Assembly: GCF_015169395.1 (NCBI RefSeq)
Contig: NZ_CP063458.1
Span: 6,014,001-6,078,000 of the forward strand
DNA from: Humisphaera borealis
Lineage (GTDB): Bacteria > Planctomycetota > Phycisphaerae > Tepidisphaerales > Tepidisphaeraceae
Reading direction: 5' to 3'
Length of the DNA: 64,000 nucleotides
Part shown: one piece after another, positions 1-64,000 of the stretch
How positions within the stretch are numbered: the stretch's first letter is position 1
How the letters are laid out: every line of letters begins with the position of its first letter
Translations under genes and position numbers: made by a program
Notes under the pieces: model-generated
Databases searched by the model: none
Told to the model about the DNA's origin: nothing
Seen by the model: only the letters and a program-made list of their open reading frames with translations

Positions 1-74
1 TCGATGCCCCGCAGCGGATAGCCGCACCCGCGGCAGGATCCGACAACGGTGGGTGACGGGTCGGCGGTCGGCAT
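1..74 (-). CDS. Partial zinc-ribbon protein, N-terminus only
   Basis: An open frame starts with ATG at 74 and runs off the left edge. The 24 visible codons include CRGCGYPLRGI, the first half of a CxxCGYxLRG zinc ribbon. The same motif closes the membrane protein at 8406-9104 (CSRCGYDLRA ... CPECG), so this belongs to the same broad planctomycete style of protein. An in-frame stop lies upstream of the ATG, between it and another ATG at 98, which supports this start. The function is unknown and nothing beyond the first cysteine pair can be seen. Confidence 0.5.
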   Translation of the reverse strand, partial: MPTADPSPTVVGSCRGCGYPLRGI

Positions 75-150
75 GGCGTATTATTGTCGGTATCCCATGA
101 ACGAAGCGAAAGACCTTTGTGCATTCCCTGCGTGAAATGCACATCGCTTG

Positions 151-310
151 CCTGAGAGCATGTGACATTTGAAGGAGCCGCGCACGGAGTGTACTCACGC
201 AGTAAGCGGGAGGGGGCCCCGGACCGTCGCAGATCCCGGACCGTCACAGTTCCCGCTTACTTCGTGAGTACACTCCGTGCGCGGCTCCTTCAATGTCACA
301 CGCTCTCAGG
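151..310. repeat. 160-bp near-perfect palindrome
   Basis: The arms are 151-211 and 251-310, about 60 bp each. They differ by two substitutions and one single-base indel. The 39-bp loop holds two tandem 17-bp copies beginning GGACCGTC. The palindrome lies 140 bp upstream of the FG-GAP gene start. It is far longer than an intrinsic terminator and has no T-tract. It could be a MITE-like element or another non-autonomous palindromic repeat; no coding sequence was seen in it. Confidence 0.9.
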
Positions 311-449
311 ATGGCCGGAGGGTGTGGGTCGCAAATACTTCCAACGTTGACCGACCCATTTCGCGTGTCATACTTCCGTGGAAGATCCCGCGACAAAGTC
401 GCTGGGCTCTCTTTGCAACGTCTTGCCGAAATGCATTGGAGGGTTTCCC

Positions 450-2378
450 GTGACCGTTTTGCCGAATCGCAACATCGTTCGTGCCTCCCGCTCCTCCGCA
501 GTTCGCACTGAGGCGCAAGTCGCCACCCGCTCGGCCGTCGAACGGCTGGAAGACCGCCGGCTGTTCACCGTCTCGCTGCTGTCGGCCATCGCGACGCCGA
601 TCTCTTCGACCCCCACCGGCGACCCGGCCGCCCCGGTCATCGCCGACTTTGACGGCGACACCAAGCTCGACGTGCTCGTCGCCTTCCCGGCACCGTCCGC
701 GATCGCGTCGGGGTTCATCCAGTTCGGCAAGGGTGACGGGGCAGGCGGGTTCGCGTTTTCGACCGCGGTCGATGTTGGCATCTTCACCGGCCGGCCGGTG
801 GTGGGGGACTTCAACAATGACGACCTCCTCGACATCGCCGTCACCAACGCCTTCGGCGGCGAGGTGAAGGTCATCCGCGGCAACGGCAACGGCACCTTCG
901 GGTCGATCAGCGCTTTCGCCGCCGGGGTCAGCCCCGAGGCGCTGGCGGCGGCCGACTTCAACGCCGACGGGTTCAGCGACCTGGTCGCCGGCAACCGCAG
1001 CGGTAATTCGGTCTCGGTCTACCTCGGCAACGGCACGACCACGCTCGGCGCGGCGACCACCATCAACACCGCGACCGACCCGGCCACCCTCGCGATCGCC
1101 GATTTCACCCAGGACGGCAAGCTCGACATCCTCGTCGGCGCCAGCGGCGGGCAGGGGTCGGCCAACGGCGTGCTGCAGGTATTTACCGGCCGGGCCGACG
1201 GCACGTTCGATACCACCCCGGTCGCCACCCTCGGCCCCCGCGGCGTCACCGCCGTCGCCGACATCGACAGCGACAACGGGCCCGATGTCATCATCGGCGT
1301 GTCGGACAAGGATAAGGCGGTCGCCTCGCTGAACGGCGGCATCGGAACCTTCTCGGCCGTCCCCGGATCTCCCACCAGCGGCGCGACCAAGGCGGCCGTC
1401 GCCGCCGACATGGACGGCGACAGCACCACCGACCTGGTCACTGCCGTCAACGGACGGATCGACATTCTGACCGGCAACGGCAACGGCACCTTCGCCAAGG
1501 CGGTTTTGTTTGATGCCGCCGGCGGTTCCGGTCCCGCCGTCGCCGACCTCAACGGCGATGGACGCGGCGACGTCCTGACGATCGCCGCCGTCTCCGGTCA
1601 AACCGCCAACCGCACGCTCAACGTATCGCTCGGCCGGCGGATCGGGCCGGACCTGTCCGTCGCGATCGTGTCGGCGATTCCGACGGCGGCACTGACCTCG
1701 CAGAACAGTGACCTGGTCGTCCGCGTGACCAACACCGGCAACGCGAAAGTGAGCGAGACCGTCACCCTGCAGTTGTATACGAGCGAAGACACAACGATCG
1801 ACGACAACGACGCGCTGCTGACACAGGCCTTCCCGAAACTGAATCTCGCACCCGGCAAGAGCAAGACCTTCAAGCTGAAGTTCGCATTCGGGCTGACCCC
1901 GGGGGTCTTCAACCTGATCAGCCGCGTCGATCCCAGCGGCGCGACCGGCGACCTGAACCTAGCCGACAACACGGCGATCTCGAGCAGCACCGTAACGGTG
2001 GGCCAGGCATTCATCGACCTGTCCGCGGCGATGCCCGTGTCGCCGACCGGCACCATTTTGGCCGCCAATACCGCGAAGTTTGAGATCCGCGCCACCAACG
2101 TGGGCAACGTGCCGGCCAAGGGAAGGGTCAGCTTCTCGGTCGTCGCCAGCGCCGACGCCGAGATCACCGAAGACGTCGATCTGCTTCTTCGCACCAAGCT
2201 GGTCAACGTCAAGCTCAACCCCGGCCAGACCAAGTCCGTGAAGTTCAGCATCAAGCTGGCGGGCCTCCCGGCCGGTTCTTACTTCTTCATCGCGGCGATC
2301 GACCAGGGCAACGCGTTCGTGGACGCCGACGTCAGCAACAACGTGGCGGCGGGCAGCGCACCGGTTACGGTACAGTGA
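450..2378 (+). CDS. Secreted FG-GAP/VCBS repeat protein with LEPR-like leader and CARDB-like tail
   Basis: A 642-residue protein, probably exported and acting in adhesion or the envelope. A basic N-terminus leads to VERLEDRRLFTVSLL at residues 30-44, the LEPR-like signature seen on many planctomycete surface proteins. Residues about 66-420 contain at least seven calcium-binding-type FG-GAP/VCBS blades, for example DFDGDTKLDVL, DFNNDDLLDIAV, DFTQDGKLDIL and DLNGDGRGDVL, which suggests a beta-propeller. Two CARDB-like beta-sandwich domains follow (about 425-530 and 535-642). I chose the GTG at 450 because GGAGGG lies 6 nt upstream; an in-frame ATG at 378 has no such site and would add 24 unrelated residues. 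No C-terminal anchor is visible. The ligand is unknown. Confidence 0.85.
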   Translation: MTVLPNRNIVRASRSSAVRTEAQVATRSAVERLEDRRLFTVSLLSAIATPISSTPTGDPAAPVIADFDGDTKLDVLVAFPAPSAIASGFIQFGKGDGAGGFAFSTAVDVGIFTGRPVVGDFNNDDLLDIAVTNAFGGEVKVIRGNGNGTFGSISAFAAGVSPEALAAADFNADGFSDLVAGNRSGNSVSVYLGNGTTTLGAATTINTATDPATLAIADFTQDGKLDILVGASGGQGSANGVLQVFTGRADGTFDTTPVATLGPRGVTAVADIDSDNGPDVIIGVSDKDKAVASLNGGIGTFSAVPGSPTSGATKAAVAADMDGDSTTDLVTAVNGRIDILTGNGNGTFAKAVLFDAAGGSGPAVADLNGDGRGDVLTIAAVSGQTANRTLNVSLGRRIGPDLSVAIVSAIPTAALTSQNSDLVVRVTNTGNAKVSETVTLQLYTSEDTTIDDNDALLTQAFPKLNLAPGKSKTFKLKFAFGLTPGVFNLISRVDPSGATGDLNLADNTAISSSTVTVGQAFIDLSAAMPVSPTGTILAANTAKFEIRATNVGNVPAKGRVSFSVVASADAEITEDVDLLLRTKLVNVKLNPGQTKSVKFSIKLAGLPAGSYFFIAAIDQGNAFVDADVSNNVAAGSAPVTVQ

Positions 2379-2444
2379 GCCATTCAGTCACTCATGGTGA
2401 TCAGCCACCGTTCGTCCTTGCGATAGCCAAACAGAGGTAAGCCG

Positions 2445-3506
2445 ATGACCGCCACCTGGACCCGTCGCCACGTTCTGGGAACCGCGGCTGGCGTGCTGGC
2501 CGCAGGCGTGTTGCGACCGGCGTTCGCCGCCGACAAGCCTCGCATTCGCGTCGGGCAGATCGGCACGTCCCACGCCCACGCTTCCAAGCTGTCGGTCTAT
2601 CGCGATTCGCCCGACTACGACGTGGTCGGCATCGTCGAGCCCGATGATGCCCGGTGGGAGAAGGCCAAGGAGCAGCCGGCCTATCGCGGGCTCACCCGGA
2701 TGACCGAAGAGCAGCTCTTCAACTCCGCCGGCCTGGCGGTGGTGCTGGTGGAGACGGCGGTCGAAGACCTGGTTCCCACCGGCACGCGGTGCCTTGAAGC
2801 CGGGTTCCACATTCACCTCGACAAGCCGGCCGGCCCGGAACTGGCTCCGTTCGCAAAACTGCTCGAAATCTCAACGGCCAGGCAGCGCATCGTCCAGATG
2901 GGCTACATGCTTCGCTACAGCCCGGCGACCCGGCTTCTGCAGCGGCTCGTCAAGGAAGGCGCGATGGGCGATGTCTTCGAGGTGACCGCCGTCATGAGCA
3001 AGGTCGTCAGCGCCGGCGAGCGCAAGAGCCTGGCGAAGTTCCCCGGCGGAATGATGTTCGAGTTGGGCTGCCATGTGATCGACTCGGTCGTCGGGCTGCT
3101 CGGCAAACCGACCCGGATCGTCGCGTTTCCGCAGTCGGTCGTGCCCGGCGACGGCCTTCGCGACAGCATGCTCGCGGTGTTCGAATACCCTAAAGCGACC
3201 GCGACCGTGCGGTCCAGCGGGTTGGAAGTGGACGGCGGCAATCGCCGGCAGTTCGTCGTCTGCGGCACCGGCGGAACGCTCAAAACCGAGCCGCTGGAAC
3301 CGCCGGTGGTGCGGCTGTCACTGGCCAAGGCGCACGGCGAGTTCAAGAAGGGGACGCAGGAGGTGCCGATGCCGAAGTACTCTCGCTACGTCGGCGACGC
3401 CGCCGACATGGCCGCCGTCATCCGCGGGGAAAAGCCGCACGACTATCCGCCGGCCCACGACCTTCTCGTGCACGAATGCGTGTTGAAGGCGTCGGGCGTG
3501 TTGTGA
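2445..3506 (+). CDS. Gfo/Idh/MocA-family oxidoreductase with Tat signal
   Basis: A 353-residue NAD(P)-dependent dehydrogenase-type protein. Residues 6-28 (TRRHVLGTAAGVLAAGV...AFA) form a twin-arginine signal, so the folded enzyme is probably exported. The Rossmann motif RVGQIGTSHAHA is at 35-46. HLDKPAG at 124-130 corresponds to the family EKP motif. A C-terminal alpha/beta domain contains ELGCHVID. Secreted Gfo/Idh proteins are abundant in planctomycetes and many act on sugars or sugar acids, but the substrate here cannot be read. An AGAGG site precedes the ATG. It lies 66 bp after the FG-GAP gene on the same strand and may be cotranscribed. Confidence 0.85.
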   Translation: MTATWTRRHVLGTAAGVLAAGVLRPAFAADKPRIRVGQIGTSHAHASKLSVYRDSPDYDVVGIVEPDDARWEKAKEQPAYRGLTRMTEEQLFNSAGLAVVLVETAVEDLVPTGTRCLEAGFHIHLDKPAGPELAPFAKLLEISTARQRIVQMGYMLRYSPATRLLQRLVKEGAMGDVFEVTAVMSKVVSAGERKSLAKFPGGMMFELGCHVIDSVVGLLGKPTRIVAFPQSVVPGDGLRDSMLAVFEYPKATATVRSSGLEVDGGNRRQFVVCGTGGTLKTEPLEPPVVRLSLAKAHGEFKKGTQEVPMPKYSRYVGDAADMAAVIRGEKPHDYPPAHDLLVHECVLKASGVL

Positions 3507-3522
3507 CGGCAATGCCGAAGAG

Positions 3523-3611
3523 AATGCAAAATGCAAAACATGCAATGAAAAACGCAAAGCGGGCCGCCTCGCCGTTTTGCGTTTTTCATTGCATGTTTTG
3601 CATTTTGCATT
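3523..3611. repeat. Perfect 36-bp-arm inverted repeat, TGCAAAATGC family
   Basis: Arms 3523-3558 and 3576-3611 are perfectly complementary and are separated by 17 GC-rich bases. The arms are built from the words AATGCAAAATGC, AAAACATGCAATG and AAAACGCAAA. It follows the Gfo/Idh stop and faces the convergent ftsL gene. The same words recur at 27854-27952. It could end transcription, but it is longer than a terminator and has no clear U-tract. Confidence 0.9.
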
Positions 3612-3667
3612 GAGTGAGGGCCGGCCGTACCCGCGCAATCACACAACCGGTCATCGTTCACGATGCG

Positions 3668-3689
3668 GTGGGCTGAAGCCCACCCTACT
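3668..3689 (-). repeat. GTAGGG-headed hairpin (TGGGCTTCAGCCCA core) at ftsL stop
   Basis: On the minus strand GTAGGG is followed by TGGGCTTCAGCCCACC. The TAG is the stop codon of ftsL (AAG TAG GGT). The core is self-complementary. The same element occurs twice, inverted, between murC and murG (18017-18181). Confidence 0.85.
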
Positions 3690-3960
3690 TTTTGGGTTTG
3701 GGCGGCGTGGAGGGGCGGGTGGTGGAATTGAGGCGGGGGACCATGTTCAGGTCGTGCGTCTTGACGACGTTCTCGATCGCGTTGGGTGCCGTGAACGTGG
3801 CGATCTGTAACTGCTGATCCCACAGCCGGGCCTGGTGGCTGCGAATCTGCTGGTGCAGCTCTGCGTTCTGGTAGCCGATCTCCAGGTTCTGCTGCCGCAG
3901 TTGCAGCACGGCGATCGCCAGTGAAGCGCCACTCAGGATGCAGATCAGCAGCTTAATCAT
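3685..3960 (-). CDS. ftsL: FtsL/DivIC-like division protein
   Basis: A 91-residue bitopic membrane protein: a short cytoplasmic start, one transmembrane helix (about residues 2-20), then a coiled coil (QNLEIGYQNAELHQQIRS) ending in LWDQQLQIATFTAPNAIE. That ending resembles the FtsL/DivIC end motif. The size and the position downstream of rsmH fit FtsL, which bridges FtsQ with the FtsW-FtsI synthase in the divisome. Sequence identity within this family is always low, so the call rests on architecture and context. No clear ribosome site precedes the ATG. The tail is proline-lysine rich. The stop codon is embedded in a GTAGGG hairpin. Confidence 0.7.
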   Translation of the reverse strand: MIKLLICILSGASLAIAVLQLRQQNLEIGYQNAELHQQIRSHQARLWDQQLQIATFTAPNAIENVVKTHDLNMVPRLNSTTRPSTPPKPKK

Positions 3961-4002
3961 GGGAGTTGATCACGCGTGACGGAGGAGGATTCGCGGTACG
4001 CC

Positions 4003-4293
4003 TCAGGCGGCCGACTGCGACGGCTGCGGTTCCGACCGCTGCTGGAAGAACGTAAACGCGACGCCACCCTGCGTATCGGTTTCGTCGATCAGGTCCCACG
4101 GCGTCAGCGCCGGCGACGACGCCTCGGCGACGATCGTCGGAAGCGCCACCCGCGACGGCGACGTGCGGGAACGGGAGCGAATGGACCGGTACGCGAGCCG
4201 CGTCAGCGACAGTGCCCGCGTCAGGGCGAACATCTCGCCGCGGTCCGTCGCATTCAGACTTTCCTCGCCAGTGGGAATGCGCGACTTGGACAT
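4003..4293 (-). CDS. Hypothetical small basic protein in the dcw cluster
   Basis: A 96-residue protein starting MSKSRIPTGEESLNATDRG. The ATG at 4293 has GGAG 8 nt upstream, better than the longer frame that begins at 4341. It is rich in arginine and serine (LAYRSIRSRSRTSPSR) with no transmembrane segment or motif I recognise. It lies 42 bp before ftsL on the same strand, so it may be translated from the same mRNA. Its function is unknown. Confidence 0.5.
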   Translation of the reverse strand: MSKSRIPTGEESLNATDRGEMFALTRALSLTRLAYRSIRSRSRTSPSRVALPTIVAEASSPALTPWDLIDETDTQGGVAFTFFQQRSEPQPSQSAA

Positions 4294-4772
4294 CTCTCGA
4301 ACTCCATTCCGGTACAACTTGATTGGCGGCTCAGCCACCATTACGAATGATGCGGGCGGGAGGATCGCAAACTTCGTTGCCGATTGCTCGCGAAAACATC
4401 CCGAATCGCAACAACTCGCGACAAATCATGATGTTTTTACGCCGTTACCGTCATGCCGAACGTTTCACCACGGCGTTCATCATCAGGCCTCCGGCCTCTC
4501 ACCAAGATGACGAAACCTTCGTACGGCGTCAGGATTGAACGCCAAGACGCCGAGACGCCAAGACACCAGGAGTTGCCTTGCCTTGAATCGCGTTCTTGGT
4601 AACTCGGCGTCTTGGCGTTCATCACTTCTATTTTCGGCGCAGGACACGAAAGGTTCTGTACCTCTTCCTCACTGTAGGTTGCGCCATTCACAGACGGGGA
4701 AGTCCTCTGTGATTTCTCCGTGTCTTCCGTGGTCTCCGTGGTGAGGCTTTGAACCCGCATTGGTCTGGTTAG
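4294..4772. repeat. Non-coding gap with AACGCCAAGACGCC inverted repeat
   Basis: No gene is seen in this 479-bp gap between the small protein and the LysM gene. Arms 4536-4567 and 4593-4621 pair; both contain the words AACGCCAAGACGCCGAG. At about 4699-4740 a lone arm built from CTCCGTG/CTTCCGTG words matches the family paired at 40973-41118. Confidence 0.75.
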
Positions 4773-5720
4773 TTAGTTCACCGACGCCGTCGATCCAGCC
4801 GCCCGCGGCAGGCGGATGCGCTGATTGGCGTGAACTGTCTCGCCGCCTTTGAGCACGTCGGCGTTCAAGTCCTTGATCTGCTGCCAGAGGTTGCCGTTGC
4901 CGAGCTCACTGGCGGCAATCCGCCAAAGGTTGTCGTTCTCCTTGACGGTGTACCAGTAGGTGTTCGGCGCAGAAGCCGGCGGCTTGCGGAACGGGCCGGT
5001 CTGGGCGGCGACGGGCGGGGTCGGCTGTCCGGGCGCGGGACGACCCGGAGCGGGATTCCCCGGCGGTGTTTGTCCTGGCGCAGCAGGCTTGGGCTCGGTC
5101 GCCTGGGCGACCGCGCCGGCACTGGGGATCACATAGCTCTTGCCGAGGATGACCGGATTGCCTTCGGCCTGCAGCGACGGATTGGCCTTGATGAGTGCCT
5201 CGCGGTTGGCCTTGCTGTTGGCACCCATCGTCCTGGACGCGATACGCGAGACGCTGTCGCCGGCCTCGGCGATGTAGGTCTTCGGTGGGACGACCGGCGG
5301 GGCGGCGGGCTTGGGGGGCGTCGGCTGGCCCGGGCCACCGACCGCCATCAGCTCGTCGGGATGACGGGCCACCAGGTCCGGCAGTCGGCCGTCGCCACGC
5401 ACGCCGTTGTTCACGACGACCGGCGGCTGGCCGGCGCCGCGCGACGTGTCGGGCGCAATCGTGATCGGCGGAGACGACGAATCAGGGCCGATCTGCACGA
5501 CCGGCGGACGCACCGGCTCGGCGCGCTTCTTGTCCAGATCGGCGCGGGTCGGGATCTGCGCCTGCGGCGTCGTCACGCTCTGGCGGACGCTGTCCCCAAT
5601 GTCGGACTGGGCGGCAGGCTTGGGGTCGGTCGTGGTGGCGGTGTGATCCGTCAGCAGGATGGCGACAACAATGATAAACGCCAGGCCGACGAGCAGGCCG
5701 ATCTTGGTTTCGCGAGTCAT
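4773..5720 (-). CDS. Membrane-anchored protein with two LysM domains
   Basis: A 315-residue protein with an N-terminal transmembrane helix (about 7-24), a long Pro/Ala-rich linker and two LysM peptidoglycan-binding modules: 147-199 (YIAEAGDSVSRIASRTMG ... GKSYVIPS) and 255-305 (YTVKENDNLWRIAASELG ... NQRIRLP). It probably tethers the inner membrane to peptidoglycan near the division machinery. I chose the ATG at 5720 because a GGA-containing site precedes it; the frame upstream runs through an intergenic inverted repeat. It sits between rsmH and ftsL, where an ftsI-like gene might be expected, but no transpeptidase domain is present. Confidence 0.8.
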   Translation of the reverse strand: MTRETKIGLLVGLAFIIVVAILLTDHTATTTDPKPAAQSDIGDSVRQSVTTPQAQIPTRADLDKKRAEPVRPPVVQIGPDSSSPPITIAPDTSRGAGQPPVVVNNGVRGDGRLPDLVARHPDELMAVGGPGQPTPPKPAAPPVVPPKTYIAEAGDSVSRIASRTMGANSKANREALIKANPSLQAEGNPVILGKSYVIPSAGAVAQATEPKPAAPGQTPPGNPAPGRPAPGQPTPPVAAQTGPFRKPPASAPNTYWYTVKENDNLWRIAASELGNGNLWQQIKDLNADVLKGGETVHANQRIRLPRAAGSTASVN

Positions 5721-5734
5721 TTCGAAGAGGTCCT

Positions 5735-5817
5735 TTGTCACTCGTCCTCGGTCACTCGTGCACCCGGAAGTTCGGGAGGTTTGCACAAGTGACTGGTAAC
5801 CAGTGACCAATGACAGG
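5735..5817. repeat. Loose inverted repeat of GTCACT words
   Basis: A left arm of TGTCACTCGT / GGTCACTCGTG words (from 5735) faces a right arm of CACAAGTGACTGG / CAGTGACCAATGACA words (to 5815). It fills the rsmH-LysM gap. It uses the same vocabulary as the stronger pair at 16451-16530. Confidence 0.6.
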
Positions 5818-5849
5818 GGATCGCACAGAAGCGCGATCCACGTCGGACC

Positions 5850-6848
5850 TCAGCGCTTCTCAGCGACCCTCAGCTTGGCGGACCGTGACCTGGGGTTCAG
5901 CGCGGTTTCTCGATCGGAGGGAATGACGGGCTTGGAGGTGAGAACCTGCAACTGCCCGACCTGCTCTGCCGTTCGAAACGCCTGCTTGACCAGCCGGTCT
6001 TCCGTCGAGTGGAAGCTGATCACCGCAAAGCGACCGCCGGACGCCAGAGCCTTTGGAGCCTCCCGAAGCAACGCTTCGAGGTTCTCCATTTCCTGGTTAA
6101 CGGCCATCCGCAGGGCCAGGAAGGTTCGAGTGGCAGGATCGATCTTTTGCGGGGCTCCGCCCCGGTTCGACGGGATGGCAGAACGCACGACGTCTGCCAA
6201 CCGGTCCGTAGTAACAATCGGCGAGAGTTTCCTCTGTTCGACAATTTTTCTGGCGATTCGACGACTGAATCTTTCGTCGGCGAGCTGAAACAGCAGATCG
6301 GCGAGCGGCGTCTCGTTCATCTGGGCGATCAGGTCGGCCGCCGATCGGGGAATCCTCGGGTCGACACGCATGTCCAGCGGCATCGGCTGGGCGAACGACA
6401 ACCCGTAGTGCTGGTCGAACAGCTGATTCGTGCTGATGCCCAGGTCGGCCAGAATCCCGTCCACGTGGAGCGGGCCGGTGAGCGGGCGGACCGCAGGTCC
6501 CCTCTTCTTTGGGACCGAGTCGCTTTTCTTAGCGTCCGAATCGCTTTCCTCGGGGTTTGAATCGCTTCCGATCACCTCCAGCACGTCCGGCAGCTCGGCG
6601 AAGTTGGCGTGAAAGAGCCGAACCCGGCAGGGCACGCCCTCGAGCCGCGACTGCGCGAACGCGAGGTTTCGCGGGTCGACGTCCAGGCCGATCAGCAGCC
6701 CGTCCGGGCCCAGCCGCTCGGCGATCGCCCGCGCATGCCCGCCCCGGCCGAGCGTGCAATCGACGATCGTCTTGCCGGGTGCGACTTGAAGCGCATCAAG
6801 CGTCTCGGCGAGCAGCACGGGGTCGTGCCCGGTGGCGGGGAGGTCCAT
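5850..6848 (-). CDS. rsmH: 16S rRNA (cytosine-1402-N4) methyltransferase RsmH
   Basis: A 332-residue SAM-dependent methyltransferase (MraW) that methylates 16S rRNA C1402 in the decoding centre. It starts MDLPATGHDPVLLAETLDAL, typical of the family. The SAM-binding motif DCTLGRGGHA is at 30-39, DVDP at 56-59, and the C-terminal SFHSTEDRLVKQ and SAKLRVAE signatures are intact. Residues 95-126 are an extra low-complexity stretch made of three SDS-like units (GSDSNPEESDSDAKKSDS); the DNA repeats GAATCGCTT-type words. It normally follows mraZ directly, but here the two are 4.8 kb apart. A degraded copy of its 5' end lies at 9265-9420. Confidence 0.95.
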   Translation of the reverse strand: MDLPATGHDPVLLAETLDALQVAPGKTIVDCTLGRGGHARAIAERLGPDGLLIGLDVDPRNLAFAQSRLEGVPCRVRLFHANFAELPDVLEVIGSDSNPEESDSDAKKSDSVPKKRGPAVRPLTGPLHVDGILADLGISTNQLFDQHYGLSFAQPMPLDMRVDPRIPRSAADLIAQMNETPLADLLFQLADERFSRRIARKIVEQRKLSPIVTTDRLADVVRSAIPSNRGGAPQKIDPATRTFLALRMAVNQEMENLEALLREAPKALASGGRFAVISFHSTEDRLVKQAFRTAEQVGQLQVLTSKPVIPSDRETALNPRSRSAKLRVAEKR

Positions 6849-6893
6849 GCGACTAGTTGTAGAGGCAACCGCAACGCGGCGAAAGCGATCCAT

Positions 6894-7269
6894 AAGACAC
6901 CCGTGTCTGAGCGGTACCCCGCGAAGACCCGGATTCTTGCGTTGGACGAAAGCGATGTCGCACTACCGGGCGGACATCGGACGTCGAACACCGAACGTCG
7001 AAGCGTTCAAGCGCTAAAGCAATGAAACCCCGTTCCGCACGACCCATACGACGCCGGAGTCTGAGCGGCACGGCGAATCAGTGACACGGGCTTCCAGCCC
7101 GTGCTGGCGATGTTGCAGTTGAGAAAATACAGATATGTCGATTCTCCCTACTACGATGTCGCACGCACGGGCTGGAAGCCCCTGTCACTAACTGAGCGAT
7201 CCGTCGGACACGGTACATGAGGGCCGTAACGCCTGCACGCCGCCGCGCCGAAAGAGCCCAAGTGATCGA
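6894..7269. repeat. Gap with 25-bp-arm inverted repeat upstream of rsmH
   Basis: No gene is seen here. Arms 7080-7104 and 7165-7189 are complementary with one mismatch and contain GGGCTTCCAGCCCGTGC. About 60 bp of AT-richer DNA separates them. A lone arm of CGAACACCGAACGTCG words lies at about 6970-7000. The integrase stop falls in the 12-bp palindrome GTGATCGATCAC at about 7262-7273. Confidence 0.75.
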
Positions 7270-8271
7270 TCACGGGTCCAGTCCGGCTGCAGCCGCCAGC
7301 CGGTCCAAAGGACTCATCACGCCGATCTGCGGCTTGTTCATCACGTGCGTGTAAATCATCGTCGTGCCGACATCGGCGTGGCCGAGCAACGTCTGCACCT
7401 GCCGGATGTCATAACCCGCCTCCAAAAGATGCGTCGCGAAACTGTGACGGAACGTGTGCGGCGACACCCGTTTGGCGATGCCCGCCTCCTGCGCCGCCGA
7501 CGACACCCTCCGCCCGAACGCGCCGGCGTCGGCGAACCAGCGATAACCCCGACCGGACTCATCTCGCCGCATCACTTTGCTGGCGAACAAAAACTGCCAT
7601 CGCCAGTCCTGTTGGCTGTAGGGCATTCTGTGCCGTTCGGCATCACTGACGGGCACAAACCCGCCGCCCTGGCGAACGTCCCTCGCGTGCCGGTGGCGCA
7701 CCTTCTGGACTTGTGACCCGAGCCGGCCGCCCAGTGACTTGGGCAACATGACCAGCCGGTCCTTGTTCCCCTTGGCTGCGCGGACGTGGATATGACCGCG
7801 ATCGAAGTCGAGATCCCGCAGGCGGAGCGTGCAGCACTCGTTGACCCGCATACCGGTTCCATAAAGAAGTTCGGCCATCAGCCCGACGATCGCTGGACGC
7901 AGATGCGCGATCACTCGCTGAACCTCGCTGGTGGAGAGAACCACCGGCAGGCGCTGGGGGCGTTTGGCGCGCAGGGCGCTGAACTTTCCCAGATGCTCGG
8001 GCCCGAGTTCGTCGACGAGCACCTTGTTGTAAAGGAAGACCACGGCGCAGGCGGCCTGGTTCTGGCTGGAGGCGCTGAGCCTGCGGTCGGCGGCGAGATG
8101 GGTGAGGAAGGTCGCCAGTTCCGGCCCGCGTAGTTCCCGCGGATGCCGCCACCGATCGCCGACCCGGCTGAAGCGAAGGAAGTCTTCGATCCAGTTTTGG
8201 TAACAGTCGATGGTGTTCCTGGCCAGGTGGTGGAATTTGGCCGCGCGATGGAATTGTTCCATGACCCGCAT
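7270..8271 (-). CDS. Integron-type tyrosine recombinase (IntI-like)
   Basis: A 333-residue site-specific recombinase. The catalytic residues are visible: Arg142 (YGTGMRVNE), Lys167 (KGNKDRL), His272 and Arg275 (HTFRHSFATH), His298 (LLGHADV) and Tyr307 (TTMIYTHV). An N-terminal SAM-like domain is present (RHPRELRG, FLTHLAADRRLSASSQNQA). Between the Lys and the HxxR box lies RHRMPYSQQDWRWQFLFAS, matching the extra segment that sets integron integrases apart from XerC/D, and the end GVMSPLD also matches. The start has AGG 5 nt upstream. The sequence ACCTAAC (8277-8283, GTTAGGT on the gene strand) fits the recombination core GTTRRRY, but no attC array is visible. It sits inside the dcw cluster, between mraZ and rsmH. 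Confidence 0.88.
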   Translation of the reverse strand: MRVMEQFHRAAKFHHLARNTIDCYQNWIEDFLRFSRVGDRWRHPRELRGPELATFLTHLAADRRLSASSQNQAACAVVFLYNKVLVDELGPEHLGKFSALRAKRPQRLPVVLSTSEVQRVIAHLRPAIVGLMAELLYGTGMRVNECCTLRLRDLDFDRGHIHVRAAKGNKDRLVMLPKSLGGRLGSQVQKVRHRHARDVRQGGGFVPVSDAERHRMPYSQQDWRWQFLFASKVMRRDESGRGYRWFADAGAFGRRVSSAAQEAGIAKRVSPHTFRHSFATHLLEAGYDIRQVQTLLGHADVGTTMIYTHVMNKPQIGVMSPLDRLAAAAGLDP

Positions 8272-8405
8272 ATTTACCTAACATAGCGCAGGTTTGCGGT
8301 TTGTCAATAACTTTTTTTCCACGAGATAACCACGGCCAGGTTGGTAGGATGCGCCCGCGCGAGCCAATTGCGTTAATTGGCTTGGTGCGCAGGATATTGG
8401 TAGTT

Positions 8406-9104
8406 ATGCAGCGGTACCCGATCATCCGCCGGCTCATCACGATTGCGACCGCCTCATCTCTCGCATTGCTGGCGGCGCTGGTCGCGATTTGGGTGCGCAG
8501 CTACGGCGCACACGACCGGATTGTGTTCTCTGCGCCGACCGATCGCCTGTGGGACATCCGAGCATACGACGGGCGAATCTTCGTGAACGTGATCCATGGC
8601 TGGCCGGGGCCGCAGCCGCTCCGGTGGTGTGGCGATCGAAATCCGAAGGCGCCCGGCCCGCTCTACATGCAAACGGGAAGCGGCGAATACCCCCTCGGGT
8701 CGACAGAGTCGCGGTGGTTTGGTTTCGCGGTCACCAATGTGTACTACCAATTCGCCCTCAATGCAGAGGGGAAGGGCTACGTCAGCGATGCCGACGGCGC
8801 ATTGCCCGTGCGGCCGATGTATTTCTGGCGCGAGAAGCGGACGGAGATGTTTCCCGTGTCGTACTCCAAGGGATTGCAGTGGCAGTCCGTCTATCTCGGC
8901 CGGTTCGTCGTATATGCCGCTGTTCTTGCCGTCGCACCCGCATGGCGCTGGGCGCTTCGGCCCGCGCTGGTCATGATTGCCGGACTCGCGGCCCGCAGGC
9001 GTAAACGTGCTGGCTTGTGTTCGCGTTGCGGTTACGACCTGCGCGCAACGCCACTCCAATGTCCCGAATGCGGAATGCGAGTTGGCCTCCCGGCCGCTGC
9101 ATAA
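8406..9104 (+). CDS. Two-pass membrane protein with C-terminal zinc ribbon
   Basis: A 232-residue protein of a planctomycete-typical design. It has an N-terminal membrane helix (about 8-30), an extracytoplasmic domain with conserved-looking tryptophans (about 35-165), a second membrane helix near 170-195, an RRRKR stretch and a cytoplasmic zinc ribbon (CSRCGYDLRATPLQCPECG). The longer frame from 8301 begins in a palindromic AGCCAATT/AATTGGCT region and is less likely. The function is unknown. It is divergent from the integrase, so it occupies the place of a first cassette, but no attC site was recognised next to it. Confidence 0.7.
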   Translation: MQRYPIIRRLITIATASSLALLAALVAIWVRSYGAHDRIVFSAPTDRLWDIRAYDGRIFVNVIHGWPGPQPLRWCGDRNPKAPGPLYMQTGSGEYPLGSTESRWFGFAVTNVYYQFALNAEGKGYVSDADGALPVRPMYFWREKRTEMFPVSYSKGLQWQSVYLGRFVVYAAVLAVAPAWRWALRPALVMIAGLAARRRKRAGLCSRCGYDLRATPLQCPECGMRVGLPAAA

Positions 9105-9264
9105 CCCGCCAATGCACCGGACCGGGCCGGCGGTATAGTTTCTGTCGGTCGAGCGCGGCGCGGTGCCGGCCCGGCCGGTGATCGGCCCTACGTTATCCCG
9201 CCTATGGACGCACTCTCACAGGTCGAACAGAAGCACGTATTCGCGTTGCCAATCGCGAATCGGT

Positions 9265-9420
9265 CGTGCCCGCCCGGCTGAGCGTGCAGTCGACGATCGT
9301 CCTGCCGGGTGCGACTTGAAGCGCATCGCGCGTCTCGGCGAGCAGCACGCGGTCGTGCCCGGTGGCGGGGAGGTCGATGCGGCTGTTTGTCGAGGGAAGC
9401 GATGCGCGACGAAAGGCGGG
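9265..9420 (-). pseudogene. Duplicated, degraded 5' end of rsmH
   Basis: Read on the minus strand this region encodes IDLPATGHDRVLLAETRD and ALQVAPGRTIVDCTLS, nearly identical to the first 33 residues of RsmH at 6848. The DNA similarity covers about 130-155 bp including some of the leader. The start codon has become ATC, and similarity stops after the DCTLGRGG region. It is therefore a non-functional fragment, probably left by a duplication or a failed rearrangement at this locus. Confidence 0.85.
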
Positions 9421-9802
9421 GAACGCCGGAGCACATCCCGGCTCGTCGTGCGCCGCCAGGCGAATCGGGTGCAACTCATTTTGTTGGCAGCTTCCGAGTG
9501 TCTCGGGCTGCCGTCCAGTTTTGAATGGACACGGGCGGCGCAAACCGTACAATATACGAACAAAAATCCGTCGTGCCCTTGGAGCGGTCGCGGCATGCGA
9601 TCTGCCGAACGTTCTTAATCGCCTGCCGTAATTCGCGCCCCGGGTCCGCCGAGCGGCTGCTCGGCTCTTCGAGATGCCGAGCAAGCGCTCGGCGGCCCCC
9701 GGGTGGCGAATGGGCCCGAGTCGAGGACGCCTGTTCGTTCGCGATGGCAGGTTTGATCGATGGGAAAGTCCGGTTCGACCCGAGCGATTTAAATCTCCCG
9801 TG

Positions 9803-9942
9803 GTCCGATTTCACCACGAAGGCAAGCAGAGCACGAAGAAGCATCAGGCAATGAGGACGCCGGTCGGAAACGGCTCCATCGCTGCCGCTTCGTCGTGACC
9901 TTCGTGACTTCGTGCCTTCGTGACTTCGTGGTGAAATCGGAC
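9803..9942. repeat. CACGAAGGC-type inverted repeat
   Basis: The outer 19 bp of the arms (9803-9821 and 9924-9942) are perfectly complementary. Inside, the left arm continues with GAAGGCA/CACGAAG words and the right arm with four CTTCGTG words. It belongs to the same vocabulary as 30448-30558 and the insert in dnaE (59291-59413). Confidence 0.85.
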
Positions 9943-10002
9943 TTCCAACGGGCAACCTTCGAGGTCGGCGGACGTCGCGACCGGACCCGGGGACTGCTCC
10001 GC

Positions 10003-10370
10003 GCCGGGTTCGTTTGGCCATGTTGGCGTATGACAAGCGCGATCTCGGGTTCGTTCGGCGGGATGCCCCTGGGTTCGTTCGGCGGAATGGCATGGGCCTA
10101 TACGCATGCCCGTGTCCTGCGGCGTCCGACGCCCACGGGCAAGAGTACTTGCCCATGCCACAACGCGATCGAGTCTTGGGTTCGTTCGGCGGGATGCTCT
10201 TGGGTTCGTTCGGCGGGATGGCCTTGGGTTCGTTCGGCGGAGTGCCCTTGGGTTCGTTCGGCGACGGCGCGTTAGGTTCGTTTGGCGGGGTGCCCTTGGG
10301 TTCGTTCGGCGCGCCCACTATTTGGGGGAAGTCCAGGCGTAGCCGAGTTCATTCTCGGGTTCGTTTGGTC
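10003..10370. repeat. 24-bp tandem array (TTGGGTTCGTTCGGC)
   Basis: About ten copies of GGTTCGTTCGGC-type units. Six of them, from 10176 to 10318, are contiguous at a 24-bp period. On the minus strand one phase reads as NEPKxxPP octapeptides, but no start, domain or stop arrangement suggests a gene. The same unit forms a second cluster at 46829-47165. Confidence 0.85.
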
Positions 10371-11642
10371 GAGTAGAGGTGCCGTGCGCGGCGTGGCAGG
10401 GCAGTCTTCGTGAGACGCCTTACGCCAAGCACTCTTGTTCGTATTCTGTACGGAATTTATTTGCAAAATGCAGGCGGGAAGGAATAATACACGTTCACAG
10501 GTGGACAGAATCGTGGATAACCTGTTTTTTGGCGAGAAACAGTACCGCGAAAGCCGTCCGCCGCACGACCAAGAAAGAGCCGGGCATCCGTTCCCCCGAG
10601 GTTCAGTCGGGAATCATCCGTGAAACGGCTCCGTTCTTGATCGCACGACATCCGGCGCAGCACGCTGAAAGTCCGTTTTCGCTCCGTTTCCCGGGTCGCC
10701 TTGACGCTTTGCGTCTTCGTGGAGGGTCAGATCCACGTCGACCGTCATGACGAGCCTGGAAACCCTTCCCGATCGATTCCGTTCGATCGAGGTTGTCCGA
10801 ATCGCATCGGGCTCCGCCCGACGCCTGTTCGAGTGCAGACCGATAGCCGTTCGGGTTCGGCGACATCCGAACCAAAAGGGCGTCGTCTGGTTTTGGTGCA
10901 CTGGCCTGGCGATCCTTCGCCGTGCCCGCACTGGAAGTTCCCGCTCTCAGCGGAGCGGATGCCAATGCGTCGCCTGTCTTCGATGCCCGGGGCTGAGTCC
11001 CGGTGCGGGCGACGCGGCAAGGGATTGCTTATGTCGAGCCTCTGCAGCCCGATTCTCTCGTTTGCCCGGTCGCGCCGGCCGCCGATCGGGCCGCCTGGCC
11101 ATCCTGGCTGGCAGTTGCTCGATCGACGGTCGGCGACAACGCGGAACGGTATGTCGAAGGGCGGCTCACAACCCGACCGCCGGCCTCGGACATCGCCGTG
11201 CGCGACCTCCTCAAACGATTCGGCACACGCTCACGTGTGGGCCTTCACGTCGCACCGGTCGTCTGTTCTGCGCGGCCCGACAACTGCCGGCGCGAACCCA
11301 GACCACTGGCGGCGTCCACATCCGTTTGGACGTCTGCTGAGGAAAGACCGCTGCCAGTTCCATCGCTTTGGCATCCGTGCCTGGGCGGCGGTTGGCGCAG
11401 GGCAGGCCGGGCATCTTGCCCAACCAACGCCCCTCGACGGTCGCGCTGCTGAACGCTTGGTTGTAAAGTTCCGCCAGTCGTCGGCGGCTATCACGAGACG
11501 CCCCATGCGCCTCGTCAGGACATGTACTTCGGCCCGCGCGCCTCTTCCCGGGCGATCGCAGACTCCGGCACCCGTACTCCCTGACAACGTCTCCCGACCT
11601 GCCGAACGCTCCCTGTTCGACATTGCCGACCGAATGACTCGG

Positions 11643-12137
11643 TCATTGCACCGCCGGCGGGGTGGGTACCACGCTCGGCGGATTCTGTCGGGCCTTCTTG
11701 CCCTGGAGAAAGATCTCCAAGGCTCTGGACTCGAGTTCCGCACGGCGGTCTTCCCAGGCCGCGCGGCTCCATATCTCCAGGTGATCGCGGACACCGACGA
11801 GTGTCAGTTCCCGCGTCATGCTTTCGTCCCGGAAGATCCGTTCCGGGAGAAGCACTCGGCCTTGTTTGTCCCACGGCAAGCGGGACGCCATGCCGAACAC
11901 CATCTGATTAAACGCGAGCATCTCTTCGCTCGGAATCATTTCGCCAGGCTCGTTCATGTGGAGGTTCTCGTACACCTTTTCGGGGTACAGCCACCACACC
12001 CGGTTCACGCCGCGAAAGCAGTAGAACGATTCGCCAAACTCCAACGGGATCGCGCGGCGGACCTCGATCGGGACGAGAATTCTCTTCTTCTCGTCGCAGA
12101 TGATTTCATATTCGCCAGTCAGGACTGGGTGCGGCAT
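11643..12137 (-). CDS. mraZ: Transcriptional regulator MraZ
   Basis: A 164-residue AbrB-fold DNA-binding protein; MraZ represses its own operon and in some bacteria other genes. Two SpoVT/AbrB-like repeats are visible: GEYEIICDEKKRILVPIEVR at 7-26, and DKQGRVLLPERIFRDESMT in the second half. The family is usually about 145-150 residues; this one has a longer Pro-rich tail. The stop codon falls in a short hairpin (TGACCGA ... TCGGTC). It is normally the first gene of dcw, just before rsmH, but here it follows ftsQ and a membrane protein. Confidence 0.93.
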   Translation of the reverse strand: MPHPVLTGEYEIICDEKKRILVPIEVRRAIPLEFGESFYCFRGVNRVWWLYPEKVYENLHMNEPGEMIPSEEMLAFNQMVFGMASRLPWDKQGRVLLPERIFRDESMTRELTLVGVRDHLEIWSRAAWEDRRAELESRALEIFLQGKKARQNPPSVVPTPPAVQ

Positions 12138-12536
12138 TCTGTACTTGCTCCCATTCCTGTTCTTTTCCTTCCCGACGTCTCCATTTTTAACCCTTTCTCC
12201 CCACGATGTGAAGTGAAAAGCCAGTAGACCGTCCAGAAAATGTTCTGAAGGGGCTCAAGCCCCACAGCTGATCGTGCCGATACGTCCTAATTGCTTTACC
12301 GGACGACACTTCCCGGCTCCGTTAACGCCGCGTGTCGTTTGTCGAATTACTGTGGATAAGTTGTGAGTTAAAGCGGGAAGCTTTGAAGGGCGCTTTTGGC
12401 GGGTTCCAACTCTGCTGGGTTTCGAGAGGTCGGGGCGGCCGAAAACAGGCTCGGGCGGCGTTCTGGGAGAGAAGTGGAGAGAAATCCTGTGACGAACATC
12501 ACGCCGGAGGGTCCGCTGGCCGCCGGTCTTGGCGGC
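12138..12536. promoter_or_regulatory. mraZ upstream region with phased TGGGA-like boxes and a DnaA box
   Basis: No gene is seen in these 399 bp. On the minus strand TGGGA (12153-12149), TGGAG (12183-12179) and TGGGG (12203-12199) start 30 and 20 bp apart, in phase with a 10-bp period, and a GGGAA lies near the missing step at 12173. E. coli MraZ binds TGGGN repeats on a 10-bp period. TGTGGATAA at 12351-12359 is a consensus DnaA box in isolation. Confidence 0.4.
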
Positions 12537-13283
12537 CTACCTCCAGCAGGATCGATGTTGCCGACCTCGGGCCAGCCAAATCGCCATCCCGAGCAGGACG
12601 ACCAATCCCATCGGTAACGCTTCGGCCCAGTTGGCGGTGCCGGCGACGCAATTCCACGCAAGAGGCATGGGAGCAAAGGCCGAGGCGTAAGGGAGGCTAC
12701 TTAGGTCGGGCGATCCGAACTCTGTAACAAGATAGAGCAGCAGGGGGACGCCAATCGCCAGTAGGATGGCCACCGCCGTAACCGTCTGTCGAATTGCGAC
12801 GGACTCGAAAGCGGCGATCCAGACGAACAACGCGACGATCCAGGCCGTCACTACGAGCCCCGAAAGGACTGTCGCCGAAACCGGTGTGGCCGCGAGGCCT
12901 CCCGCCAGCAGCAGGCCCGGCCAGCAGGCGGCGACGACGACGACCAGGGTTGCCGGCGACCGCGACAGGAGCGGGGCGAGCATGGCAGCGAATCCGATCT
13001 GCCCGGCAATCATCAGTTCCGGCAGCATGGTCGATCCCGGAGGCATCGACGCCGCCAGCGGAACCTGCAACAGCCCGAGTGCAAGGAACCCGCACTGAAC
13101 GACAAGCCAGGCAACAACCGCGACCGGCGACACGGCCCAGCGCGGATCGGGTCCGGTGAGCGGCAGGGCCTGACTTGAAGGCGCGGGCGCCGCGCGGACG
13201 GGGCCCGGGGCCTGAACGGCAGAGGTTGGTGCGGGGAACTTGGTCACTGATTCAGCGTCCTTGTCGCCCCTGACGGGTTTCAC
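12537..13283 (-). CDS. Polytopic membrane protein of unknown function
   Basis: A 248-residue protein with a Pro/Ala-rich cytoplasmic start (1-50) and about six hydrophobic helices, for example VAVVAWLVVQCGFLALGLL, TLVVVVAACWPGLLLAG, AWIVALFVWIAAF, AVAILLAIGVPLLLYLV and MGLVVLLGMAIWL. Only 11 bp separate it from ftsQ, so it should share that transcript. No motif allows a function to be named. In other bacteria ftsA follows ftsQ; this protein is not FtsA. Confidence 0.65.
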   Translation of the reverse strand: MKPVRGDKDAESVTKFPAPTSAVQAPGPVRAAPAPSSQALPLTGPDPRWAVSPVAVVAWLVVQCGFLALGLLQVPLAASMPPGSTMLPELMIAGQIGFAAMLAPLLSRSPATLVVVVAACWPGLLLAGGLAATPVSATVLSGLVVTAWIVALFVWIAAFESVAIRQTVTAVAILLAIGVPLLLYLVTEFGSPDLSSLPYASAFAPMPLAWNCVAGTANWAEALPMGLVVLLGMAIWLARGRQHRSCWR

Positions 13284-13294
13284 GATCCAGGATT

Positions 13295-14263
13295 CTACCG
13301 TCCGCCGTCGGCATGCGCACCCTCCTGCGTCGCCGGCTGAGCGGGGTAGGTCACGGTTTCGAAACGGATGTCAATCCAAGGCTGGCCGGCATCGATCCGG
13401 CCGAACTTGGCAACGATCTGCTTCATGACTTCCAGCTTGCGCTCGACGGTCACCTCGACTATGCGGTCACTCCGCTTGATCGCGGTGCCCCAGCGGATCT
13501 CGCTGCCATGGCGGGTCATCAGGACAATCTGGGCCTCCCGTTGATCCAGACGACCGCCATAGTTCGAGACGTTGATTCGAAGGACTTCCTCGGCGAATGG
13601 CAGCCCGTGCAGAAGCCGCGCCAGGTCGATCCCGGCTTGAAGGTCGTCTCCCGCCCACTGCTTGCCGGCAACGACCGGGGCCGGGTTGCGGATGCCTTCG
13701 ATGATCCGCAGATTTACCCGGCCGTTGGCAAAAAGCAGTTGCCCGAGCTGATCGGCATCAAACCACTCAGGTAGCTTGATGCCCTTTTCGTCGACGAACC
13801 AATAGCGGGAGTCATTGTCGTAGACCAAAGCGACCGGCGTGCGGAAGTCGCAGTCGACCTCAATCGTGTCGCCGGCCGATTCGCGGAAGGTCCGCCGGAC
13901 CGAACGCACCTTCGACACCCAGGGGTTGGCCTTCAGCCGAGCGTTGACGTCAACCAGGGCGTTCCGGTCGAAGACCGACGACGCCTTGCCCGGCCGAAAT
14001 GATTCGCAAAGGTTGTGGGCGACCAGGTCGGTCATCCAGGCCGGACGACTGACAAAGGCGATCGTCGGCAGGGTCGCGACCGATCGGTCTGCGATCGTCT
14101 GCCGAAGATTGCCGACCAGCCAGGCAAAGCCGCCTACGAACAGGATCGCGAAGGTGGTGTTGATGGTGGCGCGACGTATGAAACGCCGACGCGCCAACTC
14201 GGCGTCGGTCTCCGGCCGTATCGGGGGTGCTTCACGTCCTCGGCGGTTGGCGGCTTTAGCCAT
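13295..14263 (-). CDS. ftsQ: FtsQ/DivIB-like division protein
   Basis: A 322-residue bitopic protein. The N-terminal cytoplasmic part is basic, followed by one membrane helix (INTTFAILFVGGFAWLVG), a POTRA-like region (VFDRNALVDVNARLKANPWVSKVRSVRRTF) and the beta domain with VALVYDNDSRYWFVDEKG. The phrase NPWV.KV followed by valid-residue beta strands is typical of FtsQ. It follows ddl, the usual dcw neighbour. I prefer the ATG at 14263 (MAKAANRRG); a GTG at 14335 is also possible. FtsQ recruits FtsL and partners to the divisome. Confidence 0.85.
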   Translation of the reverse strand: MAKAANRRGREAPPIRPETDAELARRRFIRRATINTTFAILFVGGFAWLVGNLRQTIADRSVATLPTIAFVSRPAWMTDLVAHNLCESFRPGKASSVFDRNALVDVNARLKANPWVSKVRSVRRTFRESAGDTIEVDCDFRTPVALVYDNDSRYWFVDEKGIKLPEWFDADQLGQLLFANGRVNLRIIEGIRNPAPVVAGKQWAGDDLQAGIDLARLLHGLPFAEEVLRINVSNYGGRLDQREAQIVLMTRHGSEIRWGTAIKRSDRIVEVTVERKLEVMKQIVAKFGRIDAGQPWIDIRFETVTYPAQPATQEGAHADGGR

Positions 14264-14443
14264 GGTGGGTGCAACAGCGGAAACCAGGGAATCAGAACGG
14301 TCCGCGGGAGGTCTTACCCGGCGATGCGTTGGCACGCCGAGAGGTCACCCGCATCCTTCTATTCGGCAAGGCGGGTCCGAAAACGTCATCCAGATTTCGA
14401 TTTATCGGACTTTGTGCTGGGGCTTCTCTGAGCCACGAAGGGG

Positions 14444-15361
14444 TCACGCCGTTCGAGCGCCTCTCACGGCCGCGCGGGCGGCCAAGCGGTCCACCAGGGG
14501 CCCGAACGCGATGCCGGCATGGGCGGCGGCTTCGGGGAGGAGGCTCTTGGGGGTGAACCCCGGGAGCGTATTGATCTCCAGAAGGTAGGGCGCGAAGCCG
14601 TCGGCCTCGTCGAGCATGATGTCGATCCTCGCAAGGTCCTTCGCGCCGACGACCGCGTTGGCCTTCTCGGCGAGTGAACGACATTTCTCGATCACCTCCG
14701 GCGGCAGGCCGGTATCGAAACGGTGCTCGGTGTCGTTCCGCTTGTACTTGGCCTCGTAGTCGAAGAACTCGACCTTGGGAATGATCCGAATGGGCGCGAG
14801 CGGCTTTTCTTCCAACAGGCCGACGGTCAGCTCGGGCCCGGTGATGAACTTCTCGACCAGGCACAGTTCGTGCTTCGCGAGCACCTTGCCGATCGCCTCG
14901 GTCGCCTGGGCTTCGGCCTCGGCGGGCGCTTTGCAGACGTAGACGTCGATGCTGCTGCCCGACCCGATCGCCTTCACAACGCAGGTGCCCGGAATCCCGG
15001 GAATCTTGTCTCCCTTGCGCAGCGTGAAGTAGGGGGGTGTCGGCAGGCCGGCGGCTTCCCACGCCTTCTTGGTGGTGACCTTGTTCATCCCCAGGCGAGA
15101 CGCCTTGGACCCCGAACCGACGAACGGCAACCCGCGCGCTTCCAGGATCTCCTGCAGCTCGCCACTCTCGCCGAACTCGCCGTGCAATACGGGAAAGATC
15201 ACATCCGCCGGGTGATCGAGCCCGGCGAGATTCGTGGGAGAGATGTCCGATTCGAAGACGTCGTGCCCCATCTCCCGCAGCGCCTTGGCGACGGCCGCGC
15301 CGGAGACCAGCGAGACTTCACGCTCGGCCGAAGGGCCGCCGAGGAGGACAGTGACTTTCAT
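14444..15361 (-). CDS. ddl: D-alanine--D-alanine ligase
   Basis: A 305-residue ATP-grasp enzyme that makes the D-Ala-D-Ala dipeptide for peptidoglycan. It starts with MKVTVLLGGPSAEREVSLVS. VLHGEFGESGELQ carries the substrate-loop region, VVKAIGSGSSIDV the ATP-binding lysine and serine loop, and RIDIMLDE with LLEINTLPGFT the metal ligands. Its length is normal. It lies 108 bp upstream of the ftsQ start and downstream of murB. The product feeds MurF encoded in the same cluster. Confidence 0.95.
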   Translation of the reverse strand: MKVTVLLGGPSAEREVSLVSGAAVAKALREMGHDVFESDISPTNLAGLDHPADVIFPVLHGEFGESGELQEILEARGLPFVGSGSKASRLGMNKVTTKKAWEAAGLPTPPYFTLRKGDKIPGIPGTCVVKAIGSGSSIDVYVCKAPAEAEAQATEAIGKVLAKHELCLVEKFITGPELTVGLLEEKPLAPIRIIPKVEFFDYEAKYKRNDTEHRFDTGLPPEVIEKCRSLAEKANAVVGAKDLARIDIMLDEADGFAPYLLEINTLPGFTPKSLLPEAAAHAGIAFGPLVDRLAARAAVRGARTA

Positions 15362-15383
15362 ACGACCTTTCTGCGAACGACGG

Positions 15384-15525
15384 ACGAACGGATGACGAAT
15401 GGCGGAACTCGAATCACAAATGCAGCGTCGATCTCCAAAATCTCAACTCTCGGATTGCCAGACGCTCATGGATCATTGAAGACCTGGCTTTTCACTCGCC
15501 ATTCGAATTTCTTCATTCGTCATTC
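15384..15525. repeat. ATTCGTCATTC-word inverted repeat, ddl-murB gap
   Basis: The left arm (15384-15422) is made of GATGACGAATGG / CGAATCAC words and the right arm (15493-15525) of CATTCGAATTTC / CATTCGTCATTC words. They pair over about 22 of 33 positions. The gap has no gene. Confidence 0.7.
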
Positions 15526-15530
15526 CCCCG

Positions 15531-16430
15531 TCACGCCCATACTTTCACTTCGCTCTCAAGGTGGATCTGGTTCTTCTCCCAGACCTTCTCACGAATGATC
15601 TTGACCAGCCGCATGACGTCGTCGGCCTTGCATCCGGGGTGGGCGATGATGAAGTTGGCGTGCTTGGTGCTGACTTCAGCCCCGCCGATAACCATGCCCT
15701 TGAGGCCGGCCTGGTCGATGAGGGCACCGGCGCTGAGGCCGCGCGGGTTCTTGAAGATGCAGCCGCAGTTCTTGGCGTTCAGCGGCTGCGTGTTCCGCTT
15801 GTACATCCAGATTTCCTTCGTCCGCTTCATGATGCGGTCGGGGTCTTCCTCGTCGAGCTCGAGGGTTGCACCCAGGATGAATGGTGCCGAGATGTTCGTG
15901 CTGCGGTAGTCGAAAACCAGGTCGTCTTTCGTGCGGTCGAAGATCGTGCCGTCGGCGGCCATCACGGTCACGCGGGTGACGACGGCGCCGAGGTCGCCGA
16001 ACTTTCCGCCGGCGTTCATGCGGATGCCGCCGCCGATCGTGCCCGGAATGCCCGCCAGGCATTCAACACCCGCCAGCCCGGCGCGGACGGTTTTCAGAAC
16101 GAGCTTCTGCATGTCGGCGCCCGCGCCGACTTCCACATTGATGCCGTTGATCTCGGCGGTCTTCCAATGGTCGGCGTCGAGCCGGAACACCGCGCCGTTG
16201 ACGCCGTCGTCGCCGACCAGCAGGTTTGCGCCCAGACCCAGTACGTAGATCTGAATGCCGTTCTCGACGCAGCGGATCGCGGCGTCTTTGAGCTCTTCAA
16301 CGCTGCGCGGCTGCACGAACCACTTCGCCGGCCCGCCGATGCGGTACCAGGTGTGCGGTGCGAGCGGCTCGTTCTCGCGAACGAAGGATTCCAGACCGGA
16401 GAATGGGCCGACGAGTTGCATCGTGGACAT
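15531..16430 (-). CDS. murB: UDP-N-acetylenolpyruvoylglucosamine reductase MurB
   Basis: A 299-residue FAD enzyme reducing enolpyruvyl-UDP-GlcNAc to UDP-MurNAc with NADPH. HTWYRIGGPAKWFVQP and YVLGLGANLLVGDDGV form the FAD-binding part, ECLAGIPGTIGGGIRMNAGG follows, and NCGCIFKNP carries the proton donor position. That position is Cys here; Ser or Cys are both known in the family. The absence of the E. coli-type extra loop and the short length suggest the type II form. It lies between ddl and murC, in step with the biosynthetic pathway. Confidence 0.95.
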   Translation of the reverse strand: MSTMQLVGPFSGLESFVRENEPLAPHTWYRIGGPAKWFVQPRSVEELKDAAIRCVENGIQIYVLGLGANLLVGDDGVNGAVFRLDADHWKTAEINGINVEVGAGADMQKLVLKTVRAGLAGVECLAGIPGTIGGGIRMNAGGKFGDLGAVVTRVTVMAADGTIFDRTKDDLVFDYRSTNISAPFILGATLELDEEDPDRIMKRTKEIWMYKRNTQPLNAKNCGCIFKNPRGLSAGALIDQAGLKGMVIGGAEVSTKHANFIIAHPGCKADDVMRLVKIIREKVWEKNQIHLESEVKVWA

Positions 16431-16450
16431 GGGTCCTTGTCATTTGTCAC

Positions 16451-16530
16451 TTGTCATTGGTCACTTGCCGCTCGTCATTGATGTTCGCGCATGCTCGAAC
16501 AAATGACGAGTGACAAGTGACCAATGACAA
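16451..16530. repeat. TTGTCATTGGTCACTT-word inverted repeat, murB-murC gap
   Basis: Arms 16451-16479 and 16502-16530 are 29 bp with two mismatches and a 22-bp loop. A further TTGTCATTTGTCA word precedes the left arm. It sits just before the murB start codon on the minus strand and just after the murC stop. Confidence 0.9.
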
Positions 16531-16536
16531 TGGGCT

Positions 16537-17979
16537 TCAGCCCGCCACCAGATCCCTTCCGATTTCCCACACGTTTCCAGCGCCCATCGTCACCACCAGG
16601 TCGCCTTGGCCGATCGTCGCTTTCAGATACTCGACGATCGCCGGAAAGTTGGCCAGGTGGATCGCGTGCTGCCCGCTGGCGTTCACACGTTCGACCAAGT
16701 GCTGGGCGCTGATTCTGCTCTTTTCTTCCTCGCTGTCGCGGACGAAATAGATGTCCGGCACGATTGTTTCATCCGCCGACGCAAAGCTGGTCGCGAAGTC
16801 TTCCAGCAGGAACCGCGTTCGGCTGTGCTGGTGCGGCTGGAAGACGCAGAACAGCCGCTTGGGCTGATACCGCTCGCGTAACGCACGCAATGTGGCGCGG
16901 ATTTCCGTCGGGTGATGGCCGTAGTCGTCGACGACCATGGCGCTGTTGCATCGGCCCATCTCAGTCATTCGGCGGTCCACGCCGGTGAACCTGCCGATCA
17001 CGTCGGCCGCCGCCTGGGGGTCGATCCCACAGGCATGACACGCGGCGACCGCCATGGTTGCATTAAACAGGTTATGCGCGCCGGGAATCGAAAGCTTGAT
17101 CGTCGCCGCAGCTTTTCCTTTGTAGACAATCTGGCCGGCGTGCCGACCGCTGTCGATCGACGTGACACGCGTGCTCCAGGTCGCCTCGCGGTCGATCGCC
17201 ACCCATTCAACGGGGGTCGGCAGGTCGCCCAGCGCCTGGCCCACGCGGGCGTCCTGGCCGTTGGCGATCAGCAGGCCGTCCGGCGGGACGAGCTGCGCGA
17301 ACCGGCGGAACGACTGCACGATTTCGTCAATGCCCGAATAGCAGTCGAGATGGTCTTCTTCAATGTTCAGCAGCAGCGCGACGGTCGGTCGAAGGTTGTG
17401 GAAGCTGCGGTCGTACTCGCACGCCTCGGCGACGAAGGACTTGCCCGTGCCGCTGCGACTGCCGACGCCGCCGAGCTGCGGCGACGTCCCGCCGACGACA
17501 AAGCTCGGATCGGCCCCGCACTGCGTCAGGGCGTACGAGATCATCGCGGTGGTCGTGCTCTTGCCGTGCGTGCCGGCGACGGCGACGCCCAGCCGTTCCT
17601 GCATCACCTGGCCGAGCATCTCGGCGTACTTGATCGACTTGATGCCGTACCGCTTGGCGGCAAGAAACTCCGGGTTCGCCTCCGGCACGGCCGCCGTGCG
17701 AACCACGAGATCGACATCCGCCGACAGCAGCTCGCCGAGCTGAGAGCGCGAGACTTTCACGCCGCGTTTGATCAGGTCGAGGGTTTGTGCGTTGGGGTTA
17801 GGATCCGAGCCGGTCACGACCGCGCCGCAGTCGAGCAGAATGCGGGCAAGCCCGTTCATGCCGGACCCGCCGATGCCGATGAAATGCACCCGTTTCCCGG
17901 CGAACCGGCTGGGGAGCGCTTTGCCTTCGGAGGATGTGACGCGCGAATCCATTCGCGATGGGGTGTAGACCTGTTCCAT
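16537..17979 (-). CDS. murC: UDP-N-acetylmuramate--L-alanine ligase
   Basis: A 480-residue Mur ligase that adds L-Ala to UDP-MurNAc. The N-terminal dinucleotide-like motif is HFIGIGGSGMNGLA. The ATP P-loop is VAGTHGKSTTTAM. EACEYDRSFHNLRP and NIEEDHLDCY carry metal and carbamyl-lysine-region residues, and DDYGHHPTEI is the MurC-specific DYGHHPxE motif. The frame extends upstream, but that part translates a GGGCTTCAGCCC hairpin (WAEAHPT), so I chose ATG 17979. The TGA stop lies inside GGGCTGAAGCCC, a hairpin core used elsewhere in the window. Confidence 0.94.
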   Translation of the reverse strand: MEQVYTPSRMDSRVTSSEGKALPSRFAGKRVHFIGIGGSGMNGLARILLDCGAVVTGSDPNPNAQTLDLIKRGVKVSRSQLGELLSADVDLVVRTAAVPEANPEFLAAKRYGIKSIKYAEMLGQVMQERLGVAVAGTHGKSTTTAMISYALTQCGADPSFVVGGTSPQLGGVGSRSGTGKSFVAEACEYDRSFHNLRPTVALLLNIEEDHLDCYSGIDEIVQSFRRFAQLVPPDGLLIANGQDARVGQALGDLPTPVEWVAIDREATWSTRVTSIDSGRHAGQIVYKGKAAATIKLSIPGAHNLFNATMAVAACHACGIDPQAAADVIGRFTGVDRRMTEMGRCNSAMVVDDYGHHPTEIRATLRALRERYQPKRLFCVFQPHQHSRTRFLLEDFATSFASADETIVPDIYFVRDSEEEKSRISAQHLVERVNASGQHAIHLANFPAIVEYLKATIGQGDLVVTMGAGNVWEIGRDLVAG

Positions 17980-18016
17980 GGTCGCGAGGGATGGTAACGG
18001 ATGTTTCGACAGAATT

Positions 18017-18181
18017 GTAGGGTGGGCTTCAGCCCACCGAGCCGTATTCGAAGATGAATCCTGTCCGCCGGAGGACACCGCTCTCGATCACGATAGATCG
18101 GCTTTCAACCCCTCGATAGACGAACGAAAAGGAACACAACCGGGAGCGTCGAGATATGCGATGGGCTGAAGCCCACCCTAC
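18017..18181. repeat. Inverted pair of GTAGGG/TGGGCTTCAGCCCA hairpins, murC-murG gap
   Basis: One copy at 18017-18038 runs forward and one at 18161-18181 runs in reverse. Each is itself a hairpin and the two can also pair with each other. The reverse copy begins 4 nt after the murG stop on the minus strand. No gene lies between them. Confidence 0.9.
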
Positions 18182-18184
18182 AAA

Positions 18185-19300
18185 TTACGAAGCCAATCCC
18201 ACCAACAACCGCGCCACGCGCTCGGCCGCGTCCGGCTTGCCGATCGCCTTGGCGGCGTCGGCCATCTTCTGGCGCTTGCCGGCGTCGTACATGAGCTGTT
18301 CGATGACCGGCTGAAGCTTCGCCGCGTTCTTGGCCCGGTCCTTCTCGTCGTCCAACAGCACCGCGCCGCCGGCCGACACCAACTGCTCGGCGTTCACCTT
18401 CTGGTGCATGTCGCGGTGATACGGGTATGGCATCAGGATCGAAGGAATGCCGCACGCCGTCAGCTCGGCGCAGCTGCTGGCACCGCTTCGGCTGATCGCC
18501 AGGTCCGTCGCCGCCCACACATCGGCCATCGCGGGGGTGAAGTCGATCACCCGGCTCGTGACGCTCAGGTCGCGGTACCCGGCGCGGACGGCGTCGGCGT
18601 GTTCGCGGCCGGACAGGTGCAGCACCTGCCAGCCACGCAGCGACATGCCCCCGAGCATCGTCAGCACCGCTTCGTTCACTGTCCGCGCGCCCAGCGAGGC
18701 ACCGGTCACCACCAGCGTCTTGAGCATCGGATCGATGCCCAGCCGCTTGGCGGCTTCGTCGCGCGGCGGCGGGGCGGTGATGTCGCTACGGATCGGGCAG
18801 CCGGTCATCTGCAGCTTGCCCCGGGCCGACGATCCGACAAAACCCGACGTCGCCTCGAACTGGCAACAGACGGCCTTCACCACGCTCATCAGGAATTTAT
18901 TGGCTTTCCCCGGGATGACATCGGGGTTTAGCACCGCAGTGGGGATGCCCTGGGCGGCGGCCTTCTTCACGGCCACGCCGGCGGCGTATCCACCGAGGCC
19001 CAGTACGGCGGCGGGGCGGCGGTCGGTCAGCAGCTGCTTGACCAGGTCCTTCGTCTCGCGCCAGCTCTTGTAAAACTTCAGCAGTCCGCCGACCGAACTG
19101 ACCGGCGGCACGATCGGCTGGGGAATGAACTCGAATCCCGTCGGCTTCAGGATGACCGCATCGATCTCCCGCTGCGTGCAGAGGAAGACCGGCCGCACGT
19201 CCGGAAGCACGGCGCGCATCGCCTCGGCGACCGCAATGCCCGGGTACAGATGTCCGCCGGTGCCCCCGCCGGCGAGAAAGATGGTCAACGGTTCGGCCAT
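18185..19300 (-). CDS. murG: Lipid II synthase MurG
   Basis: A 371-residue GT28 glycosyltransferase transferring GlcNAc to lipid I at the inner face of the membrane. The N-terminal GGGTGGHLYPGIAVAEA acceptor motif, VTGASLGARTVNEAV and ISRSGASSCAEL, with the UDP-GlcNAc-binding LMPYPYHRDMHQ(K)VNA stretch, are all present. Its length is normal. It lies downstream of ftsW and its lipid II product is the substrate of FtsW-type synthases. Confidence 0.95.
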   Translation of the reverse strand: MAEPLTIFLAGGGTGGHLYPGIAVAEAMRAVLPDVRPVFLCTQREIDAVILKPTGFEFIPQPIVPPVSSVGGLLKFYKSWRETKDLVKQLLTDRRPAAVLGLGGYAAGVAVKKAAAQGIPTAVLNPDVIPGKANKFLMSVVKAVCCQFEATSGFVGSSARGKLQMTGCPIRSDITAPPPRDEAAKRLGIDPMLKTLVVTGASLGARTVNEAVLTMLGGMSLRGWQVLHLSGREHADAVRAGYRDLSVTSRVIDFTPAMADVWAATDLAISRSGASSCAELTACGIPSILMPYPYHRDMHQKVNAEQLVSAGGAVLLDDEKDRAKNAAKLQPVIEQLMYDAGKRQKMADAAKAIGKPDAAERVARLLVGLAS

Positions 19301-19351
19301 GAGTGAGTCAAACAGAGTACGGCCAGAGGCTCCATCAGGCCAGCGAGCGCG

Positions 19352-19504
19352 TTAAATGATCTCGTCTTCGGCAGCCTCGCGCACGGCTTGTCGGAAAGCC
19401 GCGGTGCGTCGGGCCACGGTCGCTGAAACCTCGGTAAGCCACGCGATGAAGGTCTGCCACCGGAACCAGGGAGCCGAAGTGAGGAATGGTTGTGATATCC
19501 ACAT
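19352..19504 (-). CDS. Possible 50-residue protein between ftsW and murG
   Basis: A short frame starting MWISQPFLTSAPWFRW and ending REAAEDEII. AAGGAAG lies about 5 nt before the ATG. The ftsW stop is about 30 bp upstream and murG 51 bp downstream. It is amphipathic and Trp/Ala-rich with no recognisable domain. It could be a real cotranslated small protein or chance. Confidence 0.4.
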   Translation of the reverse strand: MWISQPFLTSAPWFRWQTFIAWLTEVSATVARRTAAFRQAVREAAEDEII

Positions 19505-19536
19505 CGTGTCTTCCTTCTGACAGTTCGTTGCCGCCA

Positions 19537-21123
19537 TCAGACCGCCGGAACCGCCTGCAGGGTCCGCCTTGGCGGACGCGACGACTTGGTTTGCCGATTC
19601 TCGCCCTGTTCTCCGTCGAGAGCCTCCGCGTCCGCCAGGGCGGACCCTACGAGAGCATCGGCCCGGGCGGATGCTGCGTTTCGCGCATGTCGTGTCACGC
19701 TGTATAGCAATCCGAGTGCGGCCGAGGTGATGACCATCCCGCTGCCGCCGGCACTGATAAGCGGCAGGCTCAGGCCCTTAGTCGGCACGCTCACCGTCGC
19801 GACGGCGATGTTGATCGCGGCCTGCAGGCCGACCATCGAAGCCACGCCGAACGCCAGCAACCGGCCAAAGTCGTCGCGGTTCCGCCGCATGGTTTCCCAC
19901 GCGACCAGCAGAATGCCCAGGTAAAGGGCGACCACGAGCACAGCGCCGCCCAGCCCGAGTTCTTCGCAGATCACTGCGAAGATGAAGTCGGTCGTGTCTT
20001 CCGGCAGGTAGCCGAGCTTCTGGACGCCATTGCCCAGACCCCGGCCGGTCAGCCCACCGGTCGTGAAGCTGAGCAGGCTCTGAATCATGTGGTATCCCTC
20101 GCCCTGCGGACTGGCGTAGGGATCGCGGAATGCCAGGATTCGGCGCAGGCGGTAGTCCTTGGCGGTGATGAACCAGATCGCGCCCGCAACCGCCGGGATA
20201 AGAATGATCGAGATGTGCCACAGTTTTACGCGCCCCGCGAGGAGCATCGTGAGAATGCACATCCCGATCAGCGCTGCGGTGCCGAAATCCTGGATGACCA
20301 CCAGCAGGCAGAGGATGCCGACCGCGGCGATCACCGGCATAAAGCCACCGACGAACTTCTGCATATCGGTCCGCGGCCGGGTCAGCCACCAGGCGGTGAA
20401 GATGACCGCGCCCCACTTGGCCAGTTCGCTGGGCTGAACCTGGATCGGCCCGAGCTTGATCCACCGCCGGGCACCGTTAATCGCCGTGCCGATGCCGGGA
20501 ATCAGCACCGCCACGCAGGCGGCCGTCGCGACGACCAATATCCAGAACACCGGCGAGGCGATCAACGGGCCATCGAAGCGTGCCAGCCTTCGGTAGTCGA
20601 TCCGCCCGACAACAAAGTAGAGCCCGGCCGCCAGCGCGACGTAAAGAAGCTGCTTGGAGCCCAGTTGCGTCCACCGCCAGAGGCCCGGGCGGGTGACGGT
20701 CAGTATCGTCGGCGCGCTTTCGACGCCTGATTCGTCCAATGCCGTCACGCGGTAGACCGCCGCGTCGCCCTGGGGGCCGGTCGCGTCGTGATACCTGGTG
20801 TGGGGTTTACGAAGGGTGTCGAGCAGATCAAACGGACCGGTATCGGACCGGCCGCGATAGATGCGATAGCTGACGACGGCCGAATCGCGATCCGGGCTCC
20901 AGGAGAGGTCGATGCCGTCGGCCGAGGCCGCCGCGACGACATTCACGGGCCGCGCCGGCGAGGTTTCCCGAGGCCCGGCAGGGTCGGGAGCAGGAGCGCG
21001 GACGATTGCGCCGCTGAGCGACGTCGAGGCGCTCTGCACCATCACGGTCCCGAACGCCAATAGCGCCAGAACACAGAGGGTCAGCAGGTCGCGCGACCGC
21101 AGACGATAGATCGAAGCTTCCAC
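19537..21123 (-). CDS. ftsW: FtsW with an inserted fibronectin type III domain
   Basis: A 528-residue SEDS glycosyltransferase that polymerises lipid II at the septum with a class B PBP. SEDS motifs are clear: NGARRWIKLGPIQVQPSELA, LPEDTTDFIFAVICEELGL (with the Asp of the catalytic loop) and PTKGLSLPLISAGGSGM, with about ten membrane helices. Unusually, residues 55-145 between helix 1 (about 12-31) and helix 2 form a fibronectin type III domain (DGIDLSWSPDRDS, VSYRIYRG, TRYHDATG, YRVTALDESGVES). This domain should face outward and may bind wall polymer or a divisome partner. The C-terminal 40 residues cross two GTAGGG-type palindromes. murD and ftsI are not in the window. Confidence 0.93.
   Translation of the reverse strand: MEASIYRLRSRDLLTLCVLALLAFGTVMVQSASTSLSGAIVRAPAPDPAGPRETSPARPVNVVAAASADGIDLSWSPDRDSAVVSYRIYRGRSDTGPFDLLDTLRKPHTRYHDATGPQGDAAVYRVTALDESGVESAPTILTVTRPGLWRWTQLGSKQLLYVALAAGLYFVVGRIDYRRLARFDGPLIASPVFWILVVATAACVAVLIPGIGTAINGARRWIKLGPIQVQPSELAKWGAVIFTAWWLTRPRTDMQKFVGGFMPVIAAVGILCLLVVIQDFGTAALIGMCILTMLLAGRVKLWHISIILIPAVAGAIWFITAKDYRLRRILAFRDPYASPQGEGYHMIQSLLSFTTGGLTGRGLGNGVQKLGYLPEDTTDFIFAVICEELGLGGAVLVVALYLGILLVAWETMRRNRDDFGRLLAFGVASMVGLQAAINIAVATVSVPTKGLSLPLISAGGSGMVITSAALGLLYSVTRHARNAASARADALVGSALADAEALDGEQGENRQTKSSRPPRRTLQAVPAV
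19558..19650. repeat. Inverted pair of TCCGCCTTGGCGGA hairpins inside ftsW
   Basis: GCAGGG + TCCGCCTTGGCGGA at 19558-19577 and its inverted partner at 19629-19650 lie within the last 35 codons of ftsW. They match the element at the greA stop (27822-27842). They are translated as LVGSALADAEA and SRPPRRTLQA. Confidence 0.85.
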
Positions 21124-21270
21124 TGCGCTTAGTTATCGGACGGAACGGGTGGGAATGTTGAACGTCGATCGTCGATTGTCGGAAAAGGCTGACGTGGGAT
21201 GAGGGGGCCGCACCGCGCGGCGGCACCGCACAGTCTGCCGACAATCAGCGCGCTACATCTCTGGATTGGC

Positions 21271-22413
21271 TCAACGTAACTTGATCGTCGCGAGCGACAT
21301 TGCCGCCAGCATCGCGCCGATCAACCAGAATCGCACCACCACCTGCGTTTCGGTCCAGCCCTTCTTTTGGAAGTGATGGTGGATTGGCGTCATGAGGAAG
21401 ATGCGCCGGCCCTCGCCGAAGCGCTTGCGGGTGTACTTGAAGTAGCTCACCTGCATCATCACGCTGACGGCTTCCATGACAAAGATGCCGCCGGCTAAAA
21501 CCAGCACCAGTTCGTGCCGGATCACGATCGCGACGTAGCCGATCAGTCCGCCCAGCGCCAGCGAGCCCGTGTCGCCCATGAACACTTTCGCCGGGTGGCA
21601 ATTGAACCACAGGAAGCCCAGGCACGCGCCCATCATCGCGCCGGAGATGACTGCCATTTGCCCGCTCGCGCGGATGTAGGGGACGAGCAGGTAGTTGGCC
21701 AGTTGCGGGATGCCGACAACCAGTGCCAGCACGAGAAACACAAAGCTGACGATCGCCATCGTCCCCGACGCCAGGCCGTCCAGGCCGTCGGTGAGGTTGA
21801 CGGCGTTGCTCGAACCCGTCATCACCAGCATCGCGATGACCAGGTACGCCGCCAGCGACAGGGGGACATAAACGTCTTTGAGGAACGGGAAGTAGAGCCG
21901 AGTCGCCTGCGGGATTTCTTCGCCGTGGCGATAGGTGAAGTAGGCCAGCAGCAGGCTCAGTCCGACCTGGAACAGGAGTTTTTCTCGCGACGTCAGTCCC
22001 TGCCGCGACCCGGTTCGACGGCCGGCGGTCAGTTTCAGCCAGTCATCGGTCGCGCCGACCGCGCCCAGCCAGACGACGCAGATTAGTGCCATGCGGACGT
22101 AGAAGTTCTCCAGATCGGCCAGCAGCAGCGACGTGAGGACGATCGCCGCGATGATCAGCAGGCCGCCCATGGTCGGCGTGCCTTTCTTGCTGGACATCAG
22201 CTTGTCCATCTCGGCCTGGTCGAACGTCGCCAGATCGCCGAGCTTCTGCCGGCGGAGCCACTCGATCACCCGTCCGCCGAAGACGATGACAATCAGAAAG
22301 CTGAGCACCAGTGCGGCGGCGCTTTGGAAGGTCGGAGCGTTAAAAACGCGCAGGAAACCCAGGCTGTGGCTTTCGAGCCAGTCTTCGAAGTATTGGACGA
22401 GGAGATAGATCAT
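21271..22413 (-). CDS. mraY: Phospho-MurNAc-pentapeptide translocase MraY
   Basis: A 380-residue polytopic enzyme that forms lipid I from UDP-MurNAc-pentapeptide and undecaprenyl phosphate. The catalytic signatures are present: KKGTPTMGG near residue 78, the DDW motif (GATDDWLKL), SNAVNLTDGLDGLA, VFMGDTGSLALGG and HHHFQKKGWTE. Length and about ten helices are normal. It starts 135 bp after the murF stop on the minus strand. Confidence 0.96.
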   Translation of the reverse strand: MIYLLVQYFEDWLESHSLGFLRVFNAPTFQSAAALVLSFLIVIVFGGRVIEWLRRQKLGDLATFDQAEMDKLMSSKKGTPTMGGLLIIAAIVLTSLLLADLENFYVRMALICVVWLGAVGATDDWLKLTAGRRTGSRQGLTSREKLLFQVGLSLLLAYFTYRHGEEIPQATRLYFPFLKDVYVPLSLAAYLVIAMLVMTGSSNAVNLTDGLDGLASGTMAIVSFVFLVLALVVGIPQLANYLLVPYIRASGQMAVISGAMMGACLGFLWFNCHPAKVFMGDTGSLALGGLIGYVAIVIRHELVLVLAGGIFVMEAVSVMMQVSYFKYTRKRFGEGRRIFLMTPIHHHFQKKGWTETQVVVRFWLIGAMLAAMSLATIKLR

Positions 22414-22428
22414 GAAGCTCAGAGTTCA

Positions 22429-22545
22429 AATGACGAATTGCGAAAAGTGAATGACGAATGAACCTTCAATACCCAATCGTTGCCGCTCTGGTCATCGCAA
22501 CGTGGAGTGTCATTCGCCAGTCGCTTTTCGCTATTCGCCATTCAG
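22429..22545. repeat. GACGAAT/ATTCGCCATTC-word inverted repeat, mraY-murF gap
   Basis: The left arm (22429-22461) reads TGACGAATTGCGAAAAG and TGAATGACGAATG; the right arm (22509-22544) reads CATTCGCCAGTCGCTTTTCG and ATTCGCCATTCA. The pairing is imperfect but continuous across most of the arm. Confidence 0.75.
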
Positions 22546-22548
22546 CTA

Positions 22549-23958
22549 TCACACCGCCGCACGCACGTTCACCTGGCACCGAAACGCCTCGATCGCTTGC
22601 GCCACCTTCTCCAGTCGAATGCCGCGCGAGGCTTTAATGAGCACCAGGTCGCCGGACTGAACATGGTTCGGAAGGTCGGCGGCGGCCTGCTCGGCGGTGT
22701 CATAGTGGACGACGGCAGCGGGGGACATTCCGCTGGCAACCGCCGCCTCAGCCATCAATTTGCTTTGCTCGCCGACACACGCCAGCCAGTCGACGATCCC
22801 GCTGCCGGCGAGTTCGCCGATTTCCTTGTGATAGCGTTCGCTGCTGCGGCCCAGTTCGCGCATGTCGCCGAGGACGGCAATCCGGCGACGGCCGACGTTC
22901 AGCGTCGCGACCGTTTCCAGCGCCGCCCGCATGCTGTTGGGGTTGGCGTTGTAGGCGTCGTTGAGGATGTGAATGTCGTGGACCGCCTTGAGCTGCAGCC
23001 GCATGTCGGGGCCGGTCGCGTGCCGCAGCCCTTCGAAGATCGCCTCTTCCGGCAATCCCAGACGACGGCCGACCGCGATCGCCGCCAGCGCGTTGGCGGC
23101 AGTGTGCCTTCCCAGCAGCGGGACGAACACCTCGCGATTGCCGTTGAGCATGAACCGCACGCCGGTGTCGTCGCACTGCACGTCGGCGGCGAACAGGTCA
23201 TTGTGATCGCCGAAGCCGAACGTCAGCCGCTTGCCCTGATAGTGCGACACGGCGGCGACCAGCTCGGCGTCGTCACCATTGACAATCAGCAGGCCCTTGG
23301 GCCCCATCCCCTGCGTGATCGCGGCGTTCTCCAATCGCACGCCGCGAATGTCGTCCAGGCCTTCGAGATGTTCCGCGCCGGCATTGGTGATGACGGCGAT
23401 ATCGGGCTGGCTCATCTCGGCCAGCGGTGCGATTTCGCCGTGGTGGTTGGTGCCGACCTCCAGCACCAAGTAATCCTGCGCCGGGTCGGCGGGGAAGATC
23501 GTCAGCGGCACGCCGACGTTGTTATTGAAGCTCTTGGGCGAAATGCTGCCCCGCAACCGGCCACACAGGGCCGCATGGATCAGCAGCTTGGTGCCGGTCT
23601 TCCCGTTGGACCCGGCGACCGCGATCACCTTCGATTTCATCTGCAGCCTGACGAACTTCGCGAGCTTGCCCATCGCGGCGTAGGTGTCGGCAACCTGAAG
23701 AACATAAACCTCCGCCGGAACTACAACGCCCTCAGGTACGCGCTCGACCACCAGCGCAACCGCGCCGCCATTCACCGCCTGCAAGAGATGCTCGTGGGCG
23801 TCGAACCGCTCGCCCCGCAGGGCGATGAAGACCGAACGCTTCTGCATCATCCGCGAGTCGGTGCAGACGGCATCAACGGTGGAAGCGTCTTCGGGAAGCA
23901 CGCAAAGCGGCTTGCCACCGACGGCCTGGCGAAGTTGTTGGAGGGTGATGGGACGCAT
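22549..23958 (-). CDS. murF: UDP-MurNAc-tripeptide--D-Ala-D-Ala ligase MurF
   Basis: A 469-residue Mur ligase that adds D-Ala-D-Ala. The P-loop is AVAGSNGKTGTK. Also visible are SFNNNVGVPLT, EVGTNHHGEI, the ADP-binding NDAYNANPNSMRAAL motif, and the C-terminal GDMRELG. All residues expected for the carbamylated-lysine ligases appear intact. It lies between murE and mraY, matching pathway order. Confidence 0.95.
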   Translation of the reverse strand: MRPITLQQLRQAVGGKPLCVLPEDASTVDAVCTDSRMMQKRSVFIALRGERFDAHEHLLQAVNGGAVALVVERVPEGVVVPAEVYVLQVADTYAAMGKLAKFVRLQMKSKVIAVAGSNGKTGTKLLIHAALCGRLRGSISPKSFNNNVGVPLTIFPADPAQDYLVLEVGTNHHGEIAPLAEMSQPDIAVITNAGAEHLEGLDDIRGVRLENAAITQGMGPKGLLIVNGDDAELVAAVSHYQGKRLTFGFGDHNDLFAADVQCDDTGVRFMLNGNREVFVPLLGRHTAANALAAIAVGRRLGLPEEAIFEGLRHATGPDMRLQLKAVHDIHILNDAYNANPNSMRAALETVATLNVGRRRIAVLGDMRELGRSSERYHKEIGELAGSGIVDWLACVGEQSKLMAEAAVASGMSPAAVVHYDTAEQAAADLPNHVQSGDLVLIKASRGIRLEKVAQAIEAFRCQVNVRAAV

Positions 23959-24000
23959 GTGTCACGCCGCCTGTCGGTAGCGAATGCTCGGGCAGAAGAG

Positions 24001-24108
24001 GCGAATATCGAACATCGAACTTCGAACACCGAACTTCGTATGAGGAGACTCGGTCTGGGCCCTTCCCATTCGGCGTTCGGTGTTCGGCGTTCGATGTTCG
24101 ATGTTCGC
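24001..24108. repeat. TTCGAACATCG/CGATGTTCG-word inverted repeat, murF-murE gap
   Basis: The left arm (24001-24038) is GAATATCGAACATCGAAC and TTCGAACACCGAAC; the right arm (24070-24108) is CGTTCGGTGTTCGG and CGTTCGATGTTCGATGTTCG. The gap holds no gene. Confidence 0.8.
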
Positions 24109-24127
24109 CTTTGATTTCATTGATGCC

Positions 24128-25591
24128 TCACGCCAACACGCCGCGTATCGCCGCCGTCGCTTCTTCAACGTCGTCAAAGTGCCGTTTCTCGGTACCGATG
24201 ATCTGATAGTTTTCGTGGCCCTTCCCGGCAATGACGACGACATCGCCGGGCTCGGCATCGGCGATGATTCGGCGGATCGCCTCGCGACGATCGGGCTCGA
24301 CGACGGCGCGATCCCGCGCCGCTGGTGACAAACCGGCGACGACCTCATCGATAATCGCCAGCGGGTCTTCCGTCCGCGGATTGTCGCTGGTGATGTAAAC
24401 CGCATCGGCGAGCCGTTCGGCGGTCGCTGCCATGCGGGGGCGCTTGGTGCGGTCGCGGTCGCCGCCGCAGCCGAACAGTACACGCAGCTTCTTTTTCGTC
24501 ACCGGCCGGGCGGCGCGGAGCACATTGTCCAGGCCGTCGTCGGTGTGGGCGTAGTCCACAAAACACGCGAACGGCTGGCCGGCGCGAACCGGCTGCAGTC
24601 TTCCCGGCGCGCCGATCGCGTTTTTCAGTCCGGCGGCGATCTGATGCACGCTCAGACCACAGGTCTCGCCGGCGATCGCCGCCGCGCCCAATGCGTTTTC
24701 GATGTTGTGACGGCCGATGAGCAGCAGGCTCATTTCCGCCGTGCCGTCGGGCGTCTTCAGCATGAACTTCGTGCCGCCGGCGGTGGTCGCCGGCATCAGG
24801 GCGGCGTAGTCGCAGTCTTCGGTCAGGCCGAAGCGAACGACGCACGCCTTCGCATCCCGAACCATCCGGTCGGACCAGGGGCTGGCGGCATTGACGACGG
24901 CGACCGCATTCTCGCCGAGCGAGTTGAACAGCGACGCCTTGGCGTCGGCGTACGCGTCCATCGTCTTGTGGTAGTCCAGGTGGTCGCCGGTCAGGTTGGT
25001 AAACACGCCGCCGGCAAAGTTCACGCCCGCGGCCCGCCCCTGGTCCAGCGCGTGGCTGGAGATTTCCATCGCGCAGAACCCGCAGCCGTTGTCGCGCATC
25101 GCGGCCAGGTGGTCGGCGATGTCGCACGCCGAGGGGGTCGTCATGCTGGCTTCGCGGACGGATTTGCCGTCGTCCACCTCGACGGTGCCCACCAGGCCGC
25201 ACTTCAACCCTATGCGGCCCAACAGGTGGCGGAGCAGGTAGGTGGTCGTCGTCTTGCCGTTGGTTCCGGTAACGCCGATGACTTTCACGGCCCGGTCCGG
25301 CCGGCCGAGCAGCGTCATCGCGAGTTTCGAGGCGGCGGGGCGGATATCCCGGGCGATGACCTGCGGCAGAGGCGATTCGACCCTCGACGCCACCACGGCG
25401 GCCACCGCGCCGCGGCTCCGGGCGTCTTCCAGGAACTTCGCGCCGTCGGTCTTGCCGCCCGGACGCGCGACAAACAGATCGCCCGGCCGAACGAGTCGGC
25501 TGTCTTCGCGAACGGCGTTAATGGGAACGTTGGGAACCCGGTCCAGATCAACCGGAAGGGAGGCGGACCGCAGCAGATCGAACAGGAGCAT
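24128..25591 (-). CDS. murE: UDP-MurNAc-tripeptide synthetase MurE (meso-DAP type)
   Basis: A 487-residue Mur ligase adding the third residue of the stem peptide. The P-loop is VTGTNGKTTTTYLL; TTPSACDIADHLA, EISSHALDQGR and NLTGDHLDYHKTM follow. SDNPRTEDP matches the DNPR motif of ligases that use meso-diaminopimelate, so the wall is probably DAP-type. I chose ATG 25591 because AAGGA lies about 8 nt upstream. It is the first cluster gene in this window, and its upstream region now borders an insertion sequence. Confidence 0.95.
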   Translation of the reverse strand: MLLFDLLRSASLPVDLDRVPNVPINAVREDSRLVRPGDLFVARPGGKTDGAKFLEDARSRGAVAAVVASRVESPLPQVIARDIRPAASKLAMTLLGRPDRAVKVIGVTGTNGKTTTTYLLRHLLGRIGLKCGLVGTVEVDDGKSVREASMTTPSACDIADHLAAMRDNGCGFCAMEISSHALDQGRAAGVNFAGGVFTNLTGDHLDYHKTMDAYADAKASLFNSLGENAVAVVNAASPWSDRMVRDAKACVVRFGLTEDCDYAALMPATTAGGTKFMLKTPDGTAEMSLLLIGRHNIENALGAAAIAGETCGLSVHQIAAGLKNAIGAPGRLQPVRAGQPFACFVDYAHTDDGLDNVLRAARPVTKKKLRVLFGCGGDRDRTKRPRMAATAERLADAVYITSDNPRTEDPLAIIDEVVAGLSPAARDRAVVEPDRREAIRRIIADAEPGDVVVIAGKGHENYQIIGTEKRHFDDVEEATAAIRGVLA

Positions 25592-25739
25592 GGGACGTCC
25601 TTTTCCCGGAAACATCGGCAGATCCGAGGCTCAATGCCGGATGAAATGCCTGCGGCATCCGTGCCACGACCGACCGCCAGAGATTATCAGGACCAGCAGG
25701 AGGGTGCAAAGGGGTGCGACGCGACCCGTGCAGGGGCAG

Positions 25740-27050
25740 AGGGCAATCGCATCTCCTTTTGTCGATGGTTGTGTTTTGTACGGGTTGCGCTTTCTAACTT
25801 CTCTCGCTATCACTCCTTCACCGGTCGCGAAGCTTCGCTGGTAACAACTTTCATCTCCTGAAACGGAGCTTCGCCATGGATGGCCCTGCGACCAGTGGTA
25901 CCCTGCGCGCGTTTTCCAACCTCCCCGATCCTCGCGGCTGCAACGTGATTCACAAACTCCACGACATCCTCGTCATCTCCGTCTGCGCCGTTATCTGCGG
26001 CGCCGACGGCTGGGTCGACGTTGAACTCTATGGCAAGAGCAAGCTCTCCTGGCTTCGAACCTTCCTGGATCTTCCCCACGGCATCCCCTCTCACGACACC
26101 TTCGGTCGCGTCTTCGCCAAGCTCCATCCCGACGCCTTCGAGCAGTGTTTCAACGCCTGGGTCGGCGCGATCGCACAGTCCGCCGGCGGACGACTGATCG
26201 CGATCGACGGCAAGGCCATCCGCCGGTCCTTCGAACACGCCTGGGCCAGGAACAACATGACCCACATGGTCAGCGCGTTCGTCGACGCCCACCGGATGGT
26301 CTTCGGCCAGGTCGCCGTGGATGACAAGAGCAATGAGATCGAGGCGATCCCGCGGCTTTTGGGCCTGTTAGACATTCAGGACGCGACGGTGACGATCGAT
26401 GCCGCCGGCTGCCAGACGCAGATCGCCAGACAGATCGTCGATGCCGGCGGCAACTACGTGCTGTCGGTGAAGGAGAACCAGCCGAGGACCAGGCTTCGCC
26501 TCGTCCGACGCTGCACGCGAAGGTCAGGAAGCTGCTGGACGAAGCGATCCTGGGCGGCATGAAGGACGTGAGCCACGGCGTCCACGAGGAGTTCGACGCC
26601 GACCACGGCCGGCTGGACACCCGCAAAGTGTGGGTGATGGACGAAGTGCACTGGCTCGGCGACCTATGTCAGCAGTGGCCGGGACTGGCCGGCGTGATCG
26701 CGGTCGAACGCAAGCGGGAGGTGCTTGCCGGCAAGAGCAGCGTCGAGCGGCATTACTTCATCAGCAGCGTCGCAGGGACCGACGCCAGGGCGATGGCGGC
26801 GGCGATCCGCGGCCACTGGGCCATCGAGAACAAGCTGCACTGGCAACTGGACGTGAGCTCCCGCGAGGACGAGCGGCGGATCCGCAAAGGCTATGGTGCG
26901 GAGAACTACTCCCGGTTGTGCCGGCTGACGCTCAATCTTCTCAAGCGGGACAAGAGCATCAAAAACGGGATCCACGGGAAACGGTTAAAGGCAGGTTGGG
27001 ACGAGCACTACCTGCTCCGTCTGCTAACGACCTGAACATGCAATCGCCCT
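25740..27050 (+). mobile_element. ISAs1-family insertion sequence with target duplication
   Basis: Terminal inverted repeats are AGGGCAATCGCAT at the left and, read inward from the right, AGGGCGATTGCAT. The direct repeat GTGCAGGGGCA flanks the element at 25728-25738 and 27051-27061. The size, about 1.31 kb, fits the ISAs1 family. It landed between murE and greA, apparently in intergenic DNA. The intact ends and matching flanks suggest a fairly recent insertion, although the transposase is broken. Confidence 0.9.
25876..27035 (+). pseudogene. ISAs1-type transposase, frameshifted
   Basis: The first part (25876-26484) encodes an ISAs1/H-repeat transposase N-terminus: NLPDPRGCNVIHKLHDIL, ICGADGW, LPHGIPSHDTFGRVF, IAIDGKAIRRSF (first catalytic Asp) and VTIDAAGCQTQIA. 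The frame then slips. The rest (26508-27035) continues with PTLHAKVRKLL, YFISSVAGTDARAMAAAIRG, HWAIENKLHWQLDVSSRED (catalytic Glu) and LTLNLLKRDKS. A 23-bp stretch (26485-26507), bounded by CCGA on both sides, explains the shift; without it the protein reads ENQPTLH as in relatives. The element is therefore probably not autonomous. Confidence 0.9.
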
Positions 27051-27163
27051 GTGCAGGGGCATCTCATGGCTGTCGCAGGAAGGGTTAACCCCTCACGGCC
27101 GACATGGTTGACCGCGACGCGAACCGGAGCGCGACGGACCGATTTCCGAACGATTTCCGACCG

Positions 27164-27250
27164 TTGCCAATCGGGGAAACTGCCCTATACTGTGCCGTGC
27201 GATAAAAGTCCGCAAACCACCGCGCCCAGCGCGGTGGTTTGCGTTTTCTC
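27164..27250 (+). promoter_or_regulatory. greA promoter followed by leader terminator (GraL-like)
   Basis: A -35 box TTGCCA (27164-27169) and a -10 box TATACT (27186-27191) are 16 bp apart, predicting a start near 27198. Only 13 nt later a perfect 15-bp stem (27211-27225 with 27229-27243, loop CCA) is followed by TTTTCTC. This is a strong intrinsic terminator 108 nt before the greA ATG. Most transcripts should stop as RNAs of about 50 nt. E. coli greA has the same layout and yields the small RNA GraL. Confidence 0.75.
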
Positions 27251-27357
27251 AAGAGTCACGTTTTGACCCAGCCGGGCCACGAGCCCGCCTCAGTTTCAGC
27301 TTGCACGCGGGTCGCCTGCCACGGCGACCCGGGACTGCGATCGAAGGAGCGTTTGCC

Positions 27358-27825
27358 ATGCAGATAGTCAGCCCCGATGAGATGGAGCGTCTCCAGAAGA
27401 AGCGACAGGAGCTTTACGACCAGAAGCTCGATGTGCAGGACCGCATTCGCAAAGCTGCCGCCCTCGGCGACCTCTCGGAGAACGCCGAGTACCACTACGC
27501 CAAAGAAGAAAACCGCACCATCGGCCGGGAGCTGGCCGAGCTGGAATTGAAACTACGCACGGTCCAGGTGGTCGGCACCGACAACATCCCCAAGGACATG
27601 GTCTTCCTCGGCCATACCGTCAAGCTGCTGGACATGGACGACGAGAGCGAAACCATCGTCCGCCTGGTCGGCGAAGCCCAGCCGCCGACGGCGGGTTCCG
27701 ACGTCACCGACGTCTCGGCGACCAGCCCGATGGGCGAATCCCTGATGAAAGCCCGCGTCGGCGAAGTCATCAAGGTAAAGGCGCCGCGCGGCACGATGGA
27801 ATTCAAGATCGTTGAGATCCTGTAG
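27358..27825 (+). CDS. greA: Transcript cleavage factor GreA
   Basis: A 155-residue factor that rescues backtracked RNA polymerase by stimulating transcript cleavage. The coiled coil runs through the first 75 residues, with the tip motif GDLSENAEYHYAKEEN carrying the acidic residues needed for cleavage. The C-terminal FKBP-like domain ends VIKVKAPRGTMEFKIVEIL. The ATG at 27358 has GAAGGAG 8 nt upstream. The TAG stop lies within a GTAGGG hairpin. The upstream terminator suggests attenuation control. Confidence 0.94.
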   Translation: MQIVSPDEMERLQKKRQELYDQKLDVQDRIRKAAALGDLSENAEYHYAKEENRTIGRELAELELKLRTVQVVGTDNIPKDMVFLGHTVKLLDMDDESETIVRLVGEAQPPTAGSDVTDVSATSPMGESLMKARVGEVIKVKAPRGTMEFKIVEIL

Positions 27826-27842
27826 GGTCCGCCTTGGCGGAC
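27822..27842 (+). repeat. GTAGGG-headed hairpin (TCCGCCTTGGCGGA core) at greA stop
   Basis: GTAGGG followed by TCCGCCTTGGCGGAC. The TAG is the greA stop codon (CTG TAG GGT). The same core occurs as an inverted pair inside ftsW. Confidence 0.85.
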
Positions 27843-27853
27843 GCCCGGACGAC

Positions 27854-27952
27854 TGCAAAATGCAAAACATGCAATGAGAATTGCAAAATGAAGTTGCCGA
27901 TCGGTCGGCATGGTTCATTCTGCGTTTTTCATTGCATGTTTTGCATTTTGCA
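27854..27952. repeat. Second TGCAAAATGC-family inverted repeat
   Basis: Arms 27854-27892 and 27914-27952 (39 bp) pair with four mismatches. They share their first 24 bp with the perfect repeat at 3523-3611. It lies between greA and the convergent protease gene. Confidence 0.9.
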
Positions 27953-27984
27953 TTCCGGGTGTTCCGGTCTTCATCCTCGTTGAT

Positions 27985-29118
27985 TCACTCGCGTTCAACG
28001 CCGGCCCGACTCTCGCCCGGCACCACCCACACCATCTGCTTCTCGGTCTGCTGCCGCAGCAGCGTCAGCGGAATCCGTTCGCCCACCTTTTCCTCGGTCA
28101 GAATCCGCTGCAGGTCGTCGATGTGCCGCAGAGGCTTGCCGTCGAGTTCCAGCAGGACGTCACCTTCGATCAGGCCCGCGGTATGGGCCGGGCTGTCGGG
28201 CTCTACGCTGACGACAAGGATGCCCGTCTCTTCCGGCAGGTTGTGAAAGCGCACCACCCGCCGGTGGAGGGGCACGTTCTGCCCGCCGACACCGAGAAAG
28301 CTGCGCCGCACCCGGCCGTCGCGTATCAGCCGGCTGGCGATGAACTGCGCCGTCGCCGCGGGGATAGCAAAACAGATGCCCTGCGCGCCGGCGATGATGG
28401 CGGTGTTCACGCCGATCACCCGGCCACCGGAATCGACCAGCGGTCCGCCGGAGTTGCCGGGGTTCAAAGCCGCATCGGTCTGGATGATGTTGTCGGCGAG
28501 CCGTCCGGTCTTGCTACGGAACGAGCGGGCCAGATTGCTCACCACGCCCGCCGTCACGGTGTATTGGAAGCCGTACGGGTTGCCGATCGCAACGACAAGC
28601 TGGCCGACCTGGATGGCATTGGAATCGCCGAAGCTGACCGAGGTCAGGTTAGGCGCCAGGATCGATATCACCGCCAGGTCGGTTTCGGGGTCGTCCCCGA
28701 CCAGCGAGGCCTCGTATTGCCGACCGTCGGCGAGCGTGACACGGATTTTCTCCGCACCGTGGACGACGTGGCTATTGGTCAGGATCAGGCCGTCCGGCGT
28801 GAAGATGAACCCCGACCCGCTGCCGCCGTTGGGCATTTCGAACTGCTGTCCGGTCCGCCGATCGACGACTTGGCGCGGGGCGTGCTTGACCTCGATATTG
28901 ACGACGGCGGGCGAGGCCCGGCGGGCCGCACCGGTCACCGCGCGGCTATACGCATCGAGCAGATCGGCGTCGCCCAGGCCGGCGTCGCGCCGTTCGGCCG
29001 CTCGTGACCGATCGCCGACGTCAACCGCCGATGCGATACCGGCACTCGTCCCCTCGGCCACGGCGGCTCCGGTGCTGTCGTTCAGAACGTATTGCAGAAT
29101 CCGATTCGTGTGTTGCAT
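27985..29118 (-). CDS. HtrA/DegP-like serine protease with one PDZ domain
   Basis: A 377-residue trypsin-like protease. The catalytic triad is visible: His in LTNSHVVHGAE, Asp in DDPETDLAVI and Ser in NPGNSGGPLVD. A single C-terminal PDZ domain contains GILVVSVEPDSPAHTAGLIEGDVLL. The ATG at 29118 has AGAGG 7 nt upstream and gives a protein without a signal peptide, so it may be cytoplasmic. A GTG at 29337 would add a weakly hydrophobic leader (LARSLFILSLASL) but lacks a ribosome site. It is divergent from the clpP pair, so a proteostasis locus is plausible. Confidence 0.85.
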   Translation of the reverse strand: MQHTNRILQYVLNDSTGAAVAEGTSAGIASAVDVGDRSRAAERRDAGLGDADLLDAYSRAVTGAARRASPAVVNIEVKHAPRQVVDRRTGQQFEMPNGGSGSGFIFTPDGLILTNSHVVHGAEKIRVTLADGRQYEASLVGDDPETDLAVISILAPNLTSVSFGDSNAIQVGQLVVAIGNPYGFQYTVTAGVVSNLARSFRSKTGRLADNIIQTDAALNPGNSGGPLVDSGGRVIGVNTAIIAGAQGICFAIPAATAQFIASRLIRDGRVRRSFLGVGGQNVPLHRRVVRFHNLPEETGILVVSVEPDSPAHTAGLIEGDVLLELDGKPLRHIDDLQRILTEEKVGERIPLTLLRQQTEKQMVWVVPGESRAGVERE

Positions 29119-29600
29119 GGCAAACCTCTGGTATCGAGCCACGGCGGACGCGGTGCCGCTTCTCAACCTCGTTGGATGCGCAGCTCGGCTGGTTTGTGAC
29201 AGCATCGAACCAGTGCGTTCCGGGGTGCATGCCGGCCGAGTCTTTGTGCCGGCAGGGATGGACGCCTTAGAGCGCTGCGAAGGGATTAAAGAGGCAAGCG
29301 AGAGGATGAACAGGGACCGGGCCAGAGCACCACTCACTTGCCATGCAAAGGCGGCCGATAGACAGGGTGGCTACCGGTGCGCCGGTGCTCGGACGACCCG
29401 CCGGGTCAAATTGACGGTCCGGAACAACGGGCGTAGGATCGGCCCGGGTTGCGATGAGTGCTCCGATGCAGTGGCCTGAACGCAGTGGATGCTGCGTCGC
29501 GCTGCGTGGAAGTTCTCCCGATGAGTCTCCCCGTGCCGTAATGCAACCCGACACAAAGAACCGAGCCTGATCCGCCTTGACGCAAGATTCGAGGAAGCGA

Positions 29601-30437
29601 ATGACCAACCTGGACCTGACGAACGTCGACCCCCGCGTGGTGGCGAGACTCGCCGAACTGGAGTCGGCGGTGAAGTCTGCCGGCATCGACCCGGCGACGC
29701 TGACCCACACACCGGCTTACGCCGTGCCGCAAATGGGAATCCCCACCAGCACGCAGATGAACACCCGCGGCATGCCGAGCATGATTCCCGGCCGCGGCCC
29801 CGTCTCGATGCCGGTCGCCATGCCCGGGCCGGGCGGCGGGTCGTACAACCGCTACCGCGAAATGACCATCGAGGAACTGCTGCTCGAAAACCGGGTGGTG
29901 TTCCTCGTCGGCGAGATCAACCACGCGTCGGCGTACCGCGTCATCATGCACTTGCTTTACCTGCAGAGCGTGAAACGCGACGCGGACATCAACTTCTACA
30001 TCAACTCGCCCGGCGGTGTCGTGGATGACACGCTGGCGGTGTACGACATCATGAAGGTGCTGTCGTGCCAGATCGCCACCTACTGCATCGGCCGCGCCGA
30101 AAGCGGCGGGGCGGTGCTGTTCATGGCCGGCCAGAAGGGCAAGCGCTTCATCCTGCCCAACGCCAAGGTGATGATCCACCAGCCGTACGGCGGCGTGTAC
30201 GGACAGGCGGCGGACATCGAGATCCAGGCCGAGCAGATCCTGAAGGACAAGTCGTCGCTCATCAAGATCATGGCCGAGTGCACCGGCCAGACCATGGAAC
30301 GCATCCAGGAAGACTCCGAGCGCGACCGGTTCTTCGACGCCGAAGCCGCCGTGAAGTACGGCCTGTGCGACGAAGTGCTCGGCGGCAACGACACCGCGGC
30401 TGCCGTGACGGCGGCGGACGGGAACAAGCCGAAGTAG
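29601..30437 (+). CDS. clpP: ClpP-family protease subunit with extended N-terminus
   Basis: A 278-residue ClpP paralogue. The catalytic Ser is in GRAESGGAVLFMAG (rather than the usual GMAASMGA), His in VMIHQPYGG and Asp in ERDRFFDAEAAVKYG. About 85 extra residues precede the ClpP core, rich in Met, Pro and Gly (GIPTSTQMNTRGMPSMIP). The ATG at 29601 has GAGG 5 nt upstream. With the second clpP 167 bp downstream it may form a mixed ring, as in other bacteria with two subunits. Confidence 0.9.
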   Translation: MTNLDLTNVDPRVVARLAELESAVKSAGIDPATLTHTPAYAVPQMGIPTSTQMNTRGMPSMIPGRGPVSMPVAMPGPGGGSYNRYREMTIEELLLENRVVFLVGEINHASAYRVIMHLLYLQSVKRDADINFYINSPGGVVDDTLAVYDIMKVLSCQIATYCIGRAESGGAVLFMAGQKGKRFILPNAKVMIHQPYGGVYGQAADIEIQAEQILKDKSSLIKIMAECTGQTMERIQEDSERDRFFDAEAAVKYGLCDEVLGGNDTAAAVTAADGNKPK

Positions 30438-30447
30438 GTTGGAAGAA

Positions 30448-30558
30448 AGGCACGAAGGCATCAGGCACGAAGGCACGGAGGGTGGCCGAACGCGACGCCG
30501 CTCACCAGAAACGTCCTGACCCTGCGTGCCTCAACTCCTTCGTGCCTCCGTGCCTTCA
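30448..30558. repeat. GGCACGAAGGCA-word inverted repeat between the clpP genes
   Basis: The left arm (30448-30481) is AGGCACGAAGGCATCAGG and CACGAAGGCACGGAGG; the right arm (30523-30558) is CGTGCCTC / CTTCGTGCCTCCGTGCCTT. It has the same vocabulary as the in-frame insert in dnaE. Confidence 0.9.
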
Positions 30559-30603
30559 CCGACTCTGTTTCGCGCCACTCGACTCCGAACAAAACTGACT
30601 CCC

Positions 30604-31248
30604 ATGACTTCCAACACCCTCATCCCCATCGTCGTCGAGAAGTCCGGCCGCGGCGAGCGGGCTTACGACATCTACTCGCGCCTGCTCCGCGACCGCATCA
30701 TCATGCTGACGGGCCCCGTCACCGATGAGTCGGCCTCGGTCATCCAGGCACAGTTGCTCTTCCTGTCCAACGAAGACCCCAAGAGCGACATCAACTTTTA
30801 CATCAACTCGCCCGGCGGCAGCGTGTCGGCGGGATTCGGCATCGTCGACACGATGAAGTTCCTCCGCTGCGACGTCGCCACCACCTGCATCGGCATGGCC
30901 GCCAGCATGGGCGCGATCCTGCTGTCGGCCGGCACCAAGGGCAAGCGCTCCTGCCTGCCCAATGCACAGGTCATGCTCCACCAGCCGCTCATCGGCGGCG
31001 TGATGCAGGGCCCGGCGACGGACCTTGCGATCGAAGCCCAGCACATGCTTCGCCTCCGCGACCGCATGTACAAGCTGATGGCCGAGTGGACCGGCAAGAC
31101 GCCTGAAACCATTCACCGCGACTTCGACCGCAACAAGTGGCTCTTCGCCGAAGAAGCCGTCGCCTACGGCTGCGCCGACAAGGTGCTCGAACGCATCCCC
31201 GAAACGATCGCCCGTCCGCTGCCGACGGGTGAAGACGAGAAGGTGTGA
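30604..31248 (+). CDS. clpP: ClpP protease subunit
   Basis: A 214-residue ClpP. The catalytic Ser is in [16 protein letters not shown], His in [10 protein letters not shown] and Asp in [16 protein letters not shown]. The N-terminus ([28 protein letters not shown]) is the standard one, which makes this the canonical subunit of the pair. No strong ribosome site precedes the ATG. A CCCTCTCCCC/GGGGAGAGGG hairpin (31262-31294) follows the stop. Confidence 0.93.
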
Positions 31249-31324
31249 GGGCCTGAATCCGCTCCCTCTCCCCTGTACTCGGGGGAGAGGGAGTGAAGAA
31301 GTCACTTGCGTTCGGAGCCACCTC

Positions 31325-32005
31325 ATGTCATCCATCCGAACGATCGCCTCATTCGCCCCGACGATCGGTCTCTCGCTTCTTCTGATCGCAACCGGCTGCG
31401 GCGGCAGCCCTTCGACGGCCAATATCGAGCTCCGCAAGGAGAAGCAGGCGCTGGCGGCCAGGGTTGCCGAACTGGAAACCAAGTCTGCAGCAGATCAGCG
31501 CGTCATCGAAAGCCTGCGCGACAGCCGGCCGACCATCCCCACGCTCCCTCCCGATCGCCTGGCCCGGCTGTTCACCACGACCGGCCTCGAACTCGGCCGA
31601 CTCACCGGCGGTCTGGACACCGACGGCAAGAAAACCGGCGATGAAGGCGTCAAGGTCTACATCGCCCCGATCGACAACGAAGGTCAGCCGATCAAGATGT
31701 CAGGGAGCTTTACCGTCGAGGCGTTCGACCTGGCCGACACGGCATCCCCGCTCGTGGGCACCTGGGCGTTCGATGTCGCTTCGGTCCGCAAGAAGTGGCG
31801 GGGCAGCTTCCTGGATTACAACTACGTCCTCGACTGCCCCTGGCAGGAGAAGGTTCCCACGCACGATGAACTGACCCTCAAGATCACCTTCGTTGACGAA
31901 CTGACGCAGGCGCCGTTCAAGATTCAGACGGTGGTGAAGGTCAAACTTCCGACGGCACCCACAACGCAACCGACCACCGCGCCGGCAACCAAGACCGGTG
32001 GCTAA
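31325..32005 (+). CDS. Lipoprotein of unknown function with coiled coil
   Basis: A 226-residue protein. Residues 1-25 end in LLLIATGCGG, a lipobox, so it should be lipid-anchored. A short coiled coil (LRKEKQALAARVAELETK) follows. The C-terminal domain is probably beta-rich (VKVYIAPIDNEGQPIKMSGSF, KITFVDELTQ), ending in a Thr/Pro-rich tail. I do not recognise the family. Confidence 0.75.
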   Translation: MSSIRTIASFAPTIGLSLLLIATGCGGSPSTANIELRKEKQALAARVAELETKSAADQRVIESLRDSRPTIPTLPPDRLARLFTTTGLELGRLTGGLDTDGKKTGDEGVKVYIAPIDNEGQPIKMSGSFTVEAFDLADTASPLVGTWAFDVASVRKKWRGSFLDYNYVLDCPWQEKVPTHDELTLKITFVDELTQAPFKIQTVVKVKLPTAPTTQPTTAPATKTGG

Positions 32006-32041
32006 AGCGCGACATTGACACTGATCAGGTATATCGTGCGC

Positions 32042-32194
32042 TTTTTAGCGCCATCCCCGAAGGGGTGGGCTCGGACGACGCGACTCGCGCAGATGTTCGA
32101 TGTTCGACACAGACGGGGACGGAGATCTCCCGGTCGTCCACACCAACCGCGCGATCCGCGCCAGAGCCCACCCCTTCGGGGATGGCGCTAAAAA
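32042..32194. repeat. Perfect 31-bp-arm inverted repeat
   Basis: Arms 32042-32072 and 32164-32194 are exactly complementary, with a 91-bp spacer. Each arm holds CCCCGAAGGGGTGGGC, and the whole starts and ends with TTTTTAGCGCC/GGCGCTAAAAA. It lies between convergent genes (lipoprotein and EEP nuclease) and could stop transcription in both directions. Confidence 0.92.
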
Positions 32195-32230
32195 TCGGAG
32201 TCGCGCGGTTTCACCGGTTCCCGGTCCCGA

Positions 32231-33325
32231 TCACTTCTTCACCGCGTCGCTCTTCACCTTCACCACCACCGGATAGTGATCGCTTGCAGTCCGAGCGAGT
32301 CCGGCGCGAAACACCTTGACGTCTGCGATCTGGTCCTTCATCGCGGGGGTCGCGACGACGTGATCGATGAAGCTGCGGAAGTCCGGCCGCCAGTAGCCGC
32401 CGAAGGAGATCTGCTTGTCGTCCACCAGCGCCTTGGTCGCCAGGATGAAACCGTCTTCCTTCGGCCCGACGAGCAGTTCGATCGCGTCGCCGCCGGCGAG
32501 TTTTTCGTACTCGTCCATGCCGAGTTCGTCGTTGGTGTCGCCCAGCAGCAGCACGTCGTCCGAATCGCCGCCGGCGGCCAGCTCCTTCATGATCGCGTGC
32601 GTACGCTTGGCCTCGCGGTTGCGCCACTCGGCCGCGGCCTTGCCGGCGGCATTCTTGCCTTCCAGCACCTTCGCCGTGATCGCTTCCTTCGGCTGGCCGG
32701 CGTTCTCCTTCTTGATCTCCGACTGCGCGGCGGCATCGAAATCGATCCGCTTGCTCTTCTGGTGCGTCGTGCCGACCCAGAAGCGGTAGCCGCTCGGCGT
32801 CTCAATCAGCACGAACGCCGGGCCACGGGCGAACAGCTTGTCGCCGCGCTCGTTGGGCGTCGGGTCCTTTTCTTCGTGGTACTTGTCGTTCTGCTTGATG
32901 ACCTTGAACCCCGGCTTGAGCAGCATGTTCAGGTGCTGGTTGCGCTCGCCGGTGTTGGTGGGAAAGGTGATCGCCGTCGCGTAGGCTTCACGGAGCCAGC
33001 GCTTGTTGAAGTACTCCAGGTTCGACTGCGTGCAGCCTTCCTGGATGACCAGGATGTCGGGGTTCACGTCGCGGTCGGTGATGACCTGCGCCGTCTCCCA
33101 GTTGTCCTCGTCATTCGCCTTCTTCACCGCCGCCAGCAACAGGCTGATGTTGGGGTCGTCCTTCTGCTCTTTCGTGAGCTTCTTACCGATCTCGAAACCC
33201 TCGAAATGGTCGTTGAAATGTTCGATGTTGTACGTGACGACGGTCACGACCTCCTCGGCTTTGGCCGAAGCGCCGATGAGGGCGACCATCAAGAGTGCAA
33301 TAAACGAGCGGCGAATCGGTTGCAT
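32231..33325 (-). CDS. Secreted endonuclease/exonuclease/phosphatase-family protein
   Basis: A 364-residue protein with a signal peptide ending AKA (residues about 1-22) and the EEP fold: VVTYNIEHFND, ILVIQEGCT (metal-binding Glu), VGTTHQKSKRID (catalytic His), LLLGDTNDELG (Asp/Asn pair) and ASDHYPVVV (terminal Asp-His). The substrate could be nucleic acid or a phospholipid or inositol headgroup; the sequence does not decide. It lies beside the DksA-type zinc finger gene on the same strand. Confidence 0.85.
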   Translation of the reverse strand: MQPIRRSFIALLMVALIGASAKAEEVVTVVTYNIEHFNDHFEGFEIGKKLTKEQKDDPNISLLLAAVKKANDEDNWETAQVITDRDVNPDILVIQEGCTQSNLEYFNKRWLREAYATAITFPTNTGERNQHLNMLLKPGFKVIKQNDKYHEEKDPTPNERGDKLFARGPAFVLIETPSGYRFWVGTTHQKSKRIDFDAAAQSEIKKENAGQPKEAITAKVLEGKNAAGKAAAEWRNREAKRTHAIMKELAAGGDSDDVLLLGDTNDELGMDEYEKLAGGDAIELLVGPKEDGFILATKALVDDKQISFGGYWRPDFRSFIDHVVATPAMKDQIADVKVFRAGLARTASDHYPVVVKVKSDAVKK

Positions 33326-33376
33326 GAACTCCTCGGTTGTGGGGCACCGATACTACCGCAACCGACACCGATCCGT

Positions 33377-33574
33377 TCAATCCTTCGGCGCAAAGCCATT
33401 TCGATTGATCGGGCTGGCTTCGCTCAGGTCCACCAGGCGCGGGTCGAACTTTTGAGGGTGCTTCGACGCACACTCGATGCAGGTCGTCACGCCGGGAAGG
33501 GCTTCCAGCCGGGCCTTGGCGATCGGCTTGCCGCAGAGGCTGCAGCGTTTGGTCGGGTTCTGGGTGAGTGACAT
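33377..33574 (-). CDS. DksA/TraR-type C4 zinc finger protein
   Basis: A 65-residue protein consisting almost only of the zinc finger: CSLCGKPIAKARLEALPGV then TCIECA. This is the DksA/TraR C-terminal module without the coiled coil. The ATG at 33574 has AAGGAG 6 nt upstream. It may bind RNA polymerase like TraR, but the missing coiled-coil tip makes that uncertain. Confidence 0.8.
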   Translation of the reverse strand: MSLTQNPTKRCSLCGKPIAKARLEALPGVTTCIECASKHPQKFDPRLVDLSEASPINRNGFAPKD

Positions 33575-33690
33575 GGTTGGCTCCTTTGCACGGAGATGAT
33601 AGGTCGTCAAACGGTCCGGCGGCCACCGTGATTGGTCAGCCCGAGAACACTTGACGCTAACTACACCGCGCTAACCGCGACGCTCTTTCC

Positions 33691-33711
33691 GGCGGGCAAT
33701 GCCCGCCCTAC
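33691..33711 (-). repeat. GTAGGG-headed hairpin (CGGGCANTGCCCG core) before mutS
   Basis: On the minus strand GTAGGG is followed by CGGGCATTGCCCGCC. It lies 14 bp before the chosen mutS start. The same element occurs at 38011-38031 before enolase. Confidence 0.85.
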
Positions 33712-33724
33712 ACTCGCGACCGGC

Positions 33725-36463
33725 ATGGACCGCAAGGACGAACAAGAACCCGAGAACGCGCCAGTCGGCGAACCTGCAAGCTCGTCGCTTCGCGAGGGAG
33801 AAGCTGCGCCTGAGCCTGCTGCGCCAACGAAACGAAAAGCTCCCTCCGTGGAGAAGAAACTCTCCCCGGCGATGCAGCAGTACCAGCAATTCAAGGCCCA
33901 GTACCCGGGCTACGTGCTGTTCTTTCGGATGGGGGATTTCTACGAGATGTTCTGGGACGACGCGAAGATCGCCGCCAAGGCGCTCGGCGTCGCCCTCACC
34001 AGCCGCAACAAGGGACAGCCGGACGAAATCCCGATGGCGGGAGTGCCGTTTCACGCGGTCGAGGCGTATCTTCGCAAGATGATCGCCGCCGGGCACAAGG
34101 TGGCGATTTGCGAGCAGATGGAGGACGCGGCGCTGGCCAAGGGCGTCGTGAAGCGCGACGTCGTCCGGCTGATGACGCCGGGCACGCTGACCGATGATCC
34201 ACTGCTCGACGGCCGCTCTGACAACTACCTTGCCGCCGTCGCGTTCAACGTCACCAAAGCCGACGGCTACCGGGCGTCGGTCTGCTGGGTGGAGCTCTCG
34301 ACCGGCGAATGCACCGCCGCGACCGGCGACGAGCGGCAGGTGCTCGACGAGATCAGCCGATTGCGGCCGGCGGAGGTTTTGGTGCCCGAGATGCCCAGCG
34401 GCCGCGAGCACGAGTTCGCCGACCGCATTCGCGCCGTTGGCGTCAAAGCGATCACCGCGCGGGCCGGCTGGCAGTTCACGCCGCACCATGCGAAGGAAGA
34501 GTTGCAGCGGCAGTGGCAGACGCATACCGCCGCCGGCTTCGGCTTCGCCGACGACGACCCGGCCGTCCTCGCGTGCGGCGCGATCCTCAGCTATCTCGCC
34601 GAGACACAAAAATCGGGCGTCGGCCATCTGCGGTCGCTCCGAAAACACACTGTCGACGACCATCTCTCGATCGACCCCGCGAGTTGGCGCAGCCTGGAAG
34701 TCGACCGCACGCTTCGCTCCGGCGGGACCGAAGGCACGCTGCTGTCGGCGCTCGATCGCACCCGCAGCGCGATGGGCGGCCGCCTGCTGCGGCAGTGGCT
34801 CCGCACGCCCTTGCGGGATATCGAGCACATTACCGCCCGGCAGGAGGCGATCGCCGCGTTTTTAGACTCGCCGGCCGCGCTCAAGAGCGTCATCGAAAAG
34901 CTCGACGACATCTGCGACATCGAGCGCATCGTCGGCCGGCTCGCGGTCAACCGCGTCGGCCCGCGCGATCTGGCGTCGCTCTCCCGCTGCCTGCAATCGA
35001 TGCCGGCACTGCTCGAAGTGCTCCAGGCGATGCCGCGATCGAAAGAGGTCGCACCGGAGCTGGCCAACCTCGCGTCGTTCTGCGGCGAGCAGGCGACGTT
35101 TCTGTCGTCGGCCGTCCTCCCTGACCCCGCACCGCACCTGCGCGAAGGGGGCGTCATCGCCCGCGGGTTCGATGCCGAGCTCGACCGGCTCAAGGAGCTG
35201 GCGAAGAACTCCGCCCAGTGGCTCAGCCAGTACCAGGTCCGGCTGTCGACCGAGACGAACATCCCTTCGCTGAAGGTGTCGTACAACAAGGTCTTCGGCT
35301 ACTACATCGAAGTCACCAACAGCCACAAGGACAAAGCGCCGATCGCCTGGACGCGCAAGCAGACGACGACCAATTCCGAGCGGTACATCACCGATGAGTT
35401 GAAGAAGTTCGAGAGCGAAGCGCTGACCGCGCAGGACCGCAGCGTCGCGTTGGAACAACAGCTCTTCGAAAAGGTGCGGCAAACGCTGCTGCCGTACGTC
35501 GAATCGTTCCAGGAGTTGGCGTTCGGGCTCGCGCGGGTGGATGTGCTGTCGTCGCTGGCGGCGCTGGCGAGCGAACGCCGCTACTGCCGCCCGGCGGTGG
35601 TGCCGCAGCGCGTGCTGGAGATCATCGACGGCCGGCATCCCGTGCTCGACCAACAACTCGGCAGCGAGTTCGTCGCCAACGACACGCGGTTCGCCGAGGG
35701 GGACACGCTGTCGCTCATCACCGGGCCGAACATGGCTGGTAAGAGCACCTACATCCGGCAGGTCGCCCTCATCACGCTGCTGGCCCAAGTCGGCAGCTAC
35801 GTGCCGGCCAAGAGCGCGACGGTGGGCGTCGCCGATCGGCTGTTCACCCGCATCGGCGCCAGTGACGAGCTGCACGCCGGGCAGTCGACCTTCATGGTCG
35901 AGATGACCGAGACCGCCAACATCCTGAACAACGCGACCGACCGCAGCCTGGTCGTGCTCGACGAGATCGGCCGGGGCACGAGCACGCTCGACGGCCTTTC
36001 GCTCGCCTGGGCGATTTCCGAGCACATCGCCGGCACGGTGCGCTGCCGCACGCTGTTCGCGACGCACTACCACGAACTGACGGATCTGTCCGACCGATTC
36101 AAAGGCGTGCGGAATCTGAACGTGGCAGTCCGCGAGTGGGAAGACCAGGTCATCTTCCTGCACAGAATCGTCGAAGGCGGCACCGATCGCAGCTACGGCA
36201 TCCACGTCGCAAGACTGGCCGGCGTACCGCGGAATGTCCTGGAACGCGCCCGCCAGTTGCTTGGCGAACTGGCCGTCCATCACACGGCCCACACAAGGCC
36301 GCTGCGATCGAAGAACAAGCCGATCGACGAGAACCAGTTGCCGCTGTTCGCCGACCCGAGCAAGGAGGTCATAGGCGAGCTGGCGGCGGTCGACATCAAC
36401 GCGATGACGCCGATGCAGGCGCTGGAGATGCTTGGAAAATTGAAGGGGAAGTTGGGGAAATGA
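33725..36463 (+). CDS. mutS: DNA mismatch repair protein MutS
   Basis: A 912-residue mismatch sensor. After a 45-residue low-complexity leader, domain I starts with MQQYQQFKAQYPG and contains GDFYEMF, the Phe-x-Glu mismatch-binding motif. The lever and clamp regions follow. The ATPase has Walker A GPNMAGKSTYIRQ, SIGASDELHAGQSTFMVEM-like motifs, Walker B VVLDEIGRGTSTLDG and the ATHYHEL switch. The upstream ATG at 33632 would translate a GTAGGG hairpin (FPAGNARP), so I prefer 33725. mutL is not in the window. Confidence 0.95.
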   Translation: MDRKDEQEPENAPVGEPASSSLREGEAAPEPAAPTKRKAPSVEKKLSPAMQQYQQFKAQYPGYVLFFRMGDFYEMFWDDAKIAAKALGVALTSRNKGQPDEIPMAGVPFHAVEAYLRKMIAAGHKVAICEQMEDAALAKGVVKRDVVRLMTPGTLTDDPLLDGRSDNYLAAVAFNVTKADGYRASVCWVELSTGECTAATGDERQVLDEISRLRPAEVLVPEMPSGREHEFADRIRAVGVKAITARAGWQFTPHHAKEELQRQWQTHTAAGFGFADDDPAVLACGAILSYLAETQKSGVGHLRSLRKHTVDDHLSIDPASWRSLEVDRTLRSGGTEGTLLSALDRTRSAMGGRLLRQWLRTPLRDIEHITARQEAIAAFLDSPAALKSVIEKLDDICDIERIVGRLAVNRVGPRDLASLSRCLQSMPALLEVLQAMPRSKEVAPELANLASFCGEQATFLSSAVLPDPAPHLREGGVIARGFDAELDRLKELAKNSAQWLSQYQVRLSTETNIPSLKVSYNKVFGYYIEVTNSHKDKAPIAWTRKQTTTNSERYITDELKKFESEALTAQDRSVALEQQLFEKVRQTLLPYVESFQELAFGLARVDVLSSLAALASERRYCRPAVVPQRVLEIIDGRHPVLDQQLGSEFVANDTRFAEGDTLSLITGPNMAGKSTYIRQVALITLLAQVGSYVPAKSATVGVADRLFTRIGASDELHAGQSTFMVEMTETANILNNATDRSLVVLDEIGRGTSTLDGLSLAWAISEHIAGTVRCRTLFATHYHELTDLSDRFKGVRNLNVAVREWEDQVIFLHRIVEGGTDRSYGIHVARLAGVPRNVLERARQLLGELAVHHTAHTRPLRSKNKPIDENQLPLFADPSKEVIGELAAVDINAMTPMQALEMLGKLKGKLGK

Positions 36464-36488
36464 CCTGAGCCGGTGCGGCAGCGCCGGT

Positions 36489-36655
36489 GGGGCAGGCATT
36501 CTTGCCTGCCTCGCATGACCGAGTGCCGGGCATTCCTGCCCGGTCGAGGTCATGCGAAACAACTGCCAATCGCCGTCCAGTTACGGTCCCGCTCAACCCG
36601 GCAAGAATGCCGGGGTCGCGAGCCCGCGGCAGACAATAATGTCTGCCCCACTATG
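36489..36655. repeat. Cluster of four short related hairpins, mutS-eno gap
   Basis: Four hairpins follow each other: GCAGGCATTCTTGCCTGC, CCGGGCATTCCTGCCCGG, CCGGCAAGAATGCCGGGG and GGCAGACAATAATGTCTGCC. All use a GGCA-NNN-TGCC plan with related loops. The two flanking genes converge here, so they may serve as bidirectional terminators, though none has a long T-tract. Confidence 0.8.
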
Positions 36656-36675
36656 ACACCTTTTCCATGGTGGGC

Positions 36676-37992
<1,317 letters not shown>

Positions 37993-38010
37993 GGTTTGCG
38001 ACGGCTTCAG

Positions 38011-38031
38011 GTAGGGCGGGCACTGCCCGCC
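38011..38031 (+). repeat. GTAGGG-headed hairpin (CGGGCACTGCCCG core) before eno
   Basis: GTAGGG followed by CGGGCACTGCCCGCC, 19 bp upstream of the enolase start on the opposite strand. It is a sister copy of 33691-33711. Confidence 0.85.
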
Positions 38032-38163
38032 GAGGGAAAACGTGACTGCGTGGAGAGGATACACGGATCGCGAGTCGTTTCGCAGGGGTCGGATTGCTGT
38101 GCGACATCCATCGCTCGCGGCTAACCATTTGACTTTCGATCGATGCGACTCCAACGTGACGTC

Positions 38164-38529
38164 ATGCCCTTCCAGATCGCCTCCGTCCGCAAGTTCTGCG
38201 CCGCCCACGCCCTCAAGCTTTACGACGGCTCGATGGAGCCCGTCCACGGTCACAACTGGCGCGTGCAGGTCCGCGTGTCGGCCGACAAACTCGACGCGAT
38301 CGGCGTCGTGATGGACTTTCACGAACTCGAACACCTGATCGACCAGCTCGTCGTCCCGTGGCACAACCGGCACCTCAACGAGTGCCCGCCGTTCACGACC
38401 GAGCTCAACCCGACCGCGGAAAACGTGGCGTTCCACATCGGCCGATCGCTCAAGCTGCCATCAGGCGTGACGCTGCTGTCGGTCGAAGTGTGGGAGACGG
38501 ATGAGAACTCGGCGCTCTTCGAGCTTTGA
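38164..38529 (+). CDS. PTPS/QueD-family tetrahydropterin enzyme, PTPS-III-like active site
   Basis: A 121-residue tunnelling-fold enzyme. Zinc ligands are His15 (FCAAHAL) and His28/His30 (HGHNW). MDFHELEHLID, WHNRHLN and NPTAENVA are family motifs. QueD and classic PTPS have a catalytic Cys four residues before HGH; here that place is Met24 and the motif reads Glu25-Pro-Val-His-Gly-His. An ExxHGH motif is reported for PTPS-III proteins that replace dihydroneopterin aldolase (FolB) in folate synthesis. Cys12 lies elsewhere (FCAAH). It could thus act in folate or queuosine synthesis; the motif favours folate. Confidence 0.8.
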   Translation: MPFQIASVRKFCAAHALKLYDGSMEPVHGHNWRVQVRVSADKLDAIGVVMDFHELEHLIDQLVVPWHNRHLNECPPFTTELNPTAENVAFHIGRSLKLPSGVTLLSVEVWETDENSALFEL

Positions 38530-38592
38530 TTGTTGAATGTGCATTGGTGGCGGTCAAAGGTGCAGTGGTGTCGAACTGCGCCCATCGTCTCA

Positions 38593-38732
38593 TTGTCATC
38601 CTGAGGTACCCCGAAGGACCTGGTGTCCCAGCCGGGAAAACTTTCGAACGCCTTTCAGCGATGGAGTGCATTCCGACGCCTGATCCGTGACTCCAGTTCT
38701 ACAAGGTCCTTCGGAGTACCTCAGGATGACAG
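38593..38732. repeat. TGTCATCCTGAGG inverted repeat
   Basis: Arms 38593-38625 and 38700-38732 (33 bp, few mismatches) contain GTCATCCTGAGGTAC and CGAAGGACC. The 74-bp spacer holds no gene. It lies between the PTPS gene and the convergent epimerase. A lone diverged TCATCCTGAG word occurs at about 55798. Confidence 0.88.
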
Positions 38733-38760
38733 TGGTGGCGGGGGCACGGCCTCGGAGGGC

Positions 38761-39636
38761 TCACACATCCTGCCTCATGCCAGACTTCGCGAACCCGTCC
38801 GTCAGATCGTGCTTCATCAGCTTGCCGGCAAAGTCGTACGCCGCCAGACCCGGAACGATCGTGAACGCATCGTCCACCGGCGCGTAGCCCAGGATCTCCC
38901 GGGCGTCGCTGATGTCGAGCCGGTTGAACGCGTTGTTGCTCAGCACATTGAACACGCCCCAGCGAACGTGCCTCGCCGCGATGCATCGGTCGAGCATCTG
39001 GTTCATGTCGCGCGGGCTGATCCAACTGTCGGCGATATTCGCGGCGTCTTTGTTCTCCAGAGCGCTCGCCGGCTGGAACGCGCCGATCCGCAGCGCGATC
39101 ACCGACATCCCTTCCTGCTCAGCCAGGTACCGGCCGAGCGCTTCGCCGAAACACTTGCTGACGCCATACAGATCGCCGGGGTTTGGCGGCTCGGCGGTGT
39201 GGGATTGCCGGGTCGGTCCGAACCCACCGACCGCATGAATGCTCGATGCGTAAATCACCAGCCGAACGCCCGCCGACTTCGCCGCCGCCATCACGTTGTA
39301 CGTGCCGACGATGTTCGCCGGCAGCAGGCTGTCCCAGGTCGCGTTGGGGCTCGGGTCGCCGGCGAGATGGATCACCGTATCGATGCCCCGGCAGGCGTCC
39401 TTCAGTCGCGGCAGGTCGCTCAGATCGGCCTCGACCACCTCGCCCAACGCGGCGTGCTTCGGGCCGAGTTCGTCGCGCTTGCCCGGCCGAATCATCAGCC
39501 GCAGGGCGTACGTCGACGTGCCGTGCTCGCAGAACGCCCGACCGATGTTGCCGGCTGAGCCGGTCACCAGCACGGACAGGCGGTCGGCAGAGCCAGGGGG
39601 AAACGGTTGGGAATGGAGCGTGAAAGACTGCGACAT
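38761..39636 (-). CDS. NAD-dependent epimerase/dehydratase, uronate dehydrogenase-like
   Basis: A 291-residue extended SDR. The NAD motif is VTGSAGNIGRAF, followed by DTVIHLAGDPSPNATWDSLL, ANIVGTYNVMAAAKSAGV, ASSIHAVGG and the catalytic YGVSK. The GDPSPNATW and LYGVSKCFGEALGRY stretches resemble uronate dehydrogenases, which oxidise galacturonate or glucuronate to the lactone. The substrate assignment is an inference. A first-residue extension of about 18 residues makes the start uncertain. Confidence 0.82.
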   Translation of the reverse strand: MSQSFTLHSQPFPPGSADRLSVLVTGSAGNIGRAFCEHGTSTYALRLMIRPGKRDELGPKHAALGEVVEADLSDLPRLKDACRGIDTVIHLAGDPSPNATWDSLLPANIVGTYNVMAAAKSAGVRLVIYASSIHAVGGFGPTRQSHTAEPPNPGDLYGVSKCFGEALGRYLAEQEGMSVIALRIGAFQPASALENKDAANIADSWISPRDMNQMLDRCIAARHVRWGVFNVLSNNAFNRLDISDAREILGYAPVDDAFTIVPGLAAYDFAGKLMKHDLTDGFAKSGMRQDV

Positions 39637-39732
39637 GGTGCGTCCACCAGTACCGCCGGCTCCGCCGAGCGCGAACCCGAATAATTCACCACGGAGTTCA
39701 TCATGAAGCCGTCGGCACCCGCGAACGCTCGT

Positions 39733-40257
39733 CTACGCCCGCCGTCGCTCCCACCGCCACACCAGGCCGTCCTCGGGATCGACGATCTCCCCGATCTGCG
39801 TGAAGCCGCACTTGGCCAGGATGCTGGTCGAGGCGTTGTGCTCGGGCATCGTGTGGGCCCGGATCACCCGCACCTTGGGGTTGGCGAACGCGAAACCAAT
39901 CGCCGCCTCGGCGGCCTCGCCGGCGTAGCCCTGACCCTGGTGAACCGGCACGATGCCGTAAGCGATCTCGACCGTGCCATTCGCATCCGGCGGGCCCTTG
40001 AACCCCACGCTGCCGATCGCCTCGTTCGAGTCACGCAGGATGATCGCAAACCCGTACTGCCACGGGTCGGCCCCGTCCGATTCCCGCAACTGATCCACGT
40101 ACGATTGCGAAACATCCTCCGAGACGAAGAAGTCGCGCAGGCCCTCGGCAGCCCGCAGGCCCGAGACCTTGGCGTATCGCTCTTCGCTCTCCATCAGCGC
40201 CAGCAGGTTGACCGGAAGGCTCGGCCGCAGCACGAGCCTGTTCGTTTCCATGTTCAT
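39733..40257 (-). CDS. GNAT-family N-acetyltransferase (RimJ/RimL type)
   Basis: A 174-residue acetyl-CoA-dependent transferase. It starts MNMETNRLVLRP, the usual RimJ-like opening. IGSVGFKGPPDANGTVEIAYG is the central strand pair and HQGQGYAGEAAEAAIGFAF the acetyl-CoA-binding A motif. The ATG at 40257 has GAGG 6 nt upstream. It lies 38 bp after the next minus-strand gene. The substrate is unknown. Confidence 0.88.
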   Translation of the reverse strand: MNMETNRLVLRPSLPVNLLALMESEERYAKVSGLRAAEGLRDFFVSEDVSQSYVDQLRESDGADPWQYGFAIILRDSNEAIGSVGFKGPPDANGTVEIAYGIVPVHQGQGYAGEAAEAAIGFAFANPKVRVIRAHTMPEHNASTSILAKCGFTQIGEIVDPEDGLVWRWERRRA

Positions 40258-40295
40258 GCGAGTCCTCACGTATAGGCGATAGCCGCGACCGACCC

Positions 40296-40886
40296 TCAGG
40301 CCCGCCGCAGCGTCTCCTCGAACAGCGCCGCCCACTCCATCCGTTGGAGCCGGACAACCGCCGAGCGGAGCGGCGCATCGGCGGGCAGATCCTCGGCCTC
40401 TTCGGCCAGATCGACCAGAGCATACCCGTCCCGCCCGCCGCCCAGCAGCCGGCTGAGCTCGGCGTTCTCCGGCGACGACGGCAAACCCGCCACCGCCGCC
40501 CGAAATCGCGCATGCGCCGGATGCCCGCCACACCGGGCATACCAGTACTTGGCGTTGGAGAAATCTCCCTCGCGGCGGTGCATGATCGCGTGCCAGAACG
40601 AACCCGTGCTCGACTCAATCGACTGCGACAGCGTGTGCGATTCGTCCAGCCAGTCGTGCCACAACCACAGCCCGGCGAGCAGTGCCCCGGCGACTTCCGG
40701 CCGGCCGGCAGGGCGGGCCAGCACATCCCCGGCCGTCATCGCCGACAGCAGTTTTTTGCCCTCGGCCGATCCACCGCCGCGAACGACCAACCGCTGGTAC
40801 GCAACGGCCGCGTCGGCCCGAAGCACCGCGACCGCCGCCGGGGACAGCAGCGCGGCCGAAGTCGAAGTTAAAGGGATGTCTGCCAT
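40296..40886 (-). CDS. Conserved-looking hypothetical protein
   Basis: A 196-residue, mainly alpha-helical protein without signal or membrane segment. The middle is rich in Trp/His and looks like an active or binding site: LWLWHDWLDESHTLSQ, TGSFWHAIMHRREGDFSNA, KYWYARCGGHP. I recall similar FWHAIMHRRE proteins in other bacteria but no established function. It probably shares a transcript with the GNAT gene. Confidence 0.7.
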   Translation of the reverse strand: MADIPLTSTSAALLSPAAVAVLRADAAVAYQRLVVRGGGSAEGKKLLSAMTAGDVLARPAGRPEVAGALLAGLWLWHDWLDESHTLSQSIESSTGSFWHAIMHRREGDFSNAKYWYARCGGHPAHARFRAAVAGLPSSPENAELSRLLGGGRDGYALVDLAEEAEDLPADAPLRSAVVRLQRMEWAALFEETLRRA

Positions 40887-40972
40887 GGTCGGTCGTCCGT
40901 TCGACCCGAAAGTTAACCGCAGGCCCCGTTTCTGGGTAGAACCGGGACATTCCCAGCTAGCTCGGATTATTC

Positions 40973-41118
40973 ACCACGGAGGACACAGAGTTCACGGAGA
41001 GGAACAAGGAGAAGAGACTTATGAACGACTTGAGCTATTCATTCGACTTGCAGGTTGCGCCAATCACATTCGGGCAAGGTCTCCGCGATTCCTCCGTGTT
41101 CTCAGTGTCCTCCGTCGC
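40973..41118. repeat. CACGGAGGACACAGAG-word inverted repeat
   Basis: The left arm (40973-41016) is ACCACGGAGGACACAGAG and TTCACGGAGAGG words; the right arm (41081-41118) is CTCCGCGATTCCTCCGTG and TTCTCAGTGTCCTCCGT. Similar words appear singly at about 4699-4740 and 51843-51872. The 378-bp gap around it has no protein gene. Confidence 0.8.
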
Positions 41119-41221
41119 GGGCCTGTATTTTCCGGGTTAGCGGCCGATGTGGGCGCGAAGCCGGTCAGGATGCGTTGCCGGGAGATGTTGGGCCACTGTC
41201 CGAATGTCCCGATCGCCGCAG

Positions 41222-41249
41222 TTGCATCCGGTTCATTCCGGGATATACT
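41222..41249 (+). promoter_or_regulatory. Promoter of tRNA-Phe
   Basis: TTGCAT (41222-41227) and TATACT (41244-41249) are 16 bp apart. The predicted start is about 9 nt before the mature tRNA 5' end. Confidence 0.7.
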
Positions 41250-41264
41250 CTCCGACCCGGTTGA

Positions 41265-41337
41265 GGGCAGATAGCTCAGCTGGTAGAGCAATGGATTGAA
41301 AATCCATGTGTCGCCGGTTCGATCCCGGCTCTGCCCA
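41265..41337 (+). tRNA. tRNA-Phe (GAA)
   Basis: A complete cloverleaf of 73 nt: acceptor GGGCAGA/TCTGCCC, D arm GCTC/GAGC, anticodon arm ATGGA-TTGAAAA-TCCAT with anticodon GAA, T arm GCCGG-TTCGATC-CCGGC, and discriminator A. The CCA end is not encoded. Confidence 0.97.
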
Positions 41338-41367
41338 CTTGGGACACCGTCCCGCAAGTCCGCGAAC

Positions 41368-41400
41368 AACCCCCGGTTTTTAGCCGGGGGTTCTTCGTTG
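41368..41400 (+). terminator. Hairpin terminator after tRNA-Phe
   Basis: AACCCCCGG (41368-41376) pairs with CCGGGGGTT (41384-41392) around a TTTTTAG loop, followed by CTTCGTTG. The stem is strong and the T-tract weak. Its position 30 nt after the tRNA supports the call. Confidence 0.65.
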
Positions 41401-41474
41401 AATCGGACAGTTCTCGGGGCACCCGGTCCACGGTCGCCGGCAGGCCGCGTCACCGACGCGGGGCGACGGGCTTG

Positions 41475-42623
41475 TCAGATCCGGCTTTGCTGCCGGTAGG
41501 CGGTTGGCGTCATTCCTGTGCTGCTGCGAAATGTCGCGCCCAACTGCTTTGCGTTCTTGAACCCTGCCATCGCGGCGACGACGTCCATCGACCCGCCGGT
41601 CTGGGACAGCGCCTGTTTGGCGACCTCCAGCTGCGCCCGGGAAATCTCCTGCGCCGGCGTTCGACCCAGGGCCTTGAGAAACCTCTGATCGAGCGACCTC
41701 CGCGACACAAGCACCTCGTGGAGGACGTCGGCGACCTGAATGTTGTCCTGCACGTGCATCGCGATGTAGCGAACGGCCGCCGCGACGTCGGGATCGATGA
41801 TCGGGGTACGCCGGGTGGATGCCCTTGGCACCACGCCCGCGGGCGGGATAAGGAGCCTGGTTTCTTTCTGCTGTCGGGTTCGCATCATCCGTTCGAGCAT
41901 GCGGGCCGCTTCGTATCCAATCCGCTGTGTCGAAAGTGCGATGCTGGAAATTGAAGGGTTGGCCAGTTCGCAGAACATCTCGTCGTTCTCCACGCCCAGA
42001 ATCGCAACCGACTCGGGCACGGCAATTCCCAGCTTCCGGCAGGCGGCGAGCATCTGCACCGCGCGACGGTCGTTGGTGGCAAACACTCCCACCGGCTTCT
42101 TCAGTCTGCTCACCCAACGGACGAGTTCGGCACTCGGCTCCTGCGCCTGCTCTGTGGCATTCCCTACAGCGGGCCATAGGAACGATTCGCAGGGGAAACC
42201 CGCCGCGACGAGGGTTTGGAGGAATCCCTGCTCACGCAGGCTGGAGTCGTCACGGCCTCGCCAACCCAGGTACCCGTAGTGCGTGAGACCCAGCGATAAC
42301 AAGTACGCGGCGGCCAGTCGCCCGACGGCCATGTCATCACTTGTTACACGGCGCGTCTCCGATTCGACGCTGGAACTGGAGAAATCCACGACGGGCACAT
42401 TCGGTCCGAACAGCAGGTCGCTCGACGGAACGCCCTCCAGATGTCCGATCACACCATCCAGGGTCGAGTCGGGGTCGGTCAGCAGTGGCAGTCCTTCGGT
42501 CGGCGCGAGAAGCCATTCCCAGCCAGCTTTCGCTCCCACCGCCGCAACACTATGCACGACCTGTCGGCAGAAGATATTCGTCGGCGAGACCACGATCCCG
42601 ACCCGCTTGGGCGATTCTGCCAT
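41475..42623 (-). CDS. AraC-family regulator with LacI-like ligand domain (XylR type)
   Basis: A 382-residue regulator. The N-terminal part is a periplasmic-binding-type sugar sensor: RVGIVVSPTNIFCRQVV, DGVIGHLEG, YLLSLGLTHYGYLGW, VGVFATNDRRAVQ and VAILGVENDEMFCELANPSI. The C-terminal 100 residues carry two AraC HTH motifs (VADVLHEVLVSRRSLDQRFL, VAAMAGFKNAKQLGATFRSS). This architecture is that of E. coli XylR, and planctomycete genomes carry many paralogues. The ligand is probably a sugar. I chose ATG 42623; 42641 is possible. No target operon adjoins it. Confidence 0.87.
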   Translation of the reverse strand: MAESPKRVGIVVSPTNIFCRQVVHSVAAVGAKAGWEWLLAPTEGLPLLTDPDSTLDGVIGHLEGVPSSDLLFGPNVPVVDFSSSSVESETRRVTSDDMAVGRLAAAYLLSLGLTHYGYLGWRGRDDSSLREQGFLQTLVAAGFPCESFLWPAVGNATEQAQEPSAELVRWVSRLKKPVGVFATNDRRAVQMLAACRKLGIAVPESVAILGVENDEMFCELANPSISSIALSTQRIGYEAARMLERMMRTRQQKETRLLIPPAGVVPRASTRRTPIIDPDVAAAVRYIAMHVQDNIQVADVLHEVLVSRRSLDQRFLKALGRTPAQEISRAQLEVAKQALSQTGGSMDVVAAMAGFKNAKQLGATFRSSTGMTPTAYRQQSRI

Positions 42624-43081
42624 AACTGGTGTCCCGTTCATCCCCTTGACGCCGAGCGTGGCGAACAAAAGGGGTCAGATGGAAGTCGCCGTCCGCGAAT
42701 CGCGGTACCGGGCCGCAAGCATTGTGAAGTGCCTGATCTCCAACACACCATTGGATGCTCGGGGCGCTTGCGTTCCGTGACCTTCCGTCAGGTAGCACCA
42801 CACGCGACAACTTTGTCTCGAGTTGAACGAACACCGGCCACGGCAACAGAGGGTCCCAGGGGCGTGACACATCTGCCTGTACCTCTTGATCGCCACAAAA
42901 CTCCGCAATCCATCGTCAGTATTTTGGTGCGATTCGCCACACGAAGCGACGTCAGAGGAAAAGTTTCGGCAAATGTATGCCTGCAGATGGGTGGTTCGCT
43001 TCGACCAAACGGCATGCAATCAAGTCCTTGAAGCTGTTGTCGTGCGACCTCGGCATATCCAAGTAATTCCGGAGTAACACC
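42624..43081. other. Intergenic gap without recognised features
   Basis: This spacer separates the divergent regulator and the ice-binding-like gene. I saw no convincing gene, repeat or clear promoter in it. GGAG lies 7 nt before the ATG at 43082. Confidence 0.6.
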
Positions 43082-46000
43082 ATGTCCTTCCTCAGTGCAG
43101 CCGCGGCGATTTATCAATGTCGATCACGCGTTCTTCCCGCCAGGAAACCCAGCAGGCTCATCCGCCGGGTGGCTCGAGAGCAGGTGGAACGGCTCGAAGA
43201 CCGACGTCTCCTCTCGGCGGCCGCGGTCCTGGGAACGGCCGAATCCTTCGCCGCCCTGGCCGGCGCGTCGGTGACCAACACTGGGCCGACCGTTCTCCAG
43301 GGAGATCTGGGCGTGTCGCCGGGCAACGCGATCACGGGCTTCCCGCCGGGCATTGTCAACGCTCCGGGGACGATCCACACCACCGACGCCGTCGCCGCAC
43401 AGGCCGAGGCCGACGCCTTGACCGCGTACAACAATCTCGCCGGCCTCGCCACCACCGCCACGCTGACCGGGCAGGATCTGGGCGGCATGACCCTGGTGTC
43501 CGGCGTATACACCTTCTCGTCGTCGGCGCAGCTCACCGGGACTATCACACTGGATGCCCAGAACAACGCCAACGCCAAGTTCGTTTTCCAGATTGGCAGC
43601 ACCCTCACCACCGCGTCGGCATCGAAAGTGAACGTCATCAACGCGCCTCCCTGCTTTGATGACGTCTACTGGCAGGTCGGAAGTTCTGCGACGCTCGGCT
43701 CGACCACGGAGTTCTACGGGTCCATCATCGCGCTCACCAGCATCACGCTTGTGACCGGTGCCTCGATTGTCCAGGGCAATGCGCTGGCCCTCAACGGTTC
43801 GGTCACGCTCGACAACAACACGATCTCGCCCGACCAGTGCGGGACCATCTCCGGTGTTAAGTTCGACGACACCAACGGCGACGGCATCCGGCAGCCCGGC
43901 GAGCCGGGGGTCACCGGCGTGACCATCTTCCTCGACAGCAACGGCGACAACCTGCTGAGCAGCGGCGAAGCCAGCACCACCACGATCGCCGGCGGCGCCT
44001 ACCACTTCGACGATGTCGTCCCCGGCGCCTACTCCGTTCGCGAGGTCGTCCCGCCGGGCTCCATTCGAACCACCGTCAACCCGGCTGCCGTAACCGTTCC
44101 GAACCGCAGCGACGCCCCCGGCGGCGACTTCGGCAACTTCCGTCTCGGCCAGATCGGCGGAACCACCTTCGATGACGTCGACGGCGACGGCACCCAGGAC
44201 GCCGGCGACGCGGGCACACCCGGCGTCACCGTCTACATTGATACCAACGGCAACAACGCACTCGACGGCGGAGAGTCCAGCACCACCAGCGGCCCCGGCG
44301 GCACCTACACATTGACCGGCGTCGGACCCGGCCCGATTACCGTGCGCGAAGTCGCCCCCACCGACACCACGCAGACCACCACCAACCCCGCGCCGATCAC
44401 CACCATCAGCGGCGGATCGGTGCCCGGGATTGACTTCGGCAACACCCCGGTCCCGCCCACCGTTCCACCGGTACCGCCCGCCGTTCCCGGGCAGATCACC
44501 GGCATCAAGTTCCGCGATTCCGACGGCGACGGCATCCGCCAGACCGGCGAGCCGGGCCTTCCGGGCGTTGCCCTGTACATCGATACCGATGGCAACGGCG
44601 CTTACAACGACTGCGACCCGTGCGTAATCACCGACGCCAACGGGACCTACGTCTTCACCAATGTCGCACCCGGCAGCTACGTGGTTCGCGAACAGGTGCC
44701 GGCCGGCTGGGTTCAGACCACGACCAATCCGGGCGCTGTCACGGTGGCCGGCAACGTCGTCAGCGGCGGTAACTTCGGCAACTTTCAACTCGGATGCCTC
44801 ATCGGCATCAAGTTTCAGGACACCAACGGGAACGGCATTCGCGATTCCGCAGACCCCGCCCTGGCCCGCTTCACCATCTACATCGACGCCAACGGCAACA
44901 ACACCCTCGACAGCGGCGAACGCAACACCACGACCGACGCCGACGGCACCTTCGCCTTCAGCAATGTCGGCCCGGGCACTTTCCGAATCCGCGAAGTCGT
45001 CCCCAGCGGCTGGACGCAGACCACCGCCAACCCCAGCCCGATCGTCATGACCAGCGGGGCCAATGTGACGTCCATCCGGTTCGGCAATCGGCTGACTGCG
45101 GTCAAACAGATCAGCGGAGCCAAGTTCCAGGACACCAACGGCGACGGCATCCGCCAGGCCGGCGAACCCGGCGTCGCCAGCGTTACCCTGTACCTTGACG
45201 TTAACGGTAACGGCCAGCGCGACAACGGCGAACTGAGCACCCTCACCGATGCCACCGGAGCCTACGGCTTCACGAATGTCACGCCCGGCACCTACAAAGT
45301 TCGCGAAGCGGTCCCAGCGGGATGGGTGCAAACCACTGCCAACCCTGCAGCGGTCAACGTCACCGCGACCGGCACCGTGGTCGGCGGGATCTTCGGCGAC
45401 TTCCAGCTCGGAACGATCGGCGGAACCAAGTTCCAGGACACCAACGGAAACGCCATCCGCGACAGCGGCGAACCAGGGCTCGCCGGCGTCACGATCTTCA
45501 TCGATTCCAATCTCAATGGTGCACTGAATACCGGCGAACGCTACACCAAGTCGGATGGCAACGGCACGTTCTCCTTCGCCAACGTCGGCCCCGGCCGCTA
45601 CTCCATTCGTGAGGTCAAGCCCAACGGCTGGACGCAGACCACCGCGAACCCGGCCGCCATCCTGATGACCAGCGGCGCGAGCATCCTCTCGGTCAGGTTT
45701 GGCAATAAGCCGGTTGCAGTCCGGCAGGTCAGCGGCATCAAGTTCAATGACTACAACGGCGACGGCATCCGCCAGAGCGGGGAGGCCGGCCTCAGCGGCG
45801 TCACCCTGTATCTCGACGCCAACGGGAACAATCTCAAGGACACCGGAGAAATCACCACGCTGACCGATGCCAGCGGCGGCTACGCGTTCGTTAACGTCGC
45901 CGCCGGGACGTACAGCGTGCGCGAGGTGGCTCCCACCGGCTGGATTCGCACGACAGCCAACCCGGGCGCGATTGTCGTCGCGCTCGCCGGCGGAACCATT

Positions 46001-46354
46001 GCCGGCGGAACCTTCGGCAACTTCAAGCTAGGCAGTGTCGCCGGCAAAGTGACGCAAGACATCTGCGACTGCCCCGATGTGCTGCCTTCGGCCTTCGGCG
46101 GCGTTACCGTCAAGCTCTACCGCGACGTCAATGGCAACGGCTTGATCGACGCTGCCGACGGCGCGTCAAGCAAGTCGACCGTCAGCGCCGCCAATGGCAC
46201 GTACTCCTTCGGTAGCCTGACGGCGGGCAAGTACATCGTGAAAGCAACCACCGCCGCCGGCTACACCGCCAGCGGTCCGACGGTGTATGCCATTAACGTC
46301 AGCAGCGGCTCGCTGCTGACCAGCCGGAACTTCCTGCAGGCGACCGTTCACTGA
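43082..46354 (+). CDS. Large secreted protein: LEPR-like leader, DUF3494 ice-binding-like domain, SdrD-B repeats
   Basis: A 1090-residue exported protein. The basic leader carries VERLEDRRLLSAA (about residues 36-48). Residues about 50-250 match the DUF3494 ice-binding fold: LGTAESFAALAGASVTNTGP, GDLGVSPGNAITGFPPG, AYNNLAGL and FVFQIGSTLTTASASKV. About 78-residue SdrD B-like (Cna-B-type) repeats follow; seven are clear, each opening like SGVKFDDTNGDGIRQPGEPG and ending REVVPxGxxxTT, and an eighth is degenerate with a Cys-rich start (DICDCPD). A Pro-rich linker separates repeats 2 and 3. DxNGDG loops suggest calcium binding. No LPxTG or other anchor is seen. An adhesin role is as likely as ice binding. 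Confidence 0.9.
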   Translation: MSFLSAAAAIYQCRSRVLPARKPSRLIRRVAREQVERLEDRRLLSAAAVLGTAESFAALAGASVTNTGPTVLQGDLGVSPGNAITGFPPGIVNAPGTIHTTDAVAAQAEADALTAYNNLAGLATTATLTGQDLGGMTLVSGVYTFSSSAQLTGTITLDAQNNANAKFVFQIGSTLTTASASKVNVINAPPCFDDVYWQVGSSATLGSTTEFYGSIIALTSITLVTGASIVQGNALALNGSVTLDNNTISPDQCGTISGVKFDDTNGDGIRQPGEPGVTGVTIFLDSNGDNLLSSGEASTTTIAGGAYHFDDVVPGAYSVREVVPPGSIRTTVNPAAVTVPNRSDAPGGDFGNFRLGQIGGTTFDDVDGDGTQDAGDAGTPGVTVYIDTNGNNALDGGESSTTSGPGGTYTLTGVGPGPITVREVAPTDTTQTTTNPAPITTISGGSVPGIDFGNTPVPPTVPPVPPAVPGQITGIKFRDSDGDGIRQTGEPGLPGVALYIDTDGNGAYNDCDPCVITDANGTYVFTNVAPGSYVVREQVPAGWVQTTTNPGAVTVAGNVVSGGNFGNFQLGCLIGIKFQDTNGNGIRDSADPALARFTIYIDANGNNTLDSGERNTTTDADGTFAFSNVGPGTFRIREVVPSGWTQTTANPSPIVMTSGANVTSIRFGNRLTAVKQISGAKFQDTNGDGIRQAGEPGVASVTLYLDVNGNGQRDNGELSTLTDATGAYGFTNVTPGTYKVREAVPAGWVQTTANPAAVNVTATGTVVGGIFGDFQLGTIGGTKFQDTNGNAIRDSGEPGLAGVTIFIDSNLNGALNTGERYTKSDGNGTFSFANVGPGRYSIREVKPNGWTQTTANPAAILMTSGASILSVRFGNKPVAVRQVSGIKFNDYNGDGIRQSGEAGLSGVTLYLDANGNNLKDTGEITTLTDASGGYAFVNVAAGTYSVREVAPTGWIRTTANPGAIVVALAGGTIAGGTFGNFKLGSVAGKVTQDICDCPDVLPSAFGGVTVKLYRDVNGNGLIDAADGASSKSTVSAANGTYSFGSLTAGKYIVKATTAAGYTASGPTVYAINVSSGSLLTSRNFLQATVH

Positions 46355-47257
46355 ACGATCGCGCCGGGTTCGTCGTGAAGGCCGATCGTCCGAGCCGCGC
46401 GGGCCGGATGAAGCACGTTCAACCTAGCCTGGCCAAGGCATCGATTGCGAAAGACGGGCCCGGGGTAACGGTCCGCCGTTACCCCTGGTCGCGCTGTAGT
46501 CAGGGTTCATCGTCGCCTCCGCGAAAAACGGTCCCTTCGGCTATCCGCGACCCAAGCGGCGAGTAACCCACGGCTGGGTCAGATAAGCGAGGAAATCTGT
46601 CCGAGCACGCGAGAGGAAGCGGCCGGATTCTTCACTGGACACGCTCTATCGCGCATCGTACAATGCCCTAACAATATCGTCGCCGCGAACCGGCCCGGTT
46701 GGAGTCCAACCTGGGGCGGTTTGATCGCATAGAGACGTGGGTTCCGTAGAGCGATTGGCGGGACAGAGCCGAGTTGGAGCTCGGCGGTCCTACGGGAAGA
46801 GCCGTCGCGGAGCGGGCGGGCGGTGGGCTTGGGTTCGTTCGGCGGGGTTGCGCTGGGTTCGTTTGGCGTAAAGGCGTCGGTGGAGGATGAGCGGTCGTCG
46901 GCGTGTGACGGCTCTCGCACGGCTTGGAAAGCCGTGTCACGGACAGCGGTCGCGAGGGGCGGTCTTGGGTTCGTTCGGCGGCGTCGCCTTGGGTTCGTTC
47001 GGCCATTGCCCTTGCGTTTCGATTCGGTGTTCGATGTTGGGCGTTCGATGTTCGATCTTCGCCGCCGGCGCCGGGTTCGTTCGGCCGGGCGGGAAGACGT
47101 TGGTGGGCACACGGTGGCGGGCACACGCCGTGTGCCCCTACGGATCGGGTTCGTTCGGCGGGGGTCACACGCCGTGTGCCCCTACGGGTTGGTGTCCGTA
47201 AGACGGTTTCAGTCGGGTGGTGCCAGGCGGGTCGCGCGGCGGTAAAACTGTCCGACA
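46355..47257. repeat. 900-bp gap with second TTGGGTTCGTTCGGC cluster and GTAGGG hairpins
   Basis: No gene is seen. Six copies of the 12-15-bp word GGGTTCGTTCGGC lie between 46829 and 47165, here scattered rather than at an exact period. Two copies of the GGGCACACGCCGTGTGCCC hairpin with CCTACGG tail occur at 47119-47143 and 47163-47187. A CACGGCTTGGAAAGCCGTG hairpin lies at about 46918-46938, and a CGTTCGATGTTCGATCTTCG word at about 47041-47060. Confidence 0.8.
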
Positions 47258-48448
47258 ATGGCACTTCACTCCCGTATCGGACTGGCTGGCTGGGCGATGC
47301 TCGCATCGCTTGCCCTTTTTACTTCGTCGTTGTCGGCCGCGGAGGTGAAGAAGCCGGACGATCCTGTCCGGCATATCTTGCCGGTGTCGGACGAGCAGGC
47401 GCGCGACTATGCCCTGGACCGCTCGTTCTACAAGAAATCGACCCTGGTCGAGAATGTCCTGATCGCGTCGTCGGACAAGGTGTCGGATTACACGCTCCTG
47501 GAGGCGGCTTATCTGTTCAGCCAGATGATGAAACAGGTCAACCCCGCGATCGCCCAGCGGGTGCGCGACCGGAAAGTGCTCTGTCTCATCATCGGTCACA
47601 AGGAGTTGACGTCCGACCTTCCACAGTTCGCCAGCGACAAGAAGGGCAAGGAACTCGACTTCTACAACTGGCGGCAGCGCGGCTTTCTCAACATGGGCGT
47701 TAACGGTCATCCGACCGTCGTTTTCGCGGAGGAGGATGTGATGGAATACGAAGGCGGCATGCAGATCGAGAGCATCCTGGTCCACGAGTTCGGTCATGTC
47801 GTGGACGGGGCCGGCTTCGATCCGTCATTGAAGGAGAAGCTGACCGCGGCGTACGAGAACGCCAAGAAGACCGGGCTCTACCGCGACGGGTACGCCGCCC
47901 AGAAGTTCCGCCGGGTGACCAGCGAAACGCCGGTGCTGCTGCTCGATGCGCTGGTCGCTGCGTTCCCGACCAAGACCCGCGAGTTTCTCAAGGCGTGCCT
48001 GGACGGCGGGGACATCCTGGTCAACGGCAAGCCGGTCGATTCGGCCGTGCAGGTGACCGCGAAGGACAAGGTCGTCATTGTGTTTGGCGGCCCGAAGAAC
48101 TGTTACGGGCTGACAAGCCGGGCCGAGTACTGGGCCGAGGGGTTTCAGAGCTGGTTCGATACCAACCGGACGATGGATCACGACCACAATCAGATCCACA
48201 CCCGGGCACAGCTGAAGCAGTATGACCCGATGCTCGCCAAGCTGTGTGAAGAAGTCCTGGGCGATACCGGCTGGCGGTTTGTGTCGCCGCGCGAACGAGC
48301 CGGGAAGGACCACCTGAGCGGCTACGACCCGGCGACCGCGCCGACGGTCAAGAAGTTGGATCACATCGACCAGGCCGCCCAGGACTACTACGACAAGTAC
48401 TGGAAGGACTACTGGCTTCGGTTGCACGAGAAGCACCCGGCGCGATGA
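47258..48448 (+). CDS. Secreted zinc metallopeptidase-like protein (HEFGH)
   Basis: A 396-residue protein with a signal peptide ending SLSAAE (about residue 28). ILVHEFGHVVDG is the zinc-binding HExxH motif, and SRAEYWAEGFQSWFD, about 120 residues later, supplies a likely third Glu ligand, as in gluzincins. WxxRGFLNMGVNGHPTVVFAEEDV precedes the site. The family is not one I can name. The substrate is unknown. Confidence 0.75.
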   Translation: MALHSRIGLAGWAMLASLALFTSSLSAAEVKKPDDPVRHILPVSDEQARDYALDRSFYKKSTLVENVLIASSDKVSDYTLLEAAYLFSQMMKQVNPAIAQRVRDRKVLCLIIGHKELTSDLPQFASDKKGKELDFYNWRQRGFLNMGVNGHPTVVFAEEDVMEYEGGMQIESILVHEFGHVVDGAGFDPSLKEKLTAAYENAKKTGLYRDGYAAQKFRRVTSETPVLLLDALVAAFPTKTREFLKACLDGGDILVNGKPVDSAVQVTAKDKVVIVFGGPKNCYGLTSRAEYWAEGFQSWFDTNRTMDHDHNQIHTRAQLKQYDPMLAKLCEEVLGDTGWRFVSPRERAGKDHLSGYDPATAPTVKKLDHIDQAAQDYYDKYWKDYWLRLHEKHPAR

Positions 48449-48462
48449 GGTGCAGGCCGAAC

Positions 48463-48487
48463 GGGCACACGCCGTGTGCCCCTACGG
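48463..48487 (-). repeat. GTAGGG-headed hairpin (GCACACGGCGTGTGC core) at PL6 stop
   Basis: On the minus strand GTAGGG runs into GCACACGGCGTGTGCCC. The TAG is the stop codon of the PL6 lyase (CCG TAG GGG). It is the third gene in the window whose stop is provided by this head. Confidence 0.85.
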
Positions 48488-49804
48488 GGTCCAGGTGGTG
48501 CCGAGGTTTTTGCGGTCGGGGGGTTGAATGGCGGGGGGCTTGGGGAACTCGGCGAGCGCCAGGCCGGGTTCCGGCGGAATGCCCAGGTCGCCGCCCCAGA
48601 GGCGGTTGTCCTGCCAGGTGGGTTTTGCGGCGGGGTCAAAACGGGTGATGACCGCGCGCTTGCCCGCCCAGACGGTGTTGCGCTTGAACACGCAGTCGAT
48701 CGGCGGGAGCGGCGCTTTGACGTCCTTGTCGGCGTAGCCGAGCGCGATGCTCTGTTTGCAGTCCACGATCGTGTTGCCTTCGATCGTGGCCCCCTTGACC
48801 TGGAAGTAGCCGCTGGCGGGAGAGCTGTCGATGCCGTTCTGAAGGCAGATCGCCGCGCGGGCCTCGTCGCCCCCGAGGCGTTCGAGGTGGTTGCCAACGA
48901 CGCGGTGGTCTTCGCCGATCACGCGGATGCCGCCGGTGCCGGTCCGGCCGTTTCCGAGGAAGACGTTGTTCTCGACGAGACAGCCGTTGCCGTGGCGAAG
49001 GGTGAGGGTGCCCTGGCATTCGATGAAGGTATTGCCGCGGTAGATGTTGCCGCAGGACTTGTTGGAGATGCACTCGACTTCGCCGTCGCACTTTTCGAAG
49101 AGGTTGCCTTCGACGAGGCACTCGGCCTTCTGCATGGAGGTTTCGCTGACGCCGATGCGGATGATCTCGCCGCCGTTCTTGCCGAGGCGCGGACGCGGGC
49201 CGAAGTAGTTGTTGGTGATCTGGTGGCGGGGGGGCTGGCCTTCCGTCGCGGGGAGCCAGACGACCAGCAGCGTGCCGGCGCTGGACTTGCCTTGGAAGGA
49301 ACACCGCTCGACGCAGTTGGCCGAGCCGTAGATCGAGAGCCATTTGCGGTCGGTTGAGTCTTTGGTTGGCGAGTCTTTGGATGGGGAGTCTTTGGTTGGG
49401 GTCGTCTCGGTGATGGCGCAGTTTCGGAGGACGCAATGGCTGGCCAGGCGTTTGGAATCGGCGCGGAACAGGATGATGTCCGACTTGACGGGTCGGCAGT
49501 TGTCAAACCAGAGGCCTTCGACGACGAGGTGTTCGCCGGCGATGCGGAGGCGGGACGTGCCGGTCAGGCGAACCTTGCCGGGTTCGGCAGCGCGAAGGGT
49601 GATGGGTTTCCCCGCTTCGCCGGTGCCGCGTAGCAGGAGGTCAGCGTCTTTCCATTCGCCGGCGCGGAGGACGATCGTGTCGCCGGGCCGGGCGGATTTG
49701 ACGGCGTCGTTGAGGGCATCGACATCGGCGACGGGCAGCTCGGCGGCGGCACACCAGCCGCAGGAGAGGAGCAGCATGAACGCTGGCACGATTCGGGTAA
49801 GCAT
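48482..49804 (-). CDS. Secreted PL6-family polysaccharide lyase (alginate lyase/chondroitinase B type)
   Basis: A 440-residue parallel beta-helix enzyme with a signal peptide (cleavage near CAAAE). The PL6 core is unmistakable: NNYFGPRPRLGKNGGE, IIRIGVSETSM, LVEGNLFEKCDGEVECIS, NKSCGNIYRGNTF and QGTLTLRHGNGCLVENNVF. NKSCGN and LRHGN hold the catalytic Lys and Arg positions known for chondroitinase B. It should cleave alginate or dermatan-like polymers by beta-elimination. An in-frame word repeat TKDSPSKDSPTKDS lies near residues 130-143. The longer upstream frame has no signal peptide and is rejected. Confidence 0.92.
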   Translation of the reverse strand: MLTRIVPAFMLLLSCGWCAAAELPVADVDALNDAVKSARPGDTIVLRAGEWKDADLLLRGTGEAGKPITLRAAEPGKVRLTGTSRLRIAGEHLVVEGLWFDNCRPVKSDIILFRADSKRLASHCVLRNCAITETTPTKDSPSKDSPTKDSTDRKWLSIYGSANCVERCSFQGKSSAGTLLVVWLPATEGQPPRHQITNNYFGPRPRLGKNGGEIIRIGVSETSMQKAECLVEGNLFEKCDGEVECISNKSCGNIYRGNTFIECQGTLTLRHGNGCLVENNVFLGNGRTGTGGIRVIGEDHRVVGNHLERLGGDEARAAICLQNGIDSSPASGYFQVKGATIEGNTIVDCKQSIALGYADKDVKAPLPPIDCVFKRNTVWAGKRAVITRFDPAAKPTWQDNRLWGGDLGIPPEPGLALAEFPKPPAIQPPDRKNLGTTWTP

Positions 49805-50319
49805 GGCTGCCGATCCTACCGCAATCGCCGCGGCCGGGAGGGGGTCTTGCGTCAGCCGATGTAGGCGATTCGACCCCTCGCGAAGCATGGAATCAATATT
49901 GAACATGCGAGATGAGGAGTGGATCGGGCGGATCGCGGAGCCCATACCTTCGCTCCAAGAAAATGTTGGCGCGGCCTCAGGTTTCCCTTGCATCGCGTTT
50001 GAGCATTTGATTAGATGTTTCCACGAGCACCACGTGAAGTCTGGTATCCGTGGTGCCAACAGCTTTGAGCGCTTCCGCGAGGTTTCCTCCCCCTTTCCCT
50101 CGCGGGAGATGCACCCCCGGCCCCCGGTGGCACCCCACACCGGGGGCACTTTGTTTCTCCACTTCGGGCCGTTTCTCTGCTTCGGCGCATTTCTCCGCTT
50201 CGTCCATTTTCTCCGCACGGCGCGTCGTTCCACGCTCACCCTGTTTCAGCGACCCGGTTCGGACGGCACTCCAGGGCCGGACGTGTTAACATGCCCGCGG
50301 CCCTTCGCACGGACGCGAC
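49805..50319. repeat. Divergent gap with strong hairpin and 18-bp tandem repeat
   Basis: No protein gene is seen. GCCCCCGGTG (50120-50129) pairs perfectly with CACCGGGGGC (50138-50147), and ACTTTGTTTCTCC follows, terminator-like on the plus strand although no gene ends there. From 50154 to about 50222 an 18-bp unit, TTTCTCCGCTTCG plus 5 bases, is repeated nearly four times, just upstream of the SprT-like gene. Confidence 0.65.
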
Positions 50320-50868
50320 ATGAACCCACTCGACGCACGACACCTGGCGCTCAATCTCATGGCCCGTCACGGGCTTCACGACTGGCGATTCGAGTTCGAC
50401 AACGCCCGGCGGCGGTTCGGCTGCTGCAAGTACCGGGCGAAGGTGATCTCGCTGTCGCGCCCGCTGACACTGCTCAACCAGGAACCGCAGATCACCGATA
50501 CCATCCTTCACGAGATCGCCCACGCGCTGACGCCCGGAGACGGGCACGGAAGCAAGTGGCGGGCGGCGTGTGTGCGGCTCGGTGCGCGGCCTCAGCGGTG
50601 CTACGGCGACACGGAAGTGACCTCCCCGCCCCGGCGACCGGCCGCCTACCGATACGGGTGCGGCCCCTGCGCCTGGTGGGTGGACCGCAGACGCCTGGTC
50701 GCGAACCGTTACGTGTGCGGCAAGTGCGGAGGAAAACTGATTTACCACCACAAGGCGACCGGAAGGGCGTTCCGCGTGGAGCCGTTCCAGCGTGGGTCAA
50801 GGCTTGTCGAAGTCGTGCCGGACCGGACGCCACAGCTGCAATTACCGCAGCCGCAGAATTGGCCTTGA
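50320..50868 (+). CDS. SprT-like zinc metalloprotease domain protein
   Basis: A 182-residue protein. The SprT fold is shown by ITDTILHEIAHALTPGDGHG, containing HEIAH and the GHGxxW third-ligand motif (GHGSKW). RRRFGCCKYRAKVISLSR is the usual lead-in strand. A C-terminal zinc ribbon is present (YGCGPCAWW ... YVCGKCGGKL). Relatives of SPRTN cleave DNA-protein crosslinks, but bacterial SprT proteins are poorly characterised. A regulatory region with an 18-bp array lies upstream. Confidence 0.85.
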   Translation: MNPLDARHLALNLMARHGLHDWRFEFDNARRRFGCCKYRAKVISLSRPLTLLNQEPQITDTILHEIAHALTPGDGHGSKWRAACVRLGARPQRCYGDTEVTSPPRRPAAYRYGCGPCAWWVDRRRLVANRYVCGKCGGKLIYHHKATGRAFRVEPFQRGSRLVEVVPDRTPQLQLPQPQNWP

Positions 50869-51122
50869 TCGGCCTAAACGGACTTCAGGCAATCCTTTGT
50901 CGGAGCCGGGTGTCTACATCCGCGGTATCCGGCGACCGGCCGCCGTGCGGGTGAACACCGCCGGTAAGAATCTGTGAGCCAGTTGTTTCCGGACGTGGCG
51001 TAGTGCGAAAACGCCGGGTAGATTGTGTCACGCTTGGCGATCGGTGCCCGAAGGGCGCGGCCATTCCATTCATTCCTGCCCGAACCGATTCGCCGGTAAG
51101 GTCGGGGTCTCGAGGATCTCCC

Positions 51123-51743
51123 ATGTTGAAGGTTACGCGATTTGGTTTTGTGGCGGTGATGGTCTGCGCGATGGTCGGCTCGGCCAAGGCCGATCAGTCG
51201 ACCCCCAAGGGCGCGGCGTTGGCGTTCGGTAACGCGCTGATCGGCGGCGACAGCAAGGGCATCAAGGCGACCGCGGTCGGCAGCGACGCGGACTTCAAGG
51301 TTGTCGATGCGCTTGGCACGATGGTCAGCGCGATGAAGAAGCTGTCCGACGCCGCTGCTGAGAAGTACGGCAAGGACAACCCGATCTCGGCCAGCGCCAA
51401 GGACATGGACATCGCCGCCGAGCTCGAGAAGTCCGAAGTCAAGGAAGAAGGCGACACCGCCACCATCATCAACAAGACCAAGGAAGAAAAGAACCCGATG
51501 AAGCTGGTCAAGAAGGACGGCAAGTGGTTCGTCGACCTCGCGTCGCTCCCCAAGGACGGCATGGACCAGGTCGTGAAGATGGCCCCCGCGATGGCTAAGG
51601 CCGCGACGGAAGTCACCGCCGAGATCAAGAGCGGCAAGTTCAAGGACGCGATGGAAGCCCAGCAGGCGCTCGGCACCAAGATGATCGCCGCGATGATGGA
51701 AGCCGGCCCCGCCCCGGCCCCGGCTCCGGCCCCCGAGAAGTAA
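51123..51743 (+). CDS. Secreted protein of unknown function
   Basis: A 206-residue protein with a signal peptide ending GSAKA-DQ (about residue 23). The mature part is charged and helical (AAAEKYGKDNPISASAKDM, KEEGDTATIINKTKEEKNPM, LVKKDGKWFVDL), with a Lys/Ala-rich tail ending PAPAPAPEK. The DGKWFVDLASLP stretch resembles NTF2-like or DUF4878-type lipoprotein domains; this is tentative. GAGGA lies 6 nt before the ATG at 51123. A terminator follows the gene. Confidence 0.7.
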   Translation: MLKVTRFGFVAVMVCAMVGSAKADQSTPKGAALAFGNALIGGDSKGIKATAVGSDADFKVVDALGTMVSAMKKLSDAAAEKYGKDNPISASAKDMDIAAELEKSEVKEEGDTATIINKTKEEKNPMKLVKKDGKWFVDLASLPKDGMDQVVKMAPAMAKAATEVTAEIKSGKFKDAMEAQQALGTKMIAAMMEAGPAPAPAPAPEK

Positions 51744-51778
51744 GCCTTCCTTCAGGCGATGGATTTTCGAACGAACGA

Positions 51779-51810
51779 GCGGAGGCGGCCGAAAGGTCGT
51801 CTCCGCTTTT
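51779..51810 (+). terminator. Intrinsic terminator
   Basis: GCGGAGGCGGCC (51779-51790) pairs with GGTCGTCTCCGC (51795-51806), allowing two G-U pairs, around a GAAA tetraloop, followed by TTTT. It ends the secreted-protein gene. Confidence 0.85.
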
Positions 51811-51957
51811 GCGCGTCGCTCGGCTTGGGAGGAAGAGGGATTCACCACGAAGACACGAAGACACGGAGGTGATCCCCTCTTCCCCGCGACCGGGTTATCG
51901 CCGTTGCATTCTCCCGATCTTGCGACTACCAATGCGGCTCTCACACGGAGGCCTCGA

Positions 51958-53364
51958 ATGAGCATCGCGACGCTGCGGCAGAAACTCGCTTCGATCGGGC
52001 AGGATCAGGTCCTGCGGTTCTACGATTCACTCTCACCAGAGCAGCAGAATCGGCTCGTTGCGCAGCTCGGCGCACAGGATCTGGGCCTGCTGGCATCGCT
52101 CGCCGAGACCTACGTCCGGCAGAAGCCGCCGATCGATCTGCCGAAGGACATCCAGCCTGTCAAGCCTTATCCGCGCACGCCGGCGGCGGGGCAGGAGAAG
52201 CTGTACGCCGACGCCCGCGCACGAGGCGACGAACTGCTCAAAGCCGGCAAGGTCGGTGCGTTTCTCGTCGCCGGCGGGCAGGGGACGCGGCTGGGCTACG
52301 ACGGCCCGAAGGGAGAGTACCCCGTCACGCCGATCAAGCAGAAGCCGCTGTTCCAGGTCTTCGCCGAACAGTTGCACACGCACAGCCGGATCGCGACGAA
52401 GGTCATCCCCTGGTACATCATGACCAGCGAGGTGAACGATGCCCCGACGCGGGCCTACTTCGAAAAGCACAACTACTTCGGCTACCCCAAGGCGGACGTC
52501 TTCTTCTTTCAGCAGGGCATGATGCCGGCCTACTCGATGGACGGCTCGCTGCTGCTGGGCGAGAAAGACTCGCTCGCCCTCTCGCCCGACGGGCATGGCG
52601 GCTCGCTCCGCGCGCTCGACCGCAGTGGCGCGCTGGCCGACATGAAGAAGCGGGGCGTCGAGCATCTGTCTTACTTTCAGGTGGACAACCCGCTCGTTCA
52701 CACGATGGACCCGCTGTTCCTCGGCCTGCACGATCTCACCGGCAGCGAGATGAGCAGCAAGATCGTCCCCAAGGCCGGGCCGCTGGAGAAGGTCGGCAAC
52801 TTCTGCATCGGCGACGGCAAGGTGCAGGTCATCGAATACAGCGACCTGCCGGAACACCTCGCGAAACAGACCGTCGGCGGCGCGCTGGCATTCAACGCCG
52901 GCTCGATCGCGATCCACGCGCTGCGCGTCAGCTTCATCGCGCGACTGAACGCCGGCGGCAGGCTGGAATTGCCCTGGCACCGCGCCGAAAAGAAGGTGCC
53001 CTACGTCGACGCCAGCGGCACGCTGATCAAGCCCGAGAAGCCCAACGCAGTGAAGCTCGAGCAGTTCGTATTCGACGCAATCCCGCTCGCCGAGAACCCG
53101 CTGGTCTTCACGACAAGCCGCGCCGAAGAGTTCAGCCCGGTCAAGAACGCGCAAGGCGACGACAGCCCCGCGACATGCAAACGCGATCAGATCCGCCGCA
53201 ACGCCGAGTGGCTGGAACTCGCCGGCATCGACGTACCCCGTGCCAACGGCGAACCTGCGATGACGATCGAAATCTCGCCGCTGTACGCAACTAGCGCCGA
53301 GCAGCTCAAGTCCCGGAAGCCGGTTGTCGTGCTGAAGCCGGGCGTGGATGTCTATATCGAATAG
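51958..53364 (+). CDS. UTP-dependent sugar-1-phosphate uridylyltransferase, UAP1-like
   Basis: A 468-residue enzyme of the eukaryotic-type UDP-sugar pyrophosphorylase family. The signature LVAGGQGTRLGYDGPKGEYP binds UTP. DNPLVHTMDPLFLG, VQVIEYSDLP, LAFNAGSIAIHA, FVFDAIPLA and REFSPVKNAQGDDSP-type stretches follow the order in UDP-N-acetylglucosamine pyrophosphorylase (UAP1/QRI1). It would make UDP-GlcNAc or a related UDP-sugar. GGAGG lies 6 nt before ATG 51958. The bacterial norm for UDP-GlcNAc is GlmU, so this may be an additional route. Confidence 0.88.
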   Translation: MSIATLRQKLASIGQDQVLRFYDSLSPEQQNRLVAQLGAQDLGLLASLAETYVRQKPPIDLPKDIQPVKPYPRTPAAGQEKLYADARARGDELLKAGKVGAFLVAGGQGTRLGYDGPKGEYPVTPIKQKPLFQVFAEQLHTHSRIATKVIPWYIMTSEVNDAPTRAYFEKHNYFGYPKADVFFFQQGMMPAYSMDGSLLLGEKDSLALSPDGHGGSLRALDRSGALADMKKRGVEHLSYFQVDNPLVHTMDPLFLGLHDLTGSEMSSKIVPKAGPLEKVGNFCIGDGKVQVIEYSDLPEHLAKQTVGGALAFNAGSIAIHALRVSFIARLNAGGRLELPWHRAEKKVPYVDASGTLIKPEKPNAVKLEQFVFDAIPLAENPLVFTTSRAEEFSPVKNAQGDDSPATCKRDQIRRNAEWLELAGIDVPRANGEPAMTIEISPLYATSAEQLKSRKPVVVLKPGVDVYIE

Positions 53365-53380
53365 GGCAAGGTCATGGATT

Positions 53381-53414
53381 CGTGTAGCCGGCAAGCAAAC
53401 TTGCCGGCTACACG
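53381..53414. repeat. Perfect 15-bp-stem palindrome between convergent genes
   Basis: CGTGTAGCCGGCAAG (53381-53395) pairs exactly with CTTGCCGGCTACACG (53400-53414) around a 4-nt loop. It contains the GTAGCCGG head seen in a shorter form in the dnaE insert (GTAGCCGCG). It may terminate both strands. Confidence 0.9.
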
Positions 53415-53424
53415 ACGACCCGCA

Positions 53425-55674
53425 TCACTCAGCCGGTGGTTTGATCTCGTCCCCTTCGAGCAGATACTGCCAGATCGCTTCGAACTGCTTTCGCGCGTCG
53501 CCTTCGTAGACGTTGGTGATCGTCGTCTTGCCGTCCTCGCGTTCGAACGCGGGCATCTTGGTGTTGGGGTCGAGGCGCAGCGGATTGTGCACCCAGCGGT
53601 GGTAGTAGTCCTTCAGCAGCCGCTCGCGGGCGTGAGAGAAGTTGACCGCCGGGGCCTCGAACGGGTTCAGCGCCGGCTGCTTGTTGACGGCGTGGCACTG
53701 TACGCAACTGAAGCTTTCGTTCGGCGTCTTGCCGACCAGCTTGCTGCCGATCGCCGCAAGGGCGGCATCGGGCTTGGGGTACTCGGGCGTCGTTGCGCCG
53801 ATGCCATGCTCGGCGGCCATGCCGCGAGCGAGCGCGTCGGCGTCCACGTTGAATCCCGGCATCTTCGCGTGCAGATACGGCCGTGGTTTGTACGTCACCT
53901 TGCCGGCGATAAACGCTGACGCCCATTCCGGCCGCAGCTTCTCGCCGAACCAGGTCATCAGCGGTGCCCGCTGGTCGGGGGCGAACGCCTCGGCACTTTC
54001 CCCCTTGGGCGGCGGATAGGTGCCTTCCATCTCCTTGTGGGCGGCGTCGTAGGTCGTCGCCATCAATGACTCTTTCCCGTCGCGGGCGTGGCAGGCGTTG
54101 CAGTTGAGCGACTTCACCTGCCGCATGGCGTACTCCGCCGGCGACTCCTTCGACAGCGACGACCGGTCGGTGGCCGCGAATGCGACGATCGCCTGGCGGT
54201 GTTCATCGGTCAGCTTGAAGTGCGGGGCGCCCTTGCGGCCGGCGTCATCGGCCGACAGACAGCCGCGACTCCAGCCGTCTTTCGGGATGGCGTCGAGACT
54301 GGCGAACGTCGCCGGCTTTTCCTGGTCGACGGCATGACAGTTCACGCAGCCGGCGGTAACGATCAGCGCCTTGCCCTTGGCCGCGTCGCCCGCGGGGAGG
54401 TCGGCGGTCATGGTGCCGGCCGCCTGAGACAGCAGGAACGCCGCAACCGCCGACGCGTCGGCTTCACTGAACCGGAAGTTAGGCATCGGGATCGACGCGT
54501 AGTGCGCCGCCGGGTTCTGCAGGAACTTCACCAGCGCGCCGGCCTTGAACTTGGCCTTGACGTACTTCAGCGGAACGCGCGCCGGTGGCGGCGTTTCCCC
54601 TTCGGCGACTTCCGCTGGTGCGGCGTTCTCCGGCAGGCCGGCGGGGGGCTCGTGGCAGGCGATGCAGTTGAGCGACGTGAAGAGCTGCCCGCCGCGGGAG
54701 ACCTTCGTGTCGTCGGGGGCGGGGCCGTCGTCGGCCTTGGCCTCGCCGCCGCCGAGCGTGGCGAGATACGCCGCCACATCGGCGGCGCGAGGATCGATCG
54801 AGCCCTTGTCCTCACCCTTGGGCGCAAACACACGCGGCATGTGCGGGTTCGGGCGAAGGGCATGCGGATTGTTGATCCAGGCTGTCATCCAGTCTTTGCT
54901 TAGCCGTCCGCCGACGTCGGAGAGATCGGGCGCAACCCGCTTTAGTTCCGGCATGATTGGCGCTTTGGCATCCATCGCCCCGGCAGAATGACAGTTGAAG
55001 CAATGCAGCTCGGCGAAGAGCTGCCGGCCTTCGCGAATACGCATCCCCTTCGCGACCGCTTCGCCGCCGGCGTTGTGCGTGAGCTGTGTCGGCGGCACGG
55101 GGTGGGCGTAGTACTCGTCCTTCACCGTCCAAAGCAGACGCAACGCCGAATCCCCAGCGGCGGGGCTTTCGTACTTCACGGTGATCTTGTTCTTCCCCTT
55201 GCTCAGCCGGACCGGTTCGCCAGCGGCTTTCTTGAAGTCGTCTCCCTCGGCCGTCAGCACGACCTTCTCGCCAATGCTGACCGTCACCTTGCCGCGGCCC
55301 TCGGCGGAAAAGGTGTAGGTGTCACGCAGCCGCATGTTGACATCACCTTCGAACACGGCCGAGAACCGCCCGGCGCGAAGGAACGGCGTCGGCGGCGCGC
55401 CATCCGCGACAAACAGCGCAAGCATCCGCGACACACGCGTGTCGGTCGCCAGTGGCTTGCTGTCAGCGCCGATCGGCCTGAAGGTGACGGCGACGCCGGC
55501 GGCGTCCTTTTCGTCTGCCTTCAAGGGCGGGGCGTCGGGGAGCTTGTCGGCGGTGTTAGGCGTCGACTGGGCGGCAACATCCGCGGGCTTAAACAGCGGA
55601 CCTGCAACGGACAGTGCCGCCGCCGCCAGGACGCCGAGGCCAGTGAACCAACGCTTCGAGAGTAGTCGTCGCAT
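53425..55674 (-). CDS. Secreted pentaheme cytochrome c with PA14-like domain
   Basis: A 749-residue periplasmic electron carrier. A signal peptide covers residues 1-35. Residues about 60-200 look like a PA14 beta-barrel (RAGRFSAVFEGDVNMRLRDT, FSAEGRGKVTVSIGEKVVL, ALRLLWT). Five CxxCH haem sites follow: CFNCH, CIACH, CVNCH, CNACH and CVQCH. Met-rich stretches such as MPNFRF and MPAF could supply axial ligands. I chose ATG 55674 because a signal peptide follows directly; the upstream frame translates a TCATCCTGAG-type repeat. Planctomycetes use such PA14/cytochrome fusions with secreted dehydrogenases; the partner here is unknown. Confidence 0.88.
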   Translation of the reverse strand: MRRLLSKRWFTGLGVLAAAALSVAGPLFKPADVAAQSTPNTADKLPDAPPLKADEKDAAGVAVTFRPIGADSKPLATDTRVSRMLALFVADGAPPTPFLRAGRFSAVFEGDVNMRLRDTYTFSAEGRGKVTVSIGEKVVLTAEGDDFKKAAGEPVRLSKGKNKITVKYESPAAGDSALRLLWTVKDEYYAHPVPPTQLTHNAGGEAVAKGMRIREGRQLFAELHCFNCHSAGAMDAKAPIMPELKRVAPDLSDVGGRLSKDWMTAWINNPHALRPNPHMPRVFAPKGEDKGSIDPRAADVAAYLATLGGGEAKADDGPAPDDTKVSRGGQLFTSLNCIACHEPPAGLPENAAPAEVAEGETPPPARVPLKYVKAKFKAGALVKFLQNPAAHYASIPMPNFRFSEADASAVAAFLLSQAAGTMTADLPAGDAAKGKALIVTAGCVNCHAVDQEKPATFASLDAIPKDGWSRGCLSADDAGRKGAPHFKLTDEHRQAIVAFAATDRSSLSKESPAEYAMRQVKSLNCNACHARDGKESLMATTYDAAHKEMEGTYPPPKGESAEAFAPDQRAPLMTWFGEKLRPEWASAFIAGKVTYKPRPYLHAKMPGFNVDADALARGMAAEHGIGATTPEYPKPDAALAAIGSKLVGKTPNESFSCVQCHAVNKQPALNPFEAPAVNFSHARERLLKDYYHRWVHNPLRLDPNTKMPAFEREDGKTTITNVYEGDARKQFEAIWQYLLEGDEIKPPAE

Positions 55675-56021
55675 GAGTGACAGAAGTATACGGTATAGCT
55701 GTCCCGCGCCGAACGGCCGATCTGGTCGTCTCGTCGGTGCTTTCGGGGGCGCGAGTCGAGGTGACGGGCCGAACGTCAGACCGTTCCCCATTGCGGTCAT
55801 CCTGAGCCGCCATGCGACGTCGTCGCGGCCTCGTGCGATGAACGCGACCTGGTGCCACGGGTCGGCGGTACTCCGCAGACCCATGCGCAGGTTGTTCCAA
55901 AACACGGGTCTCCGTAGTACCGGCGACCCGTCGCACCAGTCCGCGAACCATTTTCAGAACAGTTACCCCGAGGATTTGAAGGTAGCGTCGAAGCAAAAAG
56001 GTCTCATCCGTCGAGTCCGGC

Positions 56022-56483
56022 TTACCGCCGGCCACCGGCAGATCGCCAGTCGCGCAATCGACAGCCCCATCGGTAGTAAGTCCATGCGACGACGCCGGCA
56101 TAAGCACCTATCCCGGCGGGTGGTCCCCAAACATGCGGCGGGCCACTGACCGAGAAGAGTGCCGCACCGAGGGCGAAGAAAGCGATAAACCCGTACCCCA
56201 TCACAATCGCGGCGGTCGCAGTTCGCGATCGACCGATAAACGAAAGACACTGACATAGGAGAAACGCCAGCGTCATCCCAAGAAAAGCGTAGCTCGCCAA
56301 TTGATCTCGCTCACTAACGGGCGTGAAAATTCCGCGAACACCCACGATCGCGAGCCCGCTCAGCTGCGCGAACTGAACACTCGCCACGATGACAAGCAGA
56401 TTGCCACGAGCAGGAGCAGTCGGTACGGCTTGGTACTCGAGCTTTACGACCCCATGTACCGGACTTGTATCGGGCAAATCCAT
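56022..56483 (-). CDS. Small four-helix membrane protein
   Basis: A 153-residue protein with about four hydrophobic segments (LLVIVASVQFAQLSGLAIVG, ASYAFLGMTLAFLLCQCLS, AIVMGYGFIAFFALGAALF, GIGAYAGVVAWTYY). The stop of dnaE is only 16 bp upstream on the same strand, so it may be cotranscribed. No family is recognised. Confidence 0.6.
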   Translation of the reverse strand: MDLPDTSPVHGVVKLEYQAVPTAPARGNLLVIVASVQFAQLSGLAIVGVRGIFTPVSERDQLASYAFLGMTLAFLLCQCLSFIGRSRTATAAIVMGYGFIAFFALGAALFSVSGPPHVWGPPAGIGAYAGVVAWTYYRWGCRLRDWRSAGGRR

Positions 56484-56499
56484 GTCGTCTGCGTTGCTC

Positions 56500-60291
<3,792 letters not shown>

Positions 60292-60430
60292 CCGTGCGAA
60301 CCTCCAGGAATGCTTATATCCTAGGCTCGCCGGACCGTACAGATTCCGAAAAGATGTCAACACGTTGTCCACTTCCGACTGAATTCAGCCGGCACCCCAC
60401 AACGTCACTTAAGGACTTATGATCGCGATC

Positions 60431-62740
60431 TTAGGCCGCGCCCGACAGCCTTGGCGGCGGCAGGTGAAACTGCCCGGCGATCGCGGCACGCAACGGCTTA
60501 CTGAAATGGAATCCCTGCCCGAACTGGCAGTCCAGCGACTGCAGGAGCATCAGCTGCTCTGGTGTTTCGATTCCCTCGGCCACCACGGTGATGCCCAGGT
60601 TTCGCGCCAGTGTCACGATGGCATGCACCAGAGCGGCAAAGTCCCGGCCTCGTGACAAATTGGAGATGAACGATCGGTCGATCTTCAGCACGTCGAACTC
60701 GAACTCGTGCAGGCACGACAGCGACGAATGCCCGGTGCCGAAGTCGTCCATCGCCACACGTACGCCCATGGACCGGAGCCGCTTGATCGTGCGCGCCGCA
60801 GTCTGAGCGTCGCGCATGACGGTGCTCTCGGTCACTTCCAGGTGCAGCGAATGCGGATCGAGCGCATAGGCGGATAGCAAGCTTTGCAGTTTGTCGGGCA
60901 GGCCGGCGTTCATCAGTTGAATGCGCGACAGGTTGACCGCCACGCTGGTGGGGGCGGCGGTGCCAAGGTCTCTCCGCCAGCTCGCCAGCTGGCGGCACGC
61001 CTGCTCCAGCACCCGTTCCCCAATCGGCACGATCAGCCCGGTGTCCTCGGCAACCTGAATGAAGTCTCCCGGCGCGACAATGCCGTGAGACGGACGGTTC
61101 CACCTCAGCAGCGCCTCGAATGACGATACCTGTCCGCTGTCGAGCGAAACGATCGGCTGGTAATCGAGATAAAACTGATCGAGGTCCAGCGCCTTGCGGA
61201 GGTCGCTCTCGAGCGTCATGCGATTGTCCGCCAGTTGCCGCATGGCAACGTCGAAGGTTGCATAGCGGGCCTTGCCGGCCTGCTTGGCGGAATACATGGC
61301 GGCGTCGGCGTCGCGCAAAACCGCCTCGGCACTTTCGCAACTGATGTCGCTCGTGACGATGCCAATACTCGCCGTGGAAACCACTTCGTGTTGCCCCAAC
61401 GAGTAGGGGGCCGAGAGGACGCTCAGCAACCGCTCGGCGACCACGTGGCAATCGGCGATCGATTGGATGCCTTCCAGCAGGATAACGAACTCGTCACCGC
61501 CGAGCCTTGCCGCGTCCTGGACGCCCGCGGCATCGGTCGCAACCGAAACAACATCGGACCGGCGCAGCACGGTCCGCAGCCGCTGGCTGATGCCTTTCAA
61601 GAGCGCGTCGCCGTAGTCGTGGCCGAGGGTATCGTTGACGATCTTGAACCGGTCGAAGTCGAGAAAGAGCACGCCGAACCGATACGATCGGTCTTCGTGG
61701 GCGCGGCGGACGGATTTCTGAAGCCGGTCGAACAGCATCGCCCGGTTCGGCAGGCCGGTCAGCCGGTCGGTGGTCGCCGAGCGGCGAAGCTCCTGTTCCA
61801 TTCGATGGCGTTCAGTGACGTCTACGAACGCGGTGATCGCCGCCCGTGGCGCGGTGCGGCCGGGCTCGAAGACCGGCTGGCTGTTGACCAAAAGCCACGA
61901 CGTATCGCCGGTGGGGTTCTTGACCGCGAGCATGACGTCGCGCTGGGGCTGACCGGTCCGCAGTGCGACGATCGCAGGCTCGTTACGGCGCTCAGAATCC
62001 CGCCCGCCTTCGGCCGCCGGTTCCCAGAGGGATTCACCTGCCATACGGCCGAGCAGGTCGTCCGCGGGCACGCCAAGGATATCCCCTGCGGCCCGATTGC
62101 ATTCGATCACCATGCCGTCGAAATCGCTCACGACGACTCCAGCGGGCAGGGCATCGAACAGCGACTGGTACTGGGCCTGACTCGCGGCCAGTGCCTCGGA
62201 GAGTGCAAGTTTCGAGGTGACATCGACCGCAGTGCCGAGGTAACCGGCAGGCTTGCCGTCGGCCGTGCGATGGCAGGTGAGCGTCAGTTCGACCGTGAGT
62301 CGGCCCCCGTCCTTGCGGACGTACGTCCAGGTACGTTCGGCCGGATGTGAAGGATCGGCCAGCCGGGCGATCAGTTCGAAGGGTGTGCCGGGGCGATCCG
62401 GTCGGTCGGCGCATGCGGCGAGGCGTTGCGTCAGTTCGTCGGAATCGTGGACCGCTGCCAGTGGCTTGCCGATCAGCTCCGCGGCCTGAAAGCCCAGCAT
62501 CCGTTCCGCGCCGCGATTAAAGATGTTGATGTGGCCGGCGGCATCCGTGCCTATAACGGCCAGCTCGACCGCGGAGTCCAGAACTGCCCGCAGCTGCGCC
62601 TGCGTCGCGGCCAGTTGATCCTGGATCGACGGCGCATGCGACGACTCCACGCGCTGGTCGCGTCGATCATCGGTCGGCTGTAACCCGTCTGCCACGAATT
62701 TCCTCTTCCTGTCTGCCCGATCCGCAATGCCGAGACTCAC
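60431..62740 (-). CDS. PAS-PAS-GGDEF-EAL cyclic-di-GMP protein
   Basis: A 769-residue cytoplasmic signalling protein. PAS domains lie at about 45-175 and 187-312. The GGDEF diguanylate cyclase domain (about 322-495) has an intact GGDEF at 414-418 (RLGGDEFVILLE) with an extra stretch just before it. The EAL phosphodiesterase domain follows with FEALLRW, NLS, EVTES, DDFGTGHSS, KIDRSFI, VAEGIET and QGFHFSKP, all needed for catalysis. Both activities may be possible, with PAS input choosing between them. No membrane segment is seen. Confidence 0.93.
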   Translation of the reverse strand: MSLGIADRADRKRKFVADGLQPTDDRRDQRVESSHAPSIQDQLAATQAQLRAVLDSAVELAVIGTDAAGHINIFNRGAERMLGFQAAELIGKPLAAVHDSDELTQRLAACADRPDRPGTPFELIARLADPSHPAERTWTYVRKDGGRLTVELTLTCHRTADGKPAGYLGTAVDVTSKLALSEALAASQAQYQSLFDALPAGVVVSDFDGMVIECNRAAGDILGVPADDLLGRMAGESLWEPAAEGGRDSERRNEPAIVALRTGQPQRDVMLAVKNPTGDTSWLLVNSQPVFEPGRTAPRAAITAFVDVTERHRMEQELRRSATTDRLTGLPNRAMLFDRLQKSVRRAHEDRSYRFGVLFLDFDRFKIVNDTLGHDYGDALLKGISQRLRTVLRRSDVVSVATDAAGVQDAARLGGDEFVILLEGIQSIADCHVVAERLLSVLSAPYSLGQHEVVSTASIGIVTSDISCESAEAVLRDADAAMYSAKQAGKARYATFDVAMRQLADNRMTLESDLRKALDLDQFYLDYQPIVSLDSGQVSSFEALLRWNRPSHGIVAPGDFIQVAEDTGLIVPIGERVLEQACRQLASWRRDLGTAAPTSVAVNLSRIQLMNAGLPDKLQSLLSAYALDPHSLHLEVTESTVMRDAQTAARTIKRLRSMGVRVAMDDFGTGHSSLSCLHEFEFDVLKIDRSFISNLSRGRDFAALVHAIVTLARNLGITVVAEGIETPEQLMLLQSLDCQFGQGFHFSKPLRAAIAGQFHLPPPRLSGAA

Positions 62741-62847
62741 TCCGAGTGTCGGCTGTAGCGGGCGGTGCGTTCAGTGGGAACGGGCGAAAGCGGGTATCCC
62801 CGACATGGGTCCGATAATCCATCATCGCAGCCCAAGCAGCACGCGAC

Positions 62848-63624
62848 CTAAAGCACGACAAAGCGCGGCCGAATCTGCTGCCGCACGTAGGTCCGTGTGA
62901 TGTCCATGGTCCCGCCGTCGCCGGGCTTTCCGTGCGCAGTCAACCACTGCTGGCCGCGTTCGAAGAACTCATCGAACGCAGCCGGCGACATCTGCTGGGC
63001 AAAGTGGGTATCGCGCCGCAGCGGGATGATGCGGCAGATCGGATCCCCCTTTTTGATCTCGATCCTCTTCTGACTGCGATCCAGTTCCAGCACCGTGTGC
63101 CACGGGTAGCTCGCCGGGAACCAGTCAGTCTCGATCAGCGCCGACATTGCCCGCCAGGGGCGCTGCAGGTTCGGAATGTCCGTCATCAGCAGGATCTCGT
63201 TCGGGTCGGTCTTGAGGAACAGGAACGTGCTGACCTTCACCTGGTGATTGATCGCGGCATAGACATCGTCGCTGATGACGTGCGGCAGCTTTTGCCCCTT
63301 CTGCCAGAACCAGGCGTACTGCTGCGTGAGCGGCCGGCCGATGGGGGCGTCGCCGTCGGCGTCTTCAGCACCGGAATCGACGGACGGCGGGCTCCAGTCG
63401 AAGTCGCTCTCGATGACGAGGTCATCCTCGACTTTCCAGTCGCCGTCACGCTTGCGTACGAGGGTGAGGTCGAAGTTGGCCAGCAGGTCAAAGCCGTAGG
63501 CGTTGGCACCGCGAAGTGGCGGGCACTCCTCCGGCCAGCCCTTGCCGCCGGTATGCTTGATGTAAATGTCCTTCGCCGGCTCGGGGTCGAAAAGGTCCTG
63601 GCGGAACTTAAAATAGTGGAGCAT
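62848..63624 (-). CDS. Hypothetical protein, possibly DUF6065-like
   Basis: A 258-residue soluble protein starting MLHYFKFRQDLFDPEPAKD. Distinct stretches are GANAYGFDLLANFDLTL, QQYAWFWQKGQKLPHVIS, TDIPNLQRPWRAMSALIETDWFPASYP, KGDPICRIIPLRRDTHFAQQM and RPRFVVL. The GDPICRIIP and NAYGFDLL segments recall DUF6065 proteins, but I am unsure. I chose ATG 63624; the frame extends upstream through an unrelated, Arg-rich stretch. The function is unknown. Confidence 0.65.
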   Translation of the reverse strand: MLHYFKFRQDLFDPEPAKDIYIKHTGGKGWPEECPPLRGANAYGFDLLANFDLTLVRKRDGDWKVEDDLVIESDFDWSPPSVDSGAEDADGDAPIGRPLTQQYAWFWQKGQKLPHVISDDVYAAINHQVKVSTFLFLKTDPNEILLMTDIPNLQRPWRAMSALIETDWFPASYPWHTVLELDRSQKRIEIKKGDPICRIIPLRRDTHFAQQMSPAAFDEFFERGQQWLTAHGKPGDGGTMDITRTYVRQQIRPRFVVL

Positions 63625-63887
63625 GTCGGGTCGAAGTGTACCGGCAAAACACGGTCCGGGCTCGCCAGGGCCGGCAACACCCGCCGTACGCCGCGTCAAG
63701 TAGCAGCGACTGATGTCCCTGCCTGTACCCCGCTGAGCGGGCCCGCGGGGCCGGAAAGAACTCCTTCTTTTGCGGCAAATTTCTGCTCCGCATTTGCGGG
63801 CGAGGCGGATAGCTTCACTGAACCAGTCTCTGCCTTGGACCACTTTGGACGTCCCAGGAGCGACGACGACTGACGGAGATCTCGCCC

Positions 63888-64000
63888 ATGACTCGGCCCA
63901 ACTTGCTCGAATCCCTTGAATCCCGACTGCTTTGGTCCGCCGCGCCGGTGCCGGCGGCGGCTTCGCTGCCCGTCGGTTCGGTCCCGCCTCCCTTTGGCGT
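63888..64000 (+). CDS. Start of a secreted protein with LEPR-like leader (truncated)
   Basis: An open frame begins ATG 63888 and leaves the window. The first residues are MTRPNLLESLESRLLWSAAP, a form of the planctomycete LEPR-like leader, followed by a Pro/Ala-rich linker. GGAG (63875-63878) lies about 9 nt upstream. The rest of the protein is outside the window. Confidence 0.65.
   Translation, partial: MTRPNLLESLESRLLWSAAPVPAAASLPVGSVPPPFG

Follow-up and report, generated by a model that had tools for sequence, protein, structure and literature searches.

A fibronectin type III domain inserted in loop 1 of FtsW from the planctomycete Humisphaera borealis

Few bacterial membrane enzymes are as conserved as FtsW. 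In the FtsWIQLB complex of Pseudomonas, FtsL R38 contacts FtsW E45 as well as the h2 loop within extracellular loop 4, the loop that holds D275, the putative catalytic aspartate (PMC10764723). Planctomycetes lack FtsZ throughout the phylum (PMC5147048, PMC6952346), and in Planctopirus limnophila the deletion of FtsW resulted in a shape change only (PMC6952346). Here we describe an ftsW gene from Humisphaera borealis, located in a window of 64,000 nucleotides (NZ_CP063458.1, positions 6,014,001 to 6,078,000; Table 1). Its product had the whole SEDS core and the invariant motifs of Pseudomonas FtsW (8bh1, 8p1u; PF01098/TIGR02614), including the TDF aspartate, and the gene was located among mur genes, as in other FtsW. 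Unlike any other FtsW that we saw, however, it carried approximately 107 extra residues in loop 1 that form a fibronectin type III (FN3) domain.

Table 1. Features of the ftsW locus; positions are those of the window and residues those of FtsW.
Feature	Position	Strand	Evidence
ftsW, 528 aa, GTG start	19537..21123	-	Single open frame, PF01098, TIGR02614, shared cluster order
Transmembrane helix 1, residues 10-33	21025..21096	-	AlphaFold2 model helix; conserved N-terminus
Pro/Ala-rich linker ahead of FN3, residues 38-53	20965..21012	-	Sequence; pLDDT 63-70 in domain model
Insert in loop 1, residues 40-148	20680..21006	-	Missing from every other FtsW recovered
Fibronectin type III domain, residues 54-145	20689..20964	-	FN3 profile, seven-strand model, Foldseek
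Transmembrane helix 2, residues 153-174	20602..20667	-	AlphaFold2 model and alignment with relatives
SEDS glycosyltransferase core, residues 156-481	19681..20658	-	PF01098 match; invariant residues
D379 (loop 4), equivalent to putative catalytic Asp D275 of Pseudomonas	19987..19989	-	Invariant column, TDF alignment
ftsQ-like	13295-14335	-	Position and one membrane segment; 38-41% identical to relatives

The protein matched PF01098 (E = 2.4e-86; 290 bits, cut-off 26.4), and its best NCBIfam model was ftsW TIGR02614, with 320 bits, slightly below the equivalog cut-off of 337.5, as compared to 248 bits for the rodA model. Only one further SEDS protein was encoded in the genome, and it preferred the RodA model. 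Based on model scores and mur-cluster position, we assign the protein to FtsW rather than RodA, in agreement with an earlier sequence-only reading of this DNA. Neither the SEDS core nor its conserved residues are disrupted: D376-F382 were among the invariant residues of the FtsW alignment, and D379, which did not vary across 46 sequences, fell on the TDF motif in the alignment with FtsW of Pseudomonas. In the full-length AlphaFold2 model, the core was predicted at high confidence and the helices followed one another in the expected order, as read without a membrane reference.

The cluster order murE-murF-mraY-ftsW-murG-murC-murB-ddl-ftsQ-like was common to relatives, and the FtsQ-like protein had no Pfam or NCBIfam match. 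The mraZ gene (11643-12137, minus strand), which usually starts the mur cluster, was instead located at its opposite end, beyond the ftsQ-like gene. A DDE transposase in two frames (DDE_Tnp_1_assoc and DDE_Tnp_1; 25876-27035, plus strand) was located directly upstream of murE, and ftsI lay away from the mur cluster, at 4.375 Mb of the genome.

Same-family relatives aligned to residues 1-39 of FtsW and then again from about residue 149. The first 39 residues were 56-74% identical to relatives, the GTG start codon sits at a position conserved among them, and the genome was assembled as a single 7.19 Mb contig. An open frame with both ends homologous to relatives, in a one-contig genome, makes a frameshift or misassembly unlikely. 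Third-position GC was 0.78 in the insert and 0.80 and 0.82 in its flanks; the codon-position base composition of the insert thus matches the rest of ftsW, indicating native-looking coding sequence. From the VQSA motif to helix 2 we counted 123 residues versus 16 in most close relatives, which accounts for the extra residues in loop 1. This stretch had a median length of 17.5 residues in 46 FtsW proteins and ranged from 13 to 63 in all others seen, bearing out the expectation that loop 1 is normally short. The two predicted helices that flank the insert agree with a location in the outer loop that joins helices 1 and 2, which would place the FN3 outside the membrane.

The domain itself was recognized by an FN3 profile made from 25 planctomycete FN3 sequences, from which the FtsW under study was excluded. 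This profile matched FtsW with an E value of 4.2e-25 over all 92 positions, while the best E value among 1000 composition-matched shuffles was 2.3, and the profile also picked up titin, chitinase A1, and other FN3 domains by sequence. The match nearly coincides with the FN3 claimed at 20685-20965 by the sequence-only reading. The W, Y, Y, R, D, and Y columns of the domain were common to the 25 FN3 sequences, and hydrophobic and aromatic residues of the FN3 core were kept in the insert. Pfam fn3 (PF00041) scored FtsW at 14.8 bits, under its curated cut-off of 25, and the isolated domain had no Pfam fn3 match at E 0.01; the same was true of 20 of the 26 lineage FN3 sequences scanned alone, and we attribute the weak score to the insensitivity of the Pfam model to short divergent copies of this lineage's FN3 subtype. 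AlphaFold2, run on the isolated domain with its FN3 alignment, yielded a model with seven strands and a mean pLDDT of 88, with blocks inside the domain at 91-96. Thus, the FN3 fold that had been proposed for residues 55-145 was obtained. The top Foldseek PDB match for this model was the Fn3-like protein 3mpc, and nearly all of the matches listed were FN3 domains (67 matches at E ≤ 0.001). In the full-length model, residues 58-119 had pLDDT < 50 and the FN3 was not resolved, since no other FtsW covers that stretch. Taken together, profile and domain model confirm the insert as a genuine FN3 domain, predicted to be well folded and seven-stranded.

FN3 was absent from FtsW in all other same-family genomes where FtsW was recovered (23 of 23), and there was no other case among the 137 FtsW/RodA frames tested, which included 61 loci outside the family. 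A genome labelled Humisphaera (Tepidisphaeraceae; L078) had FtsW without FN3, and no FtsW was recovered from the sole genus mate (G001, 65% complete) or from G019 (58% complete). The sequence-only reading had called for a search of FtsW proteins for FN3 domains across planctomycetes; scans of 397 class genomes and 392 phylum genomes showed no second FN3-bearing FtsW among the matches listed, although such scans could overlook a rare, very divergent case, and doubtful cases were read directly. In other genomes, none of the FN3-matching frames in the size range of about 260-600 aa proved to be FtsW. Three phylum matches that seemed to span FN3 and FtsW (G584, G567, and G673) were ordinary FtsW with a short loop, joined to FN3 by chance gapped alignment. 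The FN3 therefore looks like a lineage-specific add-on to FtsW, known from one sequence only. Our literature search returned no paper mentioning FtsW together with fibronectin type III, and an FN3-bearing FtsW appears unreported in the literature searched.

The closest sequences to the insert, at 31-43% identity, were FN3 repeats from large proteins encoded by family members. Planctomycete FN3 repeats, such as those of a 2298-aa frame at 2.22 Mb and a 4558-aa frame at 4.75 Mb of the H. borealis genome, belong to the same FN3 subtype and have the motifs W, Y, YxxxR, and YRVTA-D..G.ES in common with the FtsW FN3. They occur, however, as tandem arrays in large proteins, whereas FtsW, a polytopic membrane enzyme, contains just one copy. 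In this genome, the frames with FN3 repeats were 1478 to 4558 aa long; the 4558-aa open frame (G000:C1:4744460-4756957, plus strand) had more than 25 tandem repeats, and one large FN3-repeat protein had PA14 and malectin domains as well. A recent internal duplication was ruled out, as the best FN3 within the same genome was just 35-38% identical to the insert, and with no near copy remaining, the insertion was probably not recent. An FN3 module of the kind found in the large FN3-repeat proteins of the lineage was probably inserted in frame by recombination.

Two other same-family FtsW proteins had loop 1 inserts. One (L079, 4923-6209, plus strand) had a zinc-ribbon-like insert (EEHCRGCNYLLKNQAGQQCPGCGLEL; CxxC...CPGC), predicted on the outer side, and the other (L074, 6001-7323, plus strand) had an extra stretch of about 47 residues, probably helical (EVRLQELKGQRTAALAK...). 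Both inserts were located at exactly the same point as the FN3 and were unrelated to it, indicating that loop 1 is an insertion-tolerant site. The FN3-bearing FtsW, L079, and L074 did not group together in our tree, in which several deep within-family branches were unresolved.

On balance, we consider it somewhat more likely than not that a normal FtsW gained one FN3 in periplasmic loop 1 as an accessory module for spacing or docking, rather than as a replacement for FtsZ-dependent recruitment. The FN3 would stand outside the membrane on the flexible Pro/Ala-rich linker, where it may tune what FtsW touches, and it would not be required for FtsW activity. Pseudomonas FtsW E45 aligned with S35 of our protein, about five residues ahead of the insert, so that the FN3 would be tethered beside the FtsL-contact face. 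Although this docking or spacer role is preferred, it is nearly as likely that the FN3 is a passive insert in a permissive loop, retained since it folds harmlessly and without a division function. Such a reading, for which we hold a considerable but lesser expectation, is consistent with the acceptance of unrelated inserts by loop 1 in other family members and with the confinement of the FN3 to a single lineage. It is also consistent with the dispensability of FtsW in P. limnophila (PMC6952346), which suggests that planctomycete FtsW may be under relaxed constraint. On the other hand, the full FN3 core was kept despite the low identity to its nearest relatives, which suggests selection for a folded domain at least.

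Rather doubtful, in our view, is a more specific role in which the FN3 would be a lineage-specific regulatory or docking module in contact with the loop 4/FtsL face of FtsW or with an envelope partner, taking over the control that belongs to FtsQLB in other systems, with loop 1 as a general plug-in site in the family. Slightly more doubtful is a role in binding an envelope polymer, either peptidoglycan or another, by which the FN3 would anchor or position the synthase. This role would fit a domain of a wall synthase that is predicted to lie outside the membrane, and bacterial FN3 domains are common in polysaccharide-active proteins; several of the PDB matches were glycanases. In fold and sequence profile, the domain resembled FN3 domains found in glycan-active enzymes (chitinase A1, 1k85; Clostridium Fn3-like, 3mpc), but these are appended to secreted enzymes, while the FtsW FN3 is inserted in a membrane glycosyltransferase. 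Moreover, FN3 domains in glycan-active enzymes are mostly spacers, and the FN3 or partner domain that the sequence-only reading had suggested looking for in the cognate PBP was present in neither of the genome's class B PBPs.

The sequence-only reading had also proposed that the FN3 could stand in for recruitment contacts that disappeared with FtsZ, which we regard as highly improbable. The FtsZ family was indeed not found in this genome by a search that was positive in 13 of 14 control genomes, and the FtsB/DivIC and FtsL Pfam models had no match in it. However, FtsL and FtsB are small proteins that are easily missed, and the FtsL model matched just 2 of 14 controls, so that their absence is weak evidence. 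In addition, FtsZ-less relatives have FtsW without FN3; given that FtsZ loss is phylum-wide and the FN3 lineage-restricted, the domain cannot be how planctomycetes in general cope without FtsZ. An artefact of frameshift, misassembly, or a wrong start is the least credible explanation and close to negligible, considering the open frame with matching codon composition, the homology of both ends to relatives, the conserved start, and the single contig.

While an FN3 in FtsW alone does not explain FtsZ-less division, our results indicate that in loop 1 natural evolution can add folded domains to FtsW without destroying the enzyme. The finding is useful for attaching tags to FtsW on its outer side, as well as for asking how FtsZ-less bacteria control septal synthesis.

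Follow-up and report, generated by a model that had tools for sequence, protein, structure and literature searches.

Does greA in Humisphaera borealis control its own transcription through a short hairpin leader, as it does in Escherichia coli? The question arises from a 64,000-nucleotide stretch of the genome (hereafter the window), in which a first-pass annotation had noticed a promoter and a terminator hairpin before greA. It likened this arrangement to the leader that produces the small RNA GraL in E. coli, and proposed that the resemblance was either convergent or ancient. GraL is built on the same plan and is coupled to an autoregulation of greA that requires both the leader sequence and the catalytic activity of the GreA tip residues (PMC6829880). 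The GraL transcripts are 37-59 nt long and also act in trans on further messages, nudE being the E. coli example, and the authors who described them call the properties of GreA autoregulation unique and hard to classify (PMC6829880). A full explanation of it is still lacking.

The locus in the window has the layout that had been described. The greA gene (27358..27825, + strand) encodes a transcript cleavage/elongation factor of 155 aa, with matches to Pfam PF01272 and PF03449 above cut-off. A promoter search places a sigma-70-like promoter on the same strand at 27164..27191, with a -35 TTGCCA, a 16-nt spacer and a -10 TATACT; this is the top of five matches in 15 kb, with a shuffle average of 2.0, and bears out the earlier description of a good promoter. 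Transcription would start near 27198, some 13 nt before a terminator-like hairpin (27211..27243, + strand) whose stem begins 19 nt past the -10 box. The hairpin reads CGCAAACCACCGCGC-CCA-GCGCGGTGGTTTGCG, i.e., 15 perfect pairs and a 3-nt loop, with the core CACCG/CGGTG, and it is followed by the T-tract TTTTCT (27244..27249, + strand). The perfect 15-bp hairpin with a U-tract is therefore found where the first-pass annotation put it, and the placement of that hairpin within 15 nt of the promoter fits if the distance is counted from the start site. The rest of the greA 5' leader (27244..27357, + strand) brings the ATG at 27358 to 114 nt past the stem and 108-110 nt past the T-tract, in agreement with the 108 nt originally given. 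From the positions of the promoter and the T-tract, a short leader RNA of about 50 nt is predicted (27198..27250, + strand), with its 5' end at about 27198 and its 3' end at about 27247-27250. The leader hairpin folds at -30 kcal/mol (z -6.9), and 0 shuffles are equally stable. A strong hairpin with a T-tract is rare in this genome: in the 464-kb sample on which the terminator-hairpin background was estimated, there are four others with at least nine Watson-Crick pairs and TTTT within 10 nt.

Two further palindromes lie in the same part of the window. One, imperfect, occupies 27851-27955 directly 3' of greA (42-nt arms, 88%, fold about -62 kcal/mol), and its arm motif is absent in a 400-kb sample of the genome. 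The other, at 23999-24110, is also long, has arms of 49 nt (84%) and contains GAACATCGAAC-type repeats; it is located between a murF-like and a murE-like gene.

Conservation of the hairpin in relatives, which had been named as a check on the original observation, is complete among the sampled genomes of the order that have greA. Our sample of the order consisted of 26 genomes, representing one family. Greater detail comes from the 25 genomes with greA, in every one of which the gene is preceded by the promoter-hairpin-T-tract unit, with 20-147 nt between hairpin and start codon; the single genome without a greA match is 65% complete. A covariance model (R1), built from 24 greA leaders and leaving out the diverged leader L023 of genome G012, has its best match at the greA leader in 24 of the 26 genomes, with E values from 5e-10 to 3e-3. 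It misses in two cases, namely the 65%-complete genome and L023, a leader that is diverged yet visible by eye. Away from greA, R1 matches in the order genomes are weak (E of at least 1.5e-3), and five of these weak matches (E 0.0015-0.01) have no recognisable greA beside them and resemble other intergenic hairpins. Upstream of the hairpin, a promoter score of at least 10.5 is reached in 22 of the 25 genomes versus 2.9% of shuffled segments, the shuffles being the control for a search that picks the best of many positions. The -10 box lies 5-23 nt from the stem in 24 of the 25 genomes; in L023 the predicted promoter is far from its hairpin and is probably wrong. No more than about 16 nt separate the predicted start site from the beginning of the stem, and the predicted short RNA measures 36-55 nt in 24 of the 25 genomes. 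Across the leaders, loop length ranges from 3 to 18 nt and fold energies from about -18 to -30 kcal/mol. As for the protein, GreA of the other 24 order genomes is 57-71% identical to that of the window, and the finger-tip acidic residues D38 and E41, which align with D41 and E44 of E. coli GreA, are invariant in the 25 sequences.

The hairpin is not a dispersed element that happens to lie before greA. A DNA search of its own genome returned the locus itself and short chance matches only, which rules out a dispersed-repeat origin. Similarly, 19 of the 26 genomes contain the pattern CACCGCGC-N(2-8)-GCGCGGTG, each with one to three occurrences that lie mostly at greA, and its reversed control gave almost no matches. 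Descent from a repeat family unrelated to greA, the outcome that the first-pass annotation had regarded as fatal to its proposal, is thus excluded by the single-copy state of the hairpin and by the concentration of model matches at greA. An insertion sequence with a DDE transposase (Pfam DDE_Tnp_1), found in nine genome copies, does lie upstream of the greA promoter (25739..27051, + strand). It is flanked by a 10-bp target duplication, TGCAGGGGCA (27052-27061), from which 102 nt remain to the promoter, and it leaves the greA promoter and leader intact. The hairpin does not belong to this element, which stops at 27051 and is present in nine copies, whereas the genome has one copy of the hairpin. 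Of the nine copies (this one and L054-L061), eight, among them the one in the window, are 1313 bp long and have the transposase split in two frames (228 or 225 + 158 aa); copy L061, of 1290 bp, has one transposase frame of 378 aa. Such a split would mean either that the transposase is made by programmed frameshifting or that the split copies have spread in trans, with an intact copy as the source.

The pattern of change within the leader points to selection on specific parts of it. All 25 genomes share the stem core CACCG/CGGTG without a difference, and on the GreA tree the ten core bases show 0 changes, versus 11-14 at each of the ten positions just 5' of the stem. The CACC/GGTG anchors used in the search were picked after the first sequences had been seen, and eight of the ten core bases lay in them; all genomes carry the anchors, none having been lost, and the two unanchored bases are invariant too. 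An invariant core suggests that the sequence itself matters, beyond pairing. Pairing is maintained throughout the stem, with 97.5% of cells paired, four outer and inner pairs showing compensatory two-sided changes, and a covariation score above all 500 shuffles and all slid controls. Counted from the core, positions +8, +9 and +10 are T in 24, 25 and 24 of the 25 genomes, respectively. On the greA-sense side, 20 of 25 genomes have TTTT at most 12 nt from the stem, versus 2 of 25 on the opposite side. The U-tract of most relatives is interrupted (UUCGNNUUU), the bases between core and T's being UUCGNN; it is weaker than that of a textbook terminator, which counts against an attenuator.

On these sequence comparisons, the hairpin unit is probably a cis-acting attenuator of greA throughout the order. 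RNA polymerase would start near 27198 and, after about 13 nt, transcribe the strong hairpin and then the U-tract, where some transcripts would stop as an RNA of about 50 nt while the remainder read through into greA. Termination, its being partial and the regulation of its efficiency are all steps that we infer. Two relatives (L005 and L006) have only 20-24 nt from the hairpin to the ATG, a gap that fits no second promoter, so that greA transcription must cross the hairpin. Several relatives have an atpC-like gene divergent to greA, and the hairpin is therefore not the terminator of an upstream gene or operon. In the window genome, the atpC-like gene (G000:C1:825117-825356) is about 5.2 Mb from greA by record coordinates, and a murE-like gene stands in its place.

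Equilibrium folding, beyond whose reach co-transcriptional or factor-driven folds lie, gives the core pairs a probability of 0.97-1.0 in the full leader of all 25 genomes, and predicts no alternative antiterminator fold in the 25 whole leaders. A riboswitch, T-box or leader peptide is ruled out by the lack of room 5' of the hairpin and of any Rfam match: nothing came near a gathering score, the best hit over the hairpin being a chance microRNA model with 21.3 versus 90 bits. With space for neither a leader peptide nor an aptamer, and with no rival fold predicted, regulation would most likely act on the elongating polymerase itself, via GreA, NusA or NusG, or pausing. By analogy with GraL, GreA might feed back on its own level through the leader, a prospect that we find credible but to which we give somewhat less than even weight. 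We put forward only tentatively, as rather doubtful, the idea that throughout the order this leader senses, as an RNA, GreA or the pausing of polymerase; it would have evolved independently of GraL, and its stem core would be read sequence-specifically by the transcription machinery.

The nearly fixed T's at +8 to +10 and the UUCGNN interruption in most relatives would also suit a site at which the hairpin mainly stabilises a pause, where polymerase would halt at the T's about 8-10 nt past the core until GreA or Nus factors release it, thereby timing greA transcription. GreA does work on paused or backtracked complexes (PMC6829880). However, we think that pausing is unlikely to be the main role, because the 15-bp stem of the window directly abuts TTTT, which is the canonical terminator layout, and the fold energies of the leaders are terminator-like.

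Still less probable is an ordinary terminator that halts transcription coming from the insertion sequence or an upstream gene and so insulates greA. While the transposase gene of the window does read toward greA, the insertion, marked by a target duplication of its own, is a local event, and the hairpin is kept in relatives, several of which have the divergent atpC-like gene upstream. Moreover, the hairpin is 3' of the predicted greA promoter, and would cut greA's own transcripts. It is just as improbable that a greA repressor uses the palindrome as its DNA operator, or that a protein binds it in the RNA and so controls translation or stability of the greA mRNA. Such a site would explain why the core is invariant beyond the need for pairing between flanks saturated with change, but a dimeric DNA operator would not usually have a loop of such variable length, only the greA side has a conserved T-tract, and compensatory change maintains the pairs.

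How the putative attenuator relates to known greA leaders can be judged from its architecture and from its sequence. In the E. coli greA locus, a hairpin of sequence GCTGACCTGGG-CCCGGGTCGGT and its T-run lie 102 nt before greA. Both systems share the order of parts (promoter, short 5' segment, hairpin with U-tract, about 100 nt more leader, greA), a short RNA of similar length (predicted at 36-55 nt in the order, within reach of the E. coli range) and a GreA with both finger-tip acidic residues. In contrast, the hairpin sequences are unrelated, and most of the order relatives have an interrupted U-tract. R1 finds no match up to E = 1 in the E. coli greA locus (L254), which rules out sequence homology to GraL. 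The GraL-like plan is thus well supported as architecture, and kept in 25 of 25 genomes, but it does not extend to homology. Attenuators before greA/rnk, with antiterminators, were predicted by Naville and Gautheret in 2010 in Proteobacteria, Bacilli and Clostridia (PMC2965389). Compared by description, those clusters resemble the present leader in that the predicted terminator would stop greA transcription prematurely, and differ in their taxa and in the presence of an antiterminator, none being predicted here (PMC2965389). The published account of GraL does not include an antiterminator fold (PMC6829880). What is new is therefore an order-wide leader with its own sequence, while its functional kind, a greA attenuator, has already been reported (PMC2965389).

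Outside the order, no relative of the leader was found by R1 in 41 greA-containing loci elsewhere in the class (best E 0.07), and class-wide presence was rejected after the eight best non-order R1 matches were examined and proved to have no greA nearby. A count by eye and simple scan of 29 greA loci of the sister order, which include the truncated, mis-anchored and hence uninformative L243 and L246, gave about 2-4 with any hairpin and T's, of different sequences. Since most sister-order greA genes have no such hairpin, greA is not generally in need of one, a point against the attenuator reading. Two sister-order loci of the same genus (L248 and L251) have a different hairpin, CGACGCGGGAG-CTCCCGCGTCG, before greA with TTTT nearby; here the plan may have arisen independently. 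At E <= 1e-15, the window query has no GreA match in half of 28 wider-class genomes, most of them more than 90% complete, and in this class the gene may have a patchy distribution or have diverged strongly. A profile search of genome contigs, run with the GreA alignment, drew most of its matches from other phyla.

R1 matches neither GraL nor the greA loci elsewhere in the class, which makes an independent origin likelier than ancient inheritance. Of the two origins initially proposed, an ancient one is unsupported, and the order leader, as far as its sequence can tell, more likely evolved independently of GraL, by convergence.

That an unrelated sequence has the same layout, fixed across the order, suggests that bacteria have arrived more than once at limiting GreA by way of its leader. 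The 25 natural variants offer material for locating the features that matter, and the invariant core and the spacing of the T's point to where to look. If the leader is indeed an independently evolved sensor of GreA or of pausing, autoregulation of greA by leader termination would be something that arises repeatedly in bacteria.
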